From Bacteroidales bacterium (GTDB taxonomy: Bacteria; Bacteroidota; Bacteroidia; Bacteroidales; UBA7960): a DNA stretch of 36,397 bases. This document shows, piece by piece, positions 1 through 36,397 of this stretch (positions are counted from its first letter, which is position 1; each line of letters opens with the position of its first letter). A program made the position numbers and the translations under genes. The stretch is from contig PUOJ01000174.1 of NCBI GenBank assembly GCA_003552075.1, forward strand, positions 1 through 36,397, given 5' to 3'. The notes beneath the pieces are model-generated. The model did not search any database. It was not told where the DNA came from and was given only the letters and a program-made list of their open reading frames with translations.

Positions 1-252
1 ACGGAAATCGAGAAGGTGGAGTGGCTGGAACCCCATATAGTGGAAGAACAGCAGGAGTCAGCAGAGGAGGGACAAAAAGATGCGCAGCAGAAAGCTTCGA
101 AGGCGGAGCCGCATGAAGATGCAGCTGTGGACAATGAAGATATCACCGTGGGCCGTGACGAGCAATCCACAGAGGATCGTGAGGAGAAGCCTCGTGATGC
201 CGGTGCTCCCGGAGATAAAGAGAAGCAGATCAGGTTGGATCTGGACATCTAG
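1..252 (+). CDS. C-terminal fragment of an unknown acidic protein
   Basis: The reading frame is open from the first base and stops with TAG at 250-252, so at least 83 C-terminal residues of a protein that begins outside the window are seen. The visible part is strongly charged and low in complexity, rich in Glu, Asp, Lys and Gln, with no hydrophobic segment. It ends in IRLDLDI, whose alternating hydrophobic and acidic residues differ from the tail before it. It looks like a disordered C-terminal extension rather than a folded domain, so the family cannot be named. An internal GTG at 16 could act as a start, but the frame is open upstream of it and a longer gene is more likely. It converges on pepT. 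Confidence 0.5.
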   Translation, partial: TEIEKVEWLEPHIVEEQQESAEEGQKDAQQKASKAEPHEDAAVDNEDITVGRDEQSTEDREEKPRDAGAPGDKEKQIRLDLDI

Positions 253-464
253 CCTTGACATGACACTAGCCTGTATTATGCATGTATGCTAGACTTAAAC
301 CCTTAGGCCTTTCGAAGCTTTTATAAACACAGGATCGCAACACAAGACGTGATCTGGATGGGCAAAAACGAATTGGGCCAGGCACGCATGCTTGCTTTCA
401 AACTGATTTATCCTTGCCGGAATTGGCGCTTGTTGAAGTTGACGACCAGCCAACGAAGGGCGCT

Positions 465-1718
465 TTACTTTTTGCTTGCTGCCAGTTTTACAATTTCCAG
501 GATGATTTGGGTAGCTTTCACCATGCTTTCCAGCGGGATGTATTCATAGCTTCCGTGAAAATGGTGTCCGCCGGCAAAAAGGTTGGGGCAGGGGAGTCCC
601 ATGTAAGATAACCTGGCCCCGTCGGTACCGCCCCTGATGGGCCTGATCAGGGGTTCGACACCGATTTTTTCCATGGCCTCCCGGGCCAGATCAATGATAT
701 GCATCTGATCATGGATCCGTGCATACATGTTGTAATACTGGTCTTTCATATCAAGCCTGATGCGTTGCCTGCCATGGCGCTCTTTGAGTTGGTTGACGCT
801 GTGCCTGAGATGGGCCTTCCTGCTTTCGAACCGTTGTTGGTTATGGTCGCGGATGATGTACTCCAGGGATGCCTGCCCTACTGTTCCCTGAAAAGAGGTG
901 AGATGATAAAAGCCCTCGTAGTTTGTGGTATATTCGGGTCGCTCTTCGGCAGGTAACAAATGGTTCAGCTCCATACCCACCAGGCTGGCATTGAGCATCT
1001 TGTCCTTGGCCTCTCCCGGGTGGATGTTTCTCCCTTCTATGTGGATTTTCGCATAGGCCGCATTGAAGTTTTCGTACTGCAACTCACCAAGCTCGCCACC
1101 ATCCATGGTATAGGCAAAATCTGCCCCAAAGCGCTTCACGTCGAAATGGTCTGCCCCCCTGCCAATCTCCTCGTCCGGAGTAAAACCTATCCGGATCTCA
1201 CCGTGCTGTATTTCAGGATGCTCTTGCAGGACATGGAGGGCTGTCATGATCTCTGCGATGCCTGCTTTGTCATCAGCACCCAGCAGGGTGGTGCCATCAG
1301 AGGTGATCAGCGTCTGTCCCTTGTATTTTTTCAGGGAAGGAAAATCGGAAGGTTTCATCACGAAACCTTTCTCCTTGTGCAGAATCAGCTCGCCTCCATC
1401 ATAGTTTTTATGGATCTGCGGGCGTACATCTTGTCCCGCCATGTCAGGACTGGTATCCAGGTGGGCAATGAAACCGATTACCGGAACCCGGGCACTGGTG
1501 TTGGCAGGCAAGCGCCCCATTACGTAGGCATGGTCATCCACCTCAACATCTAGCACTCCAAGTGCTTTTAGCTCATCAGCCAACATGTGGGCGAGGTCAA
1601 ACTGGCCGGGTGTACTGGGGCTTTCCTTGCTGGCTGGGTCACTTTGCGTGTCGACAGCGATGTAACGAAAAAAACGGTCGGTGAGGGCTTGGCGATCAAT
1701 CCGGATGTCTTTGGCCAT
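465..1718 (-). CDS. pepT: Peptidase T (tripeptidase, M20B)
   Basis: Zinc aminopeptidase that removes the N-terminal residue of tripeptides in the cytoplasm. The 417-residue product matches the usual PepT length of about 410. Visible M20 landmarks are IAHLDTSPD (His86, Asp88), LLGADDKAG (bridging Asp149), TPDEEIGRG (Glu183-Glu184), TMDGGELGELQYE (Asp206) and the C-terminal GGHHFHG, which supplies the last zinc ligand. IRGGTDGARLS near the C-terminus is also typical of PepT. The ATG at 1716-1718 is chosen because family similarity begins there; an upstream extension would overlap the probable -7 element at 1735-1742. It is a single gene converging on the partial gene at 1-252. With pepE elsewhere in the window it suggests active use of small peptides. 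Confidence 0.95.
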   Translation of the reverse strand: MAKDIRIDRQALTDRFFRYIAVDTQSDPASKESPSTPGQFDLAHMLADELKALGVLDVEVDDHAYVMGRLPANTSARVPVIGFIAHLDTSPDMAGQDVRPQIHKNYDGGELILHKEKGFVMKPSDFPSLKKYKGQTLITSDGTTLLGADDKAGIAEIMTALHVLQEHPEIQHGEIRIGFTPDEEIGRGADHFDVKRFGADFAYTMDGGELGELQYENFNAAYAKIHIEGRNIHPGEAKDKMLNASLVGMELNHLLPAEERPEYTTNYEGFYHLTSFQGTVGQASLEYIIRDHNQQRFESRKAHLRHSVNQLKERHGRQRIRLDMKDQYYNMYARIHDQMHIIDLAREAMEKIGVEPLIRPIRGGTDGARLSYMGLPCPNLFAGGHHFHGSYEYIPLESMVKATQIILEIVKLAASKK

Positions 1719-1734
1719 GCTGTTTGTTTTTTTG

Positions 1735-1742
1735 CAAAGGTA
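1735..1742 (-). promoter_or_regulatory. Probable -7 promoter element for pepT
   Basis: On the minus strand this reads TACCTTTG, matching the Bacteroidota -7 consensus TAnnTTTG, 16 bases before the pepT ATG. A TTG lies 24 bases further upstream, slightly beyond the usual 17-23 base spacing for the -33 element. Consensus match only. Confidence 0.45.
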
Positions 1743-1917
1743 AGTCTTATTAAATTCCTGATTGCACAATCATTCCAAAGGGGGGGAATATACGGCAGAT
1801 TGGCTGCCATGCTAACAAGCCGCCGGGCAGGATATAAGTAAAGGTTATCCGGATAAGGCTTCAAACATCTGTTTCTATGGGCTGCTCAGATGCTCGTGGA
1901 ACTGATCTGAGGAGAGA

Positions 1918-2736
1918 TCAGCGTTTTTTAAGCATGATTCCGGCCATAAAGCGCCCTGTATGGCCGTTGTCAGCTCGCGAGGAATAGAAGAGGGAGTTGT
2001 TGCACTGGCAGCAAACGCCCGAGTTCTCGATGTTTTCTTCTTTTACCCCGGCATCTTTTAATTGCCGGATGTTGGCAGCCCATTGGTCGAAAATATGCTT
2101 TCCAGGTTTGGAAGATGGTTTTATGACGTCTTTCAGGTTTCCAAGTGCCATTCTGGCTTCCCTGAACACGTCATCACCTACTTCATAGCAGCAGGGGCCA
2201 TTCGACGGACCCAGCGCGGCCAGCATGTTTTCAGCACGGCTGTCGTAATGCTGGACCATTTTTCCCACAACTGCGGTCACGATCTTTCTCAGTGTCCCTT
2301 TCCAGCCCGCATGCAAGGCAGCGATCACCTGGCGCACCGGATCATAAAGCAATATGGGCACACAATCGGCAACCTGGACGCACAGGCAAATGTTTTTCAC
2401 GTTGGTGATCATCCCATCCGTATGAGGCAGGGCAGATTCCAGCTCCATCGCACCGCGGCCCTTGCAGGCTTCATTTACGACAGCTACATTGGCACTGTGA
2501 CACTGGTTGGCAAAAGTGAACCTGGAAAGGTCCGTGCGCAGTTCGTCTGCAAGAATGCGGCGGTTCTTTAACACCCTGAAGTTGTCATCTCCGACGTGGA
2601 AACCGATGTTCAGAGATGAAAAATTGCCGCTGCTGATTCCACCTTCACGCGTGGATACGAAGTGTAAAAGACGATCGAACCCCGAAAGCTGTTCAAACGT
2701 TCCGGCAGTTATGGCTCCATGGTGGTGATAGCGCAT
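1918..2736 (-). CDS. pgeF: PgeF/YfiH family purine nucleoside phosphorylase (LACC1-like)
   Basis: Member of the DUF152/multi-copper polyphenol oxidase (LACC1-like) family. Members have been shown to act as purine nucleoside phosphorylases or adenosine deaminases, and E. coli YfiH/PgeF edits a wrong peptidoglycan precursor. The zinc-binding triad is visible: His80 in NQCHSANV, Cys125 in VADCVPIL and His142 in ALHAGWKG. At 272 residues it is slightly longer than the usual 240-260. The stop codon and last lysines overlap an inverted repeat at 1902-1921. The gene stands alone and is divergent from hemW, so neighbours do not tell which family activity applies. Confidence 0.92.
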   Translation of the reverse strand: MRYHHHGAITAGTFEQLSGFDRLLHFVSTREGGISSGNFSSLNIGFHVGDDNFRVLKNRRILADELRTDLSRFTFANQCHSANVAVVNEACKGRGAMELESALPHTDGMITNVKNICLCVQVADCVPILLYDPVRQVIAALHAGWKGTLRKIVTAVVGKMVQHYDSRAENMLAALGPSNGPCCYEVGDDVFREARMALGNLKDVIKPSSKPGKHIFDQWAANIRQLKDAGVKEENIENSGVCCQCNNSLFYSSRADNGHTGRFMAGIMLKKR

Positions 2737-2759
2737 GGGTGATGCTATTGTTTATCCAT

Positions 2760-2767
2760 CAAATTTA
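2760..2767 (-). promoter_or_regulatory. Probable -7 promoter element for pgeF
   Basis: The minus strand reads TAAATTTG, matching TAnnTTTG, 23 bases before the pgeF ATG. The nearest TTG upstream is 26 bases away, so the -33 part is weak. Confidence 0.4.
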
Positions 2768-2880
2768 AGAAAATTCCGATTATGAATAATCTTCAACCAA
2801 CCCAATCATATCTTTTTTATCTTTGAATACATAATGGAAGGCATGCAAACCCGTACCCGCAGCAGTTGACCTGCGGTGAA

Positions 2881-2910
2881 GCAAGAAGCAGGAAGTAAGA
2901 AGTAAGAATG
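2881..2910 (+). repeat. Short GAAGTAA tandem words
   Basis: Contains GAAGCAG-GAAGTAA-GAAGTAA-GAATG. The same heptad word, in the opposite orientation and in more copies, lies at 33553-33583 at the 3' end of cinA. It appears to be one of several short-word families scattered between genes in this genome. Confidence 0.6.
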
Positions 2911-2913
2911 TAA

Positions 2914-2980
2914 CCGAGGCATTTGTGTGTGCATTTGTGCAACCATTTGTGTTTATTTGTGGATTTTCTAATCGCCTCGG
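2914..2980 (+). repeat. ATTTGTG repeats bounded by a 7-bp inverted repeat, upstream of hemW
   Basis: CCGAGGC at 2914-2920 is the reverse complement of GCCTCGG at 2974-2980. Between the arms ATTTGTG occurs four times, at 2921, 2933, 2945 and 2955, spaced 12, 12 and 10 bases. The block ends about 30 bases before the hemW ATG, so it would lie in the leader or promoter. It could be a protein-binding array, a leader hairpin or only low-complexity drift; the sequence does not decide. Confidence 0.5.
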
Positions 2981-3010
2981 GTAACCTCATACCTCAAACC
3001 TTTTATTCCC

Positions 3011-4147
3011 ATGGCTGGCATCTATATCCACATCCCTTACTGCCGGCAGGCCTGCCACTACTGCAACTTTCACTTTTCGGTGTCGCATCGCAACAGGTTG
3101 GCTTTTCTGGATGCCCTTTTGCTGGAAATATCGATGCAGGCAGATTTTTTCAAGAATATCGGGGAGGGTGGTGAGATCAGCACGGTATATCTGGGAGGGG
3201 GCACACCCTCGGTTCTTGAGAACCATGAACTTTACAGACTTTTTGAGCACCTCGGAAGGGTTTTTTCGATTGCCGGGGCAGAAGAGGTCACCCTGGAAGC
3301 CAACCCCGACGACCTGGATCGCGAAAAGCTGCTTTTTTTGCGAGATACACCTGTCAACAGGCTGAGCATTGGCGTGCAAAGTTTTCATGACGACGACCTC
3401 CGGTATATGAACCGCCTGCACAGTCCGGCACAGGCCGTGGAATCCATTGAACTGGCTCAGCAGTTGGGTTTTGACAGGCTCACTGCGGACCTGATCTATG
3501 GTACGCCCACCATGGATGATCGCCGGTGGCAAGAAAACCTGAGTCGGATTGTCAACATGGGTATCCCGCACATATCAGCATATGCACTGACGGTTGAGGA
3601 GAAGACCGTATTGCATTATCTGATTAAAAAAGGCCGCATTGAAGATGTCTCCGAGGAACAAAGCGCCAGGCAGTTTGAGCTGATGTGTACGCAACTTTCT
3701 TCTGTCGGCTATGCCCATTATGAGGTTTCTAACTTTGGACGCCCCGGGCACTATGGGTTACATAACCTGTCTTACTGGACCGGCAGGCCATACCTCGGGC
3801 TGGGACCTTCTGCACATAGCTTTACGGGTAGGCGGCGCTTATGGAATCCGCCCAATACTGCCCTGTATGTGCAATCGATGCAGGAGGGCAACATGCCGGC
3901 TTCGGGCGAAACCCTCTCCAATGAGCAAGGCTGCAACGAATATGTGATGACTTCCCTGCGCACAATGTGGGGCTGTGACCTTGGCCGCATCCGCGATCGA
4001 TATGGTGAAGACCTGGCCCGGCAGGTGGAGAATAATGCGGCACGGCATCTGCAGCAGGGGATGCTTCATCGATCAGGCAACCATTTGCTGGTGACCCATC
4101 AAGGTAAGTTTTTTACCGATGGCATTGCTGCTGCGCTTTTTGTGTGA
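3011..4147 (+). CDS. hemW: HemW-type radical SAM heme chaperone
   Basis: HemW proteins are coproporphyrinogen III oxidase-like radical SAM enzymes that bind heme and are thought to deliver it to apoproteins; many are annotated as oxygen-independent CPO. The N-terminus IYIHIPYCRQACHYC carries the CxxxCxxC iron-sulfur motif at Cys11, Cys15 and Cys18. GGGTPS follows as the SAM-binding glycine motif, and LHNLSYW carries the HNxxYW heme-binding signature typical of HemW. The 378-residue length fits the family. True HemN usually carries CxxxCxxCxC and is longer, so HemW is preferred. The ATG at 3011 starts directly at the conserved N-terminus. The gene stands alone, with the ATTTGTG repeat block in its upstream region. 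Confidence 0.92.
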   Translation: MAGIYIHIPYCRQACHYCNFHFSVSHRNRLAFLDALLLEISMQADFFKNIGEGGEISTVYLGGGTPSVLENHELYRLFEHLGRVFSIAGAEEVTLEANPDDLDREKLLFLRDTPVNRLSIGVQSFHDDDLRYMNRLHSPAQAVESIELAQQLGFDRLTADLIYGTPTMDDRRWQENLSRIVNMGIPHISAYALTVEEKTVLHYLIKKGRIEDVSEEQSARQFELMCTQLSSVGYAHYEVSNFGRPGHYGLHNLSYWTGRPYLGLGPSAHSFTGRRRLWNPPNTALYVQSMQEGNMPASGETLSNEQGCNEYVMTSLRTMWGCDLGRIRDRYGEDLARQVENNAARHLQQGMLHRSGNHLLVTHQGKFFTDGIAAALFV

Positions 4148-4151
4148 ATGG

Positions 4152-4184
4152 AAAGGACGAAAGGACAAAAAGTCGGGGTACGCG
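4152..4184 (+). repeat. GGAC(G)AAA short repeat between hemW and xerD
   Basis: Reads GGACGAAA-GGACAAAA and continues into AAAAGTCGGGGTACGCG. The same combination, ending in AAAAGTCCGGGTATGCG, is found at 33478-33542 downstream of cinA, so this is a dispersed intergenic family rather than chance simple sequence. It sits between two convergent genes. Confidence 0.6.
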
Positions 4185-4245
4185 GTGAACCTGGAGTGGT
4201 TGGGTGGTCTTTGTGCGGCAGAGATGTGAGGCTGGAAGTTTGACT

Positions 4246-5148
4246 CTACTTTGCCCTGGGGTGATAGGAAAGCAGGTTTTCCCGCAAATATTCCCTGCTC
4301 AGGTGCGTGTATATCTCGGTGGTGGTGATGGACTCGTGTCCCAGCATGTCCTGCACGGCCCTCAGGTCTGCGCCCCCTTCCACAAGATGTGTGGCAAAAC
4401 TGTGCCGCAGCGTATGCGGACTCACTTTTTTTTGTATCCCGGCAGTTTTACATGACTCCCTGATGATGTAAAATACCATCACCCTCGACAGGGCTTTCCC
4501 CCGGCGATTTAGAAAAAGGTGATCCTCAAACCCCGGTGCCACCGGGATCTGATTTCTATTGTTACGTTGGTAGATTAACATATGCCTCAGCGCCTCCCTT
4601 CCTATGGGCACGATGCGTTGTTTATTTCCCTTGCCGCTGACCCTGATGAATTCGTCTTTTTCAAAAATATCGGATATTTTCAGGTGAAGCAGCTCGGACA
4701 CCCTTAGGCCGCAACCGTATAGTGTTTCCAGGATGGCCCTGTTGCGCTGCCCTTGTGGCTGACTTAAATTAACGGCTGCGAGCATCCGGTCTACCTCATC
4801 AATGGTAAGCACCTCAGGAAGTTTCCGTCCTGTGCGTGGCAGGTCGAGTGCTGCACTTGGGTCGTGGTCAATGGCGCTTTCAATCAGCAGATAATTATAA
4901 AATGCGCGGATGCCGGAAATAATCCTGGCCTGTGTGCGCTCGCCTATGCCCATGCGGTGGATCCAATGCAGGAAGTCGTGCAGTTCTGCCCGGCTTAAGG
5001 CCAAAAGCGACTTTTGGTCGCCCCGTTGATTGAGATATTCAACCAGCTTTTCCACATCATGCAGGTAGGCGGAAATGGAGTTTTCCGACAAGGAGCGCTC
5101 CAGTCGCAGGTACATTTCAAAGCCACGGATCCAGCTGACACGGCTCAT
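4246..5148 (-). CDS. xerD: Tyrosine recombinase XerD
   Basis: Site-specific recombinase that resolves chromosome dimers at dif together with XerC at cell division. The 300 residues comprise an N-terminal SAM-like core-binding domain (about 1-95) and a C-terminal catalytic domain. All catalytic residues are visible: Arg149 (GCGLRVSEL), Lys173 (SGKGNKQR), His245 and Arg248 (HTLRHSFATHL), His271 (MLGHESI) and the nucleophile Tyr280 (EIYTH). The length and LGHESITTTEIYTH fit the housekeeping XerC/XerD group rather than a phage or ICE integrase, and no att-like duplication or cargo lies beside it. XerC versus XerD cannot be fully decided from motifs; XerD is the better fit. It stands alone and converges on hemW. 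Confidence 0.9.
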   Translation of the reverse strand: MSRVSWIRGFEMYLRLERSLSENSISAYLHDVEKLVEYLNQRGDQKSLLALSRAELHDFLHWIHRMGIGERTQARIISGIRAFYNYLLIESAIDHDPSAALDLPRTGRKLPEVLTIDEVDRMLAAVNLSQPQGQRNRAILETLYGCGLRVSELLHLKISDIFEKDEFIRVSGKGNKQRIVPIGREALRHMLIYQRNNRNQIPVAPGFEDHLFLNRRGKALSRVMVFYIIRESCKTAGIQKKVSPHTLRHSFATHLVEGGADLRAVQDMLGHESITTTEIYTHLSREYLRENLLSYHPRAK

Positions 5149-5200
5149 GTGCAGGTATTATGGGATAGCTGCCATTAAGCAGGCGGTTATTTTTATCTTA

Positions 5201-5208
5201 CAAAGTTA
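5201..5208 (-). promoter_or_regulatory. Probable -7 promoter element for xerD
   Basis: The minus strand reads TAACTTTG, a match to TAnnTTTG, about 52 bases upstream of the xerD ATG. No good -33 TTG is seen. Confidence 0.4.
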
Positions 5209-5514
5209 ATAAGATATATGCGGAAACGCGTCTTGCCAGATAAATCGATACCCTGTGGTCCCGGCAACTTTTTGCCCATTATTTTGCAGATGAAGTGGGC
5301 ACTTGCGAACTCGGCGAAGAAAATGCCTCATTACAGGATTTAAGACACACAGGAAGATGATCATTGCCCGTGGGTATTTAGCTCTGCGAACCTCAGTAAA
5401 ACCATCAGCAAACCTCAGCGAGAAAATTAAACTACAAAACATTGACTGCTTGAATTTTGCAAAATTATGAACACATGATCACGTGCCTTTTAACCATTGA
5501 TGCAACAAAATCAC
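5209..5514. other. Intergenic stretch between divergent xerD and the Yip1-like gene
   Basis: This stretch contains no convincing gene. It holds a short segment resembling the tail of the 120-bp dispersed repeat (5288-5330), and two AACCTCAG words about 23 bases apart at roughly 5389-5420 in an otherwise low-complexity context. The rest is AT-rich near the Yip1-like promoter. An open frame of 78 codons across it has no recognisable features and is partly repeat. Confidence 0.5.
5288..5330 (-). repeat. Probable decayed copy of the 120-bp dispersed element
   Basis: On the minus strand this reads CTTCGCCGAGTTCGCAAGTGC followed by CACTTCATCTG. It aligns with CTTCGCCGAGCTCGCAAAGTGCTCGGTTCATCTG of the copies at 19575-19686 and 35107-35347. 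Only the tail half is recognisable and both inverted arms are damaged, so this is an inference from a core of about 35-40 bases. Confidence 0.4.
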
Positions 5515-5522
5515 TAATTTTG
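5515..5522 (+). promoter_or_regulatory. Probable -7 promoter element for the Yip1-like gene
   Basis: Reads TAATTTTG, matching TAnnTTTG, 42 bases upstream of the ATG at 5565. A TTG 15 bases upstream is closer than the normal -33 spacing. Confidence 0.35.
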
Positions 5523-5564
5523 GGGCGTCCTTGCCATTGGCCGGACATCATCAGATCAACCCCT

Positions 5565-6161
5565 ATGAAAAAAAGCAAGAATTTTCAGATCATTCGCGAT
5601 TTGCTTATCCGTCCGGAGGCATTTTACAAGGAGTTTGTCAGTGACTTACCCCAGGTTCGGTCATTTTTCTTTGCTTACGGGCTTCCCTTGATGGTCCTTG
5701 GCGCGGCAGGCCGGATGACGCGTGAGCTGATGAGGCACATCAGCCGGGATGTGGAGGTGTATGGGGATCAGCTGGCCGGCATATTTATCGTGAGCCTCAT
5801 TGGCTATGTATTATCCGTGTGGCTGGGCGGACTGATAATCAGCAGGCTTGCAAAGTCATTCGGCAGCCGGATGGATGCAGACCGTGCGATATTGCTTTGC
5901 ATGACGGCCTATACGCCTTATATGATCGCGCAACCACTTGCTGCCATTGGCACCGGGATGGATCCGCTGGCCCTCATCGGGCTGATGTATGCCGTATTTA
6001 TTCTTGGCAAAGGCCTGGGGCCCATGCTGGACACGCCGAACAAACATACCGTTGGTTTTGCGCTGATCGGCTTTTTTGTGCTTTTTGGCATTGCGCACGT
6101 CAGTTATTTGCTGCTTGCGGGACTGTTCATTGCCGGCCTCGCACCCAGTCCGGGGCCGTGA
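5565..6161 (+). CDS. Yip1-like integral membrane protein
   Basis: A 198-residue polytopic membrane protein. After a short cytoplasmic start containing LLIRPEAFYKEF, about five hydrophobic segments follow, roughly at residues 40-55, 75-100, 115-135, 140-155 and 165-190. The layout and the conserved TAYTPYMIAQPLAAI stretch resemble bacterial Yip1-domain proteins, which have no clear biochemical role. The ATG at 5565 is preferred because upstream sequence in this frame (possible start at 5457) is not protein-like and runs through the probable promoter. The M23 peptidase gene follows on the same strand 94 bases later, so co-transcription is possible. The family call rests on topology and a few motifs. 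Confidence 0.7.
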   Translation: MKKSKNFQIIRDLLIRPEAFYKEFVSDLPQVRSFFFAYGLPLMVLGAAGRMTRELMRHISRDVEVYGDQLAGIFIVSLIGYVLSVWLGGLIISRLAKSFGSRMDADRAILLCMTAYTPYMIAQPLAAIGTGMDPLALIGLMYAVFILGKGLGPMLDTPNKHTVGFALIGFFVLFGIAHVSYLLLAGLFIAGLAPSPGP

Positions 6162-6255
6162 TCTGCTTTCTTTTGCACACGAAGACATTTTATTTTGCAA
6201 CAATCAGGATGGCAGGTTCGGCTGTAGGGAACCTGCCCCACAACCAAAAACATGG

Positions 6256-7548
6256 ATGATGACAGCCATAAATACACGTTTTCTGTTGCTGGGCGTCAGC
6301 GTTGCACTCTTTTTGATCGTGGCAGCCTGGTTCAGGTTTTCCGGTGGCGGTGTTCAGGACAAGTCGCATGCCCGCGACAAGAAAGAAAGCCTTGCAGAGG
6401 CGCAACAGGAGCCTGAGAGGGATATCTTTGGCCTGCCAGTGGATGGATACCTGCCTGTAAAGGCAAGGGTGGGCCGTGGTGCCACCCTGTCGCACATCTT
6501 TGGCAATCTTGGCTTCAGTCCCCGGCAGATTCACGACATCTCCAACAGGATGGCGCCTGTTTTCCGCCCCTCCCGCATCCGCCAGGGCAATGCGTATCAT
6601 ACCTATACCAGGGGCGACAGTGCGCAGGTGCTGGACTACCTGGTCTATGAGATCAATGACGTGGATTATTTGTTGTTTGACTTTACCGACTCTTTGCATG
6701 TGGAACGTGGGTCGCGTCCGGTGACCACAGCCAGCGCTGAAGCCGGCGGGGTGATACGGACTTCATTATGGAATACTGTGGTCAACAATAACATCCATCC
6801 GGAGCTGGTGCTGCACATGTCCCGTGTGCTTGCCTGGTCAGTCGACTTTCATCGTGTCAGAGAAGGAGATAGTTTCCAGGTTTTGTATACAGAAGAGTAT
6901 ATTGGCGATCAAAGGCACGGTGTTGCCCAGGTGGATGCGGTGCGTTTTGTTCATCGGGGCAGGGAGATAGAGGCTTTTCGCTTTGAATCCGATACACTGA
7001 CAGGATATTATGACCGCGAAGGCAACAATGTGCGAAAGGCGTTTTTGCGGGCGCCACTGGAATTTGGACGCATTACCAGCCGTTATTCCCATAGCCGGCT
7101 GCATCCCATTCATGGAGATCGCAGGCCACATCTGGGCACCGATTACGCAGCACCCCACGGCACACCTATCCTGGCAGTGGGTGACGGCGTGGTCACAAGA
7201 GCCTCATACACAAGTGGAAACGGCAACTATGTGCGCATCCGCCATACATCAGTCTATGAAACGCAATACCTGCACATGTCGCGTTTTGCCACGGGCATTC
7301 AGCCAGGTGCCAGGGTCGAACAAGGTGATGTCATTGGATATGTGGGGAGCACCGGCCTTGCGACCGGACCACATGTATGCTTCCGGTTCTGGAAAAACGG
7401 TCAGCAGGTGGATCACCTGCGCCTGGAGTTCCCCAGCGGTGACCCCTTGCCGGAAGGTTACATGGATGATTTCAGGAAAAAGGCGAAGCACCTGAGTCGC
7501 AAGCTGGATGACATACCGGCAGGTGATGACCTGTTTGCCGGCGAGTAA
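6256..7548 (+). CDS. Membrane-anchored M23 peptidase (MepM/YebA-like) with altered HxH motif
   Basis: Predicted cell-wall endopeptidase of 430 residues. One N-terminal hydrophobic segment (about residues 8-25) anchors it, followed by an OapA/LysM-like region (about 65-250) and a C-terminal M23 domain (about 270-405) beginning FGRITSRYSHSRLHPIHG, as in MepM-type enzymes that cut peptidoglycan cross-links. Zinc residues His292 and Asp296 (HLGTD) and the active-site His340 (YLHMS) are present. The usual final HxH is His373-Val-Cys375 (GPHVCFRF), so the third zinc ligand would be Cys or the enzyme is impaired. The ATG pair at 6256 and 6259 starts at the charged pre-membrane segment; longer in-frame starts read into the gap. 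A convergent neighbour gives no context. Confidence 0.88.
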   Translation: MMTAINTRFLLLGVSVALFLIVAAWFRFSGGGVQDKSHARDKKESLAEAQQEPERDIFGLPVDGYLPVKARVGRGATLSHIFGNLGFSPRQIHDISNRMAPVFRPSRIRQGNAYHTYTRGDSAQVLDYLVYEINDVDYLLFDFTDSLHVERGSRPVTTASAEAGGVIRTSLWNTVVNNNIHPELVLHMSRVLAWSVDFHRVREGDSFQVLYTEEYIGDQRHGVAQVDAVRFVHRGREIEAFRFESDTLTGYYDREGNNVRKAFLRAPLEFGRITSRYSHSRLHPIHGDRRPHLGTDYAAPHGTPILAVGDGVVTRASYTSGNGNYVRIRHTSVYETQYLHMSRFATGIQPGARVEQGDVIGYVGSTGLATGPHVCFRFWKNGQQVDHLRLEFPSGDPLPEGYMDDFRKKAKHLSRKLDDIPAGDDLFAGE

Positions 7549-7809
7549 GTATTTTTTGGAGGACTTCATATACAACCAAGCGCCGCAAAGCACAGTGCCT
7601 GGATAAATCAGGTATCCTCCCGTGCTCCCAGGTGCTATAACCCCCTCTGACAGGCAACGGGCTCAGGTTTTCGCAGGTATAATACATTGATTTCCATAAG
7701 AACAAAGCCCCTGGATGTCAAGGAAACGCCCCCCTGGTTTTGCAGATAAAAGCCCCTTTCTCCGAATGGCTTAAGGTACAGCCAAGAGAGACATCAATGT
7801 ACTTCCCCA
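7549..7809. other. Gap between convergent M23 peptidase and yciO genes
   Basis: No gene is seen. CAGGT words recur (near 7619, 7640, 7665 and 7672), and three AAA(A/C)GCCCC tracts lie between about 7708 and 7758. CCTG and CAGG around a 7-base loop near 7600-7616 make a weak hairpin, but there is no U-tract, so I do not call a terminator. Confidence 0.35.
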
Positions 7810-8430
7810 TTAAAGGAGTGACTGCACATCTCCCTTGCCTTCACGTAAAACCTCCATTTCGTCGCTGGTGCAATCTATAACGGTGGAAGCATGATTGTCG
7901 CCATTCCCACCATCAATGACCATGTCTACAAGATCCTTGTAGTTTTCATGGATGAGTTCAGGATCCGTGGTGTATTCAAGAATCTCATCATTGTCATACA
8001 CAGAGGTGGATATGATGGGATTGCCAAGCTCTTTGACGATTTCCCTGGGGATGCTGTTATCAGGAATCCGGATACCTACGGTCTTTTTCCTGCTTTGAAA
8101 AAGCTTGGGCACGTTGTTGTTGGCGTTCAAAATGAAGGTGTATGGACCCGGCAAGGCCTTCTTCATGGCCTTATAGATGCTTGTACTAAATGGCTTGGTC
8201 AGATCAGAGATGTGGCTCAGGTCATCACAAACCAGTGAAAAATTCGCTTTTTCTGGCTTCAGGCCCTTGATTTGTGCAACACGTTGCACTGCTTTGGGCT
8301 GATGGATATCACAGCCTATGGCATATACCGTGTCGGTGGGATAGATCACCACACCACCCTTTTGCAAACAGTCCACAACGACCTTGATGAGCCGGCGGCT
8401 CGGGTTCTCAGGATAAATTCTTACAAGCAT
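7810..8430 (-). CDS. YciO/YrdC/Sua5 family protein
   Basis: The 206-residue product has one YrdC-type fold. It opens with GGVVIYPTDTVYAIGCD, the nucleotide/threonine-binding start of the family. PGPYTFIL, TVGIRIPDNSI, ISTSVY and a C-terminal VLREGKGDV follow, a pattern closest to E. coli YciO. YrdC/Sua5 enzymes make threonylcarbamoyl-AMP for the t6A modification of tRNA; YciO members have weak or uncertain activity of this kind. The KR..P motif of classical YrdC is replaced by GLKPEKANFSLVC, also favouring YciO. No Sua5 C-terminal domain is present. Whether it is this organism's t6A enzyme depends on whether another YrdC exists outside the window. Confidence 0.88.
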   Translation of the reverse strand: MLVRIYPENPSRRLIKVVVDCLQKGGVVIYPTDTVYAIGCDIHQPKAVQRVAQIKGLKPEKANFSLVCDDLSHISDLTKPFSTSIYKAMKKALPGPYTFILNANNNVPKLFQSRKKTVGIRIPDNSIPREIVKELGNPIISTSVYDNDEILEYTTDPELIHENYKDLVDMVIDGGNGDNHASTVIDCTSDEMEVLREGKGDVQSLL

Positions 8431-8453
8431 GGCATGTCTTTTAGGATTGATTA

Positions 8454-8461
8454 CAAATTTA
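8454..8461 (-). promoter_or_regulatory. Probable -7 promoter element for the yciO-like gene
   Basis: The minus strand reads TAAATTTG, matching TAnnTTTG, 23 bases before the ATG. No -33 TTG is seen. It lies about 45 bases from the divergent promoter of the next gene. Confidence 0.4.
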
Positions 8462-8503
8462 CACTTATTTCACGATTGTGTTTATTTTTTGTGATTGTGT
8501 CCA

Positions 8504-8511
8504 TATCTTTG
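8504..8511 (+). promoter_or_regulatory. Probable -7 promoter element for the exported protein gene
   Basis: Reads TATCTTTG, matching TAnnTTTG, 50 bases before the ATG at 8562. TTG at 8476-8478 is 25 bases upstream, slightly long for a -33 element. Confidence 0.45.
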
Positions 8512-8561
8512 CAAACGTCCAGGTCAATACTTTTTCAGGTGCCTTGCGGCATCCATTTATT

Positions 8562-10358
8562 ATGAGACAACTGTTAGCCCTCGTTTTGTTTTTGTCTTGT
8601 CTTTCCCCTGCCATTGAGGCAAGTGAAGGACTCCACACCCAGAGGATTTCCTTGCAGCAGGAATTTTCCTATGCGCGTTATCCAGACGCCCAGGCTGAAG
8701 CCGTAAATGCCCTTTTGCTGCACATTGCTGAAGGCGCTGGTAAGTTACGGGTGCGTACGTCTTATGGCGTACGTATTGACATGGAGATGCTGCTGGAACG
8801 GGTGCATCGCGACAGCCTGCTGGCCCGTGTGGTTGCAAAAGAGGTCAGCATAACAGGAGACAAGCATTATAAGGATTTCAGCCTGGAACAACTCATGATC
8901 CCGGATGCATTCAGCATCCAATGGCATGTCCTGGACGAGCAAAACGACACTGTTTTTCATTCCGCCTATCAAAACCAACGATTGGATATTCCTCTAGATG
9001 ACTGGCCGAAGCATCTTTTCTATTTTTCAGGAGACTTATACGGATTGTCAGTCGCATTTGACGATTTGGCGATGCATTATAAAGCGCAGATGGATGATCG
9101 CCTGGCAAAGTGGCGTGCGGCATTGCACAGCTATTATGATGCTTCTTCTTCCATCGATATCATTGCCAGTGAATTAGCCGATTTGGATCCCAGTGATCCA
9201 AATACCCTGTTGCTCGATGAGTTTAAACTCTGTGAGGCGGAAGCCATGGCTGGACAAATACGGTATGCAGCCTTTCACGATTGGCTGGACCTTGATGCAC
9301 ATGATCCGGAGGATGTACTTACCCGCTTTCAAAACAAAAAGAGTCAGATCGATTACTTGCGCCAGTCCTTCAATCATGCCATTGCCAACCTGGACGCTCT
9401 GTATTATGCAGAGGGGAGCACACTGGTTGTTGAAGAGGGCTGGGATGCGGCAAAGGAGGCCTTTGCTTCGGCGGTGCATTATAATCCATTTCATGTGCCA
9501 TCTCATCTTGGCCTTGCAGAAGCAGATCTGCGGGCTGGTGAGCTTGTCTATGCCCTTGAAAGGCTTGGTCATGTCATTGCTGATATGCAGCCACTGAACG
9601 ACAGCGATAAGCATAGTGCGGAGCTTGCCGATACCCTGGTAAACACATTTTTTATGCATGCCAGGGAGCTAATTGAAGCTGATCGCCTGACCAGCTCGTT
9701 GGATACCCTGCAGCATGTCCGAACATTCTGCTCCAGGGTGCAAAGCCATTATACCTGCCCGGAGCAATTACAATACCTTGTCGACACCTCACACCAGGGT
9801 ATTTACCGGTCTTTTCTGACCGTAGCAAGGCGCGCCATCAGGAATGATGATGTCGGTTTTGCCAGGATGTATGTGGAAAGCGCACTGGATTATCAGTACC
9901 GGCATCAAAAGCACATCCCGGATGCCCTTGATGCAAAACACCTGTTGCTGCGCGTAATGACACGTCAACGTGTGCTTGCAGACATTGCCATGCTGGGCGG
10001 CAACTATGACCTTTCGGGTGATTATCGCACGCAGACTGCGGGCCTTGCTGGGGATCACCCTGACCTGTTTCATTACGTGTATACGCATGGGGATAAAGAG
10101 CAACTCAAGGCTGCCGCTTTGAATTATGCCGTGGCCGGATCGCCTGAAGAAAGTGTGTCGTTACTGAAAAAGCTTAAAAACATGGGATTGCAGGCCAGCG
10201 ATTTGTCTTACCATCAGCGCACAGTGGCTGCTGAGGCCGCCATATGGTTGCGCAACATGCAACCTGAAGCAGATCCGGATGAGCTTCTCACAGGACTAAC
10301 TGCGCGCGACCCGTGGTTCCAGGTTTTTGACAAGACATTCCGCGCACGCTGGCAGTAA
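8562..10358 (+). CDS. Exported protein of unknown function with helical-repeat (TPR-like) region
   Basis: A 598-residue protein with a clear signal peptide (MRQLLALVLFLSCLSPAIEASEG; probable cleavage after the Ala-Ser near residue 20), so periplasmic or surface-exposed. Residues 25-180 look like a mixed beta domain. From about 180 on the protein is helical with TPR-like stretches, such as WDAAKEAFASAVHYNPFHVPSHLGLAEADLRAGE and later Ala/Leu-rich helix pairs. Only Cys232-type isolated cysteines are seen, and there is no catalytic motif I recognise and no C-terminal sorting domain. The ATG at 8562 is chosen because the signal peptide begins there. It is flanked by unrelated genes on the opposite strand. 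Function unknown; a scaffold or assembly role is only a guess from the repeat fold. Confidence 0.75.
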   Translation: MRQLLALVLFLSCLSPAIEASEGLHTQRISLQQEFSYARYPDAQAEAVNALLLHIAEGAGKLRVRTSYGVRIDMEMLLERVHRDSLLARVVAKEVSITGDKHYKDFSLEQLMIPDAFSIQWHVLDEQNDTVFHSAYQNQRLDIPLDDWPKHLFYFSGDLYGLSVAFDDLAMHYKAQMDDRLAKWRAALHSYYDASSSIDIIASELADLDPSDPNTLLLDEFKLCEAEAMAGQIRYAAFHDWLDLDAHDPEDVLTRFQNKKSQIDYLRQSFNHAIANLDALYYAEGSTLVVEEGWDAAKEAFASAVHYNPFHVPSHLGLAEADLRAGELVYALERLGHVIADMQPLNDSDKHSAELADTLVNTFFMHARELIEADRLTSSLDTLQHVRTFCSRVQSHYTCPEQLQYLVDTSHQGIYRSFLTVARRAIRNDDVGFARMYVESALDYQYRHQKHIPDALDAKHLLLRVMTRQRVLADIAMLGGNYDLSGDYRTQTAGLAGDHPDLFHYVYTHGDKEQLKAAALNYAVAGSPEESVSLLKKLKNMGLQASDLSYHQRTVAAEAAIWLRNMQPEADPDELLTGLTARDPWFQVFDKTFRARWQ

Positions 10359-10560
10359 TAATTTTAAAACTGCCCGTTTATTTCCAGTCACATTCCTGTA
10401 AATCCTCCTCCCTGTGTCCCCCTATCCGGCAAGTACCCTGGTCCTGCAACTGGCTCCCAGCGCTTGACGCTCCATTCACATTGCCCGGCGCCCATTGTGC
10501 AATGCTTCATTACTAGCGCTCAAAAAGCAGCGCCCGGTCACAAGGTCAGTAAACAGGATT

Positions 10561-11028
10561 TTATTGTGTTTTCTTCCGGATGATAAACCCGAAATGATGC
10601 GCACCAATGACCATCCCTGCAGCAATCAGTACAAGGTTTTTGATGATGTACTGACCGACAAGATTAGGAATGAATGGTGCTGCCGTAAAGGTTTCAGAAG
10701 GGAAAAAGAACAGCGGTGTAACCGTGCCCAACATTTGCAGGAACAGCAGGGGGATGGCAACACGCATGAAAATTCCAAAAATGAAGGTGATGCCGATGAC
10801 GACCTCCCAAATTGCCAGGAGAGGCATGCCCAGAGACTGCTGGACCATGCCAAATGTCATCACTTCAATGGTTCGCGTGGCCAGGTCTTCGGCAGAGCTC
10901 ATTCCCGGGAAAAGCTTCTGTATCCCAAACCAGAAAAATATGATGCCAATGCTGATGCGCAAGAGGAGCACACCATACTTGGCCATCCATTCATAGGCTT
11001 TTGCTTCCAGTGTAGAGTGTCTATGCAT
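10561..11028 (-). CDS. DoxX-like membrane protein
   Basis: A 155-residue protein with four hydrophobic segments (about 18-38, 65-85, 88-108 and 125-145). The first contains LLRISIGIIFFWFGIQKLFPG, the DoxX/DUF417-type opening; LPLLAIWEVVIG-like and LFLQMLGTVTPLFFFP segments follow, and GQYIIKNLVLIAAG near the end is also typical. The family is linked to quinone or sulfur redox chemistry and to stress responses in some bacteria, but most members have no proven role. It lies 67 bases downstream of the GNAT-nitrilase gene on the same strand and may be the last gene of the pepE run, though the gap makes this uncertain. Confidence 0.82.
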   Translation of the reverse strand: MHRHSTLEAKAYEWMAKYGVLLLRISIGIIFFWFGIQKLFPGMSSAEDLATRTIEVMTFGMVQQSLGMPLLAIWEVVIGITFIFGIFMRVAIPLLFLQMLGTVTPLFFFPSETFTAAPFIPNLVGQYIIKNLVLIAAGMVIGAHHFGFIIRKKTQ

Positions 11029-11095
11029 GATATCAGTGCTTTTTTGTTTGGAAAAACAGAAAAGGTACTTGAATTGTTTACGCTGAATGGAAAGA

Positions 11096-12655
11096 TTAAT
11101 GTTCCGGTGGCGTGGGTTGCTGATCGAGTGCTACGATACGGTAGAGGTCGGTTCGTCTGTCGTTCCAGTTGGTGACGGTGCCCCGGTTGCGGTGTCTTTT
11201 GAGCAACTCCAGGTCGATGTCGTTGATGATGACGGTTTCCACGTTGGGCGTACACTCGCCTGCAATGGCGTCCCGTGCAAAAGAAAAGTCGGAGGGGGTG
11301 AAAATCCCCGACTGGGCATACTGGATGTCCATGTTGTCGACTTGCGGCAGGTTGCCGACGGTTCCGGCTACCGCAACAAAGACCTGGTTTTCTACACATC
11401 GTGCTTGTGCACAGTACCTTACGCGCAGGTATCCCTGTCGGTCGTCGGTACAAAACGGCACAAAGATGAGCCGTGCACCGCGTTCTACGGCAATGCGTGC
11501 CAGCTCCGGAAACTCAATGTCGTAGCAGATCATGATGGAGATCCTGCCTTTGTCGGTATCAAAGACCTCAAGGCTGTTGCCGGGTTGTACACCCCACCAT
11601 TTTTTCTCGTTGGGGGTAATGTGCAGCTTGTATTGTTTTCCGATCTCCCCGTTGCGTTTGAACAGGTAGGCAATGTTATGCAGTTTTTCACCTTCCGGGG
11701 TGAAATGGGAGCCGGCCACAATGTTGATATTGTATTTAATCGCCAGTTCGCTGAAAAGTTCGAGGTATTGTTCTGTAAATTCGCCGATTTTGCGGGCTGC
11801 GGTGCCGGGCTCTTCTTTTGGAAAAAGTGACAGCAGTTGCAAGGTGAAGATCTCCGGGAACAGCACGAAGTCACTTTTATAGCCTGAGGCGACATCTACG
11901 AAATATTCGCATTGGATGGCAAACTCATCAAAGCTTTTGATGGGTCGCATCTGGTATTGTACCACGCAGATGCGTACAGGTGCGGCTGCCAGGAACTGTT
12001 TTTGTTTCTCTTCCTGAAAATCGAAGTTGGCCCACTCCAGATACGTCGCATAGCCCGCAGACTCGCTGTCATCATCCATGTATTGCCGGATGATCTTCTT
12101 GAGGGAGAAGCCGTTGGACAATTGCGGAGTCAGCACGGGGTCAAAAAGCGCCCTGCTGGTCACACGGTCCACATATTGCGTGATGCTGAGTTTGTCACGG
12201 TGGTCCTTATAGCCGGGGAGCCTTCCGCCGATCACGATGCGACGCAGGTTCAGCTGTCGTGTAAGCTCTTTACGCGCTTCATACAGCCTTGTGGCCAGCT
12301 TCATGCCGCGAAACTCCGGGTGGACCATCATCTCGGTGCCGTAGAGTGTGTCTCCCTCGGGGTTGTGTGTGCCGATGTTGCCATAGTCGCAGATCTCATC
12401 CCACGACATGCTCATGTCAAAGTCATCGGAGTCAATGATGAGGCTTCCTGACGAGGCAACCAGCCTTCCGTCGATCTCTATTACGATCTGCCCTTCCGGG
12501 AACAGCTTAACCTGGTTTTCAATGTTCTCGCGCGTCCAGAGCTCCATGCCCGGGAAGCATATCTTTTGCATGGCCACCAGTTGATCAAAATCCTCCATGC
12601 GGAGCTTTCGCAGCGTAAGCTGAAACTCGAAGTCGTGAAGATCAATCTTTTCCAT
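11096..12655 (-). CDS. GNAT acetyltransferase-nitrilase fusion protein
   Basis: Two enzymes in one 519-residue chain. Residues about 12-190 form a GNAT domain with the acetyl-CoA loop region VHPEFRGMKLATRLYEARKEL. Residues about 226-505 form a carbon-nitrogen hydrolase (nitrilase superfamily) domain with its full triad: Glu268 (LFPEIF), Lys343 (QYKLHITPNE) and Cys377 (IMICYDIEFPELA). The nitrilase half suggests an amidase acting on a small amide or N-carbamoyl compound, and the GNAT half an N-acyl transfer; the shared substrate is unknown. This architecture is known in several bacterial groups including Bacteroidota. Its ATG follows the upstream SDR stop codon after one base (TGAGATG), so translational coupling is likely. 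Confidence 0.93.
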   Translation of the reverse strand: MEKIDLHDFEFQLTLRKLRMEDFDQLVAMQKICFPGMELWTRENIENQVKLFPEGQIVIEIDGRLVASSGSLIIDSDDFDMSMSWDEICDYGNIGTHNPEGDTLYGTEMMVHPEFRGMKLATRLYEARKELTRQLNLRRIVIGGRLPGYKDHRDKLSITQYVDRVTSRALFDPVLTPQLSNGFSLKKIIRQYMDDDSESAGYATYLEWANFDFQEEKQKQFLAAAPVRICVVQYQMRPIKSFDEFAIQCEYFVDVASGYKSDFVLFPEIFTLQLLSLFPKEEPGTAARKIGEFTEQYLELFSELAIKYNINIVAGSHFTPEGEKLHNIAYLFKRNGEIGKQYKLHITPNEKKWWGVQPGNSLEVFDTDKGRISIMICYDIEFPELARIAVERGARLIFVPFCTDDRQGYLRVRYCAQARCVENQVFVAVAGTVGNLPQVDNMDIQYAQSGIFTPSDFSFARDAIAGECTPNVETVIINDIDLELLKRHRNRGTVTNWNDRRTDLYRIVALDQQPTPPEH

Positions 12656-12656
12656 C

Positions 12657-13412
12657 TCAGTAGCTGTCCCTTATGTCTGTGATTGCTCCATCCTTGAAGT
12701 TTTCGGAAAGCAGTATTCCGGCCAGCTTCTTGCCCGCCACGGCAGGAGGTACAAGCTGTCCGGTTTCCTTGAGTGAAACAAATTTATCGCGATGGATGAA
12801 GGCCCGCTCGCTGGAACCACGTATGGTAGTTTGCATGCCAGTATCGATGATTCCAGGCGCCACCGACATGGTTTTAACCGGATATTTTTCTTCTTTTTGT
12901 TCTTCAGACACACATTGCCCAAACATGTCCAGGCCAGCCTTTCCCGTGCAATAGCAGCTCCATCCATAATATGGGTTTTGCGCTGCACCCGAAGAAATGT
13001 GTAACACCCTTTTTTCGGTGTGCCAGTCCCGAACGTGCTTGATAAAGCTTGATGTGAGCAGCATGGGAGCGATCAGGTTCACACGCAAATGCTTTTCTGC
13101 CTCCTCCGGCGGACAGTTTTCTGCGCGGTCAACAGGCGATACCAGGCCTGCATTGTTTACCAGGTAGATCCCTTCTGTCTGTGTGCTATCTATTTTCTTG
13201 AAGATATCTTCGACAAGCGCAGGTATGCCCTGTGTGTTGGCGAGGTCGTAAAGGAAAAAGTCCAGGCTTACATTTTTGGCAGCAGCCAGCTTTCTGAGCT
13301 GCTCACTTTCGCTGCGTGAAATACAAAGCAGGTGATGGTCTTCACGGAGTAACTCCAGTGCAAGCCCTTCCCCCAGCCCCTTGCTGGCCCCTGTGATGAT
13401 AAAATACTTCAT
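12657..13412 (-). CDS. Short-chain dehydrogenase/reductase, sepiapterin or benzil reductase type
   Basis: A 251-residue classical SDR of Rossmann fold. Visible motifs are the cofactor loop ITGASKGLGEGLA at the N-terminus, VNNAG in the middle, and the catalytic Ser-Tyr-Lys in HISSGAA and YCTGKAGLD. The overall pattern, including the PGIIDTGMQ segment after the active site, fits the group that holds sepiapterin reductase and (S)-benzoin-forming benzil reductase (YueD). NADPH preference is likely but not shown. The ATG at 13410-13412 begins right before the nucleotide-binding strand; the upstream in-frame TTG is less likely. It sits between the DUF4831 lipoprotein and the GNAT-nitrilase gene, with a one-base gap to the latter. 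The substrate is not evident. Confidence 0.88.
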   Translation of the reverse strand: MKYFIITGASKGLGEGLALELLREDHHLLCISRSESEQLRKLAAAKNVSLDFFLYDLANTQGIPALVEDIFKKIDSTQTEGIYLVNNAGLVSPVDRAENCPPEEAEKHLRVNLIAPMLLTSSFIKHVRDWHTEKRVLHISSGAAQNPYYGWSCYCTGKAGLDMFGQCVSEEQKEEKYPVKTMSVAPGIIDTGMQTTIRGSSERAFIHRDKFVSLKETGQLVPPAVAGKKLAGILLSENFKDGAITDIRDSY

Positions 13413-13447
13413 TTGTTTAATTATCAAAATGGCAAAAAGTCGAAACC

Positions 13448-14644
13448 TTACTCCACCTCTTCTTCCTTGATGAAACCGACCGACTTGATTGATCCTGTTT
13501 GTGGATGAAACTCGATCTGCAGGTCTTCAGCCGGGAGGTGGGTGACAATGCCGAACTGGTTGACCAGCATGCGTGCTTCTGCTCTTCTTTCATCCGCAAT
13601 AAACACATTCAAATCCGCATATTCAGGTATTCTGTAATGAAAGCCTTTTGGCTTTGGTCTTTTCGGCTCCTGTTGCTGACTGATCTGCCTGGCAATTGCA
13701 TCGGTGGTTTTGCTTCTGTCGTATGTGATGGTTACGGGAAGCCCGTCGGTGTCACCTTCAGGCAGCACTCCCCTGGATGATGAAAAAAAGAACAGGGTAT
13801 GCCTGCCAGCGATGTCTTCTTTTTCCGGGCGGTGAACAAAACGATAGCGAATGGTGTCGGATGCGCTGATTCCGGTAAACAAATCCAGGTAGTCGCTTTC
13901 CATCCTGTCCATCTCACCGTACATATACTCCAGGGCTTCTTTGGAATAGTTGATTTCCTGAAAGCCGCTGATCAGGTCAAATTTCTTTTCGCGCAACTCC
14001 ATGATGTATTCTGCCACTTCGCTGGCTCTTAATTCATCGCTTTTTTCCACCCAGGAGCTTCGAAGGGTCTCCCGTTGAATGCTGATGGTGTCCAGCATCA
14101 CGTGTTCAATCACCGTGTCAATCTGTTCCTTTAAATTGGTGTCTATGAAATAGTTAAAGGTGGCGTCGGTGCCAAAATGCCCGATATTGTGGCTTTTGGT
14201 CAGTGACTTGTCAAATGCGCCATCCTCATATACCTTGTTATAACTGAACAGCAGCCCTGATTCGCTGAGGGCCATCAGGAACTTATCTCTTTCTTCCTCA
14301 TCCTGCTCGGGAATGTGCACGACATAAACCTCTGCAGGATCAGGTTCCACGTAGTGGCTAACCTTGACACCTGTAATTTCATAAGCCAGGGATGGCTCCA
14401 TGATGACATCAGGCAGGCCGAGATACTTGTTGGCATAGGCAGCATATGGCCCGGGCCGTTGGATGCTTTCGGTGACCTCCACATCGACGGTTACGATTGT
14501 TCGGGGTAAAAAGTAATATGCCAGTGACCCTGATCCGGGGTGTTCGAACGTGTTGGCATGTCCGGTGGTGACAGGCTTTTTGCTCCCACAGCCCGGAAGT
14601 ATCAGGATGGCAGCCAGTATGATTAAAACAATGGTCTTTTGCAT
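13448..14644 (-). CDS. DUF4831 family lipoprotein
   Basis: A 398-residue predicted lipoprotein. The N-terminus MQKTIVLIILAAILILPGC is a type II signal peptide with lipobox L-P-G-C, making Cys19 the lipidated residue. The next region, YYFLPRTIVTVDVEVTESI followed by RPGPYAAYANKYLG, is characteristic of DUF4831, a family found mainly in Bacteroidales. No enzymatic motif is seen; the chain is mostly beta with charged helices between about 180 and 250. Its role is unknown. It lies 18 bases after pepE and 35 bases before the SDR gene on the same strand, so it is probably in their operon. Confidence 0.85.
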   Translation of the reverse strand: MQKTIVLIILAAILILPGCGSKKPVTTGHANTFEHPGSGSLAYYFLPRTIVTVDVEVTESIQRPGPYAAYANKYLGLPDVIMEPSLAYEITGVKVSHYVEPDPAEVYVVHIPEQDEEERDKFLMALSESGLLFSYNKVYEDGAFDKSLTKSHNIGHFGTDATFNYFIDTNLKEQIDTVIEHVMLDTISIQRETLRSSWVEKSDELRASEVAEYIMELREKKFDLISGFQEINYSKEALEYMYGEMDRMESDYLDLFTGISASDTIRYRFVHRPEKEDIAGRHTLFFFSSSRGVLPEGDTDGLPVTITYDRSKTTDAIARQISQQQEPKRPKPKGFHYRIPEYADLNVFIADERRAEARMLVNQFGIVTHLPAEDLQIEFHPQTGSIKSVGFIKEEEVE

Positions 14645-14662
14645 CAGCCGGTGGTTTTTGGT

Positions 14663-15373
14663 CTAACGAAGAAAGTCCAGTGCCGCATTCTTGTCAAACT
14701 CCAGTGTAGGTTCATCCTTGCGGAACACTTTGATGGTTTTTGAGCCAATGTATTTGATGTCTTCGCCTTCCAGGCGGAGCATGGTCCCCTCTTTCAGTCC
14801 GACCACGATCATCTCCGGGTTGGCCACCAGGAACTCCCTGATCCTGTCTTCCCGGCTTTCACCTTTGTGATTGGGTATCATGGAATCGGTGTAATGGGGG
14901 TTAATCTGGAACGAGATAAGGTTTAGCGTGCTAAAGCTACTGGGCTCAACAATGGGCATGTCATTGGTGGTTTTCAGCGAGGGGCAGGCCACGTTGCTTC
15001 CGGCACTCCATCCAATGTAGGGTGTTCCTTCAAGGGCTTTTTTACGAATGGCTTCCATTACACCTGTCTCATGCATCATGTGCACCAAATGGAAGGTGTT
15101 TCCACCGCCCACCACGATCGCCTCTGCCTGCTCTACCGCAGCCACGGGATCTGATGCTTTATGTACGGATGTCAATACGTAACCCAGTTTCATGAAGATG
15201 TTCTCCACCTTGGAGGTGTATGCGTCATAAGAGATGCTCACACCGGCATAGGGAATGAAAAGCACCTCCTTTACCGCATCCCCCAAAAAAGCTTTGATAT
15301 GGGGCTTGGTGTAATCAAGGTATTCTTCACCGTAATTTGTTGAATTGCTGATTAATAAAAGTCTTTTTGACAT
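14663..15373 (-). CDS. pepE: Dipeptidase E (alpha-aspartyl dipeptidase, S51)
   Basis: Cytoplasmic serine peptidase that cuts dipeptides with an N-terminal aspartate. The 236 residues match the E. coli PepE length. The class-I glutamine-amidotransferase-like fold is shown by VVGGGNTFHLV and the nucleophile elbow GWSAGSNVAC with Ser123. TTNDMP carries Asp138 and INPHY carries His160, giving the triad positions of the family. It is the first gene of a minus-strand run with very short gaps (18 bases to the lipoprotein gene) and has a probable -7 element at 15436-15443. Related S51 members such as cyanophycinase are longer and lack this close match. Confidence 0.94.
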   Translation of the reverse strand: MSKRLLLISNSTNYGEEYLDYTKPHIKAFLGDAVKEVLFIPYAGVSISYDAYTSKVENIFMKLGYVLTSVHKASDPVAAVEQAEAIVVGGGNTFHLVHMMHETGVMEAIRKKALEGTPYIGWSAGSNVACPSLKTTNDMPIVEPSSFSTLNLISFQINPHYTDSMIPNHKGESREDRIREFLVANPEMIVVGLKEGTMLRLEGEDIKYIGSKTIKVFRKDEPTLEFDKNAALDFLR

Positions 15374-15435
15374 GATAGTAATGTTTTTGATGTGTGGTCA
15401 GAACCAATCCGGTTGCTTACATGCAATGGCGGGAT

Positions 15436-15443
15436 CAAAGGTA
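15436..15443 (-). promoter_or_regulatory. Probable -7 promoter element for pepE and following genes
   Basis: The minus strand reads TACCTTTG, matching TAnnTTTG, 62 bases upstream of the pepE ATG. A T-rich run precedes it but no well-spaced TTG. Confidence 0.45.
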
Positions 15444-15503
15444 TAACAAAAAAACAGTTTCCTGCATATTATACATGCTTTTCAAGGGTTAAACGTCAAG
15501 GAA

Positions 15504-15538
15504 TTGTCATTTTATATGCAGAAAAAAGATTATTTTTG
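15504..15538 (+). promoter_or_regulatory. Probable promoter of the YrbL-like gene
   Basis: TTG at 15504-15506, then 24 bases, then TATTTTTG at 15531-15538, which matches TAnnTTTG. It lies 25 bases before the ATG at 15564, consistent with a short leader. Confidence 0.5.
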
Positions 15539-15563
15539 GGCAGTCGTTGACTTGCATTGCTGA

Positions 15564-16139
15564 ATGACCATGTATATTCCATCCGAAAAAATTGGTGAAG
15601 GTAAGTTCCGTGAATGTTTTGCCGTAGAAGGTGACTCCGGATTGTGCCTAAAACGTTTAAAGCCAAACCTTGGGTTTTTCAAGCGCTTGTATTTATATGT
15701 GCTACGCCGTCGTTTGCATGAAGAAGAACAGAAGATTTATGAGAGCCTGCCTGCCGAACTGAAGCGCTATTTCAATCCCATTGTGGATATTTCTGATGAT
15801 AACCTGTTAACTGCCAGGCCATTGGATTATGACGGGACGCACTCCAGGCCAGTGAGAGACTTTGGACAGATTTCGAATGCCGGCTTTTGGGAACAGATCG
15901 AGGAGATCGTTGCTTTGCTGGAAAAACATAAAATCTGGTTTTTTGATGTCTTCCAGTCAGGGACAAATATTTTTGCTCAGCGACTTTCAGAAACAGAATG
16001 GAAGCCTGTGATAGTCGATTACAAGCGTATTGGCTGGAAGTCTTTTCCCATGCAGTTTAACCTGCTGTTTGATTCGGAAAAGCGAAAAAAGTTTTACCGC
16101 AGCTACCGGCGTTTTGAAGACAGCTTCAGGGCAAAATGA
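15564..16139 (+). CDS. YrbL-like kinase-fold protein
   Basis: A 191-residue protein resembling the PhoP-regulated YrbL family (PF10707), which has a small protein-kinase-like fold. EKIGEGKFRECFAV resembles the glycine-loop start, and LCLKRLK supplies the lysine expected in the ATP site. HKIWFFDVFQSGTNIFA lies where YrbL has its catalytic-loop-like segment, and PVIVDYKRIG takes the place of the DFG-like strand. The canonical HRD and DFG motifs are not intact, so activity is uncertain. The family is best known from Proteobacteria, and here no PhoP context exists. A second ATG at 15570 is possible. It stands alone, converging on gap. The PhoP link should not be carried over to this protein. Confidence 0.72.
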   Translation: MTMYIPSEKIGEGKFRECFAVEGDSGLCLKRLKPNLGFFKRLYLYVLRRRLHEEEQKIYESLPAELKRYFNPIVDISDDNLLTARPLDYDGTHSRPVRDFGQISNAGFWEQIEEIVALLEKHKIWFFDVFQSGTNIFAQRLSETEWKPVIVDYKRIGWKSFPMQFNLLFDSEKRKKFYRSYRRFEDSFRAK

Positions 16140-16153
16140 AGCCAGCCTCGGGA

Positions 16154-16177
16154 CAAAAAAGGCCGGACGCCGGTCTT
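16154..16177 (-). terminator. Intrinsic terminator of gap
   Basis: On the minus strand, AAGACCGG and CCGGCCTT pair as an 8-bp stem (one G-U pair) around a three-base loop and run directly into TTTTTT. It lies about 63 bases after the gap stop codon. The strong GC stem followed by a U-tract makes this the clearest terminator in the window. Read the other way the stem has no T-run, so it does not serve the YrbL-like gene equally well. Confidence 0.75.
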
Positions 16178-16239
16178 GCTGACCCACATCCGACCCTTTT
16201 GCCTGTTTTTTGATCCATGACAGGTTAATCCGCAGATCT

Positions 16240-17256
<1,017 letters not shown>

Positions 17257-17386
17257 TTAATTATTCAAAAAAGGGATGTAAAGATACAAAAAATGGGAGA
17301 CTGCAGAAAAGTAAATGGCACATGACCAATGAAACGGTTGCTTCTGTCGCGGCGCTGCCGCATTATGTGTCGAGGAAATTATTCAT

Positions 17387-17394
17387 TATCTTTG
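17387..17394 (+). promoter_or_regulatory. Probable -7 promoter element for exbB-exbD-tonB
   Basis: Reads TATCTTTG, matching TAnnTTTG, 69 bases before the exbB ATG. No good -33 TTG at the usual distance. The predicted transcript would start near 17400. Confidence 0.4.
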
Positions 17395-17463
17395 CATGGC
17401 ACAAAATAAATGGACTTCAACGTAGTTATTACACTATAAAACAATCCAATAAACAAACCGCCC

Positions 17464-18177
17464 ATGTTACTTTCTTTTTTGTTAAATATTCAGGCAGGCA
17501 CAGAGGAGGCCCTGACTGATACTTTAGCACATGCTGAGGCCGAATTGGCCGAGCCAACCTTGTCTTTCTGGAACCTTGCCCTCAAGGGGGGCTTTGTGAT
17601 GATTCCATTGGCCATTTTATCTATTGTGGCCATATACATTTTCATAGAGCGTTATTTTGCCATTAGCAGGGCTTCCAATGAGGAGACCAACTTCATGAAC
17701 AACATTCGTGATTTTATTCATAATGGGCGGATTGATTCGGCCAAGTCGCTTTGCCGGAACAACCAGTCTCCAATCGCACGGATGATCGCAAAAGGCATTG
17801 TACGTATCGGCAGACCTCTTAGCGACATCAATGCAGCCATAGAAAATGTAGGCAAGCTGGAGATTGCCAAGTTGGAAAAGAACATTGCAGTGCTGGCCAC
17901 GGTGGCTGGAGCGGCACCCATGCTGGGTTTTCTTGGTACGGTGATGGGGATGATCAGGGCATTTTTCAATATGGCCCAGGCCGGCCCGAATATTGACATC
18001 AGCTTGCTTGCCGGGGGCATTTATGAGGCGATGATTACCACCATGACTGGACTGGCTGTGGGTATTATTGCCTTTATTTGTTATAACATCCTGGTGGCTC
18101 GTATAGAAAAGGTCGTGTTTATGCTGGAAGCCAGGGCCACTGAGTTTATGGACCTGTTACATGAGCCTGCCTCCTAA
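17464..18177 (+). CDS. exbB: MotA/TolQ/ExbB proton channel protein
   Basis: A 237-residue inner-membrane proton channel subunit. Three membrane segments are visible, about 35-60 (after an acidic periplasmic start), 140-165 and 180-205. The cytoplasmic loop between the first two carries the MotA/TolQ/ExbB signature, and GAAPMLGFLGTVMGMI with ITTMTGLAVGIIA are the hallmark channel helices. It works with ExbD and a TonB-type protein to pass proton-motive force to outer-membrane transport. The Tol system uses the same folds, but here a TonB-like C-terminal domain follows and no TolB or Pal is seen. It is the first gene of a three-gene operon; exbD follows after 103 bases. A probable -7 element lies at 17387. 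Confidence 0.92.
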   Translation: MLLSFLLNIQAGTEEALTDTLAHAEAELAEPTLSFWNLALKGGFVMIPLAILSIVAIYIFIERYFAISRASNEETNFMNNIRDFIHNGRIDSAKSLCRNNQSPIARMIAKGIVRIGRPLSDINAAIENVGKLEIAKLEKNIAVLATVAGAAPMLGFLGTVMGMIRAFFNMAQAGPNIDISLLAGGIYEAMITTMTGLAVGIIAFICYNILVARIEKVVFMLEARATEFMDLLHEPAS

Positions 18178-18280
18178 CAAATACCAGCCGGAAATGTGTT
18201 CTTTATGCCATATGCAACTGGGCATTTTCGGAGACTATCATTAAACTGAGGTTTTTTGCAGTGAAAGAAATTGTGATATC

Positions 18281-18694
18281 ATGGCAATAAAAGCAAGAAA
18301 TAAACGCAACCTGCAGTTCAACATGGCATCCATGTCGGACCTGGTATTTTTGTTGTTGATATTTTTTATGTTGACATCGACGCTGGTTGCCCCAAGTGCC
18401 ATCAACCTGTTACTGCCTTCAAGTGACAGCCGTTCCATGGCGCCGCAAACGATTAACGTGCACATCAATGAGCACAGGCAGTTGTTTTTAGAGGCAGATC
18501 CGGTTGACCTGGACGGCTTGCAGGAAGGTTTGCTTGTATCACTGGATGGAATTCAAGACGGCACGGTTGTTTTGCGTGCCGACCACTCCGTACCTGTTCA
18601 GGACATTGTGAATGTCATCGATGCGGTAGAAAGCATGAACAGTGCATATGGGTTTCGCCACCGGGTGATACTGGCCACACAGCCAAGACAATAA
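18281..18694 (+). CDS. exbD: ExbD/TolR biopolymer transport protein
   Basis: A 137-residue partner of ExbB. One membrane segment near the N-terminus (about residues 19-37) begins MSDLVFLLLIFFML and contains the conserved proton-path Asp20. The remainder is a small periplasmic domain with the TINVHINEHRQLFLE-like beta start and VHDI/VNVIDAVES-like helix region. The length is normal. Its ATG lies 103 bases after exbB, and the tonB-type gene follows after 16 bases, so all three are probably one operon. Bacteroidota often have two ExbD copies in such operons; here there is only one. Confidence 0.92.
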   Translation: MAIKARNKRNLQFNMASMSDLVFLLLIFFMLTSTLVAPSAINLLLPSSDSRSMAPQTINVHINEHRQLFLEADPVDLDGLQEGLLVSLDGIQDGTVVLRADHSVPVQDIVNVIDAVESMNSAYGFRHRVILATQPRQ

Positions 18695-18710
18695 ATGCAA
18701 CTTATTGATC

Positions 18711-19526
18711 ATGGAAGCATCCAGAAATAAAGACAAGACGCGTGCATTAGCAGGAACAGCTATTTTTCATGCCCTGCTCCTGATCGCCTTCTTGCTATTT
18801 GGGCTGACAGCACCGGAAATCCCCCAGGAGCGTGGTGTACTGATCGCTTTGGGTTATACGGACGAAGGTGCCGGCGACCGGCAGCCGCTCACGGCATCTC
18901 CGCCTGAGCCTGCGCCGGCACCCGCTTCACCCCAGACGGAGCCGGATCCGGTCGTTACCCAGGAGACCGAGGAGACTGTGGCCATTCCTGATGCGGCCGA
19001 GGAAATACATACAGAAGCCGAAGATACGGATACCGACAGGCCTGAAACCACGCCTGAACCTGAAGAAGTGGCCGAGGAAGAACCTGAAGAGGAGCCTGAG
19101 CCTGAACCAGATCCACGTGCCATGTTTCCAGGGCAGGATCAGCGAAGCACTGACCGGCAGCAGCAGGGAGAAACTGAAGAGGAGGGAGATGCTGGCAGCC
19201 AGGAAGGCCTGATCGATGCAGATGACCTGGAGGGAGAAGCCGGCGGCGAAGGCATAGAATACAGCTTAACCGGCAGGGAGGCCAACATCCTTCCAAAACC
19301 TGATTATACTACACAGGCTACGGGCAGGGTAGTCGTGCGTATCGTGGTAAACAGGGAAGGTCATGTACTGCGGGCTACTCCCGGTGCCAGGGGTACGACG
19401 ACCACGGATGCCACCCTTCACCGCCTGGCTGAAGAAGCTGCCATGAACGCTCGCTTTAATCGCTCTCCCAGTGCACCAGAGCAACAGACGGGTACGATTA
19501 CCTACATTTTTATCAGGCGAAACTAA
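18711..19526 (+). CDS. TonB-family energy transducer
   Basis: A 271-residue protein with TonB architecture: a short cytoplasmic start, one N-terminal membrane helix (about residues 14-34), a long Pro/Glu-rich spacer (about 50-150) that can span the periplasm, and a C-terminal globular domain (about 185-271). The last part, with GRVVVRIVVNREG, the TTTDATLHRLAEEAA helix and GTITYIFIRRN, fits the Bacteroidota TonB C-terminal family. The ATG at 18711 is preferred over an upstream TTG at 18705. It is the third gene of exbB-exbD-tonB, so it very likely couples that proton channel to outer-membrane receptors. No receptor gene is adjacent, so its partner is unknown. Confidence 0.85.
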   Translation: MEASRNKDKTRALAGTAIFHALLLIAFLLFGLTAPEIPQERGVLIALGYTDEGAGDRQPLTASPPEPAPAPASPQTEPDPVVTQETEETVAIPDAAEEIHTEAEDTDTDRPETTPEPEEVAEEEPEEEPEPEPDPRAMFPGQDQRSTDRQQQGETEEEGDAGSQEGLIDADDLEGEAGGEGIEYSLTGREANILPKPDYTTQATGRVVVRIVVNREGHVLRATPGARGTTTTDATLHRLAEEAAMNARFNRSPSAPEQQTGTITYIFIRRN

Positions 19527-19574
19527 CCCGCATGTTGTGCGCAAGCTTTCTGTCCTATGGCAGATTGCCTTCAT

Positions 19575-19686
19575 CATTTTTATATTTCGGTCAGATGAAC
19601 CGAGCACTTTGCGAGCTCGGCGAAGCCAAATCGCCATTAGATATTCATTACCCTGTTTGTCAATTCTTTGGCATGGAGGTTTCATC
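19575..19686 (-). repeat. Dispersed 120-bp element, single inverted copy between tonB and folC
   Basis: The minus strand of this stretch aligns along nearly its whole length with the tandem units at 35107-35347. Shared blocks are GATGAAAC, CCATGCCA, a middle ATTGACA, then ATGGCGA-TTTGGCTTCGCC-GAGCTCGCAAAGTGCTCGG-TTCATCTGACCG-AAATATAAAAAT. The tail contains the inverted pair CCGAGC/GCTCGG, and GCGA/TCGC with GGC/GCC can form a hairpin. It lies wholly between tonB (stop 19526) and folC (ATG 19702). A frame reads through it but no protein family is seen. Confidence 0.8.
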
Positions 19687-19701
19687 AATGATGCAGCCCA
19701 T

Positions 19702-20997
19702 ATGGATTACCAGGAAACCATCGCCTATCTGTATAGCCAGTTACCCATGTTTCAACGCATTGGCCCTTCGGCATATAAGGCAAACCTGGACAATACCCGT
19801 GCCCTGCTCGATCACCTTGGAAACCCTGAAAAGGCGTTTCGCAGCATCCACATTGCCGGCACCAATGGCAAAGGATCCGTAGCCCATATGCTGGCGGCGG
19901 TGTTACAGGCCCAGGGGCTGAAGACAGGCCTTGCCACATCTCCTCACCTCAAAGACTTCCGGGAAAGGATAAGGGTAAATGGCCAGCCCATTCCTAAGCA
20001 AGAGGTGGTCCGTTTCGTTGAGCAGCATAAAGCGTTTTTCATGGACCTGCATCCTTCTTTTTTTGAGATGACCATTGCCATGACCTTCGATTATTTTGCC
20101 AGAGAAAGGCTGGATGTGGCGGTTGTGGAAACGGGCATGGGAGGGCGGCTTGATTCTACAAATGTACTGCAGCCCGAGGTGTCCGTCATCACGAATATCG
20201 GACTGGACCACATGCGTTTTCTTGGACATACCATGCCAGACATTGCCCGAGAAAAGGCCGGCATCATAAAGGAAAACACTCCATTAGTCATTGGAAGAAG
20301 ACAGCCGGAGGTGCAGGAGGTCTTTACTGAAACTGCGAGCCGGATGGGTGCTCCACTCACCGTGGCAAGTGATCAATACCGGGTAAAGAATTACCGGCAA
20401 ATCTCACTGCATGGCATGCCCTGCCTTGAGGCAGACGTGCTTTATGCAGGTAAAACGCAAAGCTACTGCCTGGATCTGCCTGGTGAGTATCAGCTGGAAA
20501 ACCTGATTACCGTGCTGGCAACCGTCGATCTCTTGCGTTCTCGGGAGGAGTGGACCGTTTCAGGAAAGGCCTTGCAGGAAGGCTTACAAAGGGTAAAACG
20601 AAATACAGGCATGCAGGGGCGCTGGCAGCAAATTGGAAGCAATCCGGTGATCATTTGTGATACCGGACATAACCGGGAAGGGATCACACACATCATTAGG
20701 CAACTTCGCAAGCTTACCTACCAAAAATTACATATGGTTTTTGGCATGGTAGCCGATAAAGACCTGGCGCCCGTGCTTTCCCTATTGCCCAAAGAGGCCC
20801 GGTATTATTTCTGTCGCCCCGATGTCCCCAGGGGGCTGGAAGCAAAAAAGCTGGCCGCAGAGGCCAGCTTTTGGGGTTTGGAGGGCAATAGCTATCATCG
20901 CGTAGGTGAAGCGCTGGAACAAGCCAGAAAAAATGCTTCACCCCGTGACCTTATTTTTATCGGAGGCAGTACGTTCGTCGTCGCAGAAATCCTCTGA
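19702..20997 (+). CDS. folC: Folylpolyglutamate synthase / dihydrofolate synthase
   Basis: Mur-ligase-type enzyme that adds glutamate to (dihydro)folate in the cytoplasm, retaining folate and in many bacteria also making dihydrofolate from dihydropteroate. The 431 residues fit FolC. The ATP loop is HIAGTNGKGSVAHML (about residues 50-64), SPHLKDFRERIRVNG follows as the folate-binding region, VVETGMGGRLDSTN and TNIGLDHMRFLG are family signatures, and CDTGHNREG marks the C-terminal domain. The ATG at 19702 starts at the conserved N-terminus; longer forms would run into the dispersed repeat. It lies 175 bases after tonB and probably has its own promoter. Its stop is four bases from that of the convergent DUF4168 gene. 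Confidence 0.95.
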   Translation: MDYQETIAYLYSQLPMFQRIGPSAYKANLDNTRALLDHLGNPEKAFRSIHIAGTNGKGSVAHMLAAVLQAQGLKTGLATSPHLKDFRERIRVNGQPIPKQEVVRFVEQHKAFFMDLHPSFFEMTIAMTFDYFARERLDVAVVETGMGGRLDSTNVLQPEVSVITNIGLDHMRFLGHTMPDIAREKAGIIKENTPLVIGRRQPEVQEVFTETASRMGAPLTVASDQYRVKNYRQISLHGMPCLEADVLYAGKTQSYCLDLPGEYQLENLITVLATVDLLRSREEWTVSGKALQEGLQRVKRNTGMQGRWQQIGSNPVIICDTGHNREGITHIIRQLRKLTYQKLHMVFGMVADKDLAPVLSLLPKEARYYFCRPDVPRGLEAKKLAAEASFWGLEGNSYHRVGEALEQARKNASPRDLIFIGGSTFVVAEIL

Positions 20998-21001
20998 GGT
21001 A

Positions 21002-21643
21002 TTATTCTCTTCCCTCTTCTTCTTTTTTCTCTTCTTCTCTCTTTCTTTCTAACTCTTCCTTGGCTTCACGCCTTCTTTCTTCCAGGATTTTCTCACGTGC
21101 ACGCTCCCTCGCAAGGTACGATACATACTCCTGTAACTCCTGATCCTGGCGGAATTCGTTAAGGATGTCGCGATACTTGTCCATCTCCATCTCATGGTCT
21201 GCGATAATCACCTGAACCATTTCCTGCATCTCACGCTGAATTTGTGTGACGTGGGGTGCGGCCTGGTTGAAGGCATCTATTTCTTCGCTGGAAAAGTTAC
21301 CACCCTGAAGCGCACCGATTTGTGCGGCACGGGCAATCTGATCAAAGCGTTCGCGGGTGAGCCCGTGTTCCTCTGTGGTTTCTGAAATGCGCTCCTGTGT
21401 GCTGCGCTGCAACGCACTCACTTCCTGGTTGGCATCAAAGAAAACCAACAGCGTTTCATCTTCAAAGTCAAATTCGACATCAGCCCATGGATCTTCTTCT
21501 TCCTCTTCTTCTTCGCCTTCAATCACTACCTCTATTTCCTGTGCATAGTGATTGGTTGGCATGCCAAGAATCATACCCAGGGCAATCAGTAATGCCATTA
21601 AGCCTTTTACCGGCGCGAATGCGTTTTGTTTGATGGTTGTCAT
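21002..21643 (-). CDS. DUF4168-type exported protein
   Basis: A 213-residue protein with a signal peptide (hydrophobic core about residues 13-30, probable cleavage after NHYAQ near 35). A run of Glu follows (about 42-50), then DPWADVEFDF, then a helical domain with VFFDANQEVSALQ and later RDILNEFRQDQELQEYV, consistent with DUF4168, a domain of unknown function seen in cyanobacteria and Bacteroidota. The last 40 residues are almost all Arg, Glu and Lys and should form a long charged helix. The protein is probably periplasmic. The promoter at 21682-21709 is one of the best-spaced in the window. Its stop codon is four bases from the folC stop, convergent. Confidence 0.72.
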   Translation of the reverse strand: MTTIKQNAFAPVKGLMALLIALGMILGMPTNHYAQEIEVVIEGEEEEEEEDPWADVEFDFEDETLLVFFDANQEVSALQRSTQERISETTEEHGLTRERFDQIARAAQIGALQGGNFSSEEIDAFNQAAPHVTQIQREMQEMVQVIIADHEMEMDKYRDILNEFRQDQELQEYVSYLARERAREKILEERRREAKEELERKREEEKKEEEGRE

Positions 21644-21681
21644 AGTTTGTAATTGATTTTGGTTTAGTTGTCACGAATGGA

Positions 21682-21709
21682 CAAAAATAATCATTATTCA
21701 AAAAAACAA
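21682..21709 (-). promoter_or_regulatory. Promoter of the DUF4168 gene
   Basis: On the minus strand TTG (21709-21707), 17 bases, then TATTTTTG (21689-21682). Both the element sequences and the 17-base spacing fit the Bacteroidota TTG-N17-23-TAnnTTTG pattern. It lies 38 bases before the ATG. Confidence 0.55.
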
Positions 21710-21743
21710 GGCAAATAATTTAGTTAAAAGAGCCAAAATATTA

Positions 21744-23471
21744 TCACTTGCCTTTTGATGGTGAAGTGGACTTGCATATTACAATAATCTCATAATCCCA
21801 TGCATTAAGTGCAATATCTATGCCATCATTTTCCAGCTTCGTCCAATCGCTATGCTTTCGAAAACCTGCCTGAATAGGGGAGGTAAGCAGCAGGGTTTCT
21901 GCCAGACTGGCCCCATATAACTTTCGGAAATGATCCGGAATGCGGATGTGTATTCCCGGATAGCTTGTATGGGAAAAATTGGCTGCAATCAGCCATATTT
22001 CCTGCTTGTTCCAGCGGAGATAAGCATATACCGGGTCAGGGAGCCCCTGGTTCTGCCACATCAGGTCATAAAACCGCCCCCGGGCGATCACCTCCTGTTT
22101 GCAAAGTGACAACATTTGTTGATATGCTTTCCTGATTTTTTTTTCTTCCCTGGAAAGTTTTTCTTCATTACAGGCACCTTCGTCATACCATTTTTGAAAG
22201 GAGGGGACCCTGTCATAATCAAAGATGCTGGTTTTTCCGTCATCTCCACTGTAACCGCTGGCGCCTTCAGCCTTTTCGCCCGTTTCCTGTCCAAAATAGA
22301 GCATCAGGGGACCTTTGTTCATCGTGGCGGCAACTGCCATGGCGGGTATGCCTGCCTCTGCAAGGCCTGCAAAGTGATGTGAGGCAATGCGTTCCTCGTC
22401 ATGGTTTTCCATAAAACGCAGCATCGCATCTTCCAGGCCCTCCTGCGATTGCCACACCCCGGTAAGCTGTTTTGCGGACTCACCCTGGATAACCCTGCGC
22501 ACGGTGTCGTAAAAACCTTCCTTGTCGTATAAATAATCAAAGCCTGCATCAAGATAAGAACTGTAAGCCTGGGGGTTATAGCTCTCCGCAATAAAAAGCA
22601 GGCCCGGGAACTCCTTTTTTACTAATGGGATGAGCCATTGCCAGAATTCCACGGGTACCATTTCCGCCATGTCGCAGCGAAAGCCCCGGATCCCCTTACC
22701 CGCCCAGAAGCGGATGATGGCAAGCATCTGCTGCCAGGTAGCGGGCGGTGGATCAACGTGCATTGTTCCCCCGTTATCGAAATCTTTGCCATAATTGAGT
22801 TTTACCGTTTCGTACCAATCGTGAAATGAGGGCCTGGAAGAAAAACAGTCATTTCCTGTAGCTTTTGCAGGATATTCTTCAAACTCCTTATGAGGAAAGG
22901 CTTTGGCGGTAGGAAGGTCATAAACCTCGGGCGGCAATTCGAGCTTTTCACCGGGGATATAATAAAAGTTGTTGTCCTGGTGGAAACGTTGATCGATCCT
23001 GTCGTGTTTGCCAAAACTGACTGCCTTGCCGGCGGGCTGGTCACAATGATATCGACGGGCCACATGGTTTGGCACGAAGTCGATGATGGGCTGAAGGCCT
23101 GCCCCATGGCAGCGGGCAATCAGGGCTTCAAATTCTTCCATGCGTTCTGCGGGATTTGCTGCCAGGTCCGGACACACATCATAATAATCTCTGATCGCAT
23201 AGGGTGAACCTGCCATGCCCTTAATTATAAGTGGGTTATCTGCATCAATGCCCTGATCAGGATATGCAGTGCAAGAGGCGTGCTCCAGGACGCCCGTAAG
23301 CCAAATGTGGTTGGCGCCAAGCAATTTTACCTGGTTCAGGAAATGCTTGTCTAGGTCGTTGAACTTACCGCATCCGTTATCGCTGATGCTTCCCCATGGT
23401 GTAATCTCTTTTTTTACATTGCCGGCGAGCCTCACCAGCACCTGGTATATGATGATTTTTTCGTGTTGCAT
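21744..23471 (-). CDS. GH13 alpha-amylase family enzyme (cytoplasmic)
   Basis: A 575-residue alpha-glucan hydrolase or transglycosylase of family GH13. The barrel motifs are visible: DFVPNH (131-136), GFRCDMAEM with nucleophile Asp267, LFIAESYNP with acid/base Glu296, and MENHDEER with Asp358. A C-terminal beta domain follows (about 480-575). There is no signal peptide, so it probably works in the cytoplasm on storage glucan or imported maltodextrin. The exact substrate is not determined. The ATG at 23471 is chosen over an in-frame start at 23498 because a probable -7 element at 23487-23494 lies between them. It follows the helicase gene by 72 bases but seems to have its own promoter, and no other glycogen genes are adjacent. 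Confidence 0.9.
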   Translation of the reverse strand: MQHEKIIIYQVLVRLAGNVKKEITPWGSISDNGCGKFNDLDKHFLNQVKLLGANHIWLTGVLEHASCTAYPDQGIDADNPLIIKGMAGSPYAIRDYYDVCPDLAANPAERMEEFEALIARCHGAGLQPIIDFVPNHVARRYHCDQPAGKAVSFGKHDRIDQRFHQDNNFYYIPGEKLELPPEVYDLPTAKAFPHKEFEEYPAKATGNDCFSSRPSFHDWYETVKLNYGKDFDNGGTMHVDPPPATWQQMLAIIRFWAGKGIRGFRCDMAEMVPVEFWQWLIPLVKKEFPGLLFIAESYNPQAYSSYLDAGFDYLYDKEGFYDTVRRVIQGESAKQLTGVWQSQEGLEDAMLRFMENHDEERIASHHFAGLAEAGIPAMAVAATMNKGPLMLYFGQETGEKAEGASGYSGDDGKTSIFDYDRVPSFQKWYDEGACNEEKLSREEKKIRKAYQQMLSLCKQEVIARGRFYDLMWQNQGLPDPVYAYLRWNKQEIWLIAANFSHTSYPGIHIRIPDHFRKLYGASLAETLLLTSPIQAGFRKHSDWTKLENDGIDIALNAWDYEIIVICKSTSPSKGK

Positions 23472-23486
23472 GTGTTCATGTTTAGT

Positions 23487-23494
23487 CAAAAATA
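23487..23494 (-). promoter_or_regulatory. Probable -7 promoter element for the GH13 gene
   Basis: The minus strand reads TATTTTTG, matching TAnnTTTG, 15 bases before the ATG at 23471. It argues against the upstream start at 23498. No good -33 is seen. Confidence 0.4.
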
Positions 23495-23543
23495 TCAAAA
23501 AGTTGAAATGTCATAAGGTTGGTCTCCGGCTTCCGGGCAGGCC

Positions 23544-24986
23544 TCATTCATCAATAAAAAAGTCATCTGTAAAGTTGAGCAGAAACAGCTTGCTTGTTGC
23601 CCTGGTCACTGCGGTATATAGCCAGCGCAGGTATTCATTGTCCGGGGTTTTGTCCGGCAGGTACCCCATTTCCACAAAAACGTGTTGCCACTGGCCTCCC
23701 TGGGCTTTATGGCAGGTCATGGCATAGGCAAACTTCACTTGCAGTGCATTGAGGTAAGGATCTTTCCGGATGTGTGCCTTCCTGGTTCGCATATTTGGGA
23801 TGTCCTGATAGTCCTGTGTGACGGCGTCATAGAGTCTGTTGGCCTCTTCTCCGGAAAGCGCCGGTCCCTCGGCATCAAGGGTGTCAAGCAGGACCTTTGC
23901 TTCGAGCAAAGGCATGTCCGGATAGTCAGCCATGCTTGCACTTACGTCCGCAAAGCGGAATCCGTGTATGGTCTCCTCCCTGTTGATGCGTTTGATCTCG
24001 AGGATATCTCCGTTGGCAATAAATCCGGCATCGTGGTCTTCGGGCAGCCAGTAGTAATTGTTTCTGACCACCATAAGCCGGTCTCCCGCACTGAGCTCAT
24101 CCTCCATGAAGAGCACCCGTTGCCTGATGTGGCGGTTATACAGGCTGGCTCTTTTGTTGGAGCGGCAGATCATCAGGGCTTCCCCCTTTTCCTTCCCGGC
24201 AAAGGCAGCGTCCACCTCGTCAGCCGCATCCGCGCCCTGCACGCGGATAATGTCAGGGAATCCCGCTGTCTTGAGGGCTGGGAATCCCCCTTCCTGGCTG
24301 GCAAGCATTTTTCTTAACGATGTGGCGTTGTGTAGTATGCCACTGTCGAGAGACTGCCTGACGACTTGTTGCAATTCAAAGCTGCTGATGGACAGGTGGT
24401 ATCTCTGTTGCAGGAAGGAGGTGCTAAGCGCCGGACTTTCATGCGACATCACCGGTGGAAGCTGTGCCGTATCTCCGATAAAAAGCATGCGGCAGTTTTT
24501 TCCGTTGTATGCGTATTGCATGAGGTCGTCGAGCAGGTTTGCGCCGCCAAAAAGGCTGCCTTGTTGTCCTGCCTGGCTGCTCCAGGGGATCATCGAGGCT
24601 TCATCCACGACAAACACCGTATTGCGGCGGTTGTTTTTCTGGAGGGCAAAGTGCATGATGCCCTGTGCATCGGTTTGCAGGCGATATATTTTTTTGTGTA
24701 TGGTGAAGGCTTGTTGACCTGAATAGCCGGCGAGCACCTTGGCCGCCCTGCCGGTGGGAGCCAATAGCACATAGCCCATGCCAAGTGATGGCAGCACCTC
24801 CACCAGGCTGCTTACAATGGTGGTCTTCCCCGTGCCTGCATATCCCTTCAGGATAAACAGCGAGTTGGGATTGGGTTCAAACAGAAAACCAGCCAGCGCC
24901 CCAATCAGGTCATCCTGATCCTGTGTGGGCACATAGGGAAAACGCGATTTGATCCTTTTGGATATTTCAGTTGCTGATTTTGCCAT
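23544..24986 (-). CDS. RecD-like (RecD2/Dda-type) superfamily 1 DNA helicase
   Basis: A 480-residue ATP-dependent DNA helicase. The Walker A loop GYAGTGKTT is at residues 48-56, LLAPTGRAAKVL is motif Ia, VFVVDEASM (about 124-132) is the Walker B motif, and GDTAQLPPV is motif III. FAYAMTCHKAQGGQW, LYTAVTRAT near the C-terminus is the UvrD/RecD C-terminal core, which confirms the fold. It is shorter than RecD2 (about 730) and lacks its N-terminal extension, resembling the Dda or stand-alone RecD-like helicases common in Bacteroidota. It probably acts in repair or replication-fork processing. It begins 12 bases after the tamL stop, so the two are likely co-transcribed although their roles are unrelated. 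Confidence 0.9.
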   Translation of the reverse strand: MAKSATEISKRIKSRFPYVPTQDQDDLIGALAGFLFEPNPNSLFILKGYAGTGKTTIVSSLVEVLPSLGMGYVLLAPTGRAAKVLAGYSGQQAFTIHKKIYRLQTDAQGIMHFALQKNNRRNTVFVVDEASMIPWSSQAGQQGSLFGGANLLDDLMQYAYNGKNCRMLFIGDTAQLPPVMSHESPALSTSFLQQRYHLSISSFELQQVVRQSLDSGILHNATSLRKMLASQEGGFPALKTAGFPDIIRVQGADAADEVDAAFAGKEKGEALMICRSNKRASLYNRHIRQRVLFMEDELSAGDRLMVVRNNYYWLPEDHDAGFIANGDILEIKRINREETIHGFRFADVSASMADYPDMPLLEAKVLLDTLDAEGPALSGEEANRLYDAVTQDYQDIPNMRTRKAHIRKDPYLNALQVKFAYAMTCHKAQGGQWQHVFVEMGYLPDKTPDNEYLRWLYTAVTRATSKLFLLNFTDDFFIDE

Positions 24987-24998
24987 GTGCGGATAACA

Positions 24999-27344
24999 TC
25001 AGAAGGGGTAACCGATGCCCAGGTTAAAGTTCCACTCATTGAATGAAGGCAATCCTTCTGACCAGCGTTCGCCGGAGGGCATTGCCGGGTTGTGCAAGGG
25101 GAAGGCGGCGTCGAGGCGAACGAGAAAGAAGTTGAAATCCAGTCGCACGCCCGCGCCCAAGCCGATGGCAATCTCCCGGTAAAAGCGATCAAGGCGGAAT
25201 TCGCCGCGGGGAAACTGCTCATTCTCCTGAAGGAACCATACATTGCCTGCATCCATAAATAAAGCGCCGTGCCAATACCGGTATACCGGGAAACGGTATT
25301 CTATATTGGCCTCCAGTTTGATGTCGCCATACTTGTCAAAACGGAGCAGGTCCGACGCCTCATAACCACCTGGTCCAAGGTTGTATATGCTCCACGCCCT
25401 GATACTGTTAGCCCCCCCACCATAATAGCTTTTTATGAATGGCATGACGTCGGTGTTTCCGTAAGGTACACCAATGCCCCCCATAACCCGGAATGCCAAC
25501 GTGTTATTTTCGTCCAGCACACGGTAATACCTGAAGTCTGCATCTGCTTTAACAAACTGGGCAAAGGGGATATCCCGCAAGGTGTAATTGTCTTCTTCGT
25601 TCCTGGACAGGTCCATCCATTCGGCAGCAAGATACATGAGGTTACCTGCCGATTCCAGGTTGGCACGGAAATATACGAAGTCAGTTTCCCTGTCTATCTG
25701 CTGCGTGCTGTAAGTATAATTGTATTTCATCCCCCCAATCAGATGATCGCGATATCTGCTAAGAATCAATGGATTATCTTCTGGGATGTTGGATTGCAGG
25801 ATGGAATCGTTGAAGATTTTGATCGAACTGATCTCAAAAGGGATGAATTGATGCTGGCGACGTGCATCCTGTCCCCATCTCACACCATAGCTGAAATTCA
25901 GGACGTATCTTGTGTAGTCTGGCCTTTGCCTGTAGTTAAAACCCGACAGCATGGTCGTTTTTGGCCTGGCAGTGCGCGATAAACTTTCGAATCCGATGGG
26001 AAACAACAGTTTGGGAAAATCAACAGACACTTCGGCTCCAAGTTCCACGGTATTAAACGGGAGGCGCCGAAAAATCTCTTTATCTACAGATTCTCCGCTG
26101 ACTTCCAGGGCTCCTTTCAGGCGCATGTTAAGTATTTCAGCTCCTCCAAACAGATTCCTGTTCTGATAAAGGAAGTTGCTGGCAATACCCAAATTCCCGG
26201 CTGTGTTCAAGCCTTCGGCCTCAATGGTAAAGGCATTGGATGGCGAGCGGGTCAATTCCACGCTTGCATCCAGAAAGCCCAGGGAGTCCTGCTCGCTTCC
26301 GTTCGGATTCACAGCCTCCCTGAATCGGAGGTTGATATACCTGAAATTCCTCAGGCCGGCAAGATAGTTGTGTGTTTGCTCCAGCAGCTGTTGATTAAAC
26401 AAATCCCCGGGACTGAAAAAAATATTGTTGGCAATGGTTGAGGGCCGGATAGCCAATGGGTCATTGTGCAAAAAAGTGTATGTCCTTTCAGGATTGCTAT
26501 TGTTTACATATGTTGTTGTGTCAGCATAGGAGATATTGGGATCCAGTCGCTGGTATTCGGGATATATGTATACATTATTGATTTTGTATCTTTTGTGTGG
26601 CACCACCCGCAAACTGTCAGGATGTCTGTCAAAACGTTTACGCGGATTTTCGATGATCATTTCGATATCAACCTGTTTATTGGTCAGTGTGCTGTCTACC
26701 TGAAAAAAGATGAAATCCCGTGAAAAATTAAAAAATCCTGCATTCTTCAGGTGCCTCGTCATCCGCTGCCTTTCCTGGTGCAATAAATCGGCGTCATAAC
26801 GATCACCTCTTGAAAGTAAAGAATTGGTGGTGTCTGCGTGCACAAAAGAAGCAAGGCGTTCATCCCGGATTTGGTAATCGATGTGCCTGATGGTGTAAGG
26901 GATGTTTCCCTTTATGGCATAGGTGATGTTGGCGCGTTTGCCCCGGGTGCGCACCTCGTGGTCTACTTGTGCATTAAAATAGCCTTTGTTTTGGAGGAAA
27001 AGTTCAAGTTGGCGCTCAGAGTGGTTTGCCAGGGCGGGGTCATAAATTACCGGTGGCTCTCCGATATTATTTTTTATCCAGTTTTTGAAGCGGTTCTCTT
27101 CACCCCTGTCGGCCAACTGGTAAATGCCCAGTCGAAAGCGGTATAATCCCAATAGCCTGCGATTCGGAGTCTGTTGGAGGTGGCTTCGCAGTTCATGGGT
27201 GTTTAGATCCACATCATCTGCTTCAATACGGTTGCGGTTAAGCAGGTATTGGTCTTCCGGAATGTTTCGCGCAGGGCTGCATGATGCGAAAATCAAGCCA
27301 GCAAAGGAAATAAGTAGTAGCAACTGTAATTTGGAATACTGCAC
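24999..27344 (-). CDS. tamL: Translocation and assembly module lipoprotein TamL (Omp85 family)
   Basis: A 781-residue outer-membrane assembly protein of the BamA/TamA superfamily. After GTG, the segment VQYSKLQLLLLISFAGLIFASC is a lipoprotein signal with lipobox ending at Cys21, the mark of TamL in Bacteroidota. POTRA-like regions cover about 30-340, and a 16-strand-type barrel covers about 390-781, with GGGANSIRAW as the Omp85 conserved barrel motif and a final Phe. GTG at 27344 is preferred because AGGAGG stands four bases before it, while the upstream in-frame TTG overlaps the probable -7 element. TamL normally pairs with TamB, whose gene is absent here. The RecD-like helicase gene follows after 12 bases. 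Confidence 0.93.
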   Translation of the reverse strand: MQYSKLQLLLLISFAGLIFASCSPARNIPEDQYLLNRNRIEADDVDLNTHELRSHLQQTPNRRLLGLYRFRLGIYQLADRGEENRFKNWIKNNIGEPPVIYDPALANHSERQLELFLQNKGYFNAQVDHEVRTRGKRANITYAIKGNIPYTIRHIDYQIRDERLASFVHADTTNSLLSRGDRYDADLLHQERQRMTRHLKNAGFFNFSRDFIFFQVDSTLTNKQVDIEMIIENPRKRFDRHPDSLRVVPHKRYKINNVYIYPEYQRLDPNISYADTTTYVNNSNPERTYTFLHNDPLAIRPSTIANNIFFSPGDLFNQQLLEQTHNYLAGLRNFRYINLRFREAVNPNGSEQDSLGFLDASVELTRSPSNAFTIEAEGLNTAGNLGIASNFLYQNRNLFGGAEILNMRLKGALEVSGESVDKEIFRRLPFNTVELGAEVSVDFPKLLFPIGFESLSRTARPKTTMLSGFNYRQRPDYTRYVLNFSYGVRWGQDARRQHQFIPFEISSIKIFNDSILQSNIPEDNPLILSRYRDHLIGGMKYNYTYSTQQIDRETDFVYFRANLESAGNLMYLAAEWMDLSRNEEDNYTLRDIPFAQFVKADADFRYYRVLDENNTLAFRVMGGIGVPYGNTDVMPFIKSYYGGGANSIRAWSIYNLGPGGYEASDLLRFDKYGDIKLEANIEYRFPVYRYWHGALFMDAGNVWFLQENEQFPRGEFRLDRFYREIAIGLGAGVRLDFNFFLVRLDAAFPLHNPAMPSGERWSEGLPSFNEWNFNLGIGYPF

Positions 27345-27348
27345 CGGG

Positions 27349-27354
27349 CCTCCT
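27349..27354 (-). promoter_or_regulatory. Unusually strong Shine-Dalgarno site of tamL
   Basis: The minus strand reads AGGAGG, four bases before the GTG at 27342-27344. Most genes in the window have no such site, as is normal in Bacteroidota, so this site decides the tamL start. Confidence 0.6.
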
Positions 27355-27371
27355 GTCAATTTTTTATCATA

Positions 27372-27379
27372 CAAAATTA
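27372..27379 (-). promoter_or_regulatory. Probable -7 promoter element for tamL
   Basis: The minus strand reads TAATTTTG, matching TAnnTTTG. The predicted transcript would start near 27365, leaving about 20 bases of leader before the GTG start. No clear -33 element. Confidence 0.45.
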
Positions 27380-27644
27380 ACCATTATGTAACATATGTAC
27401 TGAGATCACAGGTTCATTTTTGCATTTTTTTATCGCATGACTTGTACGGGTGTCATATCAACGCAACTGTAGCCGGCCCAGGTGTTGATCTCTTTCCTGA
27501 TCTCTGCAAAACACAACCCTTGGATAGCTCATGTTATGGGCGGCTTATGGGCGGCTTTTCTTTTTTGAGCTTAGAAAAACGCTGCAACTTATGCGGCACA
27601 GTAGCATTGACAAGATTGCAGTGGCATCCATTTTTCAGGTACTT
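27380..27644. other. Divergent intergenic stretch between tamL and glmM
   Basis: No gene or RNA is recognised. It holds the upstream parts of two divergent promoters. A direct repeat of TTATGGGCGGCTT occurs about 11 bases apart at roughly 27534-27557, followed by a T-rich stretch; its meaning is unknown. Confidence 0.4.
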
Positions 27645-27678
27645 TTGTGATCTGCTTTTATCCATTTTCATAACTTTG
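27645..27678 (+). promoter_or_regulatory. Probable promoter of glmM
   Basis: TTG at 27645-27647 inside TTTTG, 23 bases, then TAACTTTG at 27671-27678. Both fit the TTG-N17-23-TAnnTTTG pattern. The ATG follows after 15 bases, so the leader would be very short and the transcript nearly leaderless. Confidence 0.55.
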
Positions 27679-27693
27679 CCAAAAAAATAACGG

Positions 27694-29088
27694 ATGGCAT
27701 TAATTCAAAGTATATCTGGGATACGAGGAACCATAGGTGGGCTTCCCGGAGAGGGGCTTTCCCCGCTGGATGTGATGAAGTTTTCGGGCGCTTATGGCAT
27801 GTGGCTGCGCCAAAACTATCAGGATCAGCAAATTCTTGTGGTCATTGGGCGTGACGCCCGGTTGTCCGGCCCGCTGGTATCTGATGTGCTCACCTCCACA
27901 TTGCGGGCGATGGGCATTGATGTCATTGATGCCGGATTGTCTACGACACCAACCATTGAAATGGCTGTTATCGTGCTCGGTGCCCAGGGCGGTGTGATCA
28001 TCACGGCCAGCCATAACCCCAAAAACTGGAATGCCCTCAAGCTTCTTAATGCGCAAGGAGAGTTCATGACCAAAAAAGAAGGAGCGGAGATGCAAAAGCT
28101 CATGGAGCCTGCTCATTTCTCCTTTGTTCCATCCGATATGCTCGGACGTTTAGATGTCAATGAAACCCTCCTTGAGATGCATATTGAAAGGATCCTGGAT
28201 CTAGATCTCGTGGATGCGGATGCGATTGCAGCAGCTAACTTCCGCATCGCGGTGGATGGCATCAACTCTTCGGGCGGCATTGCGGTTCCCCTGCTGTTGC
28301 GGGCACTCGGCGTCAATGACGTGCATGAGATCTTTTGTGAGCCGACCGGGTTGTTTCAGCACAACCCCGAACCCCTGGAAGAAAACCTTTCCAGGTTGTC
28401 TGAGGCCATTGTAAATCATGGTGCTGATCTCGGCTTTGCCGTGGACCCCGATGTGGATCGCCTTGCCATTGTGTGTGAAGACGGAGCAATGTTTGGAGAG
28501 GAGTACACCCTGGTGGCCGTTGCGGATTACGTGTTGGCGCAAACACCCGGAAATACTGTCAGCAATCTCTCTTCCACCCAGGCACTTGCCGAGGTCACAG
28601 GTAATTATGGTGGTTCGCATGCTTTCTCGGCGGTAGGGGAGGTCAATGTCGTACAGGCGATGAAGTCAAACAAGGCGGTGATTGGCGGCGAAGGCAACGG
28701 AGGTGTGATCTACCCGGAACTTCATTATGGACGCGATGCCCTTGTGGGCATTGCCCTGTTCCTGACCCACCTGGCAAAGAAAAAGCTTACCTGCAGCAGG
28801 CTAAAAAAGACCTACCCCCAGTATCACATGTCAAAAAATAAGGTCGAATTGCCGGAAGGCACGGACCTGGAGGGAGTGCTAGCTATCATTGCCAACAAAT
28901 ACAACGACCGTGAACAGGATCATCAGGACGGCCTGAAGATCTGGTTTGACAAGGAGTGGGTGCACCTTAGGAAATCCAACACCGAGCCTGTGATCCGCAT
29001 ATATGCGGAAAGCGATAGCCTGGTGAAGGCCGACCACATGGCCACCAACCTGGAGGCGGACATTAGTGATGCGCTGAAAGCCCTTTGA
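27694..29088 (+). CDS. glmM: Phosphoglucosamine mutase
   Basis: Interconverts glucosamine-6-phosphate and glucosamine-1-phosphate, feeding UDP-GlcNAc for peptidoglycan and lipid A. The 464-residue alpha-D-phosphohexomutase has the four usual domains. SISGIRGTIGG opens it, IGRDARLSG follows, the phosphoserine loop is TASHNPKNWNA (Ser106), the metal loop is DPDVDRLA, and GGEGNGGVIYP is the sugar-binding loop. The last-domain phosphate site is RKSNTEPVIRI. GlmM is preferred over phosphoglucomutase or phosphomannomutase because of its length and loops, though specificity in this superfamily can be broad. Its last 26 bases overlap the convergent 3' end of mfd. Confidence 0.9.
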   Translation: MALIQSISGIRGTIGGLPGEGLSPLDVMKFSGAYGMWLRQNYQDQQILVVIGRDARLSGPLVSDVLTSTLRAMGIDVIDAGLSTTPTIEMAVIVLGAQGGVIITASHNPKNWNALKLLNAQGEFMTKKEGAEMQKLMEPAHFSFVPSDMLGRLDVNETLLEMHIERILDLDLVDADAIAAANFRIAVDGINSSGGIAVPLLLRALGVNDVHEIFCEPTGLFQHNPEPLEENLSRLSEAIVNHGADLGFAVDPDVDRLAIVCEDGAMFGEEYTLVAVADYVLAQTPGNTVSNLSSTQALAEVTGNYGGSHAFSAVGEVNVVQAMKSNKAVIGGEGNGGVIYPELHYGRDALVGIALFLTHLAKKKLTCSRLKKTYPQYHMSKNKVELPEGTDLEGVLAIIANKYNDREQDHQDGLKIWFDKEWVHLRKSNTEPVIRIYAESDSLVKADHMATNLEADISDALKAL

Positions 29089-32000
29089 TGACTGCCATTG
29101 CCTGCTCTATGCTGCTGACATTATGGACGGTGACTGCCAGATGACCATCCATCTCCTTAACCTGTGATTGCCGGGGATGGTCTTGTACATACTCCAACAT
29201 CCTCCCAAAAGCCTTGCTCTGATAAAACGCTTCGTTTTCCTGTTCAGGAAGGTGTGCGATCATTTTACCCGATTTCAGGATGATTTTTTGAATGTCCATT
29301 TGCCGTGCAAGCCATCGGAGATCTACGGCTTTTAACAAGCCGGTGACCGCCTCCGGCATGGGTCCAAAGCGATCCCTCAAGCGGGCTGCGAAAGCTTGAA
29401 GCTTTTCGTTGTCTTGAATATTATCCAGCTCTTTGTAGAGCTGCAGCCGTTCTTCAATGTTCGAGACATAATCACTGGGGATCATCAGCTCCAGGTCTGT
29501 TTCCAATTGACAATCCCTTTGTGCATGTTGTGCTGCTGCCTCACCCTCTTCTGTCGTAAACACATCCCTGAACTCATCTTCCCTGAGTTCGGCTATGGCT
29601 TCATCCAGTATCTTGTGGTAGGTGTCGAGGCCTACTTCAGTGATGAAGCCGCTTTGTTCTGCACCCAACATGTTTCCGGCTCCCCGGATGTCGAGGTCAC
29701 GCATGGCGATGTTGAAGCCACTTCCAAGCTCCGAAAACTCCTCAATGGCCTTGAGCCTTCTCCTGGCCTCGTCCGTGAGGGTGCTGAGGGAAGGGGATAG
29801 CAGGTAGCAAAAGGCTTTTCTGTTGGTTCTTCCCACGCGGCCGCGCATCTGATGCAGGTCACTCAACCCGAAATGGTGTGCGTTGTTAATGATGATGGTA
29901 TTGGCGTTAGGGATGTCGAGTCCGGATTCGATGATGGTCGTTGAGATGAGCACGTCATACTCGCCGTGAATGAAGTCGACCATGATCTTTTCCAGCTGGC
30001 TGCCCTCCAACTGTCCGTGACCAACGGCAATCTTCACGTCCGGGCAGCTGCGTTGCACAATGGCAGCTACCTCCTGGATGTTTTGCACCCGGTTGTGTAC
30101 GAAAAACACCTGCCCGCCACGCGAGACTTCATATTCGATGGCTTCCTTGATGAGCTGGTCGTTATACACGTGGACCTCCGTGATGATGGGATAGCGGTTC
30201 CTGGGGGGGGTATTGAGGAAGGAGAGGTCTCGGGCCCCCATCAGGGAGAACTGCAATGTGCGTGGAATGGGTGTGGCCGTCAGTGTCAGCGTATCTACAT
30301 TGACCCGCAACTGTTTGAGCTTCTCCTTGGACGACACGCCAAACTTTTGTTCTTCGTCTATGACCAGCAGCCCCAGGTCTTTAAACTTCACATCTTTGCT
30401 GAGTAGCCGGTGTGTGCCGATCAGGATGTCCACCCGGCCGTCTTTTGCCTCTTCCAGGGCTTGTTTTTTCTCCTTGTTGGTGCGAAAACGACTCACGTAA
30501 TCGATCTTGCAGGGAAAGTCACGAAGCCGTTCACTAAAGGTATAGTAGTGCTGAAGCGCCAGGATGGTCGTAGGCACCAGCACGGCGACCTGCTTAGAGT
30601 CGCTGACTGCCTTGAATGCTGCCCTGATCGCAATTTCTGTCTTGCCAAAACCCACATCACCACAGATCAGCCTGTCCATCGGGATCGGTGCTTCCATGTC
30701 TTTTTTTACATCCTGGGTAACCTTTTCCTGGTCAGGAGTGTCTTCAAAGATGAAAGAGGCTTCAAGCTCGTGTTGCAAATAGGTGTCGGGAGAAAAGGCA
30801 TGTCCTTTTTGGGCCTTGCGTTTGGCGTAGAGCCTGATGAGGTCAGCCGCAATGTCCTTTACCTTTTTCTTGGTCTTGTTTTTCAGCCTGGCCCAGGCAT
30901 TGCTTCCCAAGCGGTGCAGGCTTGGCGTAACGCCCTCCTTGCCTGCATAACGGGAAATGCGATGCAGGCTGTGTATGCTCACATACAGGATGTCGTTGTT
31001 CTTGTATACCAGCCTGATGGCCTCCTGCAGCCTGCCATTGACCTCGATCTTTTCAAGGCCGCTGAAAACCCCTATGCCATGGTCGATATGTGTTACATAG
31101 TCGCCGGGCTTCAAATTGTGAAGGGCCTTTAGGCTCAGTGCTTGTTTGCCGGTAAACTTATCGCGCAGCCTGTAGCGGTGATACCGGTCAAAGATCTGGT
31201 GGTCGGTGTAACAGGCCACCTGATTGTCCATGTCGGTAAACCCTTCATGCAGGCTTAGGAGCATGGACTCATATGCGAGGTCATCGAGTGTATCCCGGGA
31301 GGCCGTCAGCGTTTCAAATATGTTTTGAATCCGTCGGATCTGCTTTTGCGTATCAAAAAGCAGGATGTTTTGAATGTCCTTGCGTTGGTTCGATGACAAC
31401 CGCTGGATGAGCAGCTCAAATTGCTTGTTGAAATTGGGTTGTGGCTGGTGATTAAATGAAAAATGGAATGCGCTCCCTTTAGACAGATGCGTCCTCCTGA
31501 ACTCAACCAGCTTATGAGCCTGCAATTGTTCCAGCACCTCTTCGCTGCCAAGGAATTTTTCTTCGCTATACCGGCCTTCCTCGAAGCCCTTGCTGATCAC
31601 ATCCAGCAGCAATGCCGTATCATCCGACCACACAATGGTGTTGGCAGGCATGGAATGCAGTAGGGACTCCTTGCTGACCTCCTGCTTCGTTTCAAGGGCG
31701 TGGATGTCGGGTAGGATGCTGACGGACTCCAGCATGTCTATGGAAAGTTGATTTTCCGGGTTGAAGGTCCGCAGGCTTTCCGTTTCATCTCCCAGGATCT
31801 CAATTCGAAAGGGGTAGTCGTTGGAAAAGGAGAACACATCCACGATGCCGCCACGGATTGAAAACTGGCCAGGTTCAACGACGAAGTCGACACGCTCGAA
31901 ACCAAAGTCTACCAATACTTCCATCAGGAAGTCCACAGAAAGCTCATCATTTTTGTTTATCCGGAAGGTGTTTTTCATCAAGGCCTTTCTGGATATGATC

Positions 32001-32419
32001 TTTTCGGCAAAAGCTTCAGGATAGCTGACGATGAGTGTTTTTGACTCGGCCGTGGACACGCGGTTCATGACTTCCGCCCGCAGCAGGATGCCGGCCTTAT
32101 CTTCTTCATTTGACTTTTCGGGCTTTTTATAAGATGACGGGAAGAAAAAGCTGGTGCGGTTTTCATAGGCTTTATCCCTTTCATCCAACAGGCTTTCCAG
32201 GTCGTTGAAGAAATAAGCGGCCGATTCTTTGTCGGGGAGGACGAACAAAAAGGATTTGGCGACTTTTTGGGTGCTTGCTGCGGCGATCACTGCTGTGGAC
32301 GAGCCGGCGAGACCTTCTGTGCGAGCAGCTACACGGTCTTTGGTCTTTAAAAAGGCGGTGAGCTCTTTGAAAGGGTTACTTTGGGTAAAAAACTTCAGAA
32401 ATTGATCAGCAGATAACAC
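29063..32419 (-). CDS. mfd: Transcription-repair coupling factor Mfd
   Basis: Releases RNA polymerase stalled at DNA lesions and recruits UvrA for excision repair. The 1118 residues show the full domain order: UvrB-like N-terminal region (about 20-340), RNA-polymerase-interacting domain (LKPGDYVTHIDHGIGVFSG, about 445-500), RecG-type helicase core with Walker A GDVGFGKTEIAIRAAF and box VIDEEQKFGV, helicase motifs QMRGRVGR, and the C-terminal TRCF domain. The likely start is GTG at 32417-32419, 11 bases after the fbp stop, so fbp and mfd are probably one transcript. It overlaps glmM by 26 bases at the 3' end. No key motif is missing. Confidence 0.96.
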   Translation of the reverse strand: MLSADQFLKFFTQSNPFKELTAFLKTKDRVAARTEGLAGSSTAVIAAASTQKVAKSFLFVLPDKESAAYFFNDLESLLDERDKAYENRTSFFFPSSYKKPEKSNEEDKAGILLRAEVMNRVSTAESKTLIVSYPEAFAEKIISRKALMKNTFRINKNDELSVDFLMEVLVDFGFERVDFVVEPGQFSIRGGIVDVFSFSNDYPFRIEILGDETESLRTFNPENQLSIDMLESVSILPDIHALETKQEVSKESLLHSMPANTIVWSDDTALLLDVISKGFEEGRYSEEKFLGSEEVLEQLQAHKLVEFRRTHLSKGSAFHFSFNHQPQPNFNKQFELLIQRLSSNQRKDIQNILLFDTQKQIRRIQNIFETLTASRDTLDDLAYESMLLSLHEGFTDMDNQVACYTDHQIFDRYHRYRLRDKFTGKQALSLKALHNLKPGDYVTHIDHGIGVFSGLEKIEVNGRLQEAIRLVYKNNDILYVSIHSLHRISRYAGKEGVTPSLHRLGSNAWARLKNKTKKKVKDIAADLIRLYAKRKAQKGHAFSPDTYLQHELEASFIFEDTPDQEKVTQDVKKDMEAPIPMDRLICGDVGFGKTEIAIRAAFKAVSDSKQVAVLVPTTILALQHYYTFSERLRDFPCKIDYVSRFRTNKEKKQALEEAKDGRVDILIGTHRLLSKDVKFKDLGLLVIDEEQKFGVSSKEKLKQLRVNVDTLTLTATPIPRTLQFSLMGARDLSFLNTPPRNRYPIITEVHVYNDQLIKEAIEYEVSRGGQVFFVHNRVQNIQEVAAIVQRSCPDVKIAVGHGQLEGSQLEKIMVDFIHGEYDVLISTTIIESGLDIPNANTIIINNAHHFGLSDLHQMRGRVGRTNRKAFCYLLSPSLSTLTDEARRRLKAIEEFSELGSGFNIAMRDLDIRGAGNMLGAEQSGFITEVGLDTYHKILDEAIAELREDEFRDVFTTEEGEAAAQHAQRDCQLETDLELMIPSDYVSNIEERLQLYKELDNIQDNEKLQAFAARLRDRFGPMPEAVTGLLKAVDLRWLARQMDIQKIILKSGKMIAHLPEQENEAFYQSKAFGRMLEYVQDHPRQSQVKEMDGHLAVTVHNVSSIEQAMAVIKGLSAHH

Positions 32420-32430
32420 AAGATGACTGT

Positions 32431-33444
32431 TTAGGCGTATTGTTGCATGTAAGATTCCACTTGTTCGACCATCTCACGAGGTCCCACAAAGAAGGGTGCT
32501 CTTTGGTGCAGCGTTTCGGGGTCGATCTCCATGATGCGCTTGAACCCGTTGCTTGCTTTACCACCGGCTTGTTCTGCAAGAAAGGCAATGGGGTTGCATT
32601 CATACAGCAACCGCAATTTGCCGTCGGGTTGCTTTTTGGTGCCCGGATACAGGAAAATGCCCCCTTTGATCAGGTTCCGGTGGAAGTCAGCCACCAGGGA
32701 ACCGATGTAGCGCGACGTATAAGGTCGGTGCGTGGATACATCATCTTGCTGGCAATATTTGATATATTGTTTGACCCCCTCCGGAAAGTAAATGTAATTC
32801 CCCTCGTTGATGGAGTATATTTTGGATTGCGCAGGAAACTGCATGTCCGGATGTGACAGGCAGAAGATCCCGACAGAGGGGTCAAGCGTAAAGCCGTTCA
32901 CACCTTTGCCCGTGGTATACACCAGCATGGTGGAGGATCCGTAGATCACATAGCCGGCAGCCACTAAATTGACTCCCGGCTGAAGGAGGTCTTCGCTTGT
33001 CCCACCGCCTACTTCCGTGATGCGGCGGTAGATCGAGAAGATCGTTCCGATCGACACGTTGGATTCAATGTTGCTGCTGCCATCCAGCGGGTCCATGGCT
33101 ACCACGTATTTCCCCATCTCAGAAAACTCATTGCTGAAAGAGATGACCTTCTCATTCTCCTCGCTGGCAATGGCACAACACTCTCCGCCACCCTTCAGGG
33201 CGGTGATAAACATGTCGTTGGCAAACACATCGAGCTTTTTTTGCGCTTCTCCCTGTATGTTTTCTTTTCCGGCCGTGCCCAGGATGTCCACCAGCCCTGC
33301 GGCGTTGATCTCCCTGTTGACGATTTTTGCTGCCGTAGCAATGTCGTTGAGAAGCCTTGTGAGCGCACCCTTTGCGTGCGGATACTCAGACTGCCTCTGA
33401 ATGATGAATTCAGTGAGTGTGGTAATTTTTGCGCGTGCTACCAT
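32431..33444 (-). CDS. fbp: Fructose-1,6-bisphosphatase class I
   Basis: Hydrolyses fructose 1,6-bisphosphate to fructose 6-phosphate in gluconeogenesis. The 337-residue chain has the class I metal site [13 protein letters not shown] with the acidic residues for magnesium, upstream IASEENE, and the later [22 protein letters not shown] and [13 protein letters not shown] substrate-binding segments. The length matches class I enzymes of about 330-340 residues. The ATG at 33444 is directly at the expected N-terminus. No good -7 consensus is seen in the repeat-rich upstream gap. It precedes mfd by 11 bases; a metabolic link between the two is not evident, so this is probably only shared transcription. 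Confidence 0.96.
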
Positions 33445-33463
33445 GGTGCGGGTGATTTTTTAA

Positions 33464-33545
33464 ATGACAAAATGACAAAAGGACGAAAAGACAAAATGTC
33501 TAAAGGTCTATAGGTCGAAAAGTCCAAAAGTCCGGGTATGCGATG
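33464..33545 (+). repeat. GACAAAA/GTCAAAA short repeats between fbp and cinA
   Basis: TGACAAAA, GGACGAAAA and GACAAAA words change midway into GTCTAAAG, GTCGAAAA and GTCCAAAA words, then end in AGTCCGGGTATGCG. The combination is shared with 4152-4184 and the GGACAAAA words with 34841-34886. It fills most of the gap between cinA and fbp and lies just upstream of the fbp start. Confidence 0.65.
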
Positions 33546-33552
33546 GCTTCGA

Positions 33553-33583
33553 TCTACTTCTTACTTCTTACTTCTTACTTCCT
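33553..33583 (-). repeat. GAAGTAA repeats forming the 3' end of cinA
   Basis: On the minus strand GAAGTAA-GAAGTAA-GAAGTAA runs through the end of cinA. The last sense codons, read Glu-Val-Arg-Ser-Lys-Lys, and the TAA stop are parts of the heptad words. The same word occurs at 2881-2910. Confidence 0.7.
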
Positions 33584-34832
33584 TCTCCCTGTTATCCACT
33601 AACACCAAACGCAGCAAAGCAAGGGCAGCATTGCCGGCCCTGATGATGTTTCTCTCCCTTTTATCGCCAAATTGATACTTTTTGCTGGTTACCTCATCGT
33701 CTGGTGCGGCTACGGCAACCCATACGGTACCTACGGGTTTTTCTTCCGTGCCACCCTCAGGGCCGGCTATGCCGGTGACTCCGATTCCATAGGTGGTCTT
33801 CAGTTTGTTTCGTATGCCCTTTGCCATGGATTCCGCTGTTTCACGGCTAACCGCGCCATGCGTTTGCAGCAGCCCGTGATCAACCTGCAGCATCTTTTCT
33901 TTGATCCTGTTTTCATAAGCCACGACACTGCCTGCATAATATGCTGAGCTGCCAGGCACACCGGTGATCCTGTGGGCAATGTAGCCCCCGGTGCAGCTTT
34001 CTGCGGTTGAGAGGGTGGCGTTTTGTTCTTTCAGCATCTGCCCAACCACTGCCTCCAGGCTGTCGTCATCATAACCCCAGATGTATTCGGGGATGAGCTT
34101 AATGAGTTTGTCCACTTCATTATCAACCCTATGTTCAAGCCTTTCCATGGACTTCCCCTTTGCAGTCAGCCTGAGCTTTACGATGCCTGTGGAGGGGAGG
34201 TATGCCAGCTGCATGTCCGAAGGCAGGCTGTCCTCCCAATCGGAGAGCTTTCTGGCCAGGTCCGATTCTCCGATCCCATGCGTAAGTACCGTTCGGTGCA
34301 ATATGTATTGCTCCCGTCCCATATCCTCCAAAGCGCGCAGCACGTGCTTGCCCATCATCTCTTTCATTTCATAGGGCACGCCGGGCATGGCGATGCAATG
34401 GGTCTTTCCTGTGCTGAACCAAAATCCCGGTGCGGTACCAAAGGGATTCCGGATGATTTTCGCCTTATCCGGAACCATTGCCTGGTCGCGGTTTAGCTCA
34501 CTGACCACCCGGCCCCTGTCTTTAAGGTATTGGGTAATGTCGTCCAGGACCTGTTGGTTCAGCACCAGCTTGCTTTCAAAAAAACCGCACAGCACATCCC
34601 GGGTCACGTCATCGCGGGTGGGGCCCAGGCCACCGGTGATCAGCACCAGAGAGCATCTGTCCACGCCATCCTGTAAGGTACGGTGGATGTCGTCCCGGTC
34701 ATCAGTGATCACCCTGATCTCGTCCACTTCAACCCCGATGTCATTCAATGCAGACGCCATCCATGCCGCGTTGGTGTTCACCGTCTGGCCTATCAGCATC
34801 TCTTCACCTATGGATATGATAAACGCTTTCAT
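33561..34832 (-). CDS. cinA: CinA: NMN deamidase / ADP-ribose pyrophosphatase family protein
   Basis: A 423-residue two-domain protein. Residues about 1-170 form the MoaB/MogA-like COG1058 domain (SIGEEMLIGQTVNTN, then TGGLGPTRDDVT), which in tested CinA proteins hydrolyses ADP-ribose. Residues about 260-415 form the CinA C-terminal domain (TAESCTGGYIAHRITGVPGSSAYYAGSVVAY and GVTGIAGPEGGTEEKPVGTVWVA), which deamidates nicotinamide mononucleotide in pyridine-nucleotide recycling. The ATG at 34832 starts the conserved MKAFIISIG; an upstream extension only translates a GGACAAAA repeat. The final EVRSKK and stop codon lie inside a GAAGTAA repeat. The old competence name does not prove a competence role here. 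Confidence 0.95.
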   Translation of the reverse strand: MKAFIISIGEEMLIGQTVNTNAAWMASALNDIGVEVDEIRVITDDRDDIHRTLQDGVDRCSLVLITGGLGPTRDDVTRDVLCGFFESKLVLNQQVLDDITQYLKDRGRVVSELNRDQAMVPDKAKIIRNPFGTAPGFWFSTGKTHCIAMPGVPYEMKEMMGKHVLRALEDMGREQYILHRTVLTHGIGESDLARKLSDWEDSLPSDMQLAYLPSTGIVKLRLTAKGKSMERLEHRVDNEVDKLIKLIPEYIWGYDDDSLEAVVGQMLKEQNATLSTAESCTGGYIAHRITGVPGSSAYYAGSVVAYENRIKEKMLQVDHGLLQTHGAVSRETAESMAKGIRNKLKTTYGIGVTGIAGPEGGTEEKPVGTVWVAVAAPDDEVTSKKYQFGDKRERNIIRAGNAALALLRLVLVDNREKEVRSKK

Positions 34833-34840
34833 GATAAAGA

Positions 34841-34886
34841 AGGACAAAAGGACAAAAAGACAAAAGGACAAAAAGACAAAAGGACC
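34841..34886 (+). repeat. AGGACAAA tandem repeat in the cinA leader
   Basis: Six units with a period of 7-9 bases, alternating AGGACAAA(A) and AGACAAA. It ends eight bases before the cinA ATG and lies between it and the probable -7 element at 34898-34905, so it would be transcribed as the mRNA leader (U-rich UUUUGUCC words on the cinA strand). Confidence 0.75.
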
Positions 34887-34897
34887 AATTGTTTTGC

Positions 34898-34905
34898 CAA
34901 AAATA
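34898..34905 (-). promoter_or_regulatory. Probable -7 promoter element for cinA
   Basis: The minus strand reads TATTTTTG, matching TAnnTTTG, 65 bases before the cinA ATG. TTG 25 bases upstream is slightly too far for a standard -33. Confidence 0.4.
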
Positions 34906-34995
34906 ATCAATAATATGCAAGATGCCTTGGCAATAAGCCAATTGTTTGTGCTTTTGCTTAACTTTGTCTTTTATGGCTGTTTGCCGTTGGCTTTT

Positions 34996-35062
34996 GGCTA
35001 TTAGCTATTGGCTATTGGCTATTAGCTTTCTTGCCAACAGCCAACAGCTAAAAGCTAATAGC
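34996..35062 (+). repeat. (RGCTATT)4 heptad repeat and 12-bp inverted repeat
   Basis: Four head-to-tail heptads, GGCTATT-AGCTATT-GGCTATT-GGCTATT, occupy 34996-35023. The last one merges into GCTATTAGCTTT (35018-35029), which is perfectly complementary to AAAGCTAATAGC (35051-35062) with a 21-base loop of GCCAACA words. A TAACTTTG -7-like element stands upstream at 34959-34966 on the plus strand but about 400 bases from the next gene. The stretch 34887-34995 holds no gene. Confidence 0.75.
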
Positions 35063-35106
35063 AGTCTTGTGGAAATCACAAGCGCCAGATAACCAATAAG
35101 TTGAAA

Positions 35107-35361
35107 ATTGTAAGCATATGAAACGAGCCATGCCAATATATTGACACACACGAGAATAATTATGTCATGGCGAGTTTGGCTTTGCCGAGCTCGCAAGTGC
35201 TCGGTTCATCTGACCGAAATATAAAAATTATAAACAGATGAAACGAGCCATGCCAATCTATTGACACACAAGAGAATGATTATGTCATGGCGAGTTTGGC
35301 TTCGCCGAGCTCGCAAAATGCTCGGTTCATGTGCCCGAAATATAAAAATTATAAACAGATG
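35107..35361 (+). repeat. Tandem pair of the 120-bp dispersed element upstream of the nucleoside phosphorylase gene
   Basis: Unit 1 spans 35107-35226 (120 bp) and unit 2 spans 35227-35347 (121 bp, one inserted A). A 14-base third start, ATTATAAACAGATG, spans 35348-35361 and contains the start codon of the following gene. The two full units differ at only a handful of positions. Within each unit ATGAAACGAGC at the head and GCTCGGTTCAT at the tail are near-perfect inverted repeats, giving an inner element of about 93-95 bp. GGCGAG...CTCGC with inner GGC/GCC can fold into a hairpin. Each unit has a tiny frame, MKRAMPIY, unlikely to be meaningful. A related inverted copy lies at 19575-19686. Confidence 0.88.
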
Positions 35362-36228
35362 AAAATTAAAGAATCTGAGCTTGTATTGAACCCAGACGGG
35401 AGTGTTTACCACCTGAAGTTGAAGCCGGAGCATATAGCGCCTAATGTAATTGTAGTAGGTGATCAGGGCAGGGTAGAGGTTATATCCCAGTATTTTGAGA
35501 AAATTGAACATAAGATCCAAAACAGGGAATTTCTTACGCATACGGGATATTACCGGGGTGAGCGGATCACGGTGCTTTCGACCGGTATCGGTACGGATAA
35601 CATTGACATTGTGATCAATGAACTGGATGCCGCCGTGAACATAGATTTGGAGAAACGTGTCGAAAAAGAGAAGCACACCGCGCTGAACATCGTGCGGCTG
35701 GGTACCTCAGGCGCTTTACAGGAGGACATCCCGGTAGACACCTTTGTGGCGTCGGCATTCGGATTGGGTTTTGACGGGCTGCTCCATTTTTACCAGTACG
35801 ATCAGGGCTTGACCGAGACGGCCATGGAGGATGCATTCATAAAACATACGGCCTGGAACGAGCGCCTCGCGAGACCTTACATTGTGGCGGGCTCTGATGA
35901 CCTGCTCAAGCAGGTCGCGGCAGACCTGAGAAAGGGCGTAACGGCTACCGCACATGGATTTTTCGGGCCACAGGGCAGGGAACTGCGCATTCCACTTGCT
36001 TTCCCGGAGCTAAACGACAAAATGGCCACCTTTAACCATCATGCGCAACGCATCACAAATTTTGAGATGGAAACTTCTGCACTCTATGCCCTGGGAAGGA
36101 TACTTGGTCACAACACCCTGACGGTGTGCAATATCATAGCCAACCGGGCAAGGAAGGAATACAGTGAAAATTACCAGGAGTCCGTAAAGAAGATGATCGG
36201 CTACGTCCTGGATAAACTTGTCAACTAA
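35359..36228 (+). CDS. Nucleoside phosphorylase, uridine phosphorylase-like
   Basis: A 289-residue member of the PNP/UDP family I phosphorylases, which split nucleosides with phosphate for salvage in the cytoplasm. VIVVGDQGRVE corresponds to the N-terminal phosphate-binding GD.R region, LSTGIGTDNIDIVINEL and RLGTSGAL follow, and NFEMETSALYAL is the ribose-binding signature with Met-Glu. The Bacteroidota group usually called uridine phosphorylase is the closest fit, but base specificity cannot be read here. The ATG at 35359 starts the conserved protein and is exactly at the junction with the tandem repeat; a longer frame from 35287 only translates repeat. The next gene starts 12 bases after its stop, suggesting an operon. 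Confidence 0.88.
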   Translation: MKIKESELVLNPDGSVYHLKLKPEHIAPNVIVVGDQGRVEVISQYFEKIEHKIQNREFLTHTGYYRGERITVLSTGIGTDNIDIVINELDAAVNIDLEKRVEKEKHTALNIVRLGTSGALQEDIPVDTFVASAFGLGFDGLLHFYQYDQGLTETAMEDAFIKHTAWNERLARPYIVAGSDDLLKQVAADLRKGVTATAHGFFGPQGRELRIPLAFPELNDKMATFNHHAQRITNFEMETSALYALGRILGHNTLTVCNIIANRARKEYSENYQESVKKMIGYVLDKLVN

Positions 36229-36240
36229 GCCGCGAAAGAT

Positions 36241-36397
36241 ATGTCAGCATCAGGCAACCCAGATGAAATACAGGCCTTGGTAAGCATGGTGGACGATCCG
36301 GACCCGGATATTTACCGGGAGGTTTACGACAAGATCATCCAGCATGGTGAAGATGCCGTTCCCTTCCTTGAAGATGAGCTCATAAGGGTTGCCGGAG
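36241..36397 (+). CDS. N-terminus of a SirB1/transglutaminase-like protein (partial)
   Basis: Only 52 N-terminal residues are inside the window, starting with ATG at 36241, 12 bases after the nucleoside phosphorylase stop. The visible part, with IQALVSMVDDPDPDIYREV and then HGEDAVPFLEDEL, looks like a HEAT-like helix pair. In Bacteroidota this precedes a SirB1-type transglutaminase-like domain (Transglut_core2). The domain itself is beyond the edge, so the call is an inference from the N-terminus alone. The frame runs open to the last base. The short gap suggests co-transcription with the phosphorylase gene. Confidence 0.5.
   Translation, partial: MSASGNPDEIQALVSMVDDPDPDIYREVYDKIIQHGEDAVPFLEDELIRVAG

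What the first reader, a model, noticed from the sequence alone, without database searches (positions are those of the whole stretch)
35107..35361. Near-identical 120-bp tandem element running into a start codon
Two almost identical units, plus the first 14 bases of a third, lie directly upstream of the nucleoside phosphorylase gene, and the third start contains its ATG. Few differences between units point to recent duplication. The gene has no good TAnnTTTG element close by, so the element may supply or alter its promoter or leader. I know of no named family with this sequence.
Basis: partly seen in the sequence, partly recalled or inferred. Interest (0 to 1): 0.6.

Follow-up and report, generated by a model that had tools for sequence, protein, structure and literature searches.

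The report
Start-codon-inserting miniature IS110 elements
The repeat is two copies of a roughly 120-letter jumping DNA element that inserts at the start codons of genes in many bacteria of the Bacteroidota, most likely carried by a transposase whose guide RNA spells out the start codon; it matters because it would be a natural RNA-addressed system for rewiring how genes begin.

Summary
The tandem is real (units 35118-35237 and 35238-35358, 93% alike, ending at the phosphorylase ATG) but is not a recent local duplication: each unit is closer to a copy elsewhere in the genome than to its neighbour. The genome gives 50 matches; many other Bacteroidota carry the family. Orthologues without the element join leader directly to ATGAA at rplS, a symporter and other genes, so insertion is precise at the start codon. 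The phosphorylase's likely own promoter box (TAACTTTG, 34959-34966) survives 392 nt upstream; the units lengthen the leader. The same left-end core and right-end tail bound 1.4-1.5 kb IS110-family insertion sequences elsewhere in Bacteroidota. The 3' non-coding RNA of this IS lineage contains nnATGAA segments that covary with the element's own junctions: 14 of 17 at three bases, 17 of 17 at two; 10 of 11 for the base left of the target. One such IS, in the window's genus, sits at an amylase-like start codon. Best reading: non-autonomous miniatures of an RNA-guided, start-codon-targeting IS110 lineage. Mobilisation and expression effects are inferred; no IS110 transposase was found in the window's incomplete assembly.

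The parts
34959..34966 (+). Likely native promoter -7-like box TAACTTTG of the phosphorylase gene, now 392 nt from the ATG
Evidence: Read directly; TTGCTTAACTTTG / TTGCTTACCTTTG upstream of the orthologues L162 and L163 that lack the insert.
34973..35117 (+). Probable right part of an older, 5'-truncated long-type element: (TTGGCTATTAGC)-like minisatellite hairpin and tail ending AAAATTGTAAGCAT before ATGAA; left limit uncertain
   Evidence: Absent from the two orthologues; a like minisatellite follows left-end cores at other loci such as L112, L121, L124. By eye.
35118..35237 (+). Unit 1: miniature element, long hairpin type (ATGAAACGAGCC...ATAAACAG)
35238..35358 (+). Unit 2: miniature element, same type
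35141..35163 (+). Left-end core of unit 1 (TTGACACACACGAGAATAATTAT)
   Evidence: 1 mismatch to the pattern; shared with the left ends of full IS110-type elements
35261..35283 (+). Left-end core of unit 2 (TTGACACACAAGAGAATGATTAT)
   Evidence: exact
35170..35194 (+). Internal hairpin of unit 1 (GCGAGTTTGGC/GCCGAGCTCGC)
   Evidence: unit 1 folding z -2.8
35290..35314 (+). Internal hairpin of unit 2
   Evidence: unit 2 folding z -3.9
35334..35358 (+). AT-rich right end of unit 2 (CCGAAATATAAAAATTATAAACAG region), directly followed by the ATGAA start codon
   Evidence: a like tail ends full IS110-type elements
35359..36228 (+). Nucleoside phosphorylase gene (PNP_UDP_1), 289 aa; its start codon is the target junction
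19570..19686 (-). Another miniature element of the family
   Evidence: (L014)
5290..5476 (+). Degenerate older copy (core-like 5342-5364, tail AAAATTATGAACACATGA)
   Evidence: limits by eye

Best explanation
The 120-bp units are non-autonomous miniature insertion elements. They share both ends with a lineage of IS110-family insertion sequences of Bacteroidota and insert at (A)TGAA, which is most often the start codon of a gene beginning ATGAA (Met-Lys or Met-Asn). The transposase and a guide RNA (bridge or seek RNA, encoded 3' of the transposase gene in the full elements) act in trans: the RNA carries one copy of the left junction (n|ATGAAAC..) and one copy of the right junction (nn|ATGAAAATTT..), so it picks nATGAA sites. 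After insertion ATGAA stands on both sides: the old start codon stays attached to the old leader, and the element's right end gives the gene a new AT-rich leader and restores the ATG. Because every insertion recreates the target at its right end, new copies can stack there; that is how the window's tandem most likely arose. SHOWN: dispersed family, precise insertion at start codons against empty sites, ends shared with full IS110-type elements, covariation of the RNA segments with the junctions. INFERRED: that this RNA guides, that it mobilises the miniatures, and that the longer structured leader changes translation of the phosphorylase.
For: 50 matches in the genome; 26 of 59 genomes in a relatives search that includes the own genome; 111 or more core stretches in genome contigs, 77 of the 80 listed from Bacteroidota. 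Empty sites in same-genus orthologues: rplS 11 of 12 (the twelfth has a decayed copy), symporter 6 of 6, valS 4 of 4, phosphorylase 2 of 2. An ORF of 100 aa or more begins at the right-end ATG in 78 of 118 readable elements, against 641 of 3021 of all ATGAA in contigs L182-L292. The same core and tail bound IS110-type elements L264, L302, L308, L309; the core precedes the transposase in L191 and L312/L247. Pfam PF01548 and PF02371; nearest solved chain IS621 transposase. RNA segment 2 equals the right-end bases before TGAA in 14 of 17 (three bases) and 17 of 17 (two bases), 0 of 200000 shuffles. RNA segment 1 equals the flank base left of the target in 10 of 11, 4 of 100000 shuffles. A same-genus IS with this RNA sits at an amylase-like start. 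Units are not each other's nearest relatives; tandems mix subtypes (L002, L009).
Against: No IS110 transposase domain and no guide RNA were found in the window's own assembly; it is 86.5% complete in 198 contigs, so loss and assembly gap cannot be told apart. None of the full elements that carry the miniatures' own core has a transposase readable in one frame: L264 and L302 change frame, L308, L309 and L312 are interrupted, L191 ends with its contig; single-frame genes are in relatives with other left ends (L304, L305, L306). Miniatures lack the full RNA, and the base left of their target is not constrained, so which guide moved them is unknown. Not every copy is at a start codon: 40 of 118 readable ends have no ORF of 100 aa, and the pyrD copy lies in the leader. 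The phosphorylase orthologues start ATGAG, not ATGAA, and two of four valS orthologues ATGGA, so the pre-insertion start of the window's gene is not known. Covariation counts are over related elements; L304, L309, L319 and L339 each break a match. Transposition was not observed.
Confidence: 0.8

Rival explanations
1. Miniatures are an independent repeat family (REP/BIME- or BOX-like) moved by another enzyme, for example a Y1 (REP-associated) transposase, and the shared ends with IS110 elements come from IS110 using the repeat as a landing site.
For: IS1111 is reported to land in a REP inside a MITE (abstract of PMC5896051); five of 11 full elements here lie directly behind a sequence like another element's right end.
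Against: The only Y1 transposase gene found in the genome (L061) has none of the core, tail or hairpin sequences around it. The full elements L308 and L309 own the core upstream of their transposase and the tail downstream without a tail-like sequence in front of them.
Confidence: 0.1
2. The tandem is a local duplication of the gene's own leader by replication slippage or unequal recombination.
For: Two near-identical head-to-tail units; some Labilibaculum arrays are almost identical (L211) and may well expand this way.
Against: The two orthologues have no such leader; 50 matches in the genome; each unit is closer to a dispersed copy than to its neighbour.
Confidence: 0.06
3. The unit is kept as a regulatory leader: a structured 5' UTR in which TTCATnTG pairs either with the left ATGAA arm or with the CAnATGAA start-codon region, i.e. 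a translational switch spread by selection rather than a mere insertion.
For: The internal CATnTG and the right-end CAnATG covary: 80 of 86 Watson-Crick at n, 0 of 10000 shuffles; it is the only helix RNAalifold returned for 23 diverse short elements.
Against: Eleven of 11 full elements lack the partner word near the right end and still sit at ATGAA/GTGAA sites; insertion upstream of unrelated genes argues against a dedicated function; in the own genome the match is weaker (12 of 16); no expression data.
Confidence: 0.2

Closest known systems
IS110/IS1111-family insertion sequences with bridge RNA / seekRNA (IS621, ISEc11, ISPa11; PMC11208160, PMC11187229)
   Same: DEDD transposase with PF01548 and PF02371; non-coding RNA containing short segments that match target and element ends; no long terminal inverted repeats; RNA 3' of the transposase as in IS1111.
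   Different: The targets named in the passages read are longer (GTGAAAATACTG for ISEc11, 11 bp for IS621); here the shared site is only nATGAA, mostly at start codons. The window's units have no transposase and no such RNA. The 7-17 bp subterminal inverted repeats of IS1111 were not found.
IS900 of Mycobacterium avium subsp. paratuberculosis (IS110 family)
   Same: Reported to target translation initiation signals (title of Doran et al. 1997, seen only in the reference list of PMC8141618).
   Different: Different target motif (CATGNNNNNNTCTCCTT, passage of PMC8141618); I know of no miniature derivatives (recall).
BrickBuilt MITEs of Porphyromonas gingivalis (PMC4596501, passages)
   Same: Bacteroidales miniature element with an internal minisatellite; GAAA on both sides of one copy.
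   Different: Its terminal inverted repeats are IS5-like; no start-codon targeting in the passages read.
REP repeats and REP-associated Y1 transposases (PMC3733652, PMC2817692: listing and start of abstract only)
   Same: Short, hairpin-rich, many copies, mostly between genes.
   Different: The one Y1 gene found in the genome is not flanked by the family; defined ATGAA junctions.

Membership tests
IS110/IS1111 insertion sequences | DEDD transposase with PF01548 and PF02371, in the partner elements | tested here: met
   L264, L304, L305: both domains above cut-off
IS110/IS1111 insertion sequences | Transposase gene inside the element itself (window units) | tested here: not met
   Units are 120-121 bp; hence a non-autonomous derivative, not an IS
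IS110/IS1111 insertion sequences | Non-coding RNA with segments matching target and element ends, in the partner elements | tested here: met
   binding or guiding itself not tested
IS110/IS1111 insertion sequences | Same left and right ends in miniature and full element | tested here: met
   Core and tail in L264, L302, L308, L309; not found in the window's own genome
IS1111 group | Subterminal inverted repeats of 7-17 bp | tested here: not met
   Longest exact LE/RE inverted word 0-6 nt in 10 of 11, an A/T-only 9-mer in L311
IS1111 group | Long non-coding region downstream of the transposase | tested here: met
   RNA lies between transposase and right end in the 11 elements
IS110/IS1111 insertion sequences | Circular intermediate with abutted ends | not testable with these tools
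   Needs outward PCR
MITE (general) | Short, non-coding, many copies, shared ends with an autonomous element type | tested here: met
MITE (general) | Terminal inverted repeats | tested here: inconclusive
   ATGAAAC..GTTTCAT-type arms exist, but the right arm is internal, with the AT-rich tail beyond it (by eye)
MITE (general) | Target duplication | tested here: inconclusive
   ATGA(A) on both sides against one copy in empty sites; duplication and element-borne core look the same
REP/BIME with REP-associated Y1 transposase | Y1 transposase gene flanked by the repeats | tested here: not met
   Single Y1 gene found, no such flanks
Any Rfam family | Match at gathering score | tested here: not met
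   0 matches in the window

The most novel reading that the evidence does not exclude
A whole IS110 lineage has fixed its guide RNA on a common Bacteroidota start-codon context (nATGAAA) and has spawned a swarm of ~100-bp miniatures that act as self-stacking, RNA-addressed leader cassettes; the miniature's internal TTCCATnTG, which covaries with its right end CAnATGAA, is itself a guide or recognition segment, so miniatures carry part of their own address and place their leader in front of many genes per genome.
Probability: 0.25. Interest if true: 0.9.

Novelty: new variant of a known kind. Interest (0 to 1): 0.78.

Why it matters
It would be a natural case in which an RNA-guided recombinase is addressed to a functional genome feature, the start codon, rather than to one sequence or repeat, and in which insertion spares the gene by handing it a new start. 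It gives a natural data set of guide, donor and target for testing how short an IS110 target can be, and it explains a repeat-rich class of leaders in Bacteroidota that annotation may read as native 5' UTRs. Miniature derivatives of IS110 were not seen in my literature searches (listings only) nor in passages of PMC10969869, PMC11187229, PMC11578231, PMC3189936 and PMC3718332; where a passage named a parent for a MITE it was not IS110.

Tried and rejected
Rfam: no match. Phage records and viral contigs: no match. Y1/REP-associated transposase: one gene, unrelated flanks. Protein-coding reading of the unit: some copies stay open with similar words (IDTQGNDY...), but the frame shifts between copies, so coding was rejected (by eye). 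Invertible promoter: the tail was on the same side of the core in the copies I read, so not followed. Promoter within the unit: no TAnnTTTG on either strand of 34967-35358; no wider promoter scan was run. IS110 domain search in 35 genomes: four with matches, none with the core, and one loose tail-like match at L293.

Dropped rows: 15 of 31 RNA-model loci lacked the two-segment pattern and were not counted; ten of the 16 with it repeat elements already used, leaving six new ones, hence 17. L338, L346 and L347 were later read by eye: L338 agrees fully; L346 and L347 agree at the two bases before the T, but L346 has ATTAA at its right end and L347 has ATAAT in segment 2. Ten of the 28 genomes hit supplied the model. 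For segment 1 only the 11 elements with a readable left end were scored. In one search, 86 of 160 elements had both the internal motif and a CAn end; the rest were not scored. In one search, 23 of 64 short elements were kept after removing near-duplicates. In one search the baseline counts every ATGAA, inside genes too, and element ends as well. The long-type middle (minisatellite) was not analysed further.

Full report
OBSERVATION. The tandem is present: 92% over 93 nt at spacing 120, and 94% over 49 nt at spacing 121, running into the phosphorylase ATG; Tandem Repeats Finder did not list it. In element terms the units are 35118-35237 and 35238-35358, followed by the start codon ATGAA at 35359. 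On the gene's strand both fold better than shuffles as RNA (z -2.8 and -3.9). No Rfam family matches, and no phage record does.

NOT LOCAL. A search of the window's own genome (2.39 Mb in 198 contigs, 86.5% complete) gives 50 matches; of 59 genomes in the relatives search, own included, 26 match. Of the 80 listed, 77 are from Bacteroidota (49 labelled Bacteroidales, 11 Labilibaculum) and three are not (L230, L232, L241); those three show no ATGAAAC left end or tail and look like chance. None was found in viral contigs. Locus L246, named Bacteroidales bacterium CSSed10_38, contains the whole 3055 nt of L044 from same-genus genome G004, which places the window among Bacteroidales. Unit 1 is closest to a copy at L002 (97.5%), unit 2 to one at L003 (95.9%), and they are 93.4% alike. 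Other tandems mix clearly different subtypes (L002, L009). Stacking by repeated insertion therefore fits the window better than duplication; some Labilibaculum arrays (L211) are near-identical and may have expanded by recombination.

ANATOMY. Left end ATGA-A(A/C)C-stem arm, then the core; a variable middle (none, a GCGAG..CTCGC hairpin, other hairpins, or a minisatellite); then TTC(C)ATnTG and an AT-rich tail ending CAnATGAA. The internal n and the right-end n are Watson-Crick partners in 80 of 86 scored elements, 0 of 10000 shuffles reaching that; own-genome loci alone are weaker, 12 of 16. In 23 diverse short elements this is the only helix RNAalifold returns, with C:G 8, G:C 7, A:U 4 and U:G 1 against three unpaired at the varying pair. 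Unit 2 of the window is itself one of the mismatches (CATGTG with CAGATG).

WHERE IT SITS. Of 118 elements with a readable right side and no further element behind, 78 have an ORF of at least 100 aa starting at the right-end ATG, against 641 of 3021 for all ATGAA in contigs L182-L292; in the own genome 12 of 19. Empty sites were read from same-genus orthologues and checked for core and tail in the 230 nt upstream. rplS: 11 of 12 relatives have no core and start ATGAA; the twelfth (L154) has a decayed core. Symporter: 6 of 6 empty, starting ATGAA. valS: 4 of 4 empty, two starting ATGAA and two ATGGA. Dehydrogenase-like gene: 2 of 4 empty, 2 with other family members. lacI-like: 2 of 2 empty. 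Phosphorylase: 2 of 2 empty, starting ATGAG. Macrodomain gene: 4 of 4 empty, start not aligned. In the filled sites the old leader keeps ATGA(A) and the gene gets ATGAA back from the right end. pyrD is an exception: its copy lies in the leader, just upstream of the ATG. Left flanks show no motif beyond A+T richness.

THE PHOSPHORYLASE LEADER. The divergent cinA gene and the word TTGCTTAACTTTG are shared with L162 (L163 has TTGCTTACCTTTG), where it lies some 20-30 nt before the start. In the window the box ends at 34966 and the ATG is at 35359, with what looks like one truncated older element and two complete units between. No TAnnTTTG occurs in that insert on either strand. The likely promoter has therefore not been lost but pushed back by insertion; transcription was not tested.

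PARENT ELEMENT. In L264 the core lies shortly upstream of an IS110-type transposase, and the element ends, 1518 bp after its left end, with AAATTATAAACAG before ATGAA; L191 and L247 have the core in front of the same kind of gene. A protein search found the transposase in 21 of 393 genomes of the order at E 1e-40, and not in the window's genome. Core and tail flank it in L302, L308 and L309, and the core in L312, which is the L247 copy. None of these core-bearing transposases is readable in one frame: L264, L302 and L309 change frame by -1 at the same A-rich stretch before the last quarter, and L308, L309 and L312 have further interruptions. Relatives with other left ends (L304, L305, L306) keep one frame. 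Pfam gives PF01548 and PF02371; the nearest solved chains are IS621 and ISCro4 transposases. Eleven elements whose ends could be placed are 1435-1536 bp long. Right flanks of full elements include readable gene starts: sugar nucleotidyltransferase-like at L308, rubredoxin-like at L339, low-molecular-weight phosphatase-like at L344, MazG-like at L338, amylase-like at L359 (open frames; names by eye, no family search). L264, L303 and L309 have no long frame behind the right-end ATG, and L302 is followed by a miniature.

GUIDE RNA. Each of the 11 has a 3' non-coding RNA (alignment) with two ATGAA segments. Segment 2 (nnATGAAAATTT) repeats the right-end bases before TGAA: three bases equal in 14 of 17 elements, two in 17 of 17, 0 of 200000 shuffles. 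This includes L304, where right end and segment both read CGTGAA, and L344, where both read GTATGAA. Segment 1 (nATGAAAC) repeats the chromosomal base left of the insertion in 10 of 11, 4 of 100000 shuffles. Exceptions: L309 (segment 1); L304, L319 and L339 (third base of segment 2). The RNA also holds a CACACAGG-like word resembling the left-end core, changing with it between subgroups (by eye, not tested; L302 differs). These are related sequences, so the shuffle figures overstate independence. RNAalifold found 13 pairs with little covariation, so the fold of this RNA is not established here. A covariance model of the RNA hits 28 of 393 genomes of the order, ten of which supplied the model, and one of 37 in a relatives search: G020, same genus as the window, with the RNA, the tail AAATTATAAACACATGAA and an amylase-like start behind it, the transposase cut by the contig end (partial PF02371). 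Several hits lie at contig ends, so multicopy elements may be missing from draft assemblies.

MECHANISM. IS1111 and IS110 transposases use such RNAs to choose the target and can move cargo flanked by the element's ends, with the RNA in cis or in trans (abstract, sections 6, 9, 13 and passages of PMC11187229; passages of PMC11208160). I therefore read the window's units as miniatures moved in trans by a start-codon-addressed relative. The group within the family stays open: RNA downstream as in IS1111, but no subterminal inverted repeats. IS900 is the nearest precedent for aiming at translation starts (title only, in the references of PMC8141618), which is why I call this a new variant of a known kind.

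LIMITS. No transposition was observed, no parent was found in the window's own assembly, no core-bearing parent with a one-frame transposase was found, the miniatures' left-flank base is unconstrained, and the effect on translation is unknown.

Noticed in passing
window 34973-35117 and loci L112, L116, L121, L124: A long subtype of the element carries a (TTGGCTATTAGC)-type minisatellite hairpin in its middle; like minisatellites recur at many loci of the genome.
   Followed up: partly
L264 about 3348, L302, L309 (transposase genes): The transposase frame changes by -1 at the same A-rich, lysine-coding stretch in three elements, which could be a programmed frameshift rather than decay.
   Followed up: partly
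L211, L210, L196, L269 (L196, L210 and L211 are Labilibaculum filiforme): Head-to-tail arrays of two or more nearly identical 95-97-bp miniatures; candidates for copy-number variation between strains.
   Followed up: no
L313, L318, L320, L328: More distant IS110-type elements (36-39% identical transposase) keep a related left-end word (CACACAnnCnnATAAAAATC), suggesting that the left-end core is old in this clade.
   Followed up: no
L061 (G000:C135): The only Y1 transposase gene found in the genome lies near different repeats of its own (GTGTGCGGATCCGTGTAGTGC arrays), apparently an unrelated repeat system.
   Followed up: no
window 34840-34885 and 33462-33498: Short tandem repeats (AAGGACAA, AAATGACA) flank cinA on both sides; GACATTTTGACA-like runs occur in leaders of relatives.
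   Followed up: no
G084 contigs C8, C17, C59, C60, C77 (positions 1 to about 82): The guide-RNA model hits the very ends of several contigs of one genome, as expected if a multicopy insertion sequence breaks the assembly.
   Followed up: no
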